Source: Acidobacteria bacterium 13_1_20CM_3_53_8 (lineage in GTDB: Bacteria > Acidobacteriota > Blastocatellia > Pyrinomonadales > Pyrinomonadaceae). From it: a stretch of DNA of 55,862 bases. Shown piece by piece: positions 1-55,862 of the stretch. The stretch covers positions 1-55,862 of the forward strand of contig MNJR01000153.1 in assembly GCA_001920415.1 (NCBI GenBank), in the 5' to 3' direction. The notes beneath the pieces are model-generated. The model saw nothing but the letters and a program-made list of their open reading frames with translations, made no database searches and was not told the DNA's origin. A program made the translations under genes and the position numbers. Every line of letters starts with the position of its first letter. Position 1 is the first letter of the stretch.

Positions 1-1073
1 AAGCCAAAAAAGAGTGCAGCGTTCGCCATCTCGTCCAGCGTGGTTGGCCCGGAGGGAAGCGCGCGGTTCTCTATGCGCAGGTGAGCACGACCGTTGGCGA
101 TGCCGTAGCAGGCCCGATTCCAGGGCCAAACCGTTCCGTTGTGCAGGCGAAGCGCCGAGAGTTGCGGCACCTCGCCGCGCTCGATGACGCGCAAAGGGTC
201 TTCGTCCGCGTCTGCAATCATGATGACGCGAAAGCGAGCGATCTGCTCGCGCAAGAGTTCGAGCACAGAATTTTTGAGCCAGCGCTCGCCGAAGCCCACG
301 CGCGTCGGCTGGCTGCGCATCTGAAGCGCGCTTGAGCGCGTGTCGGCGGAATGTTGAAAGAGCGCAAGGCGCGTCTCCTGCCACAGGCGATGGCCGAAGA
401 GCAGAGGCGAGTTGACCGAAGCGGCCAGTACGGGAGCAGTAATCGCCTGTGCCAGATTGTAGAGCGGGACGAACTCCGCCGGGCCAACTTGAAGATGAAG
501 TTGGAAGCTGGTGTTGCACGATTCCATCATCATGTTGTCGTGCATGATCTGAAGCTCGTCCACGCCCTTTATGTGAATTGAGAAAGCGCCTCCGCGCAAC
601 TGGCTGACGGATCGGTTCAACTCGAAGTAGCGTGGGATGGGTGTCAGATTATCAAGGGAGAGATCGGAGACTTGTAGCGTTGGCAGGATGCCCGCAAGCA
701 GCACATCTGCTTCGCACTCTCTAGCGCTCCGGCGCGCCAAACTTATGACTTCATCAAGTTCACTGTGCATCTTGCCTAGGCAATTGCCGCCCCACGCGAG
801 CGGCGATAGATTGGCCTCCAGATTAAAGCGCGCTATCTCTGTAGTGAGCCGCGCATCACGTGCGCGCTTCAGAACTTCTTCTGCCACAGGCGCAGGATTG
901 AGATTGCGGTCAACCAGAAACATCTCCTGCTCGGCACCTATGCGACGCACGCCTGATTCTATCCTGCCCGTCTCAAGCATCAACTCAAGTGCGCGCAGGT
1001 CTGCGAGCAGAGCCATCATGTAGGCTCTCTGTTTCTGCTCGTCCACCTCTTGATAAACGTCGTGCTGTCCCAT
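1..1073 (-). CDS. GCS2-like glutamate-cysteine ligase family protein (partial)
   Basis: An open frame runs on the minus strand from an ATG at 1073 to the window edge without a stop, so at least 357 residues are present and the C-terminus is missing. I translated it by hand. It carries signatures of the carboxylate-amine ligase / glutamate-cysteine ligase 2 fold: RIGAEQEMFLVD near residue 42, ARFNLEANLSPL near 84, RVGFGERWLKNS near 259 and HLRIENRALPSGPT near 330. Members that keep this core are often fused to CBS domains and found in stress islands; whether a CBS domain follows cannot be seen. It is divergent from the universal stress genes next door. No clear Shine-Dalgarno was found upstream of the ATG. 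Substrate is unproven; family membership is fairly secure. Confidence 0.82.
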   Translation of the reverse strand, partial: MGQHDVYQEVDEQKQRAYMMALLADLRALELMLETGRIESGVRRIGAEQEMFLVDRNLNPAPVAEEVLKRARDARLTTEIARFNLEANLSPLAWGGNCLGKMHSELDEVISLARRSARECEADVLLAGILPTLQVSDLSLDNLTPIPRYFELNRSVSQLRGGAFSIHIKGVDELQIMHDNMMMESCNTSFQLHLQVGPAEFVPLYNLAQAITAPVLAASVNSPLLFGHRLWQETRLALFQHSADTRSSALQMRSQPTRVGFGERWLKNSVLELLREQIARFRVIMIADADEDPLRVIERGEVPQLSALRLHNGTVWPWNRACYGIANGRAHLRIENRALPSGPTTLDEMANAALFFG

Positions 1074-1360
1074 CGTTTTAAGCGCAGCAATTCAATCGTG
1101 CCGTCCGCATTCAGCCCTTACTGTTCAAGATTCGTGCCATGCTCTTTCAGTCGCAGCTTACGGGCTATTTGGCAAAGACTCATCAAGTTCACCTCGACGA
1201 AGAGCGAATTTTTTCGCAGAGCACTGTGAAGAAGTACGCACTGAAAATAGTTCTGCCCATGCTTTTTTAAGGGTTCTTGACGAGGAACGCCCGTTGCTTT
1301 CGATGCCTTCAAGAGCGTCCTCCGACGCGGTGACGGATAACGTAAAGGAGAAGAGTCAAG

Positions 1361-1816
1361 ATGAGAATTCTTTTAGCCACAGACGGTTCAGCCTGTAGCG
1401 AGGTGGCGGTGGATGAAGTCGCGCGGCGACCGTGGCCTGATGATAGCCAAGCGCGCATCATCTCTGTCATAGATCTTCCCACGCCGCTCACTTCAGAGCC
1501 TTGGATAAATCCCGAAACTTATTTGAAGGAAGTGGAAGCGGCTGAACGCAGTCAGGCGGGAAAGTCGCTTGAGCGTGCGTCAGCAAAATTACGAGAGGGC
1601 AAAGGGAGCAGAGAGCTTTCTATCACGACGGAAGTTTTAACGGGATCGCCCAAGCGCGTCATCGTAGAAGAGGCTGAGAAGTGGGGCGCTGACCTGATTG
1701 TCGTAAGCTCGCACGGATACCGTAGCTGGGAACGAATGCTGCTCGGCTCAGTCTCGCAAACGGTCGCTCTGCATGCGGAGTGCTCAGTTGAAATCGTGCG
1801 CTGCCCGAAGAGATGA
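1361..1816 (+). CDS. Universal stress protein (UspA family)
   Basis: A single-domain UspA-type protein of 151 residues. It starts with the first beta strand MRILLATDGS, where the Asp contacts ATP in ATP-binding members. It ends with the nucleotide-binding block ADLIVVSSHGYRSWERMLLG followed by SVSQTV, matching the G-X2-G-X9-G(S/T) pattern with the first glycine represented by SHG. It is probably a cytoplasmic stress or energy sensor. AAGGAGAAG sits about 10 bases before the ATG and fixes the start. It is followed within 40 bases by the flavin-binding protein and then a tandem Usp, an arrangement common in low-oxygen or dormancy regulons. Confidence 0.9.
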   Translation: MRILLATDGSACSEVAVDEVARRPWPDDSQARIISVIDLPTPLTSEPWINPETYLKEVEAAERSQAGKSLERASAKLREGKGSRELSITTEVLTGSPKRVIVEEAEKWGADLIVVSSHGYRSWERMLLGSVSQTVALHAECSVEIVRCPKR

Positions 1817-1855
1817 AGGTGCTCGCCCGACAGATGGTTTGGTCAAGATAAGGTC

Positions 1856-2281
1856 ATGATTAAACAACTCAGTCAAGAGCAATCGCGTGAACTGTTGCGC
1901 AAGTGTCGCATAGGGCGATTGGGCTGCATCGCTGGCGATGAGCCGTATGTTGTTCCCGTTAGCTACATCTTCGACGGTGAATGCGCTTACATGCATTCGC
2001 TGCCCGGCCACAAAATCTACGCGATGCGCGCGCATCCACGCGCCTGTTTGCAGGTTGATGAGATAGAGGACGATCTGAGATGGAAAAGCGTGCTGGCCTT
2101 CGGCCACTATGAAGAGATTACTAATCAGGACGAACGCGCAAGGGCGCTCGCCTTCTTGCTTTCACGCTTCCCGCAACTCACCCCGGTCGAATCCTTCATT
2201 GTAGAAGATGCGGGTGCGCCTGCGCCCATAGTCTTTCGGATACGCATCAGCAGGCTCACGGGCATCTGCGAAGGAGATTAG
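1856..2281 (+). CDS. Pyridoxamine 5'-phosphate oxidase-like flavin-binding protein
   Basis: A 141-residue split-barrel protein of the PNPOx-like / FMN-binding family. Recognisable blocks are the N-terminal helix followed by CRIGRLGCIAGDEPYVVPVS, the strand with YIFDGECAYMHS, and GHKIYAMRAHPRACLQVDE, a pattern seen in the small Usp-associated flavin proteins. The substrate is unknown; roles proposed for the family include flavin or F420-dependent reduction. It sits between two Usp genes and ends 2 bases before the next ATG, so translational coupling with the tandem Usp is likely. An AAGG immediately upstream serves as a weak ribosome-binding site. Confidence 0.85.
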   Translation: MIKQLSQEQSRELLRKCRIGRLGCIAGDEPYVVPVSYIFDGECAYMHSLPGHKIYAMRAHPRACLQVDEIEDDLRWKSVLAFGHYEEITNQDERARALAFLLSRFPQLTPVESFIVEDAGAPAPIVFRIRISRLTGICEGD

Positions 2282-2283
2282 AT

Positions 2284-3243
2284 ATGGTTACTCTTAAAAC
2301 AATTTTATGTCCCACAGATTTGTCCGAAGGGTCTGCCGAAGCGCTGCGTTATGCTCTGGCGTTGGCTCATACCTACAATGCTAAGCTTTATCTCTGTCAC
2401 TCAGCCGATAGTTCCACTGTTGCGGACAAGTCCCTTGCGACCGTTACGCCAGATAATTTGCAGGGCTTATTCACCAACTTAATCGTCAAGCATCTTGGTC
2501 AAGTTGATTTCGCAAGCGTTAATTGGGAAGGCTTGTTAATCGAAGGAAGCATTGATCCGGCAGAGTCAATCGCGTGTGCGGCAGCCGAGCGAGGGGTTGA
2601 CTTGATAGTGATGCGCTCGCGCCGTCGGCCACATAGAGCAGCACTTCTAGGCTCGACCGCCGAAGCTGTTTGCCGAATTGCGCCCTGCCCGGTTCTAGTC
2701 ACTCACCAGCATGAGCGCGAGTGGGTAGGTTTGACGACCGGCGCGATTAATCTGAAGCGCGTACTGGTCGCTTACGATTTCTCGGACGACGCGGAGCGCG
2801 CCCTCTCCTTCGGTCTTTCGCTCGCTCAAGAGTATCAAGCAGACCTACACCTGCTGCATGTCGTGCCTAAGCCGACACAAGACGGGCCGGAAATCGCATG
2901 GGGGTCTGCGAGTATAGAGGGCATTTATCATCAAGCTACGCGCCGCCTGCAAAAAGCTGTAATGGGGGAAGCTCAACTGTGGTGCAAAGTCAAGCACGCG
3001 GTTCGTTGGGGCAGGCCGTATCAGGAGGTTCTAGCTTACGCCAAAGAAGAGGAGATTGATCTCATCTGCATAGGCGCGAGCGGCAAGAACTTCAGCATTG
3101 AAGCGCTCTTCGGCTCGAACGCCGACCGCGTGCTCAGACAAGCGCCGTGCCCTGTTCTCGTCGCGCACCCGCTCAAGCCCAAGTGCGTCGCAGGACAATA
3201 CAGCGACCTTTTTGAAAGAGAGGTGTCGCGTCAGGTTTCGTAA
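2284..3243 (+). CDS. Tandem-domain universal stress protein
   Basis: A 319-residue protein with two Usp domains, roughly residues 1-145 and 156-305. The first domain opens with KTILCPTDLSEGS and ends with LLGSTAEAVCRIAPCPVLV. The second opens with KRVLVAYDFSDDAERALSFG and ends with ALFGSNADRVLRQAPCPVLV. Both halves keep the terminal G-S/N-x-A-(D/E)-x-V pattern of ATP-binding Usps. Tandem Usps are typical of hypoxia or stationary-phase stress regulons. It starts 2 bases after the preceding stop codon, so it probably belongs to the same transcript, and it is followed by an FNR-like regulator. Confidence 0.9.
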   Translation: MVTLKTILCPTDLSEGSAEALRYALALAHTYNAKLYLCHSADSSTVADKSLATVTPDNLQGLFTNLIVKHLGQVDFASVNWEGLLIEGSIDPAESIACAAAERGVDLIVMRSRRRPHRAALLGSTAEAVCRIAPCPVLVTHQHEREWVGLTTGAINLKRVLVAYDFSDDAERALSFGLSLAQEYQADLHLLHVVPKPTQDGPEIAWGSASIEGIYHQATRRLQKAVMGEAQLWCKVKHAVRWGRPYQEVLAYAKEEEIDLICIGASGKNFSIEALFGSNADRVLRQAPCPVLVAHPLKPKCVAGQYSDLFEREVSRQVS

Positions 3244-3322
3244 GCGGCTCGCCATTTATGTCGCGCGATAGGCGATGGTCGGCTTAACAGTAACGTAGTT
3301 AACGGCAAAACATTTTGGATAC

Positions 3323-4045
3323 GTGATGCGTTCACCACATGGTTTAGAAGCTGTCGAGAGTTGTCAGGATTGCGTTCTGCGTTCTGAGAGCTTCTTTTGC
3401 AATCTTTCAAAAGATGGCTTGCAGGCTTTTGAAAGCATCAAGCTGACAACTCTCTACCCGAAAGGCGCTGTACTTTTCGTTGAAGGCCAAACCCCACGCG
3501 GCGTCTATATGCTTTGCCAGGGGCGCGTGAAGCTTTCCGTCTGCTCTGCTGATGGCAAGATGTTGATACTGCGAGTCTCCGAACCCGGAGAAATTTTAGG
3601 TCTGAGCGCTACAGTTTCAGACCTGCTTTATAAAGCGACGGCTGAAACAGTTGAACCATGCCAGATTAATTTCATCAGAAAGGATGATTTCCTGCGCTTC
3701 CTGCGCGAGCACGGAGAGGCTTGCTTCCGCGTAGCGCAGCACCTCAGTCAAAACTATCACACGGCTTATGTGCAGATTCGCTCGCTCGGACTCTCGCATT
3801 CGGCAATGGAGAAGTTAGCACGGCTACTGCTCGACTGGTGTAATGGCAACAGCAGGAACACAGAGCAGGGGATTCGTCTGAAACTCGCATTGACTCACGA
3901 AGAGATAGCAAGAATGATCGGGACTTCCCGCGAAACGGTCTCTCGTCTCTTCAGTGATCTGAAAGGCAGACAAACGATCTACTTGAAAGGTTCAACCCTT
4001 ATCGTGCGCGACCGAGCCGCTCTGGAAGCCATCACAAACGATTAA
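3323..4045 (+). CDS. FNR-like Crp/Fnr transcription regulator with four candidate [4Fe-4S] cysteines
   Basis: A 240-residue Crp/Fnr protein: cyclic-nucleotide-like beta barrel at about 35-125, dimer helix, and winged helix-turn-helix at about 185-225. The N-terminal cysteines Cys14, Cys17 and Cys26 (ESCQDCVL...FFC), together with Cys113 in TVEPCQINFI, reproduce the layout of the oxygen-sensing cluster of FNR. The recognition helix reads GTSRETVSRLFSDL. Its Arg-Glu...Arg spacing is that of CRP, not the Val-Glu-Ser-Arg type of E. coli FNR, so a TGTGA half-site is expected rather than TTGAT. Such sites occur just downstream. Inference: an oxygen- or NO-responsive activator of the cytochrome genes. 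No strong Shine-Dalgarno; the ATG at 3326 is an alternative start. Confidence 0.9.
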   Translation: MMRSPHGLEAVESCQDCVLRSESFFCNLSKDGLQAFESIKLTTLYPKGAVLFVEGQTPRGVYMLCQGRVKLSVCSADGKMLILRVSEPGEILGLSATVSDLLYKATAETVEPCQINFIRKDDFLRFLREHGEACFRVAQHLSQNYHTAYVQIRSLGLSHSAMEKLARLLLDWCNGNSRNTEQGIRLKLALTHEEIARMIGTSRETVSRLFSDLKGRQTIYLKGSTLIVRDRAALEAITND

Positions 4046-4142
4046 CTAACGGCGAATCTTTCCCACCTAAAATGCTCACAGGCGAATTACCTCGTTCGCA
4101 TTAACTTCCATAATCTTTTCATCTTCGGTTCTTAATCCCAAT

Positions 4143-4180
4143 TGTGACGCAGGTCACGTTCGACTGTGACCTGTGTCATA
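4143..4180. promoter_or_regulatory. Tandem CRP-like operator pair upstream of the second Crp/Fnr gene
   Basis: Two sites match TGTGA-N6-TCACA. The first, 4143-4158, has TGTGA and TCACG half-sites. The second, 4165-4180, has TGTGA and TCATA. Their centres are 22 bp apart, about two helical turns, so bound dimers would lie on the same DNA face. They lie about 60-100 bp before the start codon of the next regulator. Binding by either local Crp/Fnr protein is inferred from their CRP-like recognition helices. Confidence 0.7.
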
Positions 4181-4241
4181 GAATCTCGGCCCAGATAAGT
4201 TGGAGCATATACGCTGGAAGCGTTGAGGAGGAATGATCTGG

Positions 4242-5000
4242 ATGTCACGGGCGCGCGATTCGGGATCGGTTGAATATTTCTTCAACTCTCAAAGCTTGCG
4301 CGAGGATCAACTCTTTCAAGACATGTTGCCGGAGGCAGTGAAGGCTTTTGAAGCCATGAAGCAGATTGTTCTTTATCCAGAAGGCTCTATGATTTTCGCT
4401 GAGGGGCAACGTCCGCGTGGCGTCTATCTTCTCTCGCAAGGGCGCGCGAATCTGGTTATGCGCCCTAAGGGCAAGAGGGCGCGAATTATCAGAATCGCAG
4501 AACAGGGAGAGATGCTGGGCTTGAGCGCGACCATTTCCGGTGAGCCTTACGAAGTAACAGCCGAGACGCTCACACCATGTCAGGTTGGCTTCATCAAGCG
4601 AGATGATTTTCTCAGTTTGCTACGTGAGCAGCCGGAGACCTGTTTCCGAGTGGCTCAGTTGCTAGGCCAATCCATACATGAAAGCTATGAGCGATTTCCT
4701 CTCTTCGACAAGACTCTGCCAGCGTCAGCAAAACTTGCTCATCTCATTCTCAGTTGGTGCGCTGGAGGGGAAGAGACTGACGAAGGCATCCGCTTGAGAC
4801 TTCCGCTGACGCACGAACAGATTGCACGCATGATTGGAACTTCACGCGAAACCGTGACGCGCGCGTTCGGCGAGTTCAGGCGCAAACAGATCATCCAACT
4901 TGAAGGGGCGACGCTTCTGATTCTCAATCTGGCTGAATTGGAGAGCGTCGCAAAGTCCTGCCAGCGTTCGCAAAAGCTTTCCTGTTTGAGAAATTTCTAG
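4242..5000 (+). CDS. Crp/Fnr transcription regulator, paralog without N-terminal cysteine cluster
   Basis: A 252-residue paralog of the preceding regulator, sharing phrases such as ILxLSATx, AETxxPCQxxFIxxDDFL and HEQIARMIGTSRETV. It retains the central cysteine (TPCQVGF) but lacks the N-terminal Cys-X2-Cys and its partner cysteine, so it cannot assemble an FNR-type cluster in the same way. It may sense something else or be constitutive. The helix SRETVTRAFGEF again matches CRP-type contacts. I prefer the ATG at 4242 because GAGGAGG lies about 11 bases before it; the ATG at 4233 would sit almost on that Shine-Dalgarno. An operator pair lies upstream and another lies behind it. Confidence 0.88.
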   Translation: MSRARDSGSVEYFFNSQSLREDQLFQDMLPEAVKAFEAMKQIVLYPEGSMIFAEGQRPRGVYLLSQGRANLVMRPKGKRARIIRIAEQGEMLGLSATISGEPYEVTAETLTPCQVGFIKRDDFLSLLREQPETCFRVAQLLGQSIHESYERFPLFDKTLPASAKLAHLILSWCAGGEETDEGIRLRLPLTHEQIARMIGTSRETVTRAFGEFRRKQIIQLEGATLLILNLAELESVAKSCQRSQKLSCLRNF

Positions 5001-5009
5001 CTCCGTAAA

Positions 5010-5047
5010 TGTGACGCGCGTCACACTCGCCCGTGACCACACTCACA
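5010..5047. promoter_or_regulatory. Tandem CRP-like operator pair upstream of the cytochrome island
   Basis: The first site, 5010-5025, is a perfect palindrome TGTGACGCGCGTCACA. The second, 5032-5047, reads CGTGA-N6-TCACA. Centre-to-centre spacing is 22 bp, exactly as in the pair at 4143-4180. The pair lies 150-190 bp before the decaheme cytochrome start and within 50 bp of the regulator stop codon, so it is placed to control the electron-export genes. No convincing -35/-10 could be assigned between the sites and the gene. Confidence 0.75.
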
Positions 5048-5196
5048 GACTTATTTACAAGCCCAACCTAACATGCAGGCTGTAGGACTCTAGTTCTTTT
5101 CAACCTACGCAATTATATCCCGCGCGGGCGAGGGCCAGCGATCTTCGGTTTGAATTAGGCACTCTGTGGCGCGGACGCCCGTGGAGGCGAAAAATT

Positions 5197-6234
5197 ATGA
5201 AGCCGTTGAAAACTACCAAAACGCTGCTGATAGGCGGGTGGCTTCTGGGTCTGCTACTGTGGGTGGGCGCAGGCCATCTACCTCATTCGACCGGGACTGC
5301 GCAGGCACAAAACCAGCACCAAGGCGCTTCGCCCGCTGGAGCGCAGGTCGCAGACGCCAACTACGTTGGAAGCGAAACCTGTAGGATGTGCCACGAAGAT
5401 CAGTTCAAGAACTTCTCTCACACACCACACGCTGGACTTGAACAAGAGGCAAGCTGGCATGGGCGAGTCGTTGGCTGCGAATCGTGTCACGGGCCGGGCA
5501 AGGCGCACGTTGACGCGGGCGGCGACCCCACCAAGATAATCAACCCCAAGAAGCTGTCAGCCAAGGCGTCTTCAGAAAGCTGCCTGACGTGCCACGCCGG
5601 ATCGGACGATCACAACAACTTCCGGCGCGGCTCGCACTGGCGCAACGACGTGGGCTGCGTTGATTGTCACGCGCCGCACGACCCAAGCCCAGTCCCTACG
5701 AGGCCAGGCTCTACGACGCTAGTCACGGGGGACGTGAGGCGAAACCCCGAATCAACTTCGCTCTACATGCTGCGTGCGAGCGAGCCGCAGATCTGTTTGA
5801 AGTGCCACAGCGAGCAGAGGGCGCAGTTCAACATGCCCTTCCGCCATCGCGTGCTAGAGGGGGCAATGAAGTGCTCGGATTGCCACAACCCGCATGGCGG
5901 CTTTGAGACAAGACAGGTGCGACTCGCTAGTGGAACGGACGCGCCCTGCTTGAAATGCCACGCGGACAAACAAGGCCCGTTCGTTTTCGAGCACGCGCCC
6001 GTCAAAACCGAAGGCTGCACGATCTGCCACACACCGCACGGATCGAACAATCCTCGCCTTCTCGTTCGCACACAAATTCGTCAGCTCTGTCTGGAATGCC
6101 ACAGCAACGCGCACGAGATCGGCGCGCCGAACACGCCTAATTTCCACAACGAGGCAACTGTGAGATTCCAGAACTGCACGACGTGCCATGCGAAGATTCA
6201 TGGGTCGAACGTCAATCGCACCTTCTTCCGGTAA
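5197..6234 (+). CDS. Periplasmic decaheme c-type cytochrome, MtrA/DmsE-like
   Basis: A 345-residue protein with an N-terminal signal peptide or anchor (hydrophobic LLIGGWLLGLLLWVGAG) and ten CxxCH motifs: CRMCH, CESCH, CLTCH, CVDCH, CLKCH, CSDCH, CLKCH, CTICH, CLECH and CTTCH. Length and heme number match the MtrA/DmsE/PioA family, which passes electrons through an outer-membrane barrel. The gene directly downstream encodes an MtrB/PioB-type barrel, as in known porin-cytochrome conduits. Direction of electron flow (export versus uptake from Fe(II)) cannot be told from sequence. The ATG at 5197 is preceded by GGAGGCG. It is the first gene after the CRP-like operator pair at 5010-5047. Confidence 0.9.
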   Translation: MKPLKTTKTLLIGGWLLGLLLWVGAGHLPHSTGTAQAQNQHQGASPAGAQVADANYVGSETCRMCHEDQFKNFSHTPHAGLEQEASWHGRVVGCESCHGPGKAHVDAGGDPTKIINPKKLSAKASSESCLTCHAGSDDHNNFRRGSHWRNDVGCVDCHAPHDPSPVPTRPGSTTLVTGDVRRNPESTSLYMLRASEPQICLKCHSEQRAQFNMPFRHRVLEGAMKCSDCHNPHGGFETRQVRLASGTDAPCLKCHADKQGPFVFEHAPVKTEGCTICHTPHGSNNPRLLVRTQIRQLCLECHSNAHEIGAPNTPNFHNEATVRFQNCTTCHAKIHGSNVNRTFFR

Positions 6235-6291
6235 TGGCGAGAGGCAAATAGGCGAGTTTCCGCAGACGTTCGCTGAGGAGGAAAGTCTTTT

Positions 6292-8484
6292 ATGAAAAGC
6301 AAAACTACATTTGGCCTCTTACTTCTGCTCGGCCTTGTGCTCATCGCCGGAAGCGCTCGTGCGCAGCAAACCAGACCAAGTCCCAGCCCCAGTCCCAGCC
6401 CTGAGACTCATGGCGGCGTGGACATCTGGGGCGGTTACGAAGTCATGACGAGCTTCGAGGTCGGCGTGCGCGGCCAGAAGATAAGTGGCGATACGAACCG
6501 TTACAGGAGCGACCTGAACTACGAGCCGGGCATACGGCTCTTCGATTCGAGAGTTCTGATACGCGCGCGCGAAGGGCACAAGGGCGGCCTCTTCGACAAT
6601 TTTCTAATGACTACCACGGGGTTCGGCGCAGACCCACAGGGCTACATCCGCATCAACGCGGAGCGCCACGGCTGGTATCGCTTCGACATGAACGCGCGCC
6701 GCATACGGTACTTCAACGACCTCAGAACCGTAGCGCTCAATCAACACAATTGGAACACCAACCACAAGTTCGCGGACTTCGACCTGATACTGCTACCCGA
6801 AAACAGGCGCATCAAGTTCAACATAGGCTACGCGCCCGATTACGAGAGCGGAGCGAGGTTCACGACTTACGATTTCGCGCGCGACGAATTTCCGATCATC
6901 TCGGACTATCGCGTACATTCGAACAACTGCCGATTTGGGGCGGACGCGCGTGTGGCGGGATTCGACCTTTCGTTCCTGCAAGGCTTCCGCCGCTTTCACG
7001 ACAATAGCAACTTCTTCATAAGGGGCTTCAACCCCGGCAACAACCCGACGGCCAACGGATCGCTAAACACATTCAGCCGCGACTTCCCCGCAAGGGGCAG
7101 CCACGACTTCACGCGCTTCAGCGCACACACGCTGATTGCCAAGAAGCTTGATCTCACGGGGCGTCTCATCTACCTCAATTCTAGATCGAACTTCAACATG
7201 ATAGAGACGATCACGGGCAACAACTTCGTCGGGCCAACCATAACGGGAATACCGACCGCGCAGCAGCCTTACGCTTCACCCAACACCATCAACCTCTTTG
7301 ACTCGCGCTCTACGGGCAATGCGAAGAGATTGAACGGCATGGGCGATTTTGGCCTGACTTGGCTGGTGACTCCGAAGTTCAGGATTTCCGAGACCTTCCG
7401 CTTCAACAACTTCAGAATCAGCGGCAGCGACTTCCTTACAGAGGTCGCGTCCATTACTAGACCCGCTCCTGTCGGAGCACAGTCGCTGACGACGCGAACG
7501 TTCGGATACCGTCGGACGAAGAGCCGCCAGTTCTCGAATCTGATTGAAGGCGATTACCAATTCAATGAGGATTACGCTGCGCACGTCGGCTATCGCTTCA
7601 CGGACAGGCGCATAGAACTCGCTAATATTGATTCGTCCACGTTCAGCGACCCGCGCGTTCCGGCAACTTCGGCAACCGGCTCCGATCTATTCAACAACCG
7701 CACGCACGGCTTCATAGCAGGATTCAAGGCGCGACCCGTTCGCGCGTGGACGCTGTGGGCAGACGTTGACCACGGGACAGCCGACAACGTGTTTACCAGA
7801 CTTGCCAACTACAACGTGACCAACTTCCGCGTGCGCAGTCGCATCACGCCTAGCCGTAAACTCTCGATCAGCATGTCGCTGCTCACCAGAAACAACACCA
7901 ATCCGTCCTTCACAGAGGACTTGCAGTTAAGTCCCACGGCTCTGCCGCAGAACCTTGAGGTCAGAGTGAAGTCGCGCGTTTTCGACGGCTCGATTGACTG
8001 GACGCCGAACGAGAGATTCATGCTCTCGACGGGCTACACGCGCATGAATGTTACCAGCAACGCTGGCATCATTCTCTTCCTGAACAACGTGGAGACTGTG
8101 GGCACTAGCCAGTACTTCATGAGGGACAACAACTTCTTCGTTAACGTTTTTGTCCAACCGCACCCGCGTCTTTCGTTCTTCGCAAGCTACCGCATTAACG
8201 ACGACAACGGGCAGGGAAGTCTGCTTCCCACAGCGAACAACGTCATCATTGGTTCGTACCCTATGCGCTTGGTCTCGCCGGAGGCTCGCCTTACATGGAA
8301 GTTGAGCAACAAGGTGGACTGGAATTTCGGCTATCAATACTACGCATATCACGAAACGTACCTCAGTCCGCTGAACGTGCTCATCAACCCGCAGAGCCTG
8401 ACTCCTGCGAACGTCTCGCCGCAGAACTACCATGCGCACCTGCCATACGTGTCGGTGCGCATCTACTTGGGAGGTCGTGACTAG
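6292..8484 (+). CDS. Outer-membrane beta-barrel porin, MtrB/PioB family
   Basis: A 730-residue exported protein: signal peptide (TFGLLLLLGLVLIAGSARAQ), a short Pro-Ser repeat linker at about 30-38, then a long series of amphipathic beta strands rich in aromatic and Asn residues, ending in an Arg-Ile-Tyr-Leu-type terminal strand. Length and content fit MtrB/PioB proteins, about 650-750 residues, which sheathe a decaheme cytochrome in the outer membrane. The N-terminal CxxC seen in many MtrB proteins is absent. The gene begins 57 bases after the decaheme gene with GAGGAGG before the ATG, so the two are probably cotranscribed. Assignment rests on fold-like composition plus gene pairing. Confidence 0.83.
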   Translation: MKSKTTFGLLLLLGLVLIAGSARAQQTRPSPSPSPSPETHGGVDIWGGYEVMTSFEVGVRGQKISGDTNRYRSDLNYEPGIRLFDSRVLIRAREGHKGGLFDNFLMTTTGFGADPQGYIRINAERHGWYRFDMNARRIRYFNDLRTVALNQHNWNTNHKFADFDLILLPENRRIKFNIGYAPDYESGARFTTYDFARDEFPIISDYRVHSNNCRFGADARVAGFDLSFLQGFRRFHDNSNFFIRGFNPGNNPTANGSLNTFSRDFPARGSHDFTRFSAHTLIAKKLDLTGRLIYLNSRSNFNMIETITGNNFVGPTITGIPTAQQPYASPNTINLFDSRSTGNAKRLNGMGDFGLTWLVTPKFRISETFRFNNFRISGSDFLTEVASITRPAPVGAQSLTTRTFGYRRTKSRQFSNLIEGDYQFNEDYAAHVGYRFTDRRIELANIDSSTFSDPRVPATSATGSDLFNNRTHGFIAGFKARPVRAWTLWADVDHGTADNVFTRLANYNVTNFRVRSRITPSRKLSISMSLLTRNNTNPSFTEDLQLSPTALPQNLEVRVKSRVFDGSIDWTPNERFMLSTGYTRMNVTSNAGIILFLNNVETVGTSQYFMRDNNFFVNVFVQPHPRLSFFASYRINDDNGQGSLLPTANNVIIGSYPMRLVSPEARLTWKLSNKVDWNFGYQYYAYHETYLSPLNVLINPQSLTPANVSPQNYHAHLPYVSVRIYLGGRD

Positions 8485-8490
8485 AGAGGT

Positions 8491-8609
8491 AGGGATGAGG
8501 GATGAAGGGACGCGGAGACGCGGGGAACGAGGCGATGCGGAGAGTAAAGCAGTTTCGCCGCGTCGCCCTATCCCCGCGTCTCCGCGTCCTCTTTTCATCC
8601 CTCATCCCT
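8491..8609. repeat. Nested palindrome (families B and GACGCGG) between porin and nonaheme genes
   Basis: Outer arms at 8491-8506 and 8594-8609 are perfect 16-bp complements built from GGGATGA repeats. Inside them, 8509-8526 and 8571-8588 form a perfect 18-bp stem with core GACGCGGAGACGCGG. The element starts 7 bases after the porin stop and ends 9 bases before the next start codon. It could form a long mRNA hairpin that attenuates or stabilises the transcript at this point. The outer GGGATGA motif recurs at 25082-25162 and 54254-54366. Confidence 0.9.
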
Positions 8610-8617
8610 TAATTGGG

Positions 8618-9904
8618 ATGGCACACGGGTCACACGATAATCGAAGAAGATGCAGGGCGATCTCGCTCGTGGCGTTCATAGTGATTGCTTTGTTGACGTT
8701 TGTTGCCCCGCGCCTGATCTCAAAAGCGGCCATGCCGGGCGCTGAAAGCGAATCGCAGCAGCGCCCGCAAACAAGAGGGCGCGCCACGAGAGCTAGTGCG
8801 CCGACGCGCCGCATTAATTATTCAAGCTTCTCTCATCAAACTCAGCAACACCGTCGAGCCTGCAACGATTGCCACAAATTCCCGTCGGCAAACTGGAAGA
8901 AAGTGCGCACGGGCGACGCTGCCTTTCCAGACGTAACGGAATATCCAGAGCACTCGTCCTGTCTTGAATGTCACCGCGAACAGTTCTTCGCGCGCGAAAG
9001 ACCCGCGCCCGCCATCTGTTCGGTCTGCCATGTAGCTAATTCGCCGCGCAACACCACACGCTGGCCGTTCCCAAGTCTGGGAGATACGTTCTACGCCTCG
9101 AAGCGTGGACAAAATTTCGTTTCAGATTTTAGGATCAATTTCCCGCACGCTACACACATAGAGATTGTCAGCCAACTTCAGAACGATTCCAGAGAAGCTT
9201 ACGCCGCACACTACGTGCGCGCGGCGGCGCAATCGGAAGCAGCAGCGCATCCGACGCCAAGCCCAACGCCCGCGCCAACTCCCAACGAGTCTAGCTGCAA
9301 CGTCTGTCACCAGACTTACAAGCCGCAGGGGAATTCAAACGAAGAATATGTGACGAAGCCGCCGCCAAACTTAGGCGACGCCTTCTGGCTAAAAAAGGGG
9401 ACGTTCAAAACCGTTCTGACCACTCACGCCACTTGCTTCACCTGCCACTCTGCGGACGCAGACATCGCGCCCAAGTCGTCGGACTGCGCTACGTGTCACA
9501 AGCTTACTCCCCTCACGCAGCTTGCGCCCGCGCGCGTTGATTTCGACCCGCGAGCGCCTGCGGCAGTTGCGATAACAGACCCAATCATGTTGATGAGATG
9601 GCGAAGGCGCGAGTCTTCCGCTACTTTCCGTCACGAAGGCGGGGCGCACCCCGATCAAGCTTGCGCGTCCTGCCACAACGTGACGGAGATGAACACGACT
9701 GACGATAGGACTATGAGAGTCCCTGTGATGAGTTGCAACCTTTGTCACATAGGGGCGAGCGCGGACGAAGCCGTTCTTAACGCTGAGATGGAGCAGCGTA
9801 AGAGGAGTTCCTCTTTTCAATGCACCAAATGCCATCTAACCTTCGGGCGCGAACCCGTTCCGCAATCACACATACAGGCCGTCCGAGCGGCGCAGGGGCA
9901 TTAA
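8618..9904 (+). CDS. Nonaheme c-type cytochrome, membrane-anchored or exported
   Basis: About 428 residues from the ATG at 8618, with nine CxxCH motifs: CNDCH, CLECH, CSVCH, CNVCH, CFTCH, CATCH, CASCH, CNLCH and CTKCH. An N-terminal hydrophobic stretch (AISLVAFIVIALLTFVAP) serves as signal peptide or anchor, and a Pro/Thr-rich linker lies around residues 205-215. The open frame extends upstream to 8432, but that part crosses the palindromic repeat and has no signal sequence, so I reject the longer start. The close family is not recognised; position between the porin and a second nonaheme suggests a periplasmic electron carrier linking the quinol-oxidising complex with the outer-membrane conduit. 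Confidence 0.82.
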   Translation: MAHGSHDNRRRCRAISLVAFIVIALLTFVAPRLISKAAMPGAESESQQRPQTRGRATRASAPTRRINYSSFSHQTQQHRRACNDCHKFPSANWKKVRTGDAAFPDVTEYPEHSSCLECHREQFFARERPAPAICSVCHVANSPRNTTRWPFPSLGDTFYASKRGQNFVSDFRINFPHATHIEIVSQLQNDSREAYAAHYVRAAAQSEAAAHPTPSPTPAPTPNESSCNVCHQTYKPQGNSNEEYVTKPPPNLGDAFWLKKGTFKTVLTTHATCFTCHSADADIAPKSSDCATCHKLTPLTQLAPARVDFDPRAPAAVAITDPIMLMRWRRRESSATFRHEGGAHPDQACASCHNVTEMNTTDDRTMRVPVMSCNLCHIGASADEAVLNAEMEQRKRSSSFQCTKCHLTFGREPVPQSHIQAVRAAQGH

Positions 9905-9911
9905 CCGAATT

Positions 9912-10850
9912 GTGAGCGACGTAAGAGAAAATTTTGATGAAGACTTGAAGAGAGCGCCCGCCCGGCGCGCACGAAGAAAGAATCGCTTGCTCTCGCTCGT
10001 CGTTCTTGTCATCTGGCTTACAGGTCTTATCTCGTTCGCAGTTTTCAACTCTAGCGCTTCTACGTCAGAGTCACGAGAGCAATTTTTGAAGGCGGAGTTT
10101 AGTCAGGCAAGCGTTCAAGTGCCGGGCGGGGATTTTTCCAGGTTCACGCACACAAACCCCATGCACGCGCGGCTTCCTTGTCTGCTCTGCCACAGGCGCG
10201 AGACCAATTCTCCCATACCTTCTCGTCCGGGAAGCAACGGGCACATGCCATGCGCGGGTTGCCACTCTCAGCAGTTCACAGACTCCGGCAGCCCCATTTG
10301 CACTATCTGCCATACAGACGTGCAGACGGGCGCGCTGAAACCCTTCCCGCCGCTGAAGAGTTTCAATCTACGGTTCGATCATCAGTTGCACGTAACCAGA
10401 GCGCGCTCAGGGAATGGGTGCGCCACCTGTCATAAACCGGACAGGCGCGGCGTCGGCCTTTCAATCCCTGCGGGGTTCAATGCCCATACCATCTGCTTTC
10501 AATGTCACACGCCGCGCACGCAAGGCCCCGGAGGGCAAGACATCTCTTCGTGCGGCGTGTGCCACAAGCTTGGGAGTTACTCGCGCACTTCAGCGACGGC
10601 TGTGGCTTACAGAGAGAGTTTCAGCCACGCGGCGCATCTAGCGCGTCGGGGGTTGAGCTGCGGCGACTGTCACAACGTAAGAAGCGGGGCCGGGCAGGGA
10701 ATGCAGGTGACGAAGCCACAGCCTCTCATGCATCACGCGCCAGCCGGAGCGCAGAGCTGCATGACCTGCCATAACGGCAGGCGCGCCTTTGGCGAAACGG
10801 AATTTTCGACTTGCACGAGATGCCATCGGGGGGCGACATGGCATTTCTGA
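9912..10850 (+). CDS. Nonaheme c-type cytochrome with N-terminal membrane anchor
   Basis: A 312-residue protein beginning with GTG, 7 bases after the previous stop. A basic N-terminus (RRARRKNR) is followed by a single transmembrane helix (LLSLVVLVIWLTGLISFAVF), so the rest should face the periplasm. Nine CxxCH motifs: CLLCH, CAGCH, CTICH, CATCH, CFQCH, CGVCH, CGDCH, CMTCH and CTRCH. Many additional His residues (for example FTHTNPMH, FDHQLH, FSHAAHL) could be second axial ligands. No enzymatic domain is visible, so a role in electron transfer is inferred. Tight spacing implies translation from the same transcript as the preceding cytochrome. Confidence 0.85.
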   Translation: MSDVRENFDEDLKRAPARRARRKNRLLSLVVLVIWLTGLISFAVFNSSASTSESREQFLKAEFSQASVQVPGGDFSRFTHTNPMHARLPCLLCHRRETNSPIPSRPGSNGHMPCAGCHSQQFTDSGSPICTICHTDVQTGALKPFPPLKSFNLRFDHQLHVTRARSGNGCATCHKPDRRGVGLSIPAGFNAHTICFQCHTPRTQGPGGQDISSCGVCHKLGSYSRTSATAVAYRESFSHAAHLARRGLSCGDCHNVRSGAGQGMQVTKPQPLMHHAPAGAQSCMTCHNGRRAFGETEFSTCTRCHRGATWHF

Positions 10851-10988
10851 TTTCAGGGGAATTTATGGATTAGCTGAACGAAACATTCTGCAAAGCTTGA
10901 AAAACCATCGCGGCGTTGATTGACTGAAGCAGCAAAGCGCCTCCTCGCGTACTGAGCCTTTGAAAATTCAGAGCGGGTTTAAGAACCC

Positions 10989-11069
10989 CTTTGCGCATTC
11001 TTTGCTTCTACAGCGTCTGAGAGCGTGAGGAATAATTTCTCGCTCTCAGACGCCAAGAAGAACGCAAAG
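10989..11069. repeat. Palindromic repeat, family C, copy 1
   Basis: The inner stem GCGTCTGAGAGCG (11013-11025) pairs perfectly with CGCTCTCAGACGC (11041-11053). Outer CTTTGCG (10989-10995) pairs with CGCAAAG (11063-11069). The loop contains GAGGAATAATTTCTC. A nearly identical copy lies at 11548-11636 behind the Rieske gene, so the two bracket it. A GTG inside the repeat at 11025 opens the Rieske frame but is unlikely to be the true start. Confidence 0.9.
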
Positions 11070-11075
11070 AGTTGT

Positions 11076-11537
11076 GTGGTTGCCACAGGCATCTTGGTCA
11101 CAAGGTTTGGAACGCCGGGCAGAAGACGGTTTCTGGATTACCTGCTGGGCACAACAGTTCTGGCAACGCTGGGAGCCATCCTTTACCCAATCTTCAGATT
11201 CATTTCGCCGCCGCAGATAGTAGAGGCCGCCAAGAACTCGGTCATCGCGGGAAAGGTGGGCGAGTTGGCCGTAAACGCCGGAAAGATTTTCAAGTTCGGC
11301 AGCAAGCCCGGCATCCTTGTGCGCACGCCCACGGGAGACTTGAAAGCTTTTTCAGCCGTCTGCACGCACCTCGAATGCATAGTCCAGTACCGCTCCGATA
11401 CGAAGCAAATCTGGTGCGCCTGCCACAACGGCCAGTATAACCTGAACGGCCAGAACATTGGCGGCCCTCCGCCGCGCCCGCTCGAAGAGTACGCCGTAAA
11501 CATTCGCGGCGACGAGATAGTGGTGACCAAGAGCTGA
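11076..11537 (+). CDS. Rieske [2Fe-2S] protein, Tat-type signal
   Basis: About 153 residues from the GTG at 11076. [11 protein letters not shown] followed by a hydrophobic segment is a twin-arginine membrane anchor, expected for Rieske proteins folded before export. The cluster ligands are in CTHLEC and CACHNGQYN, the C-x-H...C-x-x-H pattern of quinol-oxidising Rieske proteins, and a PPPRPL segment follows as in cytochrome bc/b6f members. The frame stays open upstream to a GTG at 11025, but that codon sits in the palindrome. A TTG at 11094 is another option. With the cytochrome b and octaheme genes downstream it should form a quinol:cytochrome c oxidoreductase. Confidence 0.88.
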
Positions 11538-11547
11538 TTGAAAACCT

Positions 11548-11636
11548 CTTTGCGTTCTTCTTTGCTTCTACAGCGCCTGAGAGCGTGAGGAATAATTTCT
11601 CGCTCTCAGACACCAAGACGCAGAGAAAGGCGCAGA
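11548..11636. repeat. Palindromic repeat, family C, copy 2
   Basis: This copy repeats the family C core: TTTGCTTCTACAGCGCCTGA, then GAGCGTGAGGAATAATTTCT, then CGCTCTCAGACACC. It starts about 10 bases after the Rieske stop. The stem is slightly degraded (GCGCCTGAGAGCG against CGCTCTCAGACAC). About 150 further bases without a gene separate it from cytochrome b; nothing else was recognised there. Confidence 0.88.
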
Positions 11637-11788
11637 GTGATTGAATGTAGGAGATAGGCAGATGAAGGAAGAATCAATGAGTTACAGAGGTAATCAATTC
11701 CGCTAACTCTTTATTGAAAACAAAAGCCTTCTTCAACTGCGTAACTCCCAGAATGGTGATTCTTCTGTTTTGAGACAACCTGTAACCC

Positions 11789-12853
<1,065 letters not shown>

Positions 12854-12863
12854 CGGAGGCCAT

Positions 12864-14159
12864 ATGAATCAGCAAGAGAATGAATCTTATAAACGCCAGC
12901 CTTCGCTCATCTCAAAAGCGGGACTTCTACTGCCACGCGCCGTCAAACGATGCTGTAGCCTCGCGCTTATCTCAATGGCGGGTTTGGAGGGAAGACTATC
13001 CGCGCCCGTCAGCCAGATGAACGACAGCATACATCACCAGCGCGGACTCTCCTGCAACGACTGTCACGGCGGCGACCCGACGCTGGAGGACGAGCGCGCT
13101 TCAATGGATCCCCGAAAAGGCTACATAGCCAGACCGCAGCCCGCTCAAGTTCCGGCTTTTTGTGGGAAGTGTCATAGCGACGCTTACCTGATGAAAAAAT
13201 TCAACCCGGCGCTGCGCGTTGACCAGGAGCAGGAGTATTTCACAAGCATGCACGGCAGGTTGCTCCAAAGCGGAGACCAGCGGGTCGCAACCTGTATCAG
13301 TTGCCACGGCTCTCATAACATTCGCTCCGTCAGCGATGCGCTCTCTTCTGTCTATGCAACTAATGTCGCAGAGACCTGCGCCAAGTGCCACGCGAACGCC
13401 GATTACATGCGAGGCTATCAGATTCCAACGGATCAGTACGCGAACTACAAGACAAGCGTACACGCGAGGGCGTTGTACGAGCGGCAGGACGTTTCCGCGC
13501 CGACCTGCAACGACTGTCACGGCAATCATGGAGCTACGCCGCCCGGCGTGGCTTCAGTTGCGAACGTCTGCGGGCAGTGCCACGCACGCCAGTCGGAACT
13601 CTTCCAGTCAAGCCCGCACAAGGCCGTGTTCGATGAAAGGCAGATAGGCGAGTGCATAGGGTGTCATAGCAATCACGGCATCAAGCAGCCGGGCGACCAG
13701 ATGCTCGGCGTAGGCAGTGGCGCGGTCTGCATCAATTGCCACAAGCAGGGAGACACAGGGTACGCGGTTGCGGCTGCGATGCGCTCGAAGATAGATGATC
13801 TATCGGCAAGCATTGACCGCTCGAATGGGATTCTCAACCGTGCAGAGCGTGCAGGGATGGAAGTCAGCCGACCGAAGTTCGATATGCGCGAAGCCATTGA
13901 TGAATTGACGCACGCGCGCGTGCTGATTCACACGTCCTCTACGGCTGAGGTTGAAAAAGTCACAGGCCCCGGGCTTGACATAGCGAAGAAGGGTTATCAG
14001 GCCGGAGTAGCTGCGCTCGTCGAGCGCAGCTACAGGCGAAAGGGTCTTGCGGTCTCGCTCTTCTTCATACTCTTTCTTGCCGCTTTGATCTACCTCAAAG
14101 TAAGGGAGATTGAGAGCCGTGAGGCGGGAGGAGGTCTTTCTAGCAACGAAGCTGCCTAA
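12864..14159 (+). CDS. Octaheme c-type cytochrome with C-terminal membrane anchor
   Basis: A 431-residue protein with eight CxxCH motifs: CNDCH, CGKCH, CISCH, CAKCH, CNDCH, CGQCH, CIGCH and CINCH. The hemes occupy roughly residues 60-300. They are followed by a helical, probably coiled segment ([20 protein letters not shown]) and a C-terminal transmembrane helix ([19 protein letters not shown]). The N-terminal signal is weak but plausible (a basic stretch then [11 protein letters not shown]). It starts 10 bases after the cytochrome b stop with GGAGG before the ATG, hence same operon. I infer that it replaces cytochrome c1 in the Rieske/b complex. Confidence 0.87.
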
Positions 14160-14179
14160 ATCGAGACTTGCGACATTAG

Positions 14180-14303
14180 GACAGGGAGAAGAGACCATCC
14201 ACGCGCTCCACACGAAACCACACGAAAGAAACGCGAAGGGATTTCTTGAGCTTTGCTTCGTGCCATTTCGTGTGGCTTCGTGGACCATCTCTGCTTGTGT
14301 CCC
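14180..14303. repeat. Palindromic repeat, family A, copy 1
   Basis: The left arm includes CCATCCACG, CTCCACACGAAA and CCACACGAAAG; the right arm includes TTTCGTGTGG, CTTCGTGGA and CCATCTC. The pairing is imperfect but long, with an outer GGACA...TGTCC pair. The core (CCACG...CACACGAAA against TTTCGTGTG...CGTGGA) recurs at 31089, 32870, 38094 and 51282. It begins about 20 bases after the octaheme stop. Confidence 0.85.
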
Positions 14304-14736
14304 AATCTCGTGTGGTTTGATTTAGAGCGTGTTTCAAAAACATCTTAGCGAGCTTCATCGGAAGTTGCAGTTTCTCGCAAAAGACTGAAGCTCGCTTTTT
14401 AAGAGACTTGAGGGGTCGCGCTCTCTGGCGCAAAGGAAAGACTGAAGCTCGCTAAGGGTTAAGCTACTGCTACAGGTTTTGAAATGGAAAACTTCATCGC
14501 AAGCTGAAGTGGCGGAATTGAAAACTGACTCAAGGGCTTTGCGAAAAGTTTCGCAGCCGCTTGCGTAAAAGCCCACAGTGCGTGTGGGCGGATGGGTCTC
14601 AGATTCCATGCGTTCTACTTGGAATTCGGCGATTTGTTGACGAAGACAGTTCGGCACAAGGGTTGCTCTTTCTGAAATGCGACAGGAACGCAGTGGTTTC
14701 CTGTGGCGCTGAGTTCCTAGAAAGGTAGATGGAGTC
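14304..14736. repeat. Non-coding spacer with short nested repeats
   Basis: This 430-bp spacer before the monoheme cytochrome shows no gene I can support. It holds an inverted pair TTAGCGAGCTTCA (14345-14357) and TGAAGCTCGCTAA (14443-14455), plus a 17-bp direct repeat AAAGACTGAAGCTCGCT at 14380-14396 and 14437-14453. A minus-strand open frame crosses it but is made of the repeats and overlaps the cytochrome on the other strand, so I do not call it. Confidence 0.6.
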
Positions 14737-15072
14737 ATGAGAATAACGATTAATAGATTGAAAATTTTTGCAGTTGCCTTAATTGCTCTGCCGGTGCTCG
14801 CAATGGTTCTGCTGAACTCAGTATTGGCGCAGGACACGGGCGGGGCGACTACGGATGCCACAGCCACGTACGCAGCAAAGTGCAAGATGTGTCACGGCCT
14901 GAAGGCCGAGAAGAACTTCGACACTACGCTGACTGACGACCAGATGGTAGAGGTTGTGCTGAAGGGCAAACAGGCTCAGAGGCCGCCCAACATGCCAGCC
15001 TTTGAGACGAAGGGCATAAACGCAGACCAGGCGAAGGCGCTCGTCGCTTACATGAAATCTTTGAGACAATAG
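14737..15072 (+). CDS. Small monoheme cytochrome c
   Basis: A 111-residue exported protein: signal peptide ending near SVLAQD, heme site CKMCHGLKAEK, and an axial Met in PPNMPAF, closing with ALVAYMKSL. This is the usual class I cytochrome c plan with His/Met ligation. It is a soluble periplasmic carrier and could shuttle electrons from the Rieske/b/octaheme complex to the multihemes or to an oxidase outside the window. A GGAG lies 5-8 bases before the ATG. An intrinsic terminator follows at 15139-15187. Confidence 0.9.
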   Translation: MRITINRLKIFAVALIALPVLAMVLLNSVLAQDTGGATTDATATYAAKCKMCHGLKAEKNFDTTLTDDQMVEVVLKGKQAQRPPNMPAFETKGINADQAKALVAYMKSLRQ

Positions 15073-15138
15073 CTCAGGAAGATTGAAAGCCACGCGACCG
15101 ATTTCAGAGCCAAAGCTGTTGGCTCTAGCTCGTGCTTT

Positions 15139-15187
15139 ATAGCTCTCATGCCTGTCGCTCGGCAGCAGCATGAGAGCTATTTTTTTT
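15139..15187 (+). terminator. Intrinsic terminator after the monoheme cytochrome
   Basis: A perfect 13-bp stem, ATAGCTCTCATGC (15139-15151) with GCATGAGAGCTAT (15168-15180), has a 16-base loop and is followed by an unbroken run of T at 15180-15187. This is the most canonical Rho-independent terminator in the window and should separate the first cytochrome transcript from the ImcH-like gene. Confidence 0.88.
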
Positions 15188-15230
15188 AGCTACGAACAGA
15201 ACTTAAATCGGGCAAGAGCGGAGGATGGTT

Positions 15231-16826
15231 ATGAGCGAGGAGATGGACGAGGCCAGAAAAGTTCCGGGACTTTACAAAAACTATATCAGTCTGATAGGCG
15301 CAGCCATCGTCGTAGCATGTCTGGCAAGCATTCTGTTGCTGATTCTTGTTGATATAACCGGGGCGAACGATAACCCTTATCTTGGAATCCTCACGTACAT
15401 AATTCTTCCGGGCGGATTAATCTTCGGGCTAGTTATATTTTTTGCAGGGATGCTGATTGAGCGGCGCAGGCGGCGCAAACTCTCGCCTTCGGAGATTGCG
15501 GCCTATCCGATAATTGATCTGAACGACCCGCGACGCCGCCGCAACTTCATGGCCTTCCTCGTCGCCTCATTCCTTTTCATCTTCATGAGCGCGTTCGGAA
15601 GCTATCGCGCTTACGAATACAGCGAATCCGTAGCTTTCTGCGGAAAAACCTGCCACACAGTTATGAAGCCAGAGTTCACGGCCTTTCAATCTTCGCCGCA
15701 CGCGCGCCTGCGCTGCGTTGATTGTCACGTTGGCGGTGGAGCCGAATGGTATGTCCGCTCGAAAATTACAGGCGCGTACCAACTCTACTCCGTGACGTTT
15801 CATAAATATCCTAGGCCAATCACCTCGCCCGTTCATAATATGCGCCCGGCGAACGAGACCTGCGCGCAATGCCACTGGCCCGAAAAGTTCTACGGCGATC
15901 AACTCAGAGTCTTCAATCATTATAGCTACGATGAGAACAACACTTCGACTCAAGCGAGACTGTTGATACACGTAGGCGGCGGAAGTCCTTCGGCAGGGCC
16001 TGTCACAGGAATCCACTGGCACATGAACATAGCCAACGAGATTACTTACTTCGCCGCGGACGACCACCGCCAGAATATTCCCTGGGTTCAGATAAGAGAC
16101 TGGCAGGGACGTGTCACTGTCTACACTGCTACGAACGCGCAGCTAACTCCCCAACAGATTGCCGCCGCGCCCAAGCGCAAGATGGATTGCGTTGACTGTC
16201 ACAACAGACCCGCGCACGTCTATGTTCCGCCGAACCGCGCCGTTGACGAGTCCTTCGTAGCAGGGCAGCTCGATGCATCTTTACCGTTTCTCAAACGGCA
16301 GGCTGTCGAGGTTCTCTCGAAACCTTACGCGACAACGGACGAAGCTTTGAACTCCATAGCCTCCGGCCTAGACGGGTTCTATCGCACGAACTATCCAGAC
16401 GTTTATTCGAGTCAGAGCGATGCGATCAAATCGTCCATTGCGGAAGTGCAGCGCATCTATCAGACCTATTTCTTCCCCGAAATGAGAACCGACTGGCAAA
16501 CGCATCCCGACAACATAGGCCACTACTATTTTCAGGGCTGCTTCCGCTGCCACGACGGCCAGCACGTGAGCAGTACAGGGCAGATGATCAGGAACGACTG
16601 CAACATCTGTCATACCGTGCTGGATCAAACTAACGAAGGCACGACTACAGCCTCGCAGAACGGTTCTTTCCAGCATCCAGTTGATCTGGGCGATCTGGCA
16701 TCGCTCAAATGCACCGTCTGCCACAAAGGGGCAGGAACATTCCAGCACCCCGTCAACTTAGGCAATATCTCGGAGTTCAAGTGCTCCGAATGCCATTCGA
16801 GACCGGGCGCGAACAGGAGAAGCTAG
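15231..16826 (+). CDS. ImcH-like NapC/NirT-family multiheme cytochrome
   Basis: About 531 residues. Three transmembrane helices lie in the first 135 residues (ISLIGAAIVVACLASILLLI, LGILTYIILPGGLIFGLVIF, FMAFLVASFLFIFMSAFG). The periplasmic region then has CGKTCH (CX3CH, about residue 138) followed by CVDCH, CAQCH, CVDCH, CFRCH, CNICH, CTVCH and CSECH. The architecture resembles ImcH-type quinol oxidases used in extracellular respiration. Two near-identical halves at the C-terminus (FQHPVDLGDLASLKC and FQHPVNLGNISEFKC) indicate a duplicated heme module. I choose the ATG at 15231 because CGGAGG touches the ATG at 15225. It follows a terminator, so it probably has its own promoter. Confidence 0.88.
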   Translation: MSEEMDEARKVPGLYKNYISLIGAAIVVACLASILLLILVDITGANDNPYLGILTYIILPGGLIFGLVIFFAGMLIERRRRRKLSPSEIAAYPIIDLNDPRRRRNFMAFLVASFLFIFMSAFGSYRAYEYSESVAFCGKTCHTVMKPEFTAFQSSPHARLRCVDCHVGGGAEWYVRSKITGAYQLYSVTFHKYPRPITSPVHNMRPANETCAQCHWPEKFYGDQLRVFNHYSYDENNTSTQARLLIHVGGGSPSAGPVTGIHWHMNIANEITYFAADDHRQNIPWVQIRDWQGRVTVYTATNAQLTPQQIAAAPKRKMDCVDCHNRPAHVYVPPNRAVDESFVAGQLDASLPFLKRQAVEVLSKPYATTDEALNSIASGLDGFYRTNYPDVYSSQSDAIKSSIAEVQRIYQTYFFPEMRTDWQTHPDNIGHYYFQGCFRCHDGQHVSSTGQMIRNDCNICHTVLDQTNEGTTTASQNGSFQHPVDLGDLASLKCTVCHKGAGTFQHPVNLGNISEFKCSECHSRPGANRRS

Positions 16827-16857
16827 AAAACATCTCAGAGCCGCTTTGCGTTCTTCC

Positions 16858-16902
16858 TTAGCGTCTCCAGCGTGAGATATATCCTCACGCTGGAGACGCT
16901 AA
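16858..16902. repeat. Palindromic repeat, family C-related, copy 3
   Basis: TTAGCGTCTCCAGCGTGAG (16858-16876) pairs perfectly over 19 bp with 16884-16902, leaving a 7-base loop. It is flanked by CTTTGCGTTCTTC and GACGCAAAGAAAAGACGCAG, the same outer context as the family C copies at 11.0 and 11.5 kb, but the stem itself differs. It lies about 30 bases after the ImcH-like stop and may terminate or stabilise that transcript. The remaining 250 bases before resB show no gene. Confidence 0.9.
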
Positions 16903-17152
16903 GACGCAAAGAAAAGACGCAGAGAATCGTCAGCCCGTTTCCGGCTTTAAGATAAGCAAGGCGATAGATGTTTTGACCCTCTCGGCCAGCCTGCGAAAAT
17001 CCTCGCCGCGTCTGCGGATTTTTCCGCACAAAGCACCAAACCTTCTATCTAAACCGCCATTTTTCACGCATTCACGAAAGGAACGCATATTGCACTTCCG
17101 TCCTTCGGGAAGTGAACGCTCTTTTTGAGAACGGCCTCAGATAACGAAAATC

Positions 17153-18667
17153 ATGTCAGCGATTCAAGAAACAGACCTGAAAACAAAAATTAAGATAGCG
17201 ACCGAAGCTCAACCTTCGATCTCCATCATTACGCGCTTCATTCAACTCCTGAGTTCGGTTCGCTTCGGCATCATACTGCTCATACTGCTCGCGGCGGCCT
17301 GCATGATAGGAATGATTATCATGCAGCAATCCGTCGAAGGGTTCGATAAGTATTTCGCGGAACTGACGCCCGCGCAAAGATTGGTTTACGGCAGCCTGGG
17401 GTTTTTCGACATCTATCATTCCTGGTACTTCAACTTCCTTCTGCTCACGCTCTCGCTCAACATAGTGCTCTCTTCCATTGACCGTTTTCCGGGCGCATGG
17501 AAGTACATCTCGAAAAAGAAACTGAGCGCGTCGCGCCAATTCATCCTGAGCCAGAGGCAGCGTGAGACGGTTGAAGTCAAAGACGAGAGCCGCGCGTCTT
17601 TGGCCCAACGAATAGCAAGCGCATGTCGAGACTTGGGATGGAAAGCAACCGTCACAGGAAAAGGAAATAGCAATTACATATTCGCAGAGCGCGGAGCATG
17701 GAATCGTCTGGGCGCTTACACCGTTCACGTTGCGCTGCTCGTAATCTTCTTAGGCTTCTTCATGACGGCCAACTGGGGGCACACAGGCCAGATGCCTCTA
17801 GCGCCCGGCGACAGTGCGACAGAGATTACGCAGCTCTCATTTCACCTGGATCAAGTCTCGCAGGTGACAGTGCCTCTGCCTTTCAAAGTCACCTGCACGG
17901 ACATTCAGCAAAAGCTTATTGAGAGAGATGGGCCAATCAACGCCATGAACACGATTGACTGGCTCACGCGCATTAAGATCACGGACGAGCGGGGCGAGCA
18001 CGAGGGGCTTGTTCACATGAACGCACCGCTGGATTATCGCGGCTATCGCTTCTTTCAAGCCAGCTTCGTCTCGACCGGAAACGCGCGGAGCATCATGCTG
18101 AGTTTGACTCCGCAAGCTGGAGGCCAGCCCATTGAGGTCACAATCCAACGCAACGGCTCGACCATGCTTTCTGACGGGACGAAGATTGAGTATCTGAATT
18201 TTTATCCAGACTTTACTTTGCAGGGGAGCGAGCCTGACACGGCCTCAGAGGATTACAACAAGCCTGCCGCTCAGTTGGAAGTAACAACGCCTTCGGGCGA
18301 GCGCAAAACGGTTTATGCGTTCGCAATGGAGTTGCCAGAGGGTGCGCCTGTTGGCGCGCCATTTGGCGGCTACAAGTTCAAGCTTGCGAGTTTCGAGAGG
18401 GCTGCACAGGCGCACATACTCTCCGTTCAGCACGACCCGGGCCGCCTTCCTTTCTATCTGGGAAGCGCCTTTCTAGTGCTCACGCTCTGTTCGGTCTTCT
18501 TCTTCTCGCACCAGAGAGTCTGGGCGCGTATTGAGCAGAAGGAGCATGGAAATTTTGAAGTCGTTATGGGCGGCGACACGAACCGCAACAAGCTGGGCTT
18601 TGAAGACAAGTTCAAGCGACTGGTCGAGATGATCGGCGCGCGAGTAGATGAGGAAAAGCAATCATGA
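17153..18667 (+). CDS. resB: ResB/Ccs1 cytochrome c biogenesis protein
   Basis: A 504-residue membrane protein of the System II cytochrome c synthetase. Helices lie near residues 39-60 and 90-110, a conserved ERGAWNRLGAYTVHVALL segment leads into the third helix, a large periplasmic domain spans about 205-430, and a final helix (YLGSAFLVLTLCSVFFFSHQ) closes the protein. It delivers reduced apocytochrome and heme together with CcsA. Its stop overlaps the ccsA start by 4 bases (ATGA), indicating translational coupling. Placement directly behind the multiheme cytochromes fits a supply role for their many CxxCH sites. Confidence 0.93.
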   Translation: MSAIQETDLKTKIKIATEAQPSISIITRFIQLLSSVRFGIILLILLAAACMIGMIIMQQSVEGFDKYFAELTPAQRLVYGSLGFFDIYHSWYFNFLLLTLSLNIVLSSIDRFPGAWKYISKKKLSASRQFILSQRQRETVEVKDESRASLAQRIASACRDLGWKATVTGKGNSNYIFAERGAWNRLGAYTVHVALLVIFLGFFMTANWGHTGQMPLAPGDSATEITQLSFHLDQVSQVTVPLPFKVTCTDIQQKLIERDGPINAMNTIDWLTRIKITDERGEHEGLVHMNAPLDYRGYRFFQASFVSTGNARSIMLSLTPQAGGQPIEVTIQRNGSTMLSDGTKIEYLNFYPDFTLQGSEPDTASEDYNKPAAQLEVTTPSGERKTVYAFAMELPEGAPVGAPFGGYKFKLASFERAAQAHILSVQHDPGRLPFYLGSAFLVLTLCSVFFFSHQRVWARIEQKEHGNFEVVMGGDTNRNKLGFEDKFKRLVEMIGARVDEEKQS

Positions 18668-20262
18668 GTGAAGTTCTCCAAAAGCCTTTTATCTTGAAAA
18701 CAACAAGCGCAGAGCGCCCGGATTTCAAGGCTTACATGCCAGCCGTTCTGGCCGTCGCCGCTTCGCTACTGATGCTCATCTTGAGAATCCAATTCGGCGG
18801 CGCTCATTTCATAGCCGACAGCGGCTTGATGCTTCTCGCATTAGCCTGCTACTTGACCGCAGCAGTTTTTCACCTGACGAACCTCTATGCGCCTTCTACA
18901 ACCGCGCAGAGATTTGGATTGTGGCTGGCAACGTCCGGCGTCTTCTTCAACCTGTCTAGCTGGCTGGTGCGCTGGGTCAACGCGCGCGATCAGGAAGTCG
19001 CTGTGATTTTGCGCAACGGCGGCGAAATCCCTTGGTTCTTCCGCTACATCCCGTTCGCAAATCTTTACGATCTGAGTCTGGCCTTCGCGTTCGGCGCTGG
19101 AATAACAACGCTACTCATCGCGCATCGCAAGAATTTTAGATTCCTGGGCGCACTCTCTCTGCCGCTCGCTTCATTGATTCTAGTGTTGGCGCGCTTCATT
19201 GGCGACGAGTTGATTAACCTTCCGCCCGTTCTGGATTCCTACTGGCGACCGATTCACGTTGGCACAGCTTCGCTCTCTTACGGCGTCGCGCTCGTCTGCT
19301 TCGCCGTCGCTGTGGTCTATCTCTTGAAAGACAGGACGAAGCCGGAGGCTATGGCTATATGGACGAGCATCTTCTCGCTCTCGATTATCGCTACGATAAG
19401 CAAGTTCTCCGTGCTCACTTCAGCGACGTACAGCGCTTCGACGATGATGATGGGAAGCAGCGGAAGGCGTATGCCCATTCCGCTACGCGCTGATATTCCT
19501 TTCGTTGGGCCAATCCTAGTTATCACCGCGCTCCTTCTCGTCGGCGTGATTGTTACATTTGGAATTTATCTGGCGAAGAATGATGAGAAGATGCGCGCCA
19601 TCGGCCACTGGTTCTTGAGACTATCGCTCGTTGCGCAAGGTATCGGAATCGCAACGTTGATCTCTCAAATCAAGTCTTTGACGAACATCACATCTCACAT
19701 CAGCACTAGCCAGTACGCATGGTTCGGCAAGTGGCTCTTTGAGCAGCAGGGGATGAGGCCGGGCGAGGTGGCGCAAATTAGCTCCGCGCAGCTTTATCAG
19801 GCCGCAGAGCAGTTCGTGCAGCAGAAAGGGCAGATGCTAGCGCTGAGCACTAATGGAAATCCAGTAGAGCTTTCCGCTCTCATCACGGCTCTGACGGCCA
19901 CGTTCTTCGTCATCCTTTTCAGCTTTCGCACAGAACGTCTTCGTGAAGCGCTGCCCGCTTTGGAGAAGCTAGATTCGCTCATGTACAAGACGGCGAGCGT
20001 AACGTTTGCTCTGCTGGCAATGCTCTTGATTACCGGAGCTATCTGGGCAAATGAATCATGGGGAGCTTACTGGAGTTGGGATTCTAAAGAGGTAGGAGCA
20101 TTAGTAGCGTGGCTAACTTACGCAGCTTACCTGCACACGCGCATAGCTCGTGGATGGACTGGCAGACGCTCCGCATACTTCGCAATCGTAGGTTTCCTTC
20201 TAATCATTTTTACATATTTGGGAGTCAGCTACTTGTTGCCCGGCCTCCACTCGTATGCGTGA
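18664..20262 (+). CDS. ccsA: CcsA cytochrome c synthetase
   Basis: A 532-residue polytopic protein of System II heme attachment. The diagnostic tryptophan-rich WWD-type motif WGAYWSWDSKEVGALVAWL lies near residue 470, and several conserved His residues (for example in YWRPIHVGTASLSYGVAL) could ligate heme. It is longer than the usual 300-400-residue CcsA because of an extended N-terminal membrane region and a soluble insertion at about 340-400. It overlaps resB by 4 bases, and its TGA overlaps a GTG that could start the following small gene. Confidence 0.93.
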   Translation: MSEVLQKPFILKTTSAERPDFKAYMPAVLAVAASLLMLILRIQFGGAHFIADSGLMLLALACYLTAAVFHLTNLYAPSTTAQRFGLWLATSGVFFNLSSWLVRWVNARDQEVAVILRNGGEIPWFFRYIPFANLYDLSLAFAFGAGITTLLIAHRKNFRFLGALSLPLASLILVLARFIGDELINLPPVLDSYWRPIHVGTASLSYGVALVCFAVAVVYLLKDRTKPEAMAIWTSIFSLSIIATISKFSVLTSATYSASTMMMGSSGRRMPIPLRADIPFVGPILVITALLLVGVIVTFGIYLAKNDEKMRAIGHWFLRLSLVAQGIGIATLISQIKSLTNITSHISTSQYAWFGKWLFEQQGMRPGEVAQISSAQLYQAAEQFVQQKGQMLALSTNGNPVELSALITALTATFFVILFSFRTERLREALPALEKLDSLMYKTASVTFALLAMLLITGAIWANESWGAYWSWDSKEVGALVAWLTYAAYLHTRIARGWTGRRSAYFAIVGFLLIIFTYLGVSYLLPGLHSYA

Positions 20263-20303
20263 GAGAGACGGCTAGCGGTTGCGCGAGCGCGCCGAAACAG
20301 TTT

Positions 20304-20594
20304 ATGGAAATTGAAGCGGGAAAATCAGATGAGAGCTTGCGGCAAATTGATTTAGGCCGGGAGATCAGCGCGATTCAAGATCAGCTACAGGAGATCGCAC
20401 GCGCGGAGATGGCGCGCCAACGTCGGCGCTTGGGCCAACTCAGTCCTGAACAGGAACATGCCGTCGAAGCGTTGCTCATCTCTACTATTAATAAGATCTC
20501 GAATCCAGTCATAGAGCAGATGCGGCGCTCCTTTGATGAGGGACAGGTTGAGCGAGTGAACCGATGGCGCAGCGTCTTTGTGCCCGTATATTGA
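20304..20594 (+). CDS. Orphan glutamyl-tRNA reductase-like dimerisation domain
   Basis: A 96-residue protein from the ATG at 20304; a GTG at 20259 that overlaps the ccsA stop would give 111 residues. The segment RRLGQLSPEQEHAVEALLIS, then TINKISNPVIEQMRR, resembles the C-terminal dimerisation helix bundle of HemA (PF00745 type). No catalytic or NADPH-binding domain is present here or upstream. ccsA/hemX genes are often followed by hemA, so this may be a hemA remnant or a stand-alone domain retained for another job. Family assignment is by motif resemblance only. Confidence 0.6.
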   Translation: MEIEAGKSDESLRQIDLGREISAIQDQLQEIARAEMARQRRRLGQLSPEQEHAVEALLISTINKISNPVIEQMRRSFDEGQVERVNRWRSVFVPVY

Positions 20595-20624
20595 GATCGT
20601 TTCCTTCAAGCTAGCAGGTGATTT

Positions 20625-21353
20625 ATGAATAAAGACAACGTCCTCTTTGCAATTATAGGCTTACTGGTCGGCCTGATCGTGGGCTTCATGTTCGCCAATA
20701 GCGTCAACCAGCGCAGCAGTGCCGCTCCGCTCGCGCAAATGTCGCAAGCAGCAGCGCTGCCGCCCAATCATCCGCCGATTACTTCAAACACAGGTCAGGA
20801 AGCGGGGCCGGACATGGCGGCTGTGCAGGCTGCCGTGAAGGTGGCAAGGGATCAGCCGGATAATTTCGAGGCGCAGACGAAGGTCGCGGAATTTTATTAT
20901 CAGGTTCAGCGCTACGACGATGCGTTACAATTTTTGAAGCGCGCGAATCAGTTGCGCCCCGAAGATTACGAGACAATCGTACAGTTGGGCAACGTGAACT
21001 TCGATGCAACTCACTACGAAGAGGCGGAGAGATGGTACACGGCGGCGCTTCAAAAGAAGGCGGACGATGTCAACGTCCGCACAGACCTCGGCCTGACTTT
21101 CATGTTCCGCGAGCCTGCTGATCTGGATCGCGCGATTTCGGAATTTCGTCGCTCGCTCGAACGCGACGCTGCGCACGTGCAGACGCTGCAAAACCTGACG
21201 GTCGCTTATACGCGCAAAGGCGACGCGGGCGCAGCGCAGGCAACGCTCAACAAATTGCAAGAGGTAAGCCCCAACAATCCGGCTATCGCTTCGCTTCGCT
21301 CGGATTTGGAGAATCTGCGTTCCGCACCGGCTAGAACTGCCGGGACACAGTAG
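20625..21353 (+). CDS. Membrane-anchored TPR protein, CcmI/CcmH-like
   Basis: A 242-residue protein with one N-terminal transmembrane helix (VLFAIIGLLVGLIVGFMFAN), a flexible Pro/Ala/Gln-rich linker, then at least four tetratricopeptide repeats at about 75-225 (for example AEFYYQVQRYDDALQFLKRA and QLGNVNFDATHYEEAERWY). TPR proteins anchored this way hold apocytochromes during maturation in other systems. Position between the heme-attachment and heme-synthesis genes supports a similar role, but this is inference. A CAGGTG lies before the ATG. Confidence 0.8.
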   Translation: MNKDNVLFAIIGLLVGLIVGFMFANSVNQRSSAAPLAQMSQAAALPPNHPPITSNTGQEAGPDMAAVQAAVKVARDQPDNFEAQTKVAEFYYQVQRYDDALQFLKRANQLRPEDYETIVQLGNVNFDATHYEEAERWYTAALQKKADDVNVRTDLGLTFMFREPADLDRAISEFRRSLERDAAHVQTLQNLTVAYTRKGDAGAAQATLNKLQEVSPNNPAIASLRSDLENLRSAPARTAGTQ

Positions 21354-21385
21354 CGCCTCGGAAAGAGTCATAAGGAGATTCTCCG

Positions 21386-22771
21386 ATGCAGGCCACGATT
21401 TCAGCGGCGTCCGAGCTTTTGAAGAAGTACGATGTGCCGGGGCCGCGTTACACAAGCTATCCGACAATCGTCTACTGGGACGACAACCCGACCGTTGAAG
21501 ACTGGACGGCGAGCGTTGCTCAGGCTCTTGATGAGACGGAGCGGGTGGCGGGCGGCGCGGGCTTGTACATTCACATCCCTTTCTGCCGCTCGCTCTGCAC
21601 CTACTGCGGCTGCAACACGCGCATCACGCGCCACACGGAAGCGAGCAAGCCTTACGTCGAGACAGTGCTGAAAGAGTGGTCGCTCTATCGCCGGAAACTT
21701 GAGCGTCAGCATCCGATTCCCTTAACCGAAATACATCTGGGCGGCGGCACTCCGACCTTTCTGCCGCCGGACGAGTTAGCCCAACTGATCGAAGGGATTC
21801 TATCCCACGCGCTTTTAACTCCCGATGCGGAGTTTTCCATAGAAGCAGACCCGCGAACGACAACGAAAGAGCAGCTATTGATGCTCGCACGTCTGGGCTT
21901 TCGTCGTCTGAGTCTTGGCATTCAGGATTTCGATGCGCGCGTGCAAGACATAGTGAACCGTATTCAAACGGAAGAACAGGTGCGCGCAGTGACGATGGAG
22001 GCACGCGCCGCAGGCTTCACGAGCATCAACTATGATTTGATTTACGGCCTTCCGTTTCAGACCCTCAAAAGCGTCGAGCAGACTATTGAAGCCGTCAGAC
22101 GACTCAGGCCAGACCGCATAGCCTTCTACGCCTACGCGCACGTTCCTTGGATCAAGCCGGGACAGCGCCGTTTCACAGAGATGGACTTGCCATCGGGCGA
22201 AGAGAAGCGCGCTCTTTATGAGTTGGGTCGAGCGCTTTTGGAAGAAGCGGGCTACCGTGAAATCGGTATGGATCATTTCGCGCTCGAAACAGATTCGCTC
22301 TGGCGGGCTTCCGCCGAGGGTACGCTTCATCGCAATTTCATGGGCTACATCACGCGACAAAGCGCACCTTTAATCGGACTTGGCGTCTCTTCAATCAGCG
22401 ATTCGTGGAGCGTTTTCACGCAGAACGAGAAGAAGCTTGAAGATTATGTGGCGCGCATCAAGCGTGACGAACTTCCAATCTTTCGCGGTCATCAATTGAC
22501 GAAAGAAGACCGAATACTTCGCCGCCACATTCTCAACCTGATGACGCGCTTCGAGACCTCTTGGGAGAGCCGCGAGCTTTACGTTCCGTTTCTTGAGACT
22601 GTGAACGAAAGACTCGCTGAGATGCGACGTGATGGATTGGTCAAACTTTCAGACAAGCGTTGTGAAGTTACAGCAGACGGCAGGCCGTTTTTGCGCAACG
22701 TCTGCATGGCATTCGACGCGCGGCTAGTGCGCAAAGTCCCGGCCACGCAAATCTTCAGCAGGACGATTTAG
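21386..22771 (+). CDS. hemN: Oxygen-independent coproporphyrinogen III oxidase (radical SAM)
   Basis: A 461-residue radical SAM enzyme converting coproporphyrinogen III to protoporphyrinogen IX without oxygen. The Cys motif is YIHIPFCRSLCTYCGCNTRI (CX3CX2CxC) near residue 60, followed by HLGGGTPTFL and the SIEADPRTTT block typical of true HemN. Its length matches HemN (about 455) rather than the shorter HemW. GGAG precedes the ATG. Oxygen independence fits the anaerobic cytochrome programme of the region. Confidence 0.94.
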   Translation: MQATISAASELLKKYDVPGPRYTSYPTIVYWDDNPTVEDWTASVAQALDETERVAGGAGLYIHIPFCRSLCTYCGCNTRITRHTEASKPYVETVLKEWSLYRRKLERQHPIPLTEIHLGGGTPTFLPPDELAQLIEGILSHALLTPDAEFSIEADPRTTTKEQLLMLARLGFRRLSLGIQDFDARVQDIVNRIQTEEQVRAVTMEARAAGFTSINYDLIYGLPFQTLKSVEQTIEAVRRLRPDRIAFYAYAHVPWIKPGQRRFTEMDLPSGEEKRALYELGRALLEEAGYREIGMDHFALETDSLWRASAEGTLHRNFMGYITRQSAPLIGLGVSSISDSWSVFTQNEKKLEDYVARIKRDELPIFRGHQLTKEDRILRRHILNLMTRFETSWESRELYVPFLETVNERLAEMRRDGLVKLSDKRCEVTADGRPFLRNVCMAFDARLVRKVPATQIFSRTI

Positions 22772-22800
22772 AAGAAATGTGTCTAGGCAATCCAGGAAAA

Positions 22801-23802
22801 ATGAGAATTGTAAACGCCGGTAGAGTGAAGTCGGGAAGAGTGAAAACAGGTGTTGCGCTCCTGAATTTCGGCGGCCCTTGGACGCTCAATGATGTGAAGC
22901 CGTTCCTGTACAAGCTCTTCGTCAACCCGTCTGTTCTTGTTGGCGTGCCTGCGCCACTGCGTCAGCTTCTAGCTTTCACCATAGCGCAGGTCAAAGGGCC
23001 GTCTTCAATTAGAAGTTATAAGTCAATCGGCGGCGGCTCGCCTCAACTCGAATGGACAGAAGTTCAGGCGGCAGGGTTGCGCGAGTTGTTGGACGATTCG
23101 GTGCGCATTGAGATAGGAATGCGCAGCGCAGAGCCTTCAATCGAGTGCGCGCTTCGCAGGTTGAAAGAATGGGGCGCGGAGAAGCTGATACTTCTACCGC
23201 TCTTCCCGCATTACTCTACGACTACGAGCGGAACGTGCTTTCACGAAGCGATAGATGCCCTAAAGCGTTTGAACTGGAATCCCCCCTTTCGAGAGATTTT
23301 CAACTGGCCTGACCATGACGGCTACACAGGCTTGCTGCGACGGACTGTTGATGAAGTGGTGGCTGAAGCCGAATACGAAAGAGGAAAGGCCAGCGATCCC
23401 ATTCACATACTCTTTTCTGCCCATTCGCTCCCGATGAAGATAGTAAATTCAGGCGACCCGTATCCATTTGACATCAAGCGAACAATAAAAGCTGTAACGC
23501 GAGGCCTGGAGCATCCCTGGTCTCTCTGTTTCCAATCGCGCAACGGACGATTGCCGTGGCTTCAACCCTATCTTGAAGACGAGATAAAGCGTTTGGCAAA
23601 GGAAGGCGTGCGCCGCCTCGTCGTCATCCCTGTCAGTTTCGTTAGCGACCACATCGAAACGCTCTACGAATTGGATCAGCTTTATGCCGATTTGGCCCGC
23701 GAGCATGGCGTCACGCATTACTACCGCGCTCGCGCGTTCAACGGCGACCCGGAGTTTCCGCGCGTGCTGCGCTCAATTTTAGCGGAGGCCGCGTCGTGCT
23801 AG
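22801..23802 (+). CDS. hemH: Ferrochelatase
   Basis: About 333 residues from the ATG at 22801, which has AGGA 5 bases upstream; an ATG at 22777 adds 8 residues. It inserts iron into the porphyrin ring. Family features are the start VALLNFGGPWTLNDVKPFL, LPLFPHYSTTTSGT, the active-site His in FSAHSLPMK, and RLVVIPVSFVSDHIETLYEL with the acidic cluster. It follows hemN by about 30 bases and overlaps hemG, completing the last steps to heme. Confidence 0.94.
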   Translation: MRIVNAGRVKSGRVKTGVALLNFGGPWTLNDVKPFLYKLFVNPSVLVGVPAPLRQLLAFTIAQVKGPSSIRSYKSIGGGSPQLEWTEVQAAGLRELLDDSVRIEIGMRSAEPSIECALRRLKEWGAEKLILLPLFPHYSTTTSGTCFHEAIDALKRLNWNPPFREIFNWPDHDGYTGLLRRTVDEVVAEAEYERGKASDPIHILFSAHSLPMKIVNSGDPYPFDIKRTIKAVTRGLEHPWSLCFQSRNGRLPWLQPYLEDEIKRLAKEGVRRLVVIPVSFVSDHIETLYELDQLYADLAREHGVTHYYRARAFNGDPEFPRVLRSILAEAASC

Positions 23803-25088
23803 GCTCACTCGATTCGACAAGGCGTGAAGTCACAATCGTCGGCGCAGGAATTGCCGGAATGCTCGCCGCCTACGCGCTGGACAAAAAGGGCTATCAAGTA
23901 ACTTTGCTGGAGAGCAGCGAGCGTGCGGGCGGCCTCATCAGTACACGCAGAACCGCATACGGTATAGCAGAAACCGCTGCTCATTCTCTGCTTACCACGC
24001 CAGCCGTTAGAGAATTTTGTCGAGAGTTGGGTGTAGAGCTTATCGAAGTGCGCAAAGGTTCGCGCGCAAGATACATCGTGCGAGACGGAAAGCTAAAAAA
24101 ATTTCCTCTCAGCATAAGAGAAGCTGCGGACGCGGCATTCCGCGCCGCGTTCGCTCGCGCAGAGAATCACGCTGACGCATTGACGCTGGACGCATGGGGC
24201 CGGAAACATCTTGGCGATGCGGCGCTCGAATATCTTTTGACTCCATTCGTTAGAGGAATTTATGGAGTCCAGCCAGACGAGCTTGGCGTGGCCGCCGCTT
24301 TTCCTTCGCTCACACTCGCGCCGGGCGCGACACTGCTGGGCGCGATGCTGCGAAAATCTTTGCGCCGTTCTTCGTCTGAGAACAGGCAGAGGAAAGATGA
24401 AGGCAAGCGTATGGTCGCGCCTCTTCATGGGATGGGCGATCTCGTGGAGCGCCTTGAGAAGCGCTTGGAGCGGAATCTTGGAGACCGTTTTCGCAAAGGT
24501 GTGCGTGTGGACGTTCTTCCTGATGCGCCGAACGTTTTGCTCGCCGTTCCGGCTTATGCTGCCGCCAATCTGCTTGAGGTTGAATCGCCTGTTTTAAGCA
24601 ACAAGCTTCGGGAAATTGAGTACACTCCTCTAGTTTCCGTAACAGTATTCGTCTCGCGCTTATCATTTACGAAACCGATCAAAGGCGTGGGCGCGCTCGT
24701 CGCCGCAAATGAGAATCGCAAGTGTCTGGGAATCCTTTTCACTTCAAGCTCATTTGAGGAGAGAGTTTTTGACGAATCACGCCATGCTTCCTTCACAATC
24801 TTATTTGGCGGAACGTCGCAACCGCAATGGGTTTCCGCTTCTGATGAAGAGATTAGAATGGCTGTGCGCGAAGAACTGGCGACGCTTTTGAATATTGAAG
24901 GCGAGCCGTTGGAACTGGTCATCAATCGCTGGCCTCGCGCGATTCCGCGTTACTCCGTCCGTCTCCCGCAAATATGGCAAGAGGCGCGTCGTACATGGTG
25001 CGCGCAACCGGGTCGAATTCTTTTTGGAAATTACACGGGGCAAGTCAGCCTGCGCGGGATGATCGAAAGCGCCGCAGCAATGGGATGA
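23796..25088 (+). CDS. hemG: Protoporphyrinogen oxidase (HemG/HemY type)
   Basis: A 430-residue FAD enzyme of the amine-oxidase fold that oxidises protoporphyrinogen or coproporphyrinogen. The dinucleotide site is EVTIVGAGIAGMLAAYAL, followed by LLESSERAGGLISTRRT. Its C-terminal FAD block is GRILFGNYTGQVSLRGMIES. It begins with GTG inside the last codons of hemH (overlap of 7 bases). The TGA stop at 25086-25088 lies in the left arm of a palindrome. HemY-type enzymes usually use oxygen while HemN does not, so the pair could serve both regimes or use another acceptor here. Confidence 0.9.
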   Translation: MLGSLDSTRREVTIVGAGIAGMLAAYALDKKGYQVTLLESSERAGGLISTRRTAYGIAETAAHSLLTTPAVREFCRELGVELIEVRKGSRARYIVRDGKLKKFPLSIREAADAAFRAAFARAENHADALTLDAWGRKHLGDAALEYLLTPFVRGIYGVQPDELGVAAAFPSLTLAPGATLLGAMLRKSLRRSSSENRQRKDEGKRMVAPLHGMGDLVERLEKRLERNLGDRFRKGVRVDVLPDAPNVLLAVPAYAAANLLEVESPVLSNKLREIEYTPLVSVTVFVSRLSFTKPIKGVGALVAANENRKCLGILFTSSSFEERVFDESRHASFTILFGGTSQPQWVSASDEEIRMAVREELATLLNIEGEPLELVINRWPRAIPRYSVRLPQIWQEARRTWCAQPGRILFGNYTGQVSLRGMIESAAAMG

Positions 25089-25162
25089 AGAGGGAGGATG
25101 AAAGAATAATAATTCAAGTTGAATAGCTCTTCTTTCATCCCTCATCCTTCATCTCTCATCCC
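25082..25162. repeat. Palindromic repeat, family B, between convergent hemG and nifJ
   Basis: GGGATGA and GGATGAAAGAA at 25082-25106 are complementary to TTCTTTCATCC and TCATCCC at 25130-25162, with a slightly imperfect middle. The stop codons of both genes lie inside: hemG ends at TGA 25086-25088 in the left arm, and nifJ ends at 25156-25158 in the right arm. It probably acts as a bidirectional terminator or 3' stabiliser. Confidence 0.88.
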
Positions 25163-28100
25163 TGCTTTTCCGCTGCCAGTTGTTTGTAATGTTGCCAGCG
25201 CTGTTGCACAGCCTTCTGCGCCCGCTCAAGAAGGAGCTTCGCCACTTCCGGGTCGCTCTGTTGCAGCATGCGGTAGCGGCCTTCTGTGTAGATGTAGTCC
25301 TGCAAAGGTATCTTCGGGTCGGCGGAGTCTAGCTGTAACGGATTCTTGCCCGCCTCATTGAGCGCAGGGTTGTAGCGATAGAGCGGCCAGTAGCCGGATT
25401 CCACAGCGAGTTTCTGCTGGTGCATCCCCTTCGCTATGTCAATGCCGTGCGCGATGCACTGGCTGTAGGCGATGATGAGCGATGGGCCGTTGTGCGCTTC
25501 GGCTTCAAGGAAAGCCTTGACCGTGTGTGTGTCGTTCGCACCCATTGCCACTTGCGCAATGTAAACGTCGCCGTAACGCATAGCTGTCATCCCCAGGTCT
25601 TTCTTCGGAGTGGGCTTGCCGCCCGCAGCGAACTTCGCCACCGCGCCGAGCGGAGTCGCTTTAGACGATTGCCCGCCCGTGTTTGAGTAAACTTCTGTAT
25701 CAAGAACCAGGATATTGACGTTCTGCCCGCTAGCAAGAACGTGGTCGAGTCCGCCGTAACCAATGTCATATGCCCAACCATCGCCGCCGACAATCCACAC
25801 GCTCTTCTTCACCAGCGCATCACTCAATGTTAGGAGATCGCGCGTCGCTGCTTCGTTACTGCCTGAATATCTCTCTTTAAGTTCTGCAACGCACTCACGC
25901 ATTGTGTTGATAGCTTCATTAGTGGATTGATCTGTCTTTAGTAAACTGTCAGCAAGTTCCTCTCCGATCAATGCTCGCAAGCGCTCGACCAACTGGCGTG
26001 CGTAAGCGTTTTGATGATCCAGCGCCATACGCATGCCCAGACCGAACTCAGCGTTGTCCTCGAAGAGAGAATTAGACCACGCTGGCCCACGACCTTCGCT
26101 GTTGATTGTATAGGGCGTTGTCGGGAGATTCCCGCCGTAGATGCTGGAGCAGCCCGTCGCGTTGGCTATAACGGCGCGGTCGCCAAAGAGTTGAGTGAGA
26201 AGTTTTATGTATGGAGTTTCGCCGCAGCCAGCGCACGCGCCTGAGAACTCGAAGAGCGGTTGCAGCAGTTGCACGTTCTTAACCGAATTGAACTGAAGCT
26301 GCCCGTTCTTGTGCATGTCTGGAATTTTTAGGAAGAAGTCCCAGTTGACGCGCTCACGTTCCCGCAAAGGAAGTTGCGGGTGCATGTTGAGCGCCTTGCG
26401 AGAGACGTTGCTCTTGTCTTTGGCCGGACAAACTTCAACGCACAGTTTACAGCCCGTGCAGTCTTCAACCGCCACTTGAATCGTGTAAAGCTCGTCGGGA
26501 AGTTCGCGCCACTTCGCCGCCATATGCTTGAAACCTTCAGGCGCATCAACGAGAACGCTTTTATCGAAAGTCTTCGCGCGAATAGTAGAATGCGGGCAGA
26601 CCATGACGCACTTGCCGCACTCTATACACAACTCAGTCTCCCAGACGGGCACATCCTGCGCGACGTTGCGCTTCTCCCATTGCGAAGTGCCGAGCGGGTA
26701 AGTTCCATCGAGAGGAAAGGCACTCACAGGAAGTTGGTCGCCGCGACCAGCGATGATCTCCGCCGTAACATTCTGCACGAACTCCGGCGCTTCACGCGAA
26801 ACTGCGGGCGGCATTTCAAACTCGCTGGTCGCATGGACGGGCACAGCCACTTCATGCAGATGAGCCAAGGCTGCATCCACCGCCGCGTAGTTTTGCCTGA
26901 TGACAAGCTCGCCGCGCCTTCCGTAACTCTTCTTGATTGATTCTTTGATCTTCGCTATCGCCTCTTCGCGCGGGAGCACATTGCTTAACCGGAAGAAGCA
27001 GGTCTGCATGATTGTGTTGATGCGATTGCCAAGTCCATTCTCTTTGGCGACGGCGTAGGCGTTGATGGCGTATAGCTTGAGGTGTTTGGCGATGATCTGT
27101 TCTTGCACTGAGCGCGGCAAGTGTTCCCAGACTTCCTCTATAGGATAAGGGCTGTTCAAGAGAAGTGTTGCGCCTTCTTCAGCCGCTCCCAGTACATCGT
27201 AGCGCTCCAAAAAATTGAACTGGTGAACGGCGATGAAGCTCGCGCGCTGAATTAAATAGGTGCTGCGAACGGGACGCGGGCCGAAGCGCAGGTGAGAGAC
27301 GGTCATCGCGCCGGATTTCTTTGAATCGTAAACGAAATAACCCTGCGCGTAATTCGGCGTCTCTTCGCCTATGATCTTGATAGAGTTCTTGTTGGCGCTC
27401 ACAGTCCCGTCAGCGCCTAAGCCCCAGAAGACTGCGCGCACTTGATCTGAAGATTCTGTGCTGAAACTCGCGTCGTAATCCAGACTTGTGAACGTCACAT
27501 CATCCCGGATACCTATGCTGAAATGGTTTTTAGGAGTCTCCTTCGTCATCTCATCAAAGACAGCCTTGACCATCGCAGGCGTGAACTCTTTTGACGCCAG
27601 CCCGTAGCGCCCGCCAATAACGCGCGGCCATTTGTTGAAAGGTGCAGAGCCGTCCGAAAAACTTTCGCTGATGGCCGTGACCACATCCTGATAGAGCGGC
27701 TCGCCCGCAGGCAGAGCTTTGAGCAGATGCTCCGTTGAGAATGGACGGTAGAGTCGTACTTTAACTAAACCAACTTTCTCTCCCTGAGCCAAGAGAGCTT
27801 GAACCGTCTCTTCCGCAGTCTCGCAACCCGAACCCATCATGATGATAATTCGTTCGGCGTCCGTCGCGCCCGTGTAATCGAAGAGGTGATATTGCCTTCC
27901 CGTGATCGCGGCGAACTTGTTCATCAACTGCTGCACGATGGTTGGAGTTTCCAGATAAAAAGGGTTGGCACGTTCGCGCGATTGGAAGAAGACGTCAGGG
28001 TTCTGCGCCGTGCCGCGCATCACCGGATGATCCGGCGAAAGAGCGCGTGCGCGGTGCGCTCGAACAAGCTCGTCATCAATCATCGCGCGTATGTCTTCTT

Positions 28101-28662
28101 CCGTAAGTTTCTCAATCTTCATCACCTCGTGCGAAGTGCGGAAGCCATCGAATACATGCAGGAAAGGAACTCTAGATTGCAGCGTGCTGGCTTGAGCGAT
28201 GAGCGCAAAGTCCATCACCTCCTGCACAGAGTTAGCGAAGAGCATAGCCCACCCGCAAGAGCGCGTAGCCATCACGTCCGAATGGTCGCCGAAGATTGAG
28301 AGCGCGTGAGTGGCTATGGCGCGTGCGGCGATGTGAAAGACCGTGGAGGTTTGCTCGCCCGCTATCTTGAACATGTTGGGAATCATCAGGAGCAAGCCCT
28401 GACTGGCGGTGAAGGTCGTCGAGAGCGAGCCTGTTTGCAGTGTGCCGTGAACCGCTCCAGCCGCGCCGCCTTCCGATTGCATCTCGCGCACCGCAGGCGT
28501 CATGCCCCAGATGTTCTTCTCATACAGGGTAGCCCATGCGTCCGCCGATTCTCCCATCGCAGATGATGGCGTGATGGGATAGATTGCTATAACTTCATTC
28601 GTTTTATAGGCGATGTAAGCGGCGGCTTCGTTTCCATCTATCGTAACGTGTTGACGTTTCAT
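25156..28662 (-). CDS. nifJ: Pyruvate:ferredoxin (flavodoxin) oxidoreductase
   Basis: A 1168-residue single-chain enzyme: pyruvate + CoA to acetyl-CoA + CO2 with reduction of ferredoxin. Domains appear in the expected order: N-terminal domain with EVIAIYPITPSSAMGE; gamma-like domain around FWGLGADGTVSANKNSI; two ferredoxin clusters CIECGKCVMVCP and CTGCKLCVEVCP near residues 685-755; ACAGCGETPYIKLL; and the thiamine diphosphate site GDGWAYDIGYGGLDHV with LDTEVYSNTGGQ. Length is typical (about 1170-1190). It is transcribed after the small gene at 28675-29058, 12 bases away. It gives the cell an anaerobic route to acetyl-CoA and low-potential electrons. Confidence 0.96.
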   Translation of the reverse strand: MKRQHVTIDGNEAAAYIAYKTNEVIAIYPITPSSAMGESADAWATLYEKNIWGMTPAVREMQSEGGAAGAVHGTLQTGSLSTTFTASQGLLLMIPNMFKIAGEQTSTVFHIAARAIATHALSIFGDHSDVMATRSCGWAMLFANSVQEVMDFALIAQASTLQSRVPFLHVFDGFRTSHEVMKIEKLTEEDIRAMIDDELVRAHRARALSPDHPVMRGTAQNPDVFFQSRERANPFYLETPTIVQQLMNKFAAITGRQYHLFDYTGATDAERIIIMMGSGCETAEETVQALLAQGEKVGLVKVRLYRPFSTEHLLKALPAGEPLYQDVVTAISESFSDGSAPFNKWPRVIGGRYGLASKEFTPAMVKAVFDEMTKETPKNHFSIGIRDDVTFTSLDYDASFSTESSDQVRAVFWGLGADGTVSANKNSIKIIGEETPNYAQGYFVYDSKKSGAMTVSHLRFGPRPVRSTYLIQRASFIAVHQFNFLERYDVLGAAEEGATLLLNSPYPIEEVWEHLPRSVQEQIIAKHLKLYAINAYAVAKENGLGNRINTIMQTCFFRLSNVLPREEAIAKIKESIKKSYGRRGELVIRQNYAAVDAALAHLHEVAVPVHATSEFEMPPAVSREAPEFVQNVTAEIIAGRGDQLPVSAFPLDGTYPLGTSQWEKRNVAQDVPVWETELCIECGKCVMVCPHSTIRAKTFDKSVLVDAPEGFKHMAAKWRELPDELYTIQVAVEDCTGCKLCVEVCPAKDKSNVSRKALNMHPQLPLRERERVNWDFFLKIPDMHKNGQLQFNSVKNVQLLQPLFEFSGACAGCGETPYIKLLTQLFGDRAVIANATGCSSIYGGNLPTTPYTINSEGRGPAWSNSLFEDNAEFGLGMRMALDHQNAYARQLVERLRALIGEELADSLLKTDQSTNEAINTMRECVAELKERYSGSNEAATRDLLTLSDALVKKSVWIVGGDGWAYDIGYGGLDHVLASGQNVNILVLDTEVYSNTGGQSSKATPLGAVAKFAAGGKPTPKKDLGMTAMRYGDVYIAQVAMGANDTHTVKAFLEAEAHNGPSLIIAYSQCIAHGIDIAKGMHQQKLAVESGYWPLYRYNPALNEAGKNPLQLDSADPKIPLQDYIYTEGRYRMLQQSDPEVAKLLLERAQKAVQQRWQHYKQLAAEKQG

Positions 28663-28674
28663 GGTTCTGTAATC

Positions 28675-29058
28675 TCACCCGTCCAGAGCCGCAGCCTTTT
28701 TATCCTCTATACGCTTGATCTGGGCGCGCAGCCATTCCTTGACGACCCTTTCCATCTTCTGCTGGTCATCTTCCATCTCAAGCGTATCAACGGTCTCACC
28801 CGTTTCGTTGAGCGGGATGTGATGGCACGGAATCCAGTCATCACGTTTTTCAGGCGGCACGAAATCAATCAAATGGCATTCGCTGCATGGGTGGGCGCGG
28901 TACGGATAACCATAGTTGAGACAACTCAAGGAATCTTGAAAGATCGAGTTAGGCTTCCAGGGAGTTTTGACGGAGCGCCCGTAGCCCCCGTCGCTGATGA
29001 ATTCGAGTTCAAAACTGAGTGTGTCTAGAATATCGCGGTCATCTTTCGGCATGATCAT
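28675..29058 (-). CDS. Small Cys/His-containing protein of unknown function upstream of nifJ
   Basis: About 127 residues from the ATG at 29058, or two fewer from 29052. Notable are the acidic start PKDDRDILDTLSFELEFI, a Tyr-rich segment SCLNYGYPYRAHPCSECH with clustered cysteines, WIPCHHIPLNETGETVDTLE, and a basic C-terminal helix (VVKEWLRAQIKRIEDKKA). CSECH looks like a heme motif, but there is no signal peptide, so zinc or Fe-S binding is more likely. I do not recognise the family. It ends 12 bases before nifJ, so it is probably cotranscribed and perhaps functionally linked. An upstream extension to 29193 lacks coding character. Confidence 0.6.
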   Translation of the reverse strand: MIMPKDDRDILDTLSFELEFISDGGYGRSVKTPWKPNSIFQDSLSCLNYGYPYRAHPCSECHLIDFVPPEKRDDWIPCHHIPLNETGETVDTLEMEDDQQKMERVVKEWLRAQIKRIEDKKAAALDG

Positions 29059-29286
29059 TACCTGCACTTTCTGCTCTGACGAGCGGTTGCAACTGGTCGT
29101 CGCGCGTCCGCTTGTGGGCGATGACGGCGCGGGTCTCTGATTTATAAAAAGCAACAGATGTGCCGGGAATATTCGCGGGCGTTTTGTGGGCAATTCTTAT
29201 GCTGATTGAATCCAAGTTGCGTAGCGTTCCCCACAGTCCTGCGTGAAAGTCCGCGCAGGCGGGGCGATGTCTCTTTGGTTCAAGTA

Positions 29287-29400
29287 GAGCGGGGGCAAGC
29301 CCGCCTTCCAGACCTTTGAGCCATTCATAGTTGAGCAGCTACGATTAAGCGCTCAAGCTTCTCAACCTCATAGGTCTGGAAGGCGGGCTTGCCCCCGCTC
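29287..29400. repeat. Palindromic repeat, family E (29-bp perfect arms)
   Basis: 29287-29315 and 29372-29400 are perfect 29-bp complements; the core is GGTCTGGAAGGCGGGCTTGC. Within the loop GTTGAG/CTCAAC and TTGAGC/GCTCAA pairs form a second, inner hairpin. The element lies between the divergent unknown gene and the response-regulator promoter. The spacer 29059-29286 next to it holds nothing else I could name. Confidence 0.9.
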
Positions 29401-29552
29401 TCTTCTTCCTTACTTTATTCTGCAATCTTATATAAGCAGGATGCGGAGTATTCCTCATTCCTTACCTTAGTTGCGCAAGATTCCGCAGGTTTACAGCCAA
29501 GAGATAAAAGCCTGCGCGCCGCTTTCTTAAGGATTCGACCGATTCTCGCCGT

Positions 29553-29567
29553 TGGCATATACTTTGC
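29553..29567 (+). promoter_or_regulatory. Candidate sigma-54 promoter (-24/-12)
   Basis: TGGCATATACTTTGC matches the sigma-54 consensus TGGCAC-N5-TTGC, with the invariant GG (29554-29555) and GC (29566-29567) exactly 10 bases apart. It lies about 50 bases before the ATG of an NtrC-family activator, suggesting sigma-54 control or autoregulation of this two-component system. Confidence 0.72.
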
Positions 29568-29617
29568 CCTGCATCGTTCGGTTTGAATGGAGGTATTTTA
29601 AGGAGACACTCACCGGA

Positions 29618-31039
29618 ATGCTCAAAGATAAGATTCTAGTAGTTGACGACGAGCAGATGATTCGCTGGACGCTCTCCGAATCTTTGCGCGGGTGGGGTTA
29701 CACACCTGTCGAAGCCGAAACAGTTGCTGCCGCCCTTGCAGCTTTCGAGGCGGATCAGCCAGCCGCCGTGCTCCTGGACATAAACCTCCCGGACGGATCA
29801 GGTCTTGACGTGCTGCGAGAGATCAAACGTCGCCAACCCGATTCGGTCGTCATAATGATTACGGCCAACGTGCTCATTGACGACACGATTGCTGCTTTGC
29901 GCGGCGGAGCTTACGATTTCATAGGCAAGCCCATCAACCTGGATGAGCTTCAGGTGACGATTCGCAACGGGATTGAAGCACAGCAACTGCGCAGGGAAGT
30001 TAATCTCATACGGCGTGAACGTGCGCAGCGGTTCAGTTTTGATCAGATCATAGGCGAGTCGCCAGCCATGCGCGAGATGATCGTGCTGGCGCGTAAAGTG
30101 GCCGAATCGGAAGTCTCATCCGTTCTCTTGCAGGGCGAATCCGGGACAGGGAAAGACCTCGTTGCGAAAGCAATTCACTACTCTTCGCATCGCGCGGACT
30201 CGCCTTTTGTCGCCATCAACTGCGCGGCCATTCCCGCGAATCTCATCGAATCGGAATTGTTCGGCTACGAAAAGGGCGCGTTCACGGATGCCAAAGCGCG
30301 CAAAGAGGGTTTGTTCGAGCAGGCCGAAGGCGGCACGCTCTTTCTGGATGAGATAGGCGAGCTAGAACTGAGCTTGCAGGCGAAACTGCTGCGCGTTCTG
30401 GAAGAGGGTATGTTCCGGCGCGTAGGCGGACTGAAAGACATCCCTCTGGACGTGCGCGTCATCGCCGCGTCGAATCGTGATCTGAAAACAGAAAGCGAAC
30501 AGGGGCGCTTCCGAATAGATTTATACTATCGTCTTTCAGTCATACAGATTGACATACCGGCTTTGCGTGAGCGCGGAGATGACGTGCTGTTGCTTGCAGA
30601 TCATTACGTGGCATATTTCAACGAGCGTCTTCGACGGAAGCGAGTTCACGGGTTAACGCCGGAAGTTTCCGGGGCGTTTCGCAATTACAGTTGGCCCGGC
30701 AATGTGCGCGAGCTACGCAATGTGATTGAGCGCGCGCTTATACTGGAAGACGACTCGCTGATTACGACTAAATATCTGCCGCCGGGCTTCAACGTGGAGA
30801 AGAGGGAAAGCATGCGTAGGGGCGCGAAGATTGAGGCGGCTGAAAAATATGATTTCGCTCTTCCGTCGGAAGGCATTATGCTTGATGATGTGGAGATGTC
30901 GCTTGTGAAGCAGGCGATTGCGCGCAGCGGCGGCAATCAAACGCGCGCGGCAGAACTTCTAGGCATCTCGCGCGATCAGCTACGCTACAGGCTGAAAAAG
31001 CTTGAACAGATTGAGAGCATCACGACCGAAGCATCATGA
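29618..31039 (+). CDS. Sigma-54-dependent response regulator (NtrC family)
   Basis: About 473 residues from the ATG at 29618, preceded by AAGGAG. Receiver domain at about 1-120: acidic pocket VVDDEQ, phospho-acceptor in [11 protein letters not shown], conserved Lys in IGKPINL. AAA+ domain at about 145-370: Walker A GESGTGKD, Walker [11 protein letters not shown]. The sigma-54 contact loop reads GAFTDA, a known variant of GAFTGA. C-terminal Fis-type helix-turn-helix [20 protein letters not shown]. The neighbouring kinase is probably its partner. Upstream in-frame codons to 29552 lie in the promoter and are excluded. Confidence 0.92.
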
Positions 31040-31088
31040 GCGCGGGCTAAATCAGAACTTAGCGCCTTGGCACACGGAGAAAGAATGA

Positions 31089-31174
31089 TCCACGAATTCA
31101 CACGAAACGGCACGAAAGAAACCGAGAATGGTTTCGTCTCTTTTTCTTCCAGTCATTTCGTGTGAATTCGTGGA
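31089..31174. repeat. Palindromic repeat, family A, copy 2
   Basis: TCCACGAATTCACACGAAA (31089-31107) is perfectly complementary to 31156-31174 (19 bp). Partial complementarity continues outside, with GGCACA and AGAAAGAATGAT on the left facing ATCTTTTTCATCTGTCCC on the right. It lies between the regulator and kinase genes, 50 bases after the regulator stop. Confidence 0.9.
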
Positions 31175-31243
31175 CGATCTTTTTCATCTGTCCCAACATT
31201 GCGTGTTTCGATTTAGTACCTGACGACCGGCGAAACTGGATTG

Positions 31244-32749
31244 ATGAGCGATATTACTCACGCGAGTCATGGCTTGAGTGCCGAAGAGGCGCTCGAAAAA
31301 TCTTTGAAAGAGCTGGCGGACTTAAAGTTCGCACTGGACGAATCGGCAATCGTCGCAATCACGGACCAGCGCGGCATCATCAATTACGTCAACGATAAGT
31401 TCTGCGAAATCTCAAAATATTCAAGAGCAGAACTCCTGGGTCAAGATCACCGCATCATCAATTCGGGCTATCATCCGAAAGAGTTCATACGCGACCTGTG
31501 GACGACCATAGCCAGAGGCCAAGTCTGGCGCGGTGAAATTAAGAATCGCGCGAAAGACGGGAGCTTCTACTGGGTGGACACGACAATCGTTCCTTTCTTG
31601 ACTGCGGAAGGGAAGCCCTATCAGTACGTCGCTATTCGCTATGACATCACTGAGCGCAAGCGCGCAGAGGAGCAGATACTAGAACAGGCCGCGCTCCTTG
31701 ATAAAGCGCAGGATGCCATTTTCGTGCGCGACCTTGAAGACCATATCCTCTTCTGGAACAAGAGCGCCGAGCGCATGTACGGTTGGACTGCCGCAGAAGT
31801 GATAGGTAAAAAGGCTGATGAACTCCTCTTTGCTGAGTTGCTGCCTGAAATCGTCGAGGCGAAGAAGATCATTCTTGAGCAAGGCGAATGGCGCGGCGAA
31901 GTTCACCAGATAACAAAAGATGGCCGCGAGATCATAGTTGATAGCCGATGGACTCTGGTGCGCGACTCGCAAGGCAAGCCCGTAAACAAACTTATCGTCA
32001 ATACGGACGTTACGGAACGAAAGAGGCTCGAAGCGGAATTGATGCGCGCCGCGCAGCTCTCGCTCATCGGAGAACTGGCCGCAGGGCTTGCGCACGAAAT
32101 AAAGAACCCGCTCGCAGGAATTCAGGGCGCGGTGGATATTCTCATACGCAGGCGCGAGGCGGGCGACCCTGAGCGCGTGGCGCTTGAAGGAATGCGCCGT
32201 GAAGTCGTGCGCATTGATGCAACCGTGCGCTCGTTACTTGAACGCGCACGCCCTCGCGCGCTTAACGTTGCCTCTACATCTTTGACGGAAGTCTTGCGTC
32301 GCGCAGTAGTGCTTGCGCGCGATCATGCGTCGAGCACCTTCATGCGTGGCCGCAGGGTCAGTATTGAATTCAGCCCCGTGCCCGATCCTATCATCATCCC
32401 TATTGACGCTGCGCAAATCGAAGACGCGGTGCTCAATCTTCTCCTGAACGCCATCGAAGCGATTGAACGGGAAGGCCGCGTTATCGTCAGAGTGAGCCGT
32501 GACGCCCGCGCGAGTGAATCGAGACCTAACGGCGAAGCGGTCATAGAAGTGACGGACACAGGGCGCGGCATCGCTGAAGACGACATGGAGCGCATCTTCA
32601 ATCCCTTCTTCACAAAGACGAGCGGAGGCACGGGCTTGGGTCTTCCGGCAGTGCGCCGCATCGTGCGCGCTCACGGCGGGCAGGTCGAAGTTAAATCCAC
32701 GCCGGGCTGTGGCTCAACCTTCACGATACGCCTGCCGATGAGCACGTAA
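31244..32749 (+). CDS. PAS-PAS sensor histidine kinase (NtrB-like)
   Basis: About 501 residues with no transmembrane helix, so cytoplasmic. PAS domain 1 spans about 25-135 (AIVAITDQRGIINYVNDKFC) with a PAC segment ending in YDITERKRAEE. PAS domain 2 spans about 145-265 (AIFVRDLEDHILFWNKSAER). The phospho-accepting His is in GLAHEIKNPLAG near residue 283. The ATP-binding domain carries N-box LLNAIEAIE, G1 DTGRGIAEDD and G2 GGTGLGLPAVRRI. It is probably the kinase for the preceding sigma-54 regulator. The signal is unknown; PAS domains may bind heme or flavin, but no specific ligand residue can be named. Confidence 0.92.
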   Translation: MSDITHASHGLSAEEALEKSLKELADLKFALDESAIVAITDQRGIINYVNDKFCEISKYSRAELLGQDHRIINSGYHPKEFIRDLWTTIARGQVWRGEIKNRAKDGSFYWVDTTIVPFLTAEGKPYQYVAIRYDITERKRAEEQILEQAALLDKAQDAIFVRDLEDHILFWNKSAERMYGWTAAEVIGKKADELLFAELLPEIVEAKKIILEQGEWRGEVHQITKDGREIIVDSRWTLVRDSQGKPVNKLIVNTDVTERKRLEAELMRAAQLSLIGELAAGLAHEIKNPLAGIQGAVDILIRRREAGDPERVALEGMRREVVRIDATVRSLLERARPRALNVASTSLTEVLRRAVVLARDHASSTFMRGRRVSIEFSPVPDPIIIPIDAAQIEDAVLNLLLNAIEAIEREGRVIVRVSRDARASESRPNGEAVIEVTDTGRGIAEDDMERIFNPFFTKTSGGTGLGLPAVRRIVRAHGGQVEVKSTPGCGSTFTIRLPMST

Positions 32750-32834
32750 TCATCTCCACCCTTCTATTTACTATTGCGGAATTCTCCGCAGCATACTCGC
32801 TAAATTTTGATGAAAATGCGCTGCTCTTCTTATT

Positions 32835-32974
32835 ATACCAAGATACAATGAAAAGAGAGGAAGAAAAGCTATCCACGAATTCACACTAAACGTCACTAAA
32901 CAAGACAATTTTTCGTGTAGTTTCGTGTGGATTCGTGGATTATCTTTTCCTCTCTTTTCATTGCATCTTGGTAT
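32835..32974. repeat. Palindromic repeat, family A, copy 3, with 28-bp private arms
   Basis: Outer arms 32835-32862 and 32947-32974 match at 27 of 28 positions. Nested inside is the family A core (TATCCACGAATTCACAC on the left, GTGTGGATTCGTGGAT on the right). It starts about 85 bases after the kinase stop. The following 245 bases (32975-33219) contain no gene I can support. Confidence 0.9.
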
Positions 32975-33219
32975 TAGCTCTGCGCTCTTGTTGTGGTTGC
33001 CGCAATTGCACTTACAAGTTGAATCCACCTCCCGATCAGGGCAAAGATGGCGATATACGTCTCTCGCGAGTAAGAGAGTATTGCCCACTCACCGTGCCAC
33101 TTTGTTGCCACCTTGTCTCGTTCCCAAACCGAAGCGGACATTTCGCGTTTACGCTCCCTCAACTATTTCTCAATCACTGAAGACAGATTGATTCATCCTT
33201 TCATGCAATCTTGTCTAAT

Positions 33220-33243
33220 TGCTCTGAGCGCTCGATCAGAGCA
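33220..33243 (-). terminator. Candidate terminator hairpin after the alcohol dehydrogenase
   Basis: TGCTCTGA (33220-33227) pairs with TCAGAGCA (33236-33243) around an 8-base loop, 9 bases past the dehydrogenase stop on the minus strand. The following stretch has only a few U residues, so termination strength is uncertain. Confidence 0.45.
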
Positions 33244-33251
33244 GATGTCGT

Positions 33252-34316
33252 CTAAGGCTTAATCGCTACCTTGAGCACGCCGTCCATTCGTTCGCCGAAG
33301 AGGTCGTAAGCTTCAGTGATTTGATCTAGCGAAAATGTGTGAGTCAGCAGTGGCGTGAGGTCAACGCGACCGTGCCTGACCACTTCCATCAACCTGCGCA
33401 TGCGCTCCTTGCCGCCGGGGCAGAGCGTCGTCACAATGCGATGGTCGCCGATGCCAGCGGCGAAAGCTTCGTATGGAATTTGCAACTTACCGGAATAAAC
33501 GCCGAGGCTGGAGAGCGTGCCGCCCGGTCTCAAGCTTCTGAGCGCGCTCTCGAACGTAGCTTGCGTGCCGAGCGCTTCAATCGCTACATCAGCGCCACCG
33601 CCGGTTAGACGCTGCACTTCAGCAACTACATCCACATCCCTGTAGTCGAGCACCACATCCGCGCCCATGCGCCTTGCCATCGCCAATCGGTTCTCGTCGC
33701 CGTCAATCCCTATGATGAAGGATGCGCCCATCAACTTTGCGCCTGCCGTCGCGCACAATCCGATTGGCCCTTGAGCGAAGACGACCACCGCGTCGCCAAT
33801 CTTGATGCTGCCTGACTCTGCTCCGCCGAAGCCTGTAGAAGCAATATCGGCCAGCAGCACCACCTGTTCGTCCGTCAACTCATCTGGAATCTTTGCCAGA
33901 TTTGCCTGCGCGTGCGGCACAAGCAGATACTCGGCTTGCGCGCCGTTGATCGTGTTGCCGAATCGCCAACCGCCAATTGCCTCGTACCCTTCGCCATGAC
34001 CGCACTGCGAGAGCTGTCCCGACAGGCACGCACGACATTGGCCGCAGGGCGTAATAGCTCCGACAAGCACGCGCATCCCGACCGCGTAGCCGGAAACGCC
34101 CGCGCCGAGTTCTTCGATGACACCCACGGGTTCGTGGCCGATTATGAGACCGGGCTTTACCGGATACTCACCGCGCACGATATGCAGGTCTGTGCCGCAG
34201 ATCGTCGTGAGAGTGACGCGAATCACAGCTTCGCCCATGCCCGCGCGTGGCCGTTCTACTTCTTCCACACGGATTGTATTCTTCCCCTGGAAAACATTTG
34301 CTCTCATCTTTGCCAT
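33252..34316 (-). CDS. Zinc-dependent alcohol dehydrogenase (MDR family)
   Basis: About 354 residues from the ATG at 34316, which has AAGGAGAG 7 bases upstream; the frame stays open further, but without coding character. Medium-chain dehydrogenase features are the catalytic zinc site TTICGTDLHIVRGEYP with GHEPVGVIEELG, and the structural zinc cysteines in GAITPCGQCRACLSGQLSQC. The Rossmann segment VVVFAQGPIGLCATAGAKL lacks one usual glycine. It oxidises an alcohol or polyol or reduces an aldehyde with NAD(P); the substrate cannot be fixed. It stands alone between the signalling pair and the lipid/CoA group. Confidence 0.9.
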   Translation of the reverse strand: MAKMRANVFQGKNTIRVEEVERPRAGMGEAVIRVTLTTICGTDLHIVRGEYPVKPGLIIGHEPVGVIEELGAGVSGYAVGMRVLVGAITPCGQCRACLSGQLSQCGHGEGYEAIGGWRFGNTINGAQAEYLLVPHAQANLAKIPDELTDEQVVLLADIASTGFGGAESGSIKIGDAVVVFAQGPIGLCATAGAKLMGASFIIGIDGDENRLAMARRMGADVVLDYRDVDVVAEVQRLTGGGADVAIEALGTQATFESALRSLRPGGTLSSLGVYSGKLQIPYEAFAAGIGDHRIVTTLCPGGKERMRRLMEVVRHGRVDLTPLLTHTFSLDQITEAYDLFGERMDGVLKVAIKP

Positions 34317-34875
34317 TTCAAATCTCTCCTTACAATAAGAACAAGCAGGACTTCTACGAATCAGATTGCAACGCATGTGCCGATTGATGGAGAGATGAGA
34401 TTCCGAGTAATTCATCTGAGATAAGCAGGCATATCTGTTGTGCAATGTCAGTGGTGCGTTAAAGCTCACAGTTGCTGGGTAACTTTACGCAGAGAGGGAA
34501 GCATCCCAATGCAGTTTAATCCTGCTTTGCACATTTATTCAGACGGTTTGCATAATTCGTGCGTATCTATTCATTCCGCCTGAATATTTGTGCAAGGCCT
34601 CTTTCACTTTAAACAAAGTCATGTAGAGTTCGATAGTCTCAAGCACGTCGGCTAGGGTAGCCCTTATGCTTGACAATGATTTAAGGCAGGCGTAAAAGCA
34701 GTTGATAAAGGAGAATCCTTTCGTAACCGCCGTGAATTCTGCCGGGGCGCGCCTGCAAGGTCAGGCATAACGCTTCAGGCCATACGCACGGCGGTTACGT
34801 GTTTTAGAAGAGTGATTATTGCTATCGGCGATAGTAATAAGAGACGCTTGTGCAACCCATCTATTGATCAATCCG
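34317..34875. repeat. Intergenic region with two palindromes
   Basis: No gene is supported here. An imperfect 19-bp pair at 34528-34546 and 34576-34594 (ends TGCACA/TGTGCA, core TATTCAG/CTGAATA) surrounds a 29-base loop. A second element has perfect 13-bp arms CGTAACCGCCGTG (34722-34734) and CACGGCGGTTACG (34787-34799). Neither matches the larger families seen elsewhere. Confidence 0.7.
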
Positions 34876-35181
34876 TTAATGCTCATCCCTATCTGAAAGA
34901 AGCGGTAAAGGATTGATAGCTCCCTCGGAAGTATAAACGCCGAAGTGAAGATGAGGCGGGGTGTTCTTAGCATTCCCCGTCGTGCCGACATAGCCCGAGA
35001 CTGTTTCAGGAGTAACGTAATCGCCTTCTGCGATGTTCAGCGCGTAGGAATCCAGATGGGCATAGTAGTAAACTCTCCCTCCCGCGCCAAAAACGGAAAC
35101 TGTGTGACCGCCCAGTTGGTTCTCTCCGATTCGCCCCCCGTCCTCTGTGATGTACACTTTGAGTATTCTAATCAACTCCAA
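34876..35181 (-). pseudogene. Truncated M23-family metallopeptidase remnant
   Basis: The 101-residue frame keeps only the C-terminal part of an M23 (lysostaphin-like) peptidase: YYYAHLDSY, the EGDYVTPE and GYVGTTGNA turns, and the zinc-ligand segment PPHLHFGVY. The upstream half with the first His and the Asp of the zinc site is missing. Its 5' end runs into the start region of the acyltransferase on the other strand. It is therefore probably a 5'-deleted relic without activity. Confidence 0.72.
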
Positions 35182-35197
35182 AGGAAGGTGGCGAGCC

Positions 35198-35884
35198 GTG
35201 ACGAAGAGCGTCAGCTACCGATACGTTGTCGTTGCGAGCCAATACGTCTCATGGCTCTTCGGTCAACTCCTACGGGCGCGCTACTCCATCAGCGCTCACT
35301 GCCCCGCCGGACTCTTTGAGCGCGACTCTGAGCACTGCCTTATCCTCGCACCGACTCACCAAACATACCTTGATACGTTGCTACTGATGGTCGCGTTGGG
35401 CTACCGCCTCTTTCGCGCATTGGTTCCGGTTCGGACGCTTGCGACACAGGACTTTCGCAGCCCTCTTCTACAGTGGTTCAAGCCTCTGATCAAAATCATC
35501 TATTGGTTAGAAGGCGTGATTGAGTTGCCGCCGGAAGAGTACGACGAGCGCTCCCTCCCTGAAAAGCTCCGGGGTCTGCTCGTGGCGCTGAACGAGGGCA
35601 ATGTGGTTGCTATCTTCCCCGAAGGAGAGGTCTGGAAGAAGCGCGAGCCTCCCATCGGGGAGTTCGCACCAGGCGTCATCTATCTTCATAGGAGATCAGG
35701 CGCACCTATTGTTCCGATTGCGGTCTGGATGAGCGAACGGAAGTGGCCGCGCCGCCGCTACGTTGTACAGTTCGGCCAGCCTGTTCAGATACCTGAGTCT
35801 CTGGATCAGGATGCCGGAGCAGCATGGCTACGGGAGCATGTGCTTGCGCTTCACGAAAAGGCCAAACAGGAGGCAAAGCGATGA
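35198..35884 (+). CDS. Lysophospholipid acyltransferase-like protein (PlsC family)
   Basis: About 228 residues from a GTG at 35198 with AAGGAAGG 10 bases upstream; an ATG at 35147 would overlap the peptidase relic. Family motifs are HQTYLD (HX4D) at about residue 53, a substrate-binding FPEGEVWKK at about 147, and PIVPIAVWMSE. A role in acylating lysophosphatidate or another lipid head group is expected. Its TGA overlaps the next ATG (ATGA), tying it to the CoA-transferase gene. Confidence 0.85.
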   Translation: MTKSVSYRYVVVASQYVSWLFGQLLRARYSISAHCPAGLFERDSEHCLILAPTHQTYLDTLLLMVALGYRLFRALVPVRTLATQDFRSPLLQWFKPLIKIIYWLEGVIELPPEEYDERSLPEKLRGLLVALNEGNVVAIFPEGEVWKKREPPIGEFAPGVIYLHRRSGAPIVPIAVWMSERKWPRRRYVVQFGQPVQIPESLDQDAGAAWLREHVLALHEKAKQEAKR

Positions 35885-38055
35885 ACGAGCACCCTAAGCT
35901 TTACAGAGATGTGGAGACTTGCGTAGAGGAGACGCTCCGCAAGGTAGGCCGTCGCATTGCCCTGGGCACACCGCTCGGACTCGGCAAGGCGAATCATCTT
36001 GTTAACGAGTTCTTCCGGCGTGCGAGCCGTGATTCATCCATTAACCTGCATATTTTCACCGCACTCACGCTCGCCCGACCGCGCTGGAAAAACGAACTCG
36101 AACGGCGCTTTGTGGAGCCGCTCGCAGAAAGACTCTTCGGCGGCTATCCCGAATTGGAGTATCTCGATCCTCTCAAGCGCGGGGAGCTACCCCAAAACAT
36201 AAGGGTCACGGAGTTCTATTTTCAACCTGGGAGCCTCCTTGACAGCCCACTAGCGCAACAGAGTTACATGAGCAGCAACTACACACACGTGGTGCGCGAT
36301 CTGCTTGACGCTGGAATCAATGTGCTGGCCCAACTTGTCGGCAAGATGGAGGAGGACGGCGAGACCCGTTACAGCCTGAGTTGTAACCCGGACCTAACGC
36401 TGGACATAGTACCTCGCATGCGCGAGGCGGAGCGACAGGGGGCGAAGATCGCTCTTCTGGCGCAGGTGAATAGCAATCTTCCGTTCATGTACGGGGACGC
36501 AATGGTCGCACCTACTTACTTCGATTCGGTCGTTGACGAAACGAAATATGCTTTCCCTCTCTTCGGCACGCCGAACGAGACCGTGAGTACCGCCGAGTAC
36601 GGAATCGCGCTCTACGTCAGCGCCCTCATACGCGATGGCGGCACGCTTCAAATCGGAATCGGCGCACTTGAGGATGCTGTTACTTACCTGCTAAAGCTCA
36701 GGCACGAACAGAACGCTCTCTATCGTGAACTCCTCACAGAGGCTGGCACGCTCGAGCGGTTCGGCAATGTGATTGAGCGGCTGGGCGGAGTCGGGCAGTT
36801 CAAGCAAGGGCTTTATGCTTCGTCGGAAATGCTGGTTGATGGTTTTCTAGAACTCTACCGCAGCGGAATTCTACGGCGGAAGGTCTATCAGCATCCAGGC
36901 TTGCAGCGGCTATTAAACGACCGCCGGATCAGCGAAGAGGTCACGCCAGCGACGCTCGATGTGCTAATGAAGATCGGAATCATTTCCGAGCGACTGACCC
37001 CGCAGGATTTTGACTTCCTCCAAGAAGTCGGAATTTTGAGGCCGGAGTTGGAGTACGAGACCGATGCTATTCGTTTGGACGACGGCACACGCATCCCTGC
37101 CAATCTTGCGGACAAAGATACGAAGGACGAGATCGGTCGGCGCTGCCTCGGCACACGGCTGAAGGGTGGACACTTCATTCATGCCTGCTTCTTCCTTGGG
37201 CCTCGAAAGTTCTATGAGACCTTGCGCAAGATGAAGGCTGCGGAGCGTGAACAAATCTGCATGACCAGCATCTCCTACGTGAACGAACTCTACGGAGAGG
37301 AAGAACTAAAGAGGCTGCAACGCAAAGCGGCTAGGTTCGTGAACACAGGAATGGTCGTCACACTTCTTGGCGCTGTCGCTTCGGACGGGCTAGAGGATGG
37401 ACGCATTGTAAGTGGCGTCGGCGGGCAGTATAACTTCGTGGCTATGGCACACTCTCTAGATGATGGTCGCTCTATCTTGATGATTCGTAGTACTACAAAG
37501 GAAGATGGCAAGTTACGCTCCAACGTTCGTTGGAACTATGGCCACGAAACCATCCCACGCCACCTGCGGGATATTGTAGTGACCGAGTACGGGATTGCAG
37601 ACTTGCGTGGACGCAGCGATGCAGAGGTGGTCGCCGCGCTGTTGGAGATCGCCGATTCTAGTTTTCAGGATGATCTCCTCGATGAGGCTAAGCGCGCCGG
37701 TAAGATCAGCGAGGACTACCGCATCCCCAACCACGCCCGTAACAACCGGCCCGAGCGATTGGAGAAGGTACTGGCTCGGTATCGAGAGCGGGGATTGTTT
37801 CCTAAGTTCCCATTCGGTACTGATCTTACTGAAGAGGAAGTGGTATTACAGAAAGCGCTGCTGACTCTGAAGCAAACGGTTCAGTGGGAGAAGTTACACT
37901 TGCCCCGGCTCTCTGAGATTCGCAAAACTATCACAGTCCCCAACCACGCTCGTCCCTACCTTGAGCGGATGGCGCTCGACCGACCGCAGACCATCAAGGA
38001 AAGACTGTTGCGACGGGCGCTTGTTTATGCGTTGGCCTCTGTGGAGGCTATCTAA
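35881..38055 (+). CDS. Acetyl-CoA hydrolase/transferase family protein
   Basis: A 724-residue protein. The C-terminal third matches the AcetylCoA hydrolase C-domain (GRIVSGVGGQYNFVAMAH, ETIPRHLRDIVVTEYGIADL, RGRSDAEVVAALLEIA). The N-terminal half carries a CoA-transferase-like region (RRIALGTPLGLGKANHLVNE and TVSTAEYGIALYVSALIRDG). A middle segment at about 320-450 is an insertion relative to the 430-residue 4-hydroxybutyrate CoA-transferases. It moves or hydrolyses CoA from a short acyl donor, probably acetyl-CoA. It is translationally coupled to the acyltransferase. The stop codon overlaps the left arm of the following palindrome. Confidence 0.85.
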   Translation: MNEHPKLYRDVETCVEETLRKVGRRIALGTPLGLGKANHLVNEFFRRASRDSSINLHIFTALTLARPRWKNELERRFVEPLAERLFGGYPELEYLDPLKRGELPQNIRVTEFYFQPGSLLDSPLAQQSYMSSNYTHVVRDLLDAGINVLAQLVGKMEEDGETRYSLSCNPDLTLDIVPRMREAERQGAKIALLAQVNSNLPFMYGDAMVAPTYFDSVVDETKYAFPLFGTPNETVSTAEYGIALYVSALIRDGGTLQIGIGALEDAVTYLLKLRHEQNALYRELLTEAGTLERFGNVIERLGGVGQFKQGLYASSEMLVDGFLELYRSGILRRKVYQHPGLQRLLNDRRISEEVTPATLDVLMKIGIISERLTPQDFDFLQEVGILRPELEYETDAIRLDDGTRIPANLADKDTKDEIGRRCLGTRLKGGHFIHACFFLGPRKFYETLRKMKAAEREQICMTSISYVNELYGEEELKRLQRKAARFVNTGMVVTLLGAVASDGLEDGRIVSGVGGQYNFVAMAHSLDDGRSILMIRSTTKEDGKLRSNVRWNYGHETIPRHLRDIVVTEYGIADLRGRSDAEVVAALLEIADSSFQDDLLDEAKRAGKISEDYRIPNHARNNRPERLEKVLARYRERGLFPKFPFGTDLTEEEVVLQKALLTLKQTVQWEKLHLPRLSEIRKTITVPNHARPYLERMALDRPQTIKERLLRRALVYALASVEAI

Positions 38056-38204
38056 TACCGGATTGCAGAACAAAATAAGGAGAACAGATTATCCACTAAA
38101 TCACACGCGCACGACACTAAACATAGCACCTGACTTCGTGTCGTGCGCGTGTGATGCGCGTGGACAGCTTTTGCTGAATCTTATTTTGTTCTGCAATCCG
38201 GTAT
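38055..38204. repeat. Palindromic repeat, family A, copy 4, with 25-bp private arms
   Basis: Outer arms 38055-38079 and 38180-38204 are perfect 25-bp complements (outer end ATACCGGATTGCAG). The nested family A core has ATCCACTAAATCACACGCG on the left and CGCGTGTGATGCGCGTGGA on the right. The first base of the left arm is the last base of the CoA-transferase stop codon. The other 149 bases before the lipase carry nothing recognisable. Confidence 0.92.
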
Positions 38205-38353
38205 AAGCTGAAAACCAATTGACTCGCGTTTAAATTTAGCATACCGTCTGCGCATATCTTCCCTCTTGGCAGCATAGAGCAGTTTAGCCGATTGCAAGAT
38301 GCATCGGCGGGCTAAGGTTCTGGCATCATTAAACGAGCAACTAGCTTTGTGAA

Positions 38354-39793
38354 GTGAGCAGATTAACTATCAGACAAATTGTTATCTCGGCCATAATCGC
38401 GCTGATGGTCTGTGCGAATGGTTGTATACGCTCCAGGCCAAAACTGCAACCCGACTTAGCCCAAATCTTTCGCCCGGCAAGAGAGCGAACCGGCAAGACT
38501 CCGATCATTATCATCCCCGGCATGTTAGGCTCTCGCCTAGTCAATAAAAGAACGGGACAAGTGGTATGGCCGCGAGCGCACCCGAACGAGGAAGAGCTGC
38601 AACTACCCGTTTCGCCTGATCTGAATAGAAACCGGGATGATGTGGTTGCCACGGATGTTGTAGAGACAGCCAACTTAGGGTTTCCAATTCCAGAGATTAA
38701 AGTCTACGAGGATTTGACTAATACTCTGACGAACTATGCCGGGTACAAACGCGGCAACCTGGACTCGCCTGCGCCGGACGGCTATCAAGACACTTTCTAT
38801 CTTTTCCCTTACGACTGGCGACGCGACAACATAGAAACAGTTCAGTTGCTCTCCGAAAAGATCGCTCGTCTCAAGCAGAAACTTCAGCGCCCTAACCTAA
38901 AATTCAATCTGCTCGCGCATAGCATGGGCGGGCTTGTAGCACGCTACTATTTGATGTATGGCGAGGCAGACGTATTAGATCAAGAAGATGCGAGGGTAAC
39001 TTGGGCCGGAGCAGCGAACATTAACAAGCTGATCCTGGTAGGGTCTCCCAACGAAGGCACTATGGAGGCGCTGCGTGCGCTAGTCGAAGGTTTCCCTGTA
39101 GCGGAAAGCGGCCTGTTACCGTTATTCGGCAGGGTCGAGCCTAGTACAGCCTTTACGATGCCAGCCGCCTTTCAACTCCTTCCGCATCGCGGGAGTCAGG
39201 AGCTTTATGATGGCAGGCTACAGCCCATATCAGCCAATTTGTATGAGGTCGAAACCTGGCGACGCTATCGCTGGTCAATCTTCGATCCGTCCTACCGTCA
39301 GGCCCTCACAAAGAGGATGAAAAAAAAGTTCGGCCTAGACTGGCAGCAACACTTTGATAATTCTTTGGTTGAGCGGGAAGCTTACCTGAAAGTAGTTCTC
39401 ACACGCAGCAGAAGGTTCAGTGAGGCGCTTGACCGAAAGGCCGACCTGGCAACCATATTGAAGGTATTTATCTTCGCAGGCGACTGCGAGCGCACGCTTC
39501 GTGCGGCTCTCATCATAGAAGAGGGCGGTCAGATTAGAACTTTCTTTAGCCCCCGTAAATTGAGATTCAAGGGTAACAGCCTGATGCCGTCTCAAGCAGA
39601 GGCCAGGATGTTCGAGCCGGGCGACGGGCGCATTACTCGTCGCTCCGCTTTAGCCATCAGCCATGATGAAGCATTAGCCGATACAGTTGACAGGTCGAAT
39701 CCTACCATCTCAATTTTCGGGTGCGAAATTCACGGCGACTTACCCAACAATCTGACCTTTCAGGATAATCTACTGAGCATCTTCCTCAAGTAA
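38354..39793 (+). CDS. LCAT-like lipase/acyltransferase, probable lipoprotein
   Basis: A 479-residue alpha/beta hydrolase of the lecithin:cholesterol acyltransferase family, starting with GTG. The N-terminus (QIVISAIIALMVCANGC) ends in a lipobox-like ANGC at residues 21-24, suggesting export and lipidation. The oxyanion/lid region IIIIPGMLGSRLVNK and the nucleophile elbow LLAHSMGGLVARYY (Ser near 190) are typical; the acidic residue and His of the triad are further along. It probably cleaves or transfers acyl chains of phospholipids at the cell envelope. It may act with the adjacent acyltransferase and NAPE-PLD-like enzyme. Confidence 0.85.
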   Translation: MSRLTIRQIVISAIIALMVCANGCIRSRPKLQPDLAQIFRPARERTGKTPIIIIPGMLGSRLVNKRTGQVVWPRAHPNEEELQLPVSPDLNRNRDDVVATDVVETANLGFPIPEIKVYEDLTNTLTNYAGYKRGNLDSPAPDGYQDTFYLFPYDWRRDNIETVQLLSEKIARLKQKLQRPNLKFNLLAHSMGGLVARYYLMYGEADVLDQEDARVTWAGAANINKLILVGSPNEGTMEALRALVEGFPVAESGLLPLFGRVEPSTAFTMPAAFQLLPHRGSQELYDGRLQPISANLYEVETWRRYRWSIFDPSYRQALTKRMKKKFGLDWQQHFDNSLVEREAYLKVVLTRSRRFSEALDRKADLATILKVFIFAGDCERTLRAALIIEEGGQIRTFFSPRKLRFKGNSLMPSQAEARMFEPGDGRITRRSALAISHDEALADTVDRSNPTISIFGCEIHGDLPNNLTFQDNLLSIFLK

Positions 39794-39886
39794 AGCTCTA
39801 CGGCATCGCTCACGCGCGATACGTCTCGCCTTCGCGTGTGGGCATTTTGGAATCTCTATAGCAGTTCTCAGTTGAGTGCGACTCCT

Positions 39887-39982
39887 GTCAGTACCGCCTG
39901 CGGTAGCGGGCGGGTAGTAGTTGCTGCGTTACTTGCTTACTATCTAAAACGCTACCCGCCCGCTACCGCAGGCGGTACTGAC
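39887..39982. repeat. Palindromic repeat, family D, copy 1 (31-bp perfect arms)
   Basis: 39887-39917 and 39952-39982 are perfect 31-bp complements starting GTCAGTACCGCCTGCGGTAG. The same arm sequence is at 53303-53333. A 34-base AT-richer loop separates them. Upstream, GTTCTCAGTTGAGTGCGACT (39864-39883) also recurs with 2 changes at 49157-49176. Confidence 0.93.
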
Positions 39983-40092
39983 TCCATGACCCCACATCCT
40001 CTTTTTATTGCAACTTGGTATCACACGCCTTGCCGCTCGCGCTCGTCATCCAATCCATTATCATGCTATAGACAATTGCATAGCTGTAGAAG

Positions 40093-41190
40093 ATGAAACT
40101 AACAGACATCGTTCCAAGAGTTGTCAAACGACGCCCGCTATTCTGGAGTTGCGCTGCTATGACTGGCGGGGCGGCGTTGGCTTACTTGATGATGGATCGC
40201 TTCCTATCTGCCCCGCGTTATAGTGGCCCGCAGACGGATCACTTCGACGGCAGTAAGTTTCACAATCTTGAGCCTCCCGAAAAAAAGGGTTTTATAGATT
40301 TTCTGCGATGGAGATTTAATAGTAAACAGGGCTACTGGAATGAATGGACAGAGTTGCTGGCAGGCTCTGCGCCTCCCTCGCGCGTCAGCGAAGGACGCTT
40401 GCGTGTCACTTTTATCAACCACGCGACTACGCTCATTCAGATGGATGACGTAAACATTCTGACCGATCCCATCTGGTCTGAACGCGCTAGCCCCGTCACT
40501 TGGGCGGGTCCAAAAAGGCATAAACCCCCGGGTTTGCGCTTTTGTGATCTGCCTCCGATTGATCTAGTCATCATCAGCCATAATCATTACGACCATCTGG
40601 ACATTCAGACGCTCCGTCGCCTCTATGTTGAGCATCAGCCGCGATTCATAGTAGGACTTGGAAATCGCGCGCTGCTTGAAGCGTATGGCATCGCAGGAGC
40701 TACTGAACTCGACTGGTGGCAGAATTCGGAAATCAGAGATGGACTTAGCATCACATGCGTTCCGGCCAAACATTTTTCGGGGCGCGGTTTGAGCGACGTG
40801 GACACTACGCTCTGGTGCGGCTACGTCATAGAAGGGGCGTCGGGCAGAATCTATTTTGCGGCTGATACCTCTTTCGGAAACCATTTTCATGAGATCAGGA
40901 GACGATTCAGCCCCCTGCGTCTAGCTCTTCTACCAATCGGCGCGTATCTCCCTAGATGGTTCATGCAGCCTGTACATTTATCGCCTGAGGATGCGGTCGA
41001 GGCTCATAATATTTTGAACGCTGGTGTGAGCATGGCAATCCACTTTGGAACATTCGCGCTCGGCGACGACGGCGAATTTGAGCCGGTGATGAAGCTGCGC
41101 GAAGCCCTTGTCGAGAAAGGTCAAGCGAATCCTCCGTTCTGGGTCTTAGACCCGGGTGAAGGAAGAGATGTGCCACCGATTAAAGTGTAA
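40093..41190 (+). CDS. NAPE-PLD-like metallo-beta-lactamase-fold hydrolase
   Basis: A 365-residue protein with one N-terminal hydrophobic segment (LFWSCAAMTGGAALAYLMM) acting as anchor. The metal site is HNHYDHLDIQT near residue 162; other ligands are in ITCVPAKHFSGRG, FAADTSFGNH and MAIHFGTFALGDD. The early motif ATTLIQMDDVNILTDPIWSE is characteristic of the NAPE-PLD/UlaG branch, which hydrolyses phosphodiesters of N-acyl phosphatidylethanolamine in animals. The bacterial substrate is unknown; phospholipid turnover would fit the neighbours. Confidence 0.88.
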   Translation: MKLTDIVPRVVKRRPLFWSCAAMTGGAALAYLMMDRFLSAPRYSGPQTDHFDGSKFHNLEPPEKKGFIDFLRWRFNSKQGYWNEWTELLAGSAPPSRVSEGRLRVTFINHATTLIQMDDVNILTDPIWSERASPVTWAGPKRHKPPGLRFCDLPPIDLVIISHNHYDHLDIQTLRRLYVEHQPRFIVGLGNRALLEAYGIAGATELDWWQNSEIRDGLSITCVPAKHFSGRGLSDVDTTLWCGYVIEGASGRIYFAADTSFGNHFHEIRRRFSPLRLALLPIGAYLPRWFMQPVHLSPEDAVEAHNILNAGVSMAIHFGTFALGDDGEFEPVMKLREALVEKGQANPPFWVLDPGEGRDVPPIKV

Positions 41191-41259
41191 AACTGATAAG
41201 AAGGAAGCGAGCACGATTGAGAGCGCTCTGAAGTCACTGGATTGGATAAGGCTAACGAC

Positions 41260-41412
41260 TCAGCCCTTATGCTTGAAGTACTGTACGGCACGCTCATGCT
41301 TTTCTGCCTCCGCGCGCGTCGAGAACGTGCCGAGATTTTTTCGCTTGCCGGTCTTCGGGTCTGCTTTGCGCGAATAGAGTCGGTACTTGCCCGACTTCAA
41401 TTTTCTAATCAC
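41260..41412 (-). CDS. Small conserved basic protein (50 residues)
   Basis: A GTG at 41412 opens a 50-residue frame ending at TGA 41260-41262. AAGGAG lies about 10 bases upstream on the minus strand. The protein contains KLKSGKYRLYSRKADPKTGK, then RKNLGTFSTRAEAEKHERAV, then a QYFKHKG tail. I recall this kind of short Lys/Arg-rich protein from several soil bacteria, with no known function. The KSGKYRLYSR...GTF phrase resembles an AP2/integrase-like arm-binding fold, so nucleic-acid binding is possible. A promoter-like TATACT on the same strand sits at 41494-41499. Confidence 0.8.
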   Translation of the reverse strand: MIRKLKSGKYRLYSRKADPKTGKRKNLGTFSTRAEAEKHERAVQYFKHKG

Positions 41413-41734
41413 GACCGCTCACTCCTTATTACTAACGCGAACGAGCTTTCTTCGAACCTTTCTTAGATGTTCCCTTATTTTTAGAATGCTCGGAGTATAG
41501 CACGAGCATTCATCACATAGATTTAAACCTTCGTCCGCTACAAAAAAAAGAATCGCCAACCGAAAGTGTCAACCAATATTCTTCCTCCCGGTAAATTCGC
41601 GGTGCTATACTATTATCATTCCCCTTTAGAGAGTAGGACTAAGATCACAACTATCTGCGACGCTATCAGTTGCTTTACTGTAAATGACAGCCTCAAAGAT
41701 TTTTTGAGGTTTCACGACCGAAGGGAGTTGAATC
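41413..41734. promoter_or_regulatory. Divergent promoter region between the small basic gene and the Crp-like gene
   Basis: Two extended -10-like TGCTATACT sequences point in opposite directions: minus strand, TATACT at 41494-41499; plus strand, TATACT at 41606-41611. A perfect 9-bp hairpin GAATGCTCG...CGAGCATTC (41484-41511) overlaps the minus promoter and may be an operator. CCTCAAA/TTTGAGG (41691-41709) forms a leader hairpin just before the Crp-like gene. No good -35 was seen. Confidence 0.5.
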
Positions 41735-42424
41735 TTGTCTGGGAATCAGCTTTTGGCTGCCCTGCCTGTTAAGGAAAGAGAGCGCCTTCTGCCAAGCTTG
41801 AAACGTGTGCCTCTGACCCTCGGAGATGTGATCTACGAACCTGACGAGCGCATAAGGTATGTTTACTTCCCCACGAGCGGCGTAGTCTCTCTACTCTGCA
41901 CTACCAACGACGGCGCAAGTATTGAAGCTGGCACCATCGGGATGGAAGGAATGGTTGGCATATCAATTTTCTTGGGCGTGGATTCATCACCTAACCGCGC
42001 CATGGTACAGGTCGAAGGGGAAGCGTTGAGAATGAAAGCAAAGGTGTTTAGAGAGATGGCCGGTCTAAGTGGTCGCTTTCACGACCTCTTGCATCTTTAC
42101 ACCTACGCGCTCATGACTCAGATGTCTCTATCGGTCGCCTGCAACCGCTTCCACAATGTTGAAAAGCGATTGGCGCGCTGGCTGTTGATGATGCAAGACC
42201 GTGCGCAAGTGGATGAATTCAGGTTCACCCAAGACCTCATCTCACAAATGATAGGGACGCATCGCCCACACGTCTCAAAGGCTGCCAACAACCTTCACAG
42301 TGCCGGGCTAATCCGCAATGGTCGCGGCAAAATTGATATACTCAACCGGGAAGGCTTAATGAAAACCGCTTGTGATTGTTATCTAACTGCAAAAAAGAGA
42401 TTTGATGGTCTCTTCAGCGTTTAA
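41735..42424 (+). CDS. Crp/Fnr-family transcription regulator (third paralog)
   Basis: A 229-residue regulator starting with TTG, preceded by AAGGGAG. The sensory barrel (GDVIYEPDERIRYVYFPTSG, EAGTIGMEGMVGISIFLG) belongs to the divergent Crp subgroup common in soil bacteria and lacks a cysteine cluster. The DNA-binding part has LISQMIGTHRPHVSKAANNL, different from the SRETV helix of the two proteins at 3.3 and 4.2 kb, so it should read another operator. It heads the stress island and may control it. Confidence 0.88.
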   Translation: MSGNQLLAALPVKERERLLPSLKRVPLTLGDVIYEPDERIRYVYFPTSGVVSLLCTTNDGASIEAGTIGMEGMVGISIFLGVDSSPNRAMVQVEGEALRMKAKVFREMAGLSGRFHDLLHLYTYALMTQMSLSVACNRFHNVEKRLARWLLMMQDRAQVDEFRFTQDLISQMIGTHRPHVSKAANNLHSAGLIRNGRGKIDILNREGLMKTACDCYLTAKKRFDGLFSV

Positions 42425-42808
42425 ATTCTCCCCGGTTCTTGCCTTAAAGCAACTTAAAAGTTGTTGTGTACGAGAGCGCCTAGACAGGTCTTGGCTCGAA
42501 GCGTACAATTTGTACAGTTCCCCTTAAATAAGAGAAATCTTTAGATATGACCTTGCCATCCCCCACAAGGAACGGGCAAGAGTGCATATCTTTCATCAAG
42601 CTGTTTGTAGCATAAGCGAAGGTGTGTTTTGTTCTGCTTTGAGTGCAACGCGATTTGGTAGAGGGCACTATGGCAAGCGGGCGTGTTAGAGAATTACTGA
42701 GAGAAATATCCCGACGGCATCATTAACCTACACCGCCAGGTTTTTGTTTATACACTCACTAATTTGACTGTGTTGGCAAGTCAGGCGGACGAAAGTGAGG
42801 AAGTTGAC
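42425..42808. other. Intergenic region without a supported gene
   Basis: This 384-bp region has the palindrome GTACAATTTGTAC (42503-42515) and a CTTGCC...GGCAAG pair near 42555-42590. Both are possible operator or hairpin sites. An 18-codon ATG frame near 42670 has no recognisable product. Nothing else was found. Confidence 0.4.
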
Positions 42809-43495
42809 ATGGGATATACAGGAACAGCGCATAAGCAAGTAGCGCAGATTCCTTCTGGCTCAATCATTCTGGAAGGCGAGTTAATTGTGCCTGCGGGCGC
42901 TTCTGGCGTAGTGCTCTTCGCGCACGGGTCAGGCAGCAGTCGCCACAGTCCGCGCAACCAGTTCGTTGCGCGTGTCATACGAGAAGCTAATGTGGGTACG
43001 CTGCTCTTCGATCTACTTACGAAGGAAGAAGAGACGATTGACATCTACACACGTCACCTGCGCTTCGACATTGGGTTACTCGCAGACCGACTGGTTGATG
43101 CGACCAACTGGATAAAGAGCGAGAGCGGGACACGTCACTTGCGCGTAGGCTACTTCGGTTCAAGCACTGGCGGCGGTGCCGCCCTCGTCGCTGCTGCCCG
43201 TATCGGTGAAGAGATCGGTGCAGTAGTCTCGCGCGGTGGACGACCAGACCTTGCGGGCGAAGCGCTCGCGCTAGTTAAGTCTCCGACGCTTCTGATCGTA
43301 GGAGGATACGACGAGCCGGTAATAGAGTTGAACGAAAAAGCTTATGCGCAACTTCGTTGTGAAAAGGAGTTGAAGATCGTGCCGGGCGCGACACATCTCT
43401 TTGAAGAGCCGGGGACGCTCGAAGAGGTTGCAAGCCTCGCCGCCGAATGGTTCCAGCGTCATCTTCAATCCCGTTCAAGCGTCAACACGACGTGA
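42809..43495 (+). CDS. Dienelactone hydrolase-like alpha/beta hydrolase
   Basis: About 228 residues from the ATG at 42809 with GAGGAAG upstream. It has the fold blocks GVVLFAHGSGSSRHSPRNQF, VGYFGSSTGGGAALVAAA (nucleophile elbow GSSTGG) and SPTLLIVGGYDEPVIELN (acid), with the final His in VPGATHLFEEPG. This class is regularly found beside or fused to phosphoribosyltransferases in stress islands, as it is here a few genes away. The natural substrate is unknown. Confidence 0.85.
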   Translation: MGYTGTAHKQVAQIPSGSIILEGELIVPAGASGVVLFAHGSGSSRHSPRNQFVARVIREANVGTLLFDLLTKEEETIDIYTRHLRFDIGLLADRLVDATNWIKSESGTRHLRVGYFGSSTGGGAALVAAARIGEEIGAVVSRGGRPDLAGEALALVKSPTLLIVGGYDEPVIELNEKAYAQLRCEKELKIVPGATHLFEEPGTLEEVASLAAEWFQRHLQSRSSVNTT

Positions 43496-43551
43496 CGCTA
43501 AAGCCATCCCCCCCAGCAAATCCTCGCGGGCAAAAGAGTGGAGGTAATTTG

Positions 43552-43974
43552 ATGAACAATCATCGTGAAATCGCATATGCGCTGTTAAGAGTGACTATGG
43601 GTGTGGTGTTTCTATTCTACGGCGTAGGTAAATTCATGGGTGGCGTAGGCAACTTTGCTGGCGGCATGAACCAGAGGTTTTCCGGGAAATTGCCGTCGGC
43701 GCTCGTCACACCGTTCGCCTACGCGCTGCCTTTCGCGGAAGTAATTTTAGGTGCGCTGCTAGTCGTCGGGTTATTTAACACGATTGCACTCGTACTGGTG
43801 GGACTGGAACTGCTCGCTCTAACTTTCGGCACGGTCATGTTGGGCGACCCTCCGACCGTCGCGCATAACGCGCAGTACGCATTGATCAATTTCGTCTTAC
43901 TGTGGCTGGCCGATTACAACGGCTACTCGATTGACCGCCTTCGTCGTGGCAAGCCGACTGTGAGTAGTCCCTAA
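43552..43974 (+). CDS. DoxX-family membrane protein
   Basis: A 140-residue four-helix protein from the ATG at 43552, preceded by GGAGG. The N-terminal block ALLRVTMGVVFLFYGVGKFM and the PFAYALPFAEVILGALLVVG block are characteristic of DoxX/DoxD-like proteins. Members are linked with thiosulfate:quinone oxidation, thiol or redox stress defence, but the role here is open. Upstream in-frame codons overlap the hydrolase and are not used. Confidence 0.85.
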   Translation: MNNHREIAYALLRVTMGVVFLFYGVGKFMGGVGNFAGGMNQRFSGKLPSALVTPFAYALPFAEVILGALLVVGLFNTIALVLVGLELLALTFGTVMLGDPPTVAHNAQYALINFVLLWLADYNGYSIDRLRRGKPTVSSP

Positions 43975-44062
43975 TTCTACTCTCTGGTTGCCACGCTTTT
44001 ATCGTCACACACGAGGCGGCGAGAGTTGAGTCTAGAAGACTGGCGAGAAAAGGAGTGAAAAC

Positions 44063-44791
44063 ATGAGACCATTGAAGCTATCAGCGCTCATTTTATTTAT
44101 TATTCTAGCAGCGGGAATAATCGTTCATTACTCGACTGGCAGCCGCAATGTGGCTGGCGCTCACCCGCTTCAATTGAATGAATCAGGCGGTTCAACGAAC
44201 GAATCAGTCGTGCCCTCAATTCTTTCCGGCGCTAGCTCAACTCTGGCTAGATACAGGCTGGATGCCAGCCAGAGCCGGTTCATGGTGCGAGCCTTCGCGG
44301 GAGGGTTGCTGTGGTTCAAAGGGCACGACCATTTCATCGCAGTGCGAGATTTTTCGGGCGAGGTGCAGCTAACGCCGAGCGCAATTAGCCCTGCTTCGCT
44401 TCAAATGACCATCCGAGCCGAATCTCTTGTTGAGACGCGCGATGTATTTACGGAACAGCAGAAGCAGATAATCAACAGGGAACTGCGCGAGATAGTGCTT
44501 GAGACGAATAAGTATCCTGAGATTACTTTCAAGAGTACGGACGTCACTGTGAATCTGAGCGGCGGGCAGGTGGAAGCGAAGATAGGCGGCGACCTCACGC
44601 TGCATGGTGTCACTCGCCACATAGTTATACCAACCGAAGTGACATTAAGTGGCTCGACGCTCAGAGCGCGTGGAGAGTTCACGATCAATCGCAGCGATTA
44701 TAACGTCAAGGCAACGTCCGCATTTCATGGCACGGTTCGAGTCAGAGACAATCTGAAGTTCACCTTCGACATAGTTGCACAGCAGATTTAG
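44063..44791 (+). CDS. YceI-family lipocalin-like protein
   Basis: A 242-residue exported or anchored protein with N-terminal hydrophobic segment LSALILFIILAAGIIVHY. The YceI core begins at about 70 with YRLDASQSRFMVRAFAGG and continues through KYPEITFKSTDV and GDLTLHGVTRHIVIPTEV. The beta barrel binds isoprenoid chains (polyprenyl or quinone) in characterised members. A periplasmic role near the envelope is expected. AAAAGGAG before the ATG supports the start. Confidence 0.88.
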   Translation: MRPLKLSALILFIILAAGIIVHYSTGSRNVAGAHPLQLNESGGSTNESVVPSILSGASSTLARYRLDASQSRFMVRAFAGGLLWFKGHDHFIAVRDFSGEVQLTPSAISPASLQMTIRAESLVETRDVFTEQQKQIINRELREIVLETNKYPEITFKSTDVTVNLSGGQVEAKIGGDLTLHGVTRHIVIPTEVTLSGSTLRARGEFTINRSDYNVKATSAFHGTVRVRDNLKFTFDIVAQQI

Positions 44792-44828
44792 TTCTTTTGA
44801 AATCTAGCATAAGGAGGATGAGCGGGAA

Positions 44829-44975
44829 ATGGCAGAGAAGAAAGAGCAGTGTGCACATCCGGGATGTAAATGTCCTAGGCCATCAACGGGCGATTATTGC
44901 AGCGATTATTGTGCGAACGCTCAACAGGGCGGTATGGATAATGAGTGCCGCTGCGAGCACCCGGAGTGTGAGTAA
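44829..44975 (+). CDS. Small metallothionein-like protein
   Basis: A 48-residue cysteine-rich frame: CAHPGCKCPRPSTGDYCSDY followed by CANAQQGGMDNECRCEHPEC. Nine cysteines and two histidines follow the C-x4-C-x-C...YCSxxCAxA...C-x-C-x4-C layout of bacterial SmtA/BmtA-type metallothioneins (PF02069). A full AAGGAGG lies 11 bases before the ATG. It should bind Zn or Cd and buffer metals or redox stress in the cytoplasm. It lies between YceI and the phosphoribosyltransferase inside the stress island. Confidence 0.85.
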   Translation: MAEKKEQCAHPGCKCPRPSTGDYCSDYCANAQQGGMDNECRCEHPECE

Positions 44976-45035
44976 AGGCTGAATCCAAAGCGCCGATGAA
45001 GTTGCTTCGCTTCTATGGGAGGAGACAGAAAAAGG

Positions 45036-45704
45036 ATGATTTATAGAGATCGAATCGAAGCGGGAAAGCGCCTTGCGGAGAAGCTCACGGAGTATGCCAA
45101 TCGAGCGGACGTTCTAGTGCTTGCATTGCCGCGCGGCGGAGTGCCTGTAGCCTTTGAAGTGGCTCGCGCGCTTCATGCTCCTCTGGACATCTTTCTGGTC
45201 AGAAAGCTTGGCGTACCGGGTCACCCGGAACTGGCAATGGGAGCGATTGCCACAGGCGGCGTGCGCGTCCTCAACGATGATGTGGTGAACTATCTGGATG
45301 TTCCAGGCGAAGTGATTGACGCGGTTGCGGCCAGTGAGCAACGAGAGTTGGAGCGCCGAGAACGTCTCTATCGTGGGACGCGTCCCGCGCCGGACGTAAA
45401 GGGAAAGACTGTGATTCTTGTGGATGATGGCCTTGCTACGGGTTCAACCATGCGAGCCGCCGCCGCAGCGCTTCGCCAGCAGAAGCCGACGCGAATCGTC
45501 GTCGCCGTTCCGGTTTCAGCAGTGCAGACATGCGATGAGTACAGGATGGGCGTGGATGAGATTATCTGCGCCGTCACGCCGGAGCCGTTTCACGCGGTCG
45601 GTCTCTGGTACAAAGACTTTTCGCAGACAACTGATGAAGAGGTGCGCCATCTGCTTGAATTATCTACGAGCGGGCAGGCTAACGCCGCGTCGAATGATAA
45701 GTAG
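45036..45704 (+). CDS. Phosphoribosyltransferase-fold protein
   Basis: About 222 residues from the ATG at 45036, with GGGAGGAGA upstream. The PRPP-binding loop is [20 protein letters not shown], and the N-terminal [20 protein letters not shown] with [20 protein letters not shown] is the signature of the large stress-island phosphoribosyltransferase group. The acceptor base is unknown, and these enzymes are poorly characterised. It usually travels with an alpha/beta hydrolase and an erythromycin-esterase-like protein, as seen here. Confidence 0.9.
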
Positions 45705-45742
45705 CGCACGGCACGAGTAGGTTCATCAGAAAGGTAGCAGCG

Positions 45743-47098
45743 ATGAGAGACGCAGCCAGCTTCAGCTTGAGCAATGCCATACGCGAAGCCGCGCACACGT
45801 TGACGGGCGCGAGCGCTGATTATGATCCGTTGATGCGGCTGGTTGATGATGCCAGATTCGTCTTGATTGGCGAGGCCTCACACGGCACGCACGAGTTCTA
45901 CGCGCAGCGCGCGCAGATAACTAAACGGCTCATTAAAGAGAAAGGCTTTACGGCTGTGGCGGTCGAGGCTGACTGGCCGGACGCCTATCGCGTCAACCGC
46001 TACGTGCGAGGGGTGCGCAATGATGCAGAGGCAATAGACGCGCTCTCAGGATTTCAGCGCTTTCCCACCTGGATGTGGCGCAACGCAGACGTGCTCGACT
46101 TCATAGGCTGGCTGCGCGCGCATAACGATGCGCTCAGTACAGATCAGAAAAAGGTAGGCTTCTACGGGCTAGACCTCTATAGCCTTCACGCCTCTATGGG
46201 GGCAGTCCTCAACTACCTGGACAAGATTGACCCGGAGGCGGCTCGTCGCGCGCGCCAACGCTATTCTTGTTTCGACCATTACGGAGAGGACACGCAAACT
46301 TACGGCTACGTCGCCGGTATGGGCCTCACAGAATCTTGTGAGAACGAGGTGGTCGGTCAACTCATAGAGTTGCGCCGCCGCGCCGCCGAGTACGCTAGCC
46401 GCGACGGTCGCGTAGCCGAAGACGAGTTCTTCTTCGCAGAGCAGAACGCGCGGCTCGTCAAGAATGCCGAAGAGTATTACCGCTCCATGTTTCGCGGGCG
46501 CGTCTCGTCATGGAACCTGCGCGACCAGCACATGGCGGAGACTTTGGATGCGCTGGTCGCACATCTGGAAAGACAGGGCAGACATCCGAAGATCGTTGTG
46601 TGGGAGCACAACTCACACTTGGGCGACGCGCGCGCCACGCAGATGGGCGAAAGCGGCGAATGGAACGTCGGGCAACTCGTGCGCGAGCGCCACGAGAGCG
46701 AGGCCGTGCTGGTTGGCTTCACCACCTACAGCGGCACTGTGACGGCTGCTTCGGACTGGGATGCGCCTGCCGAGCGCAAGCGTGTGCGCGCAGCGCTGCC
46801 GGAAAGTTATGAGGCGCTCTTTCATCATGTAGGAGTGCCGCGATTTCTTTTGGACTTGCGAGACGGCGAGCCTGCAATCAAGGGACTGGAAGAGCCACGG
46901 CTTGAGCGCGCCATAGGAGTCATCTACCGCCCCGAAACCGAGCGCCAGAGCCACTACTTTTACGCGCGGCTGCCAAGCCAATTCGATGCAGTGCTTCATT
47001 TCGACGAGACGCGGGCTGTTGAGCCTTTGGAGCGTACCGCACGTTGGCAAGCGGGGGACACAGGCGAAGTACCAGAGACATTCCCCTCCGGCATCTAG
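45743..47098 (+). CDS. Erythromycin esterase-like protein
   Basis: A 451-residue EreA/B-fold protein: catalytic segments GEASHGTHEFYAQRAQITKR, AVEADWPDAYRVNRYV and VWEHNSHLGDARATQMGE hold the conserved Glu and His residues. Despite the name, most chromosomal members in stress islands are not proven macrolide esterases. The close spacing to the phosphoribosyltransferase (38 bases) suggests one operon. Length is near the family norm (about 420-450). AAAGG lies upstream of the ATG. Confidence 0.9.
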   Translation: MRDAASFSLSNAIREAAHTLTGASADYDPLMRLVDDARFVLIGEASHGTHEFYAQRAQITKRLIKEKGFTAVAVEADWPDAYRVNRYVRGVRNDAEAIDALSGFQRFPTWMWRNADVLDFIGWLRAHNDALSTDQKKVGFYGLDLYSLHASMGAVLNYLDKIDPEAARRARQRYSCFDHYGEDTQTYGYVAGMGLTESCENEVVGQLIELRRRAAEYASRDGRVAEDEFFFAEQNARLVKNAEEYYRSMFRGRVSSWNLRDQHMAETLDALVAHLERQGRHPKIVVWEHNSHLGDARATQMGESGEWNVGQLVRERHESEAVLVGFTTYSGTVTAASDWDAPAERKRVRAALPESYEALFHHVGVPRFLLDLRDGEPAIKGLEEPRLERAIGVIYRPETERQSHYFYARLPSQFDAVLHFDETRAVEPLERTARWQAGDTGEVPETFPSGI

Positions 47099-47122
47099 CA
47101 GATAAGGGAGGAAGCATAACCG

Positions 47123-47444
47123 ATGAGAGAGATTCCGCGTGAAGAGTGGGCAGAGTTCTTGGACATCTTCAGCCGACAGCATGAAGGTTGGCTGGTCACC
47201 GTCGAAGTTCTCAGCGAAGAGATAGGCGCACAGGTGGAGGCCGAAGGGAAGCCTCTTGAGGGAATTACCGCCGAGTTGGCACGTCACGCACAATATTACA
47301 GCGCCAACACACGTACGCATCGAGCAGGATGAGAACGGGGCGGATATGGCGCTCCAGATCGAGTCGTCAGAAGGAGCGACAACCCTCGTGCGCCTGCGCT
47401 CGGCGATGCTGCCGGAGATGGTGGACGGTATAGTTTCGGAGTAA
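47123..47444 (+). pseudogene. Broken DUF5335-like gene (frameshift with internal deletion)
   Basis: The first frame (47123-47332) encodes IPREEWAEFLDIFSRQHEGW, LVTVEVLSEEIGAQVEAEGK and GITAEL, then runs into a stop. The rest of the family pattern, HVTHNITAPTHVRIEQDENG and ALQIESSEGATTLVRLRS ending PEMVDGIVSE, continues in the +1 frame to 47444. Compared with intact members about 20 residues between the two parts seem lost. A single out-of-frame deletion near 47275-47290 explains both facts. It lies between the esterase-like and CBS genes. Confidence 0.75.
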
Positions 47445-47555
47445 GAATGTGAAGTTATGTAGTAGCCGCATGGCTGCTCGCCCCAATGATTGAGGATCGT
47501 TTATGTTTGTCTTCCAGATTGACGGAAGAAATAGTAAGTGAGAGGAGAACGTACC

Positions 47556-47996
47556 ATGAAGTGCAGCGAGATTATGACGAAAGACCCTGTGTGCTGTTTG
47601 TCCAGCGATACAGTGAATAAAGCGGCTCAGTTGATGAAGACCGAAAATGTAGGCCCGATTCCTGTGGTGGCAGACGAAGAGAGTAAAAGGCTGATTGGCA
47701 TAGTGACGGATCGAGACTTGGCTTTGAAGGTGGTCGCCGAAGCGAAGGATGCTAAGAGCACTATGGTTGATGACGTGATGACTACAGGCGTGGTGGCATG
47801 CCGGGCTGATGACAACTTACAAAACGCGCTAAAGGCTATGGAAGAGCATCAGGTGCGGCGCATTCCTATCATAGACGATAACGATAGGGTTATAGGCATC
47901 ATCGCGCAGGCCGATATTGCAACGCGCATCAATCAGCCGAAGAAGACCGCAGAGGTTGTAGAGGAAATCTCTAAGACAAACGCGGCGGGCAGCTAA
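47556..47996 (+). CDS. Tandem CBS-domain protein
   Basis: A 146-residue protein made of two CBS motifs: residues 1-65 (CSEIMTKDPVCCLSSDTVNK to IGIVTDRDLALKVVAE) and 72-132 (VDDVMTTGVVACRADDNLQN to IGIIAQADIATRI). The GIVTDRDLA ends are the adenosyl-phosphate binding segments. It may sense AMP/ATP ratio and act as a regulatory partner. GAGGAG precedes the ATG. Such proteins are a standard member of Usp/phosphoribosyltransferase stress islands. Confidence 0.9.
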   Translation: MKCSEIMTKDPVCCLSSDTVNKAAQLMKTENVGPIPVVADEESKRLIGIVTDRDLALKVVAEAKDAKSTMVDDVMTTGVVACRADDNLQNALKAMEEHQVRRIPIIDDNDRVIGIIAQADIATRINQPKKTAEVVEEISKTNAAGS

Positions 47997-48148
47997 TCGA
48001 AGAACAGTCCGCTAAGCTCTTCTCAAATGGTCGTGTAGCGGCGACCGGGTCTTGTCTGCAACAATTCCTTAGTTGCGGCTCGGAGTCGAGTGTGGAACTA
48101 TGCCAACAACAGCCCACGCAACGGTACGGCTACACAAGGAGAATTGAG

Positions 48149-48232
48149 ATGGCAAAGTGTGAAGTGTGCGGCAACGATTATTCTTGTCCTCTGAGGTCAT
48201 CAGGAAAAGACTTAACTATCGAGGAGCATTAA
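48149..48232 (+). CDS. Very short Cys-motif ORF, possible remnant
   Basis: A 27-codon frame starting MAKCEVCGNDYSCPLRSS, with AAGGAGA before the ATG. It ends directly before the ATG of the next gene (no gap). The opening CEVCGNDY matches the first residues of longer Cys-rich proteins of about 60-70 residues that I recall from other bacteria, after which the sequence differs. It is either a truncated copy or a leader peptide for the following gene. Low certainty. Confidence 0.45.
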   Translation: MAKCEVCGNDYSCPLRSSGKDLTIEEH

Positions 48233-49045
48233 ATGATAACAGTCACTGGAATCTTCGCACGCCGCGCCGACGCTGAACGATCCGTCGAGCTTCTGCGTTC
48301 CATTGGCATCAATGAGGAAGAGTTCGCGCTGTTGGTGCCGGGTGTGCCGGAGGAAGAGGTAGAAGATGCTGTGACTCATACCGAAACTGAGGAGAAGGGA
48401 GCAGGCAAAAAGGTTGGCGAGGCAATGGGGCGTGGGCTGGGGATTGTTGGAGGAATAATGGTTGGCGGCGCAGTCGGCAGTGCCTTCGTGCCGGGTGTCG
48501 GGGCAGTTCTAGCCGCAGGCATCCTCGCCGCAGCAATCTTAGGTACGATGGGCGCAAGGCTTGGTAAAGCGGCGGGTGATGAGATTGATGAAACGGTTGT
48601 GTCCTCGCTACGACATGATGAGATTCACATTTACGAAGAAGCGCTCAGACAGGGTCGCTCAGTCCTCCTTACAATGGTCAGTGGCGAGGAGCAGGCCGAA
48701 GCTGCGCGTAAAATTCTACTTGATGCAGGAGCTATAAGTCTTGATGAGGCGCACGAGAGTTGGTGGAGCGGGCTGCGCCGCGCGGAGGAGGAAGAATACG
48801 CAAGACGTGGTCATGATTTCGCGACCAACGAGAAGCTTTACAGGCACGGATTTGAAGCGGCGCAGCATCCGGCGTTACGCGGCAAATCATTTGCGGAAGC
48901 CGCTAACGAATTGCGCGAGCGCTACGGAGACGATTATCAGCAAGAAGCTTTCCGGCGCGGATATGTGCGCGGTCTCTCGCACCGCCAGCGCATGGTGGAG
49001 AAGTATCCGAGCAAACCGAATCGAGAATCAGAGAAGGGTGTATGA
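48233..49045 (+). CDS. Glycine-zipper stress protein (YflT-like N-terminus)
   Basis: A 270-residue protein. Residues 1-50 (MITVTGIFARRADAERSVEL, EEFALLVPGV) resemble the ferredoxin-like general stress protein 17M/YflT fold. Residues 65-115 are a Gly-rich hydrophobic zipper (GLGIVGGIMVGGAVGSAFVP, GVGAVLAAGILAAAILGTMG) able to insert in membranes. Residues 120-180 repeat a ferredoxin-like half (IHIYEEALRQGRSVLLTMVS). The C-terminal third is polar and highly charged with a QEAFRRGYVRGL end. Its function is not known; it closes the stress island. Confidence 0.8.
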   Translation: MITVTGIFARRADAERSVELLRSIGINEEEFALLVPGVPEEEVEDAVTHTETEEKGAGKKVGEAMGRGLGIVGGIMVGGAVGSAFVPGVGAVLAAGILAAAILGTMGARLGKAAGDEIDETVVSSLRHDEIHIYEEALRQGRSVLLTMVSGEEQAEAARKILLDAGAISLDEAHESWWSGLRRAEEEEYARRGHDFATNEKLYRHGFEAAQHPALRGKSFAEAANELRERYGDDYQQEAFRRGYVRGLSHRQRMVEKYPSKPNRESEKGV

Positions 49046-49247
49046 GTGAACGGGCATTCGGGTTCATTCGCACAAATAAGCGCGAGAGCAAGCCGCGCAT
49101 CTGAACGCCAGTAGAGAGAGCAACCCGAACTCCATCTATTTGAAAAGATTATTACGGTTCTCAATTGAATGCGACTAGGTCAGAGTTCACGCTTCGAGCG
49201 TGTATGTCGGAGCAGCCCTTATGGCTGTACTCTAAACTCGTCAATTC

Positions 49248-49844
49248 TTACTTGTACGTGTTCGATCCTTGCAGCTTGCGTATATAAGCGATGACGGCCC
49301 AACGATCCCGCGCATTCACCTGATGACTGTAGCGCCCCATCGTGCGATAGCCGTTTGTGATGACATCGAAATAAAATCCTGCGGGGTGATGGCGCACTTC
49401 GTCTGAGGAAAATGGCGGAGGAGGTGGAAACCTGTAGCTAAGAGTTCCTGTGACCGTCCCATCGCCTTCGCCCGTTTTGCCGTGACACATTGCGCAGTAA
49501 ATCTCGTAGCGCTCGCGCCCGCGTTCGATTAATTGTGCCGTAACAGGAATCGGGATGCTGTCAACATAAGTGTCGCCGGATTTGAATGCCAACAAGTTTG
49601 TAAAATTAGTCCCCGCGTCTTCACGGGCGATTGTGCCCGGGACTAGGGGGCGAGACGATTGTCCGTCACGAAAAAAATTGCTTGGTTCAAGCGGCCTGTA
49701 TTTGGGCTGACGTGCCATCTTCTGCGTGCATGCCGCTATAAATAGCAGAAAGATTATTACGCATGCGATTCGGCTACAGAGCGAGATGGCAGCGCGCCGA
49801 TCTCTTTCGGCATTAGTATGGAGCAGGCGTGAATTCCTCGTCAT
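49248..49844 (-). CDS. actE: ActE-like monoheme cytochrome c lipoprotein
   Basis: A 198-residue lipoprotein: signal IACVIIFLLFIAACTQKM with lipobox IAAC, then the conserved KYRPLEPSNFFRDGQSSRP of the Alternative Complex III monoheme subunit. The heme site is CAMCHGKTGEGDG, with axial Met in GYRTMGRYSHQV. It is the electron-output subunit in complex III-like modules. The ATG overlaps the actC stop by 4 bases, and AAGGAGGATGAGG upstream gives a strong ribosome-binding site. ActD, which normally lies between C and E, is absent. Confidence 0.87.
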   Translation of the reverse strand: MTRNSRLLHTNAERDRRAAISLCSRIACVIIFLLFIAACTQKMARQPKYRPLEPSNFFRDGQSSRPLVPGTIAREDAGTNFTNLLAFKSGDTYVDSIPIPVTAQLIERGRERYEIYCAMCHGKTGEGDGTVTGTLSYRFPPPPPFSSDEVRHHPAGFYFDVITNGYRTMGRYSHQVNARDRWAVIAYIRKLQGSNTYK

Positions 49845-51232
49845 GCCTCATCCTCCTTCACCTTCGACTGCTGCAAGAGCTTACGCATCTCGCTCATGGA
49901 AACTGACGGAAGGAAGCGCACGAACAGGAACAGCAAGCTCAGGAATAGACCGAATGAGCCGACGAGCGTGGCCCAATCCCAAAGTGTGGCCGAAAAGACG
50001 CCCCATGAGCTTGGCAGAAAATCTCTGTGCAGGCTCTCAATCACGATCACATATCGCTCGAACCACATCCCCGTGCAGATGACGAGTGACAGGACGAAGA
50101 GAATCGGTAGATTTGTTCTCACGCGCTTGAACCAGAGCAATTGCGGTGCGATAGCGTTCGAGACAATCTGCGTCCAGAACATCAAGGCGTAAACGCCCCT
50201 TGCGCGCTCACTAGCGTTATACGCTTCGTACAGATTCCCGCCGTACCACGCAGAGAACCTTTCTATAATGTAGCCATAAGTCACAAGCAATCCCATAGCG
50301 AGCATGATCTTCGCCAAGTTATCGAAATGACGCTTGGTGATAAAGTCTTCAAGCCGGAAGGCTGCGCGCAACGGGATCGTGATAATGATGACCATCGCCA
50401 GACCAGAAAATGCTGCCCCGGCGACGAAGTATGGAGGCGAGAGGGTCGTGTGCCATCCGGGCAATATCGCCACGGAGAAATCGTAACTGACGATTGAATG
50501 CACTGAGACGACAAGAGGCGTTGCTAGAGCCGCGAGCATTAGATAGGCGCGCTCGTACCGATGCCAATGGCGCGCATCGTTGCGCCAGCCCAAAGCAAGC
50601 ATTCCGTAGATAGCCCAAGCCGCGCGGCTCTTCGCGCGGTCGCGCATCGTCGCCAGATCGGGAAGCAGCCCTGTGTACCAGAAGAAGAGCGAGACCACGC
50701 CGTAAATCAGGATGGCGAAGACATCCCACACAAGGGGCGAACGAAACTGCGGCCAAACATCCTCTATGTTCGGGTAAGGCAGCAGCCAGTAGAAATATTC
50801 CGGGCGGCCAAGATGAAGTATAGGATAGAGACCAGCGCAAGCCAGGGCGAAGAGCGTCATAGCTTCTGCAAAGCGGTTAATGGAGGTGCGCCACTTCTGG
50901 TTCATCAGTAGCAGCATTGCGGAGATCAGAGTCCCCGCGTGGCCTATGCCTATCCACCAGACGAAGTTTGTTATCGCAAGCCCCCACGCCACGGGCTGGT
51001 TCACGCCCCAGATGCCTATGCCACGAGAGAACAGCCGGGCGATTGAGAACATGAAAAGCATCAGCAGCGCGAAGGAAAGACCGAAACCCAGAAACCAGCC
51101 TGTTGGAGTCGGCTTGAAAATAGGCGCACTGATTTTCTGCGTGATGCTTGAGAAAGTATGTCTCCCCTTAATTACAGGCGGAGGAGCGAATTCCTCTGCG
51201 GCCTCTTCTCGTATGTTCTCTGATTGCGCCAT
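49841..51232 (-). CDS. actC: ActC-like NrfD-family membrane subunit
   Basis: About 463 residues from the ATG at 51232; a TTG three codons earlier is also possible. A polytopic protein with about ten helices, beginning PTPTGWFLGFGLSFALLMLF. Typical ActC/NrfD phrases are FVWWIGIGHAGTLISAMLLL, HLGRPEYFYWLLPYPN, VSVHSIVSYDFSVAILPGWH and VICTGMWFERYVIVIESLHR. It binds quinol in Alternative Complex III. The usual upstream partner ActB (Fe-S/molybdopterin-like) is missing; a palindrome fills the gap to actA. Confidence 0.92.
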   Translation of the reverse strand: MAQSENIREEAAEEFAPPPVIKGRHTFSSITQKISAPIFKPTPTGWFLGFGLSFALLMLFMFSIARLFSRGIGIWGVNQPVAWGLAITNFVWWIGIGHAGTLISAMLLLMNQKWRTSINRFAEAMTLFALACAGLYPILHLGRPEYFYWLLPYPNIEDVWPQFRSPLVWDVFAILIYGVVSLFFWYTGLLPDLATMRDRAKSRAAWAIYGMLALGWRNDARHWHRYERAYLMLAALATPLVVSVHSIVSYDFSVAILPGWHTTLSPPYFVAGAAFSGLAMVIIITIPLRAAFRLEDFITKRHFDNLAKIMLAMGLLVTYGYIIERFSAWYGGNLYEAYNASERARGVYALMFWTQIVSNAIAPQLLWFKRVRTNLPILFVLSLVICTGMWFERYVIVIESLHRDFLPSSWGVFSATLWDWATLVGSFGLFLSLLFLFVRFLPSVSMSEMRKLLQQSKVKEDEA

Positions 51233-51268
51233 GTTGCTCAAAAGTTAGTGGCTCATGTCAAGAATCGG

Positions 51269-51373
51269 TGCAAAGGAAAACTATCCACGCGCACCACACG
51301 AAATCACACGAAGAGAAAGGGGTTTATCATTCGTGTGATTTCGTGTGGTGCGCGTGGATAATCCTTTATTGCA
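51269..51373. repeat. Palindromic repeat, family A, copy 5 (31-bp perfect arms)
   Basis: 51282-51312 and 51330-51360 are perfect 31-bp complements with the core TATCCACGCGCACCACACG and AAATCACACGAA. Outer TGCAAAGGA (51269-51277) faces TCCTTTATTGCA (51362-51373). It sits between actA and actC, where actB would be expected. Confidence 0.92.
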
Positions 51374-51456
51374 TCATCACTTTGCTCTGTCATCAGCGCC
51401 TATCCTTTACATGAGCCAAGTTAGTTTTAGATAATTTGAGAACTGCAATCTTTTCG

Positions 51457-52173
51457 TCAGTAATGGCAAACGCTACAACTGGTCAGGTCTAGCGCGCCTC
51501 TGATCTTATATTCTTCAACAAGCTTGCGACCCGTAGTGTCCTGATTGCTCGGCGGCTGCCACTTCATATTGAAGACTTGCTCGCGCGGCATGACAAACCT
51601 TTCTGGATTGCGGTGGCAGTTGAGACACCACTGCATAGAGAACGGCTCGGCCTGCCAGATTACGGGAATCTGATTATCCAGAGGGAAGGTCTCTTCCAGG
51701 GGAACCATCTCATCAATACGCCCGTGGCAAGTCACGCAGCCCACCCCCTTATTCAGATGAATGCTGTGATTGAAGTGGACGTAATCCGGTAGACGAGAGA
51801 CGCGCATCCATTCTAAAGGCTGGCCGGTCTCGTAGCTTAGGCGCACGGGTTGGAGTATGGTTTGATTTATCCCGACTTGAGAATGGCACTGCATGCAAGT
51901 TTCCGTCGGAGGCATGCCTGCGAAAGATGAAGTCTCGACAGAGGAGTGGCAATAGCGGCAATCAATTTCTAGACTTCTAACATGACGTTCGTGGCTGAAA
52001 GGAACGGGCTGCCGATGTCCGACGCCAACGCCAGTGTTCAGTGGCGACCTCATTATCAAATAAGAGACCAATACAATTCCGACTAGGAAGAAGACGAAAC
52101 CAAAAACAATCACTCTTGCCAGCTTATTCGCAAAGCGCGGGAAGACTCTAGGCTCTGTTCTCTTCGGCGTCAT
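51457..52173 (-). CDS. actA: ActA-like pentaheme cytochrome c
   Basis: A 238-residue membrane-anchored periplasmic protein: one N-terminal helix (VIVFGFVFFLVGIVLVSYLI), then VGHRQPVPFSHERHV and five heme motifs CRYCH, CMQCH, CVTCH, CLNCH and CSVCH. Phrases such as SSFAGMPPTETCMQCHSQ, VHFNHSIHLNKGVGCVTCHG and PFSMQWCLNCHRNPERF are diagnostic of ActA. It is the first gene of the minus-strand act cluster. Nothing resembling ActB was found on either strand here. No clear Shine-Dalgarno was seen before the ATG. Confidence 0.92.
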   Translation of the reverse strand: MTPKRTEPRVFPRFANKLARVIVFGFVFFLVGIVLVSYLIMRSPLNTGVGVGHRQPVPFSHERHVRSLEIDCRYCHSSVETSSFAGMPPTETCMQCHSQVGINQTILQPVRLSYETGQPLEWMRVSRLPDYVHFNHSIHLNKGVGCVTCHGRIDEMVPLEETFPLDNQIPVIWQAEPFSMQWCLNCHRNPERFVMPREQVFNMKWQPPSNQDTTGRKLVEEYKIRGALDLTSCSVCHY

Positions 52174-52627
52174 CTATCTGCGCTGCTGAAAGGTTCATCT
52201 TTAGGGGACGAACAAATGGGGAGCTGTAAACTCTTCTTGAAAGAGAAGAGTTTACTTCCCACTTCAACCGTTTACATCCGCGACATCTCTATTTTTCGGT
52301 GAGATATTATGCGCTGATAAGTTCAGCTTTCATAGGAAAAAGATTGTCAGTTTTAATTCGCACATCCTTTAGAAATCCGGGAAATATAGCCACGCTCCTT
52401 GAGGTGCTGCTATAAAGTGTTGTATGTCAGTCACAGAGATATTGCTACTTGGTATATCATTGAAGGAAGCTATCTATGTATCAAGTGCCGTATATGTAGG
52501 AACTGAGCACTACAGAGTGCTATAAAGATAATCGAAGAGTCCTACATGATAATGGATTGCTTGATGCCCATCGCTTGTGTTAGCAGTAGATTTATCTGTT
52601 GGTCGCGCGCTGCAAAGAGCGAAGAAT
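52174..52627. promoter_or_regulatory. Divergent control region between act and formate dehydrogenase clusters, with perfect hairpin
   Basis: GTAAACTCTTCT (52226-52237) and AGAAGAGTTTAC (52244-52255) form a perfect 12-bp stem with a 6-base loop, about 55 bases upstream of actA. It could be a leader hairpin or an operator. TGCTATAAAG occurs twice (near 52407 and 52519). No gene is supported in the 450 bp, and no certain promoter could be called. Confidence 0.55.
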
Positions 52628-53269
52628 ATGAGTCCTACTAAGGTTGCCATCAGCGGCTTTTCATCAGAGGTTGGCAAAACCACGCTGCTGTGTGAATTGT
52701 TGCGCGCCTTTCCCGGATGGGAGGCGATTAAGATGACGCGCGGGCACTATCGCTCGTGCGGAAAAGACCCGAAGGCTTGCTGCGTAAGTCACCTCTTAGG
52801 CGACAAGCCCCTAATCCGTTCCGGTCGTAAAGAGACCTATACGCCGGGTAAAGACACTGGGCGGTACTGGGACGCCGGAGCATCAAATGTTCACTGGGTA
52901 ATTGTTACAGACAATCAGGTGGAGCAGGGAATCAAGCTGGCGCTTGCGCGCGTCGAATCACCCGGAGTGCTAATTGAAGGAAATAGCTTCCTCAAATTCG
53001 TAGATGTAGATTTCACAGTGATGGTCGCGCCGGTTCAAGGTGCTAAGATCAAACCCTCTGCACGCCGCGCGCTTCAGAATAGTTCTGCTCTTTACCTGTT
53101 TGAGAATGGGGCGAATGCTGCGACTGCTACAGCGCGCGAGCGGTTTGGTTTGTGGCTCAAAGGCTCTGCTGATAGAGATGTAATCGGCGCGCTCCCTGTT
53201 TACATACGCGAAGATTTACCGGATTTGGTTACGCGTATTCAGACGATACATTCGGCGGTTGCCGCTTGA
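52628..53269 (+). CDS. MobB-like P-loop protein
   Basis: About 213 residues from the ATG at 52628; the frame extends to a GTG at 52577. A P-loop GFSSEVGKTTLLCELLRAF opens the protein, and TYTPGKDTGRYWDAGASNVH matches the cofactor-binding segment of MobB, which helps attach guanine nucleotide to molybdopterin. Several cysteines (SCGKDPKACC) are unusual. Next to fdhE and fdnG, a role in making or inserting the bis-MGD cofactor of formate dehydrogenase is likely but unproven. Confidence 0.75.
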   Translation: MSPTKVAISGFSSEVGKTTLLCELLRAFPGWEAIKMTRGHYRSCGKDPKACCVSHLLGDKPLIRSGRKETYTPGKDTGRYWDAGASNVHWVIVTDNQVEQGIKLALARVESPGVLIEGNSFLKFVDVDFTVMVAPVQGAKIKPSARRALQNSSALYLFENGANAATATARERFGLWLKGSADRDVIGALPVYIREDLPDLVTRIQTIHSAVAA

Positions 53270-53302
53270 TAGTTTTTATGAGTTATGCAGTTGAACGAAC
53301 AG

Positions 53303-53376
53303 GTCAGTACCGCCTGCGGTAGCGGGCGGGTAGTTGCTGCATCTAAGACCCGCCCGCTACCGCAGGCGGTACTGAC
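53303..53376. repeat. Palindromic repeat, family D, copy 2
   Basis: The left arm 53303-53333 is identical to that at 39887-39917; the right arm 53348-53376 pairs with it over 29 bp. Outside lie ATGCAGTTGA and TCAACTGCGTA, forming a second, outer stem not shared with copy 1. It lies between the MobB-like gene and fdhE. Confidence 0.92.
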
Positions 53377-53433
53377 AAGGCTTGCGCTTTTCTGTCAACT
53401 GCGTATCTCCTAAGTTTTATAAAAACCCTTTTT

Positions 53434-54246
53434 ATGGTCTGGGAGTCTTCCTCAAAACGTAAAGAGTCCTGGGACGCGCTGATTCAGCGAGCCGACCGGC
53501 TGGCTGAGAAGTATGATTCGGTAAAGGAACTGCTGCTCTTTTATGCGAAGCTGCTCTGCGCGCAGAAAGAAATTTACGAGCGCCTTCGCAGCCGTAAGGG
53601 CTGGCTTCCTTCCGGTCTGCTTGAAGAAGATTTAACGGTCGTGCGCGTGATGATGCCGGAGTTGCTACGGAGTATTGAGAAGAGCGGCACAGCTTCGCTT
53701 GTAGAGGAAGCGAAGCTGCTTTTGCAGGCAAGTGATGATGAGATTGACCGTATGCTGCTCGAACAGTGGCGCGCACCATCGGACGCGTCGTTCTTCGCCA
53801 AAGCATTCTTGCAGCCTTACGCTCGATGGCTGGCCGAATCCGGCGCTCGCCCCATAGATAGAGACCTGGGCGAAGGAGAAAATCACTGCCCGTTCTGCGG
53901 AGGCCCGCCTCAACTCAGCTTCCTTTTGAACAAAGAAGCTACTGCGGAGAGCGGCAACCGCGATCTGCTCTGTTCTACTTGTCTGACCAGTTGGCCTTTC
54001 AGGCGCGTCGTCTGCGCCAATTGCGGTGAAGAGCGGCCATCGAAGCTCGGATACTTTCAATCGCCGGAATACGAACACGTCAGAGTTGAAGCCTGCGATA
54101 CCTGTCGGCACTACATCAAGGGAATTGATCTAACGCGCCTAGGTTTAGCCGTTCCCCTGGTTGACGAGGTGGCGGCTGCTCCACTGGATTTGTGGGCGCA
54201 GGAGCATGGCTACACAAAAATCGAACTGAATTTAGTAGGACTTTAA
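53434..54246 (+). CDS. fdhE: FdhE formate dehydrogenase accessory protein
   Basis: A 270-residue cytoplasmic protein with an alpha-helical N-terminal half and a rubredoxin-like C-terminal half: NHCPFCGGPPQLSFLL, LLCSTCLTSWPFRRVVCANC and EACDTCRHYIKGIDLT provide four CxxC knuckles for iron. FdhE assists assembly of respiratory formate dehydrogenases before Tat export. It is shorter than E. coli FdhE (309), mostly in the N-terminus. It lies ahead of fdnG, 400 bp away with a palindrome between them. Confidence 0.92.
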   Translation: MVWESSSKRKESWDALIQRADRLAEKYDSVKELLLFYAKLLCAQKEIYERLRSRKGWLPSGLLEEDLTVVRVMMPELLRSIEKSGTASLVEEAKLLLQASDDEIDRMLLEQWRAPSDASFFAKAFLQPYARWLAESGARPIDRDLGEGENHCPFCGGPPQLSFLLNKEATAESGNRDLLCSTCLTSWPFRRVVCANCGEERPSKLGYFQSPEYEHVRVEACDTCRHYIKGIDLTRLGLAVPLVDEVAAAPLDLWAQEHGYTKIELNLVGL

Positions 54247-54253
54247 GAATAGT

Positions 54254-54366
54254 AGGGATGAAAGAAGGGATGAAGGATGAATAAGAAGGAGTGAATAGGT
54301 CAACATGCAATTGACTCACTCTTACTCATCCCTTATCCCTCATCCTTCATCCCTTCTTTCATCCCT
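54254..54366. repeat. Palindromic repeat, family B, copy 3 (27-bp perfect arms)
   Basis: 54254-54280 and 54340-54366 are perfect 27-bp complements of GGGATGA-type repeats. The loop adds GTGAATAGGTCAA facing TTGACTCACTC as a second stem. Another CATCCCTCATCCCTA tail extends the right side. It lies 8 bases after the fdhE stop. Confidence 0.92.
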
Positions 54367-54405
54367 CATCCCTCATCCCTATTAGGCCGCGTCCTAAAAT
54401 CAAGG

Positions 54406-54432
54406 TTGACATTTACCAGAACGAGGCATAAT
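54406..54432 (+). promoter_or_regulatory. Candidate sigma-70 promoter for fdnG
   Basis: TTGACA (54406-54411) and CATAAT (54427-54432) are separated by 15 bases, a little short of the ideal 17. The leader to fdnG is about 215 bases and holds a GTGAGC/GCTCAC pair near 54488-54510. Confidence 0.45.
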
Positions 54433-54647
54433 CTTCCGCCAAATCCGAAATAGCGCCGCCCCCTTTATTTAACGGGAGACAAAAAAGTGAGCCTCGTCAT
54501 ATCGCTCACAAGCAACCCACTCAATGCCCGTCGGGTCAGTAGCGTTCTACGCCTTCAAGTAGCTGTCAGCCTGTATCAACTTCAACTAAAACCTCCTCTA
54601 AATAATCCTTATCGTGTTCATCTCTTCTTTCTAAGGAGATAGCCAGT

Positions 54648-55862
54648 ATGGATAGAAGAACATTCATTAAAACAACGATTGTCGGAGGGGCTGCGGTTTC
54701 CGCCTTCGGCTTTAATCTCACACAAGTTCGCGCGCAGACGCAGGCATTGAAGATCGCGCGCACGACCGAGACGCGCTCGACCTGTCCTTACTGCTCCGTA
54801 AGCTGCGGCGTCATCATCCACACGATCGGAGACCGTGCCAAGAACACAACGCCGCAGGTCGTGCATGTAGAAGGAGACCCAGATCACCCGATCAATCGCG
54901 GCACGCTCTGCCCGAAAGGCGCTTCGCTCGAACAGGACATCTTGAACGAGCGCCGCCTCGTAAAGCCGCAGGTGCGCAGACCCGGCTCCGATCACTGGGA
55001 GGACATCTCCTGGGACGATGCTATCAACGAGATTGCTCAGAAGGTGAAGAAGACGCGCGATGAGACTTTCGTTGAGCAGGATCAAAGCGGACACACAGTT
55101 AACCGTTGCGAAGGCATAGGCTGGAGCGGTGGCTGCACAGACACTAATGAACTGAACTTTCTTGCCGTCAAGACAATGCGCAGCATGGGGGTCTGCTACT
55201 TCGAAACGCAGGCCCGTGTTTGACACGGTCCGACGGTCTCCAGTTTGGGGCCCACATTCGGACGCGGCGCAATGACTAATGGCTGGATTGACATCAAGAA
55301 CACCGACATGATGTTGATCATGGGCGGCAATCCGGCTGAGAACCACCCGTGCGGTTTCAAGTGGCCGATTGAAGCTAAAACCAAACGCAATGCGAAGATG
55401 ATCGTCGTTGACCCGCGCTTTACGCGCACGGCTGCGACAGCCGATCTCTTCTTGCAGATTCGCGCTGGCGCGGACATAGCATTCTTGGGCGGCCTCATCA
55501 ACTACGCCATTGAGAACGAACGCATCGCCCATGATTATCTCGTCAACTACACCAACGCGGCCTTCATCGTTAAAGAGGGTTTCAAGCTGCCCGAAGATGG
55601 ACTCTTCTCCGGCTTCGATTCGAGCGGGCAGACTTATAACAAAGCCACCTGGAATTACGAGGAGGGCGGAAACCTAGGCCCCGTGACGGAGAACACAGCA
55701 GGCGCGGCATCTTCTAGCCCATCGTCAACTTCATCCGCCTCTTCTGCAACAAGCAGCGTCTCAAGCGGAACAACCGGCGAGCAGCATCGAGCAGGACAGC
55801 AACCGGCGCAAAACTTCGAGAACCGATCTACGCAAGTTAGAACGCGGCCTTCCACGCCTCCG
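54648..55862 (+). CDS. fdnG: Selenocysteine-containing formate dehydrogenase, catalytic subunit (partial)
   Basis: The frame starts at the ATG 54648 after AAGGAGA and reaches an in-frame TGA at 55221-55223 in the context CYFETQARV-(TGA)-HGPTVSSLGPTFGRGAMTN. This is the exact Sec context of FdnG/FdoG. The frame then stays open to the window edge, giving 405 codons with Sec192. A twin-arginine signal MDRRTFIKTTIVGG directs Tat export. TCPYCSVSCGV and GTLCPKGA carry the [4Fe-4S] ligands, and PAENHPCGFKWPIEAK and VVDPRFTRTAATADLF are molybdopterin-site segments. It oxidises formate in the periplasm with W or Mo bis-MGD. Near the edge a Ser/Thr/Ala-rich stretch replaces the usual sequence. FdnH and FdnI must lie outside. 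Confidence 0.93.
55221..55264 (+). promoter_or_regulatory. Bacterial SECIS element at the fdnG UGA codon
   Basis: Downstream of the UGA at 55221, GTCCGA (55228-55233) pairs perfectly with TCGGAC (55258-55263). An upper stem GGTCTC/GGGGCC (55235-55240 with 55247-55252) encloses a loop holding GTT. Position and shape match the bSECIS hairpin recognised by SelB. The coding sequence beneath it is kept intact. Confidence 0.75.

Follow-up and report, generated by a model that had tools for sequence, protein, structure and literature searches.

The stretch of DNA analysed here, called the window throughout, comprises 55,862 nucleotides of a contig from Acidobacteria bacterium 13_1_20CM_3_53_8. It carries two paralogous genes of the CRP/FNR family, denoted R1 and R2, whose products are 48-49% identical over the matched part, followed by genes for a decahaem cytochrome and an outer-membrane barrel (Table 1). 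Genes for a UspA-type, a pyridoxamine-oxidase-type and a double Usp protein lie upstream of R1 (1361-3243), and the same three genes precede R1 in the closest relative (L046) at 73-77% identity. Further multihaem proteins are encoded downstream of the barrel, and positions 11025-14159 hold a Rieske protein, a cytochrome b and a multihaem cytochrome. In one locus with an R1 homologue devoid of the cysteines (L054), these last three proteins are 79, 79 and 69% identical to those of the window.

Two pairs of TGTGA-N6-TCACA-like sites with centres exactly 22 bp apart, one before the second regulator gene and one before the cytochrome genes, had been noticed in an earlier sequence-only reading. Direct reading of the window bore this out for both pairs. 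Pair 1 ends 52 bases before the ATG of R2 (4233), pair 2 ends 149 bases before the ATG of the decahaem cytochrome (5197), and the spacers and N4 cores of the two pairs are unlike each other. The position equivalent to the distal operator of pair 1 is occupied in relatives as well. That no similar pair exists elsewhere in the window likewise held: no further 22-bp pair of like strength was found there, and a looser rule added only positions 13355-13392 (9+8 of 12), situated inside the ORF of a multihaem cytochrome.

Table 1. Regulators, operators, candidate promoter elements and conduit genes of the locus (positions in the window)
Feature	Position	Strand	Remarks
R1 (RegA)	3323..4045	+	CRP/FNR family; Pfam cNMP_binding and HTH_Crp_2; CQDC-x8-C, internal Cys, recognition helix SRETVSR
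Pair 1, distal operator TGTGACGCAGGTCACG	4143..4158	+	1 mismatch to TGTGA-N6-TCACA; 11/12 to TGTGAC-N4-GTCACA
Pair 1, proximal operator TGTGACCTGTGTCATA	4165..4180	+	1 mismatch to TGTGA-N6-TCACA; 11/12
Pair 1, weak candidate -10	4203..4211	+	GAGCAT (4203-4208) or CATATA (4206-4211), direct reading
R2 (RegB)	4233..5000	+	CRP/FNR paralogue; N-terminal cysteines absent; helix-turn-helix intact in this genome
Pair 2, distal operator TGTGACGCGCGTCACA	5010..5025	+	0 mismatches (perfect); inferred centre -63.5
Pair 2, proximal operator CGTGACCACACTCACA	5032..5047	+	1 mismatch; inferred centre -41.5
Pair 2, candidate -10	5069..5074	+	TAACAT, exactly at the distance preferred in relatives; inferred start about 5081
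MtrA/DmsE-type decahaem cytochrome	5197..6234	+	first gene after pair 2; TIGR03508 257 bits (cut-off 192); PDB 6r2q chain A, E 2.4e-37
MtrB-like outer-membrane barrel, 730 aa	6292..8484	+	predicted model, mean pLDDT 67

We then looked at the pairs in the whole source genome (6.1 Mb). The pattern GTGAN6TCA-N9-GTGAN6TCA occurred at four exact places, located 52, 58, 102 and 149 bases upstream of an ORF start codon, and at two more places with one mismatch (contigs C102, 3309-3343, and C108, 4243-4277; loci L008 and L009), while its reversed control occurred nowhere. Besides the two pairs of the window, exact pairs preceded a DUF3857/transglutaminase gene (contig C9, 3588-3625; L041) and a subtilase gene (contig C78, 4314-4351; L042), and in both cases a TAnnnT hexamer stands at base 23. 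When the gap was left free between 0 and 30 bases, five exact places were found genome-wide, four of them at 22 bp. The sequence-only reading had suggested a genome-wide scan, with pairs at random positions as the outcome that would speak against it, and such a scan, run by pattern, did not have that outcome.

The first regulator seems to combine features of two well-known proteins. R1 matches both PF00027 and PF13545 above cut-off (sensor and Crp helix-turn-helix domains) and contains cysteines at positions 14, 17, 26 and 113. In an alignment with E. coli FNR and CRP, Cys14 and Cys17 correspond to FNR C20 and C23, and Cys113 to the internal ligand of FNR, which we take to be C122. The third cysteine follows the second by eight residues (CxxCx8C), as against five (CxxCx5C) in E. 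coli FNR. At the positions of E72, R82 and S83, which contact cAMP in CRP, R1 has a gap, Tyr and Lys, and at the specificity position 208 of FNR it has Arg, not Val. The half-site of E. coli FNR is TTGAT, whereas the sites found here read TGTGA. On the other hand, the recognition helix SRETV(S/T)R of R1 carries the residues of CRP R180, E181 and R185; since R180 is linked to G3 and E181 to A6 of the half-site (PMC1274295, in the passages cited), this helix agrees with TGTGA sites. In the AlphaFold model of R1 (pTM 0.47), residues 1-23 have pLDDT below 50.

Orthologues of R1 were searched for with two peptides, one being the recognition helix and one containing the internal cysteine, neither of them including the N-terminal cysteines. 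The best 80 of at least 565 confirmed candidates (hereafter the best-80 loci) covered 1.17 Mb. All were from Acidobacteriota MAGs, mostly labelled Acidobacteriaceae, Acidobacteriales or Terriglobia, with a few from gp4 or Blastocatellia. CxxCx8C was present in 80/80 and the internal cysteine in 77/80. SRETV was also present in 80/80, a result that is partly built in because the recognition helix served as a search peptide. From the conserved cysteines, the CRP-type helix and the cAMP contacts that are not kept, we infer that R1 senses in the manner of FNR and reads DNA in the manner of CRP. R1 was rejected as a plain member of the FNR, CRP or HcpR group, as each of these fails at least one tested feature.

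It might be argued that R1 is instead a CRP-like protein which responds to a cyclic nucleotide or another small ligand and does not sense oxygen by an Fe-S cluster. Its reading helix and operator are CRP-like, and among NCBIfam models FtrB (67 bits) and CRP (61.5) score above FNR (43.7, cut-off 228), although all three scores are far below the cut-offs. Nevertheless, the cAMP contacts are replaced, and the three N-terminal cysteines conserved in every one of the best 80 of at least 565 orthologues lie in a stretch absent from CRP, so that we regard a small-ligand regulator as improbable.

The best-80 loci enabled us to examine how strictly the spacing is kept. Under a rule requiring at least 7 of 12 for each site and a sum of at least 18, 173 pairs were spaced by 22 bp, whereas each remaining spacing between 17 and 60 bp yielded 18 or fewer (18 at 48 bp, 15 at 49 bp and 11 at 23 bp, mostly six or fewer elsewhere); 33 of the 173 fall within an ORF as defined by the simple longest-ORF rule that we used for downstream genes. 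With sites of at least 9/12, 112 pairs were at 22 bp and no more than 12 at every other distance up to 80 bp. Similarly, a partner at 22 bp was found for 188 of the 289 sites of at least 10/12, as compared with a mean of 7.1 and a maximum of 17 at other distances from 17 to 59 bp, excluding 48 and 49 bp (28 and 25). At least one pair was present in 68 of these 80 loci (the best of at least 565) and none in 12. The 22-bp spacing is kept both in loci labelled Terriglobia/Acidobacteriaceae and in Blastocatellia. Spacings of 21 and 32-33 bp, which would place the sites on roughly the same face of DNA, were not enriched in the best-80 loci; the constraint is therefore stricter than a mere need for helical phasing. 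Promoters of R1 itself often contain a third site, 48-49 bp past one site and 70-71 bp from the distal one, for example at about 8850-8960 of L119. By the register described below, it would fall at about +7, a position that would suit self-repression.

As both pairs of the window flank duplicated paralogues, they could in principle stem from a single promoter that was duplicated recently, or else be a product of chance. Against this, the two pairs are not alike in their spacers and N4 cores, a 22-bp pair with both sites of at least 10/12 never arose when the window was simulated 200 times with a first-order Markov model, and pairs are kept in distant relatives and before unrelated genes. A chance origin was rejected on the genome scan, the spacing counts in relatives and the simulations, and we give practically no credence to either variant of this explanation.

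Furthermore, the pairs tend to occur where R1 occurs. Among 119 genomes of the same family, the exact pair was detected in 14 of 46 genomes with R1 (E at most 1e-30) and in 2 of 73 without it (Fisher p = 2.5e-5). In a sample of 297 genomes from the phylum, the respective numbers were 16 of 34 (E at most 1e-50) and 3 of 263 (p = 1.5e-14); here, at most nine candidates were scored per genome, so some genomes with R1 may count as lacking it, and the pair pattern was one base stricter than that used for the source genome and its family. The instances when R1 was present without an exact-pattern pair were frequent (18/34 in the phylum and 32/46 in the family). However, relaxed scoring found a pair in 23 of 29 R1 loci of the family (L089-L117), from which it follows that exact patterns miss many pairs. 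As for the six remaining loci, the cysteine signature is absent in two (L111, L117) and present in four (L112, L113, L115, L116). Of the 79 best-80 loci with enough upstream sequence, 47 have a pair no more than 320 bases before R1.

The distance from the pairs to a putative promoter element is also preferred. Pairs were thinned at a sequence difference of more than 25%, which left 135 of 152 in the best-80 loci (105 under stricter thinning) and 48 in a set from the own family and class. Of the 135 promoters, 29 carried a -10-like hexamer (at least 4/6 to TATAAT) starting at base 22 behind the pair, over a background of 2.3 per position, and 106 lacked one at that base. Among the 105, it occurred at base 22 in 19 and at base 23 in another 15 (background 1.9), and in the own family/class set it was in register in 20 of 48 (background 1.95). 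The two tests share some promoters (L118, L148, L170 and L176 overlap G012, G056, G045 and G023), and for L058, L114, L116 and L117 the orientation was taken as given, which is wrong for L058 (R1 on the minus strand) and only dilutes the register. Because of this preferred distance, and with starts deduced from the -10 hexamers, the proximal site would be centred at -41.5 and the distal one at -63.5. In E. coli, FNR-activated promoters with known starts have a site within four bases of -41.5 in 19 of 23 cases (PMC3688515, in the passages cited). Pair 1 of the window has no good -10 in register, the expected place reading GGAGCA; its weak candidates lie one and four bases past that place, and the proximal site would then be at about -42.5 or -45.5.

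The earlier suggestion that equal spacing reflects cooperative binding by two dimers stands in part. Conservation of the spacing and its tie to R1 indicate that the adjacent sites act as one unit, while cooperativity is only one fit: the spacing is compatible with cooperative binding and equally with two fixed contacts to RNA polymerase. Another conceivable arrangement is that the distal site works as a brake, i.e. R1 at -41.5 activates, whereas R1 at -63.5 blocks the C-terminal domain of the alpha subunit and damps or times expression, as at E. coli yfiD. An upstream FNR site lowers yfiD expression and the melR promoter is repressed when a second FNR site is placed at -85 to -95 (both as summarised in PMC11264516). 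In the own family/class set, distal sites score higher than proximal ones (means 10.6 and 9.3 of 12), so that the distal site may fill first. Yet the repressing positions reported in that summary are -85 to -95, many other upstream positions still being inducible (PMC11264516), and a brake would not obviously require one exact spacing at so many targets. For these reasons, a brake appears unlikely to us, although less so than a small-ligand regulator.

Next, we considered what the second paralogue contributes. In the window, R2 has kept the CRP-type reading helix, and the helix-turn-helix is also kept in G045. In 18 of the 29 R1 loci of the family, by contrast, the gene between R1 and the conduit encodes only about 150-190 residues of the sensor domain, devoid of the helix-turn-helix (L090-L102, L105, L107-L110, several being from the same genera); of the other loci, three are cut by contig ends, one has a remnant and seven have no such gene. 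A Pfam search with four of the short proteins returned the sensor domain only. For the closest pair of short R2 genes, dN was 0.102 and dS 1.007 (R1 in the same comparison: 0.027 and 1.169), and dN of short R2 exceeded that of R1 in 6/6 pairs compared. Judged by the closest pair, short R2 would be under purifying selection and does not look like a decaying gene. The lack of a DNA-binding domain makes a partner or titrator of R1 the simplest reading of short R2. In the promoters of these 18 genes, the right half of the proximal site is always TCCTA instead of TCACA, a deviation from the palindrome that is conserved and faces the polymerase.

The pairs do not call for two different regulators to bind them, as they persist where R2 has lost its DNA-binding domain (18/29). 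Within the fetched stretches of the pair-bearing best-80 loci, 33 of 68 have one CRP/FNR-family gene and 35 of 68 have two or more, so that pairs accompany single and duplicated regulators alike. The need for two DNA-binding regulators was rejected on the 18/29 and 33/68 counts, a rejection weakened by the 35 loci with several family genes. These same 35 loci fit a division of labour in which R1 reads one site and R2 or another CRP-type protein reads the other, as do the reading helix kept by R2 here and the right half of the proximal site, which differs from that of the distal site (TCCTA in 21, TCACA in 11 and TCATA in 9 of the 48 promoters of the own family/class set). Given the truncated R2 and the loci with a single family gene, we would put such a division of labour among the poorer explanations, about level with a small-ligand R1.

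As for the genes controlled, pair 2 precedes what is, by the match of its first gene to DmsE and 6r2q chain A and by the fold match of the second to 6r2q chain B, an MtrA/MtrB-like outer-membrane electron conduit, the barrel being assigned by its predicted fold only. A sequence profile of the barrel found no match among PDB sequences, whereas a fold search with the predicted model gave chain B of the Mtr complex (6r2q) as the best hit (E 5e-18; next 4.1e-12). Chain A of 6r2q is labelled 'cystathionine beta-synthase' in the file used, and the fold search lists 6r2q as the Mtr complex. R1 and the conduit are neighbours in other relatives of the family, too. Near R1 in the best 80 of at least 565 loci, a DmsE-type match was found in 13 and a porin match in 8 (E at most 1e-10), some of them partial. 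In a relative (L051/L090), the DmsE-type decahaem gene reads as two overlapping ORFs, which might reflect an assembly error or a broken gene.

Genes downstream of pairs were assigned by the simple longest-ORF rule, and combinations of pair and gene count some genes more than once. In the best-80 loci, the pairs were followed by R1-type regulator genes (62 combinations, 53 distinct genes, 47 loci), radical SAM proteins (23 genes), multihaem cytochromes (18 genes), pyruvate:ferredoxin oxidoreductase (21 combinations, 12 genes), an uncharacterised membrane protein (15 combinations, 9 genes) and smaller groups. The representative of pyruvate:ferredoxin oxidoreductase reached 1441 bits (NCBIfam cut-off 911). 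That of the radical SAM proteins scored 482.6 with the haem b synthase AhbD model, below the cut-off of 500, and is thus only AhbD-like; a malic-enzyme/phosphotransacetylase-like protein also stayed below cut-offs. In two related genomes of the same class (G044, G052), the genes preceded by pairs included, above a cut-off, those for acetate kinase, DmsE cytochromes, aspartate-ammonia ligase and a flavoprotein of the dihydroorotate-dehydrogenase-B type and, below cut-off, those for a methionine-gamma-lyase-like enzyme and a sulfhydrogenase-beta-like subunit; several further genes had no family assigned. From this, most targets named by family would fit anaerobic metabolism and some would not: the DUF3857/transglutaminase and subtilase genes of the source genome, and aspartate-ammonia ligase and the methionine-gamma-lyase-like enzyme of a relative, are not obviously anaerobic. 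No hcp was found among the R1 targets whose representatives were named by family search.

Taken as a whole, we consider it probable that the pairs are operators of R1, an FNR-type and probably oxygen-responsive activator, bound as two dimers side by side. According to this model, which is drawn from sequence, active R1 would place two dimers next to each other on one face of DNA, 22 bp or about two turns apart. The promoter-side dimer at -41.5, the usual position of a class II activator, would touch RNA polymerase, and the outer dimer at -63.5 would stabilise the inner one and/or hold the alpha subunit of the polymerase. Pair 2 would turn on the MtrA/MtrB-like conduit. Pair 1 would turn on R2, probably a modulator of R1 rather than a DNA binder.

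As single elements, TGTGA sites, tandem sites and class II activation at -41.5 have all been described before. E. coli FNR resembles R1 in having cysteines in comparable places, the CRP/FNR fold, a promoter-side site at -41.5 and anaerobic-type targets, and differs in the cysteine spacing, specificity residue and half-site given above. Class III and tandem promoters of E. coli CRP share TGTGA-N6-TCACA, the R180/E181/R185 helix and two dimers per promoter, although R1 does not keep the cAMP contacts. One site was present in 89% of the direct-regulon peaks of FNR (PMC3688515), as opposed to paired sites as a rule here, and class III sites of CRP centre near -93.5 (PMC5957442), in contrast to the fixed -63.5, in the passages cited. 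HcpR of Desulfovibrio has the consensus wTGTGAnnnnnnTCACAw and, as far as the passages cited go, no canonical FNR cysteine motif (PMC1274295), whereas R1 possesses the cysteines. In Herbaspirillum seropedicae, several Fnr paralogues coexist per cell as well, with evidence for Fnr1/Fnr3 heterodimers; however, both partners there have DNA-binding motifs, and no extra Fnr sites were found beside the motif in co-activated promoters (PMC5934665), while in the loci studied here the partner is often devoid of a DNA-binding domain and sites commonly come as twins. The MtrAB conduit of Shewanella likewise consists of a decahaem cytochrome and a barrel and has a CRP-like half-site upstream. Its omcA and mtrC genes have putative single CRP sites at -61.5 and -60.5 (PMC4417206, in the passages cited), whereas the conduit analysed here would have twin sites centred at -41.5 and -63.5 and a regulator that resembles FNR.

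In a literature survey of titles, abstracts and a few passages, with most subscription journals outside it, we found no CRP/FNR-type system with a second dimer at a fixed 22 bp as a rule, nor, within the same scope, the spread of such a system over Acidobacteriota, the combination of FNR-like cysteines with a CRP-like head, or a controlled short paralogue. Judging by title and abstract, and with bioRxiv preprints outside, no description of the control of anaerobic genes in Acidobacteriota was found.

Going one step further, we can speculate about a feedback circuit in which R1 uses a twin-dimer promoter to switch on a truncated copy of itself that has no DNA-binding domain, and this copy pairs with R1 subunits and limits the filling of adjacent sites. 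We hold this circuit to be possible, with the odds against it. No such circuit of an activator and its shortened copy was found in print, most subscription journals being outside the survey. If it operates, promoters with twin sites, including that of the conduit, would switch on sharply and shut off early, and the genome analysed here, whose copy retains the DNA-binding domain, would stand at an earlier stage.

Soils harbour abundant Acidobacteriota, most of which are uncultured. The strict 38-bp signature would allow part of their anaerobic and extracellular-electron-transfer genes to be read from genomes and MAGs. The pairs would also offer a natural test case for two adjacent activator dimers at a class II position. 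Finally, R2 illustrates the loss of the DNA-binding domain in a paralogue of the FNR family, with signs of purifying selection where it is measurable.
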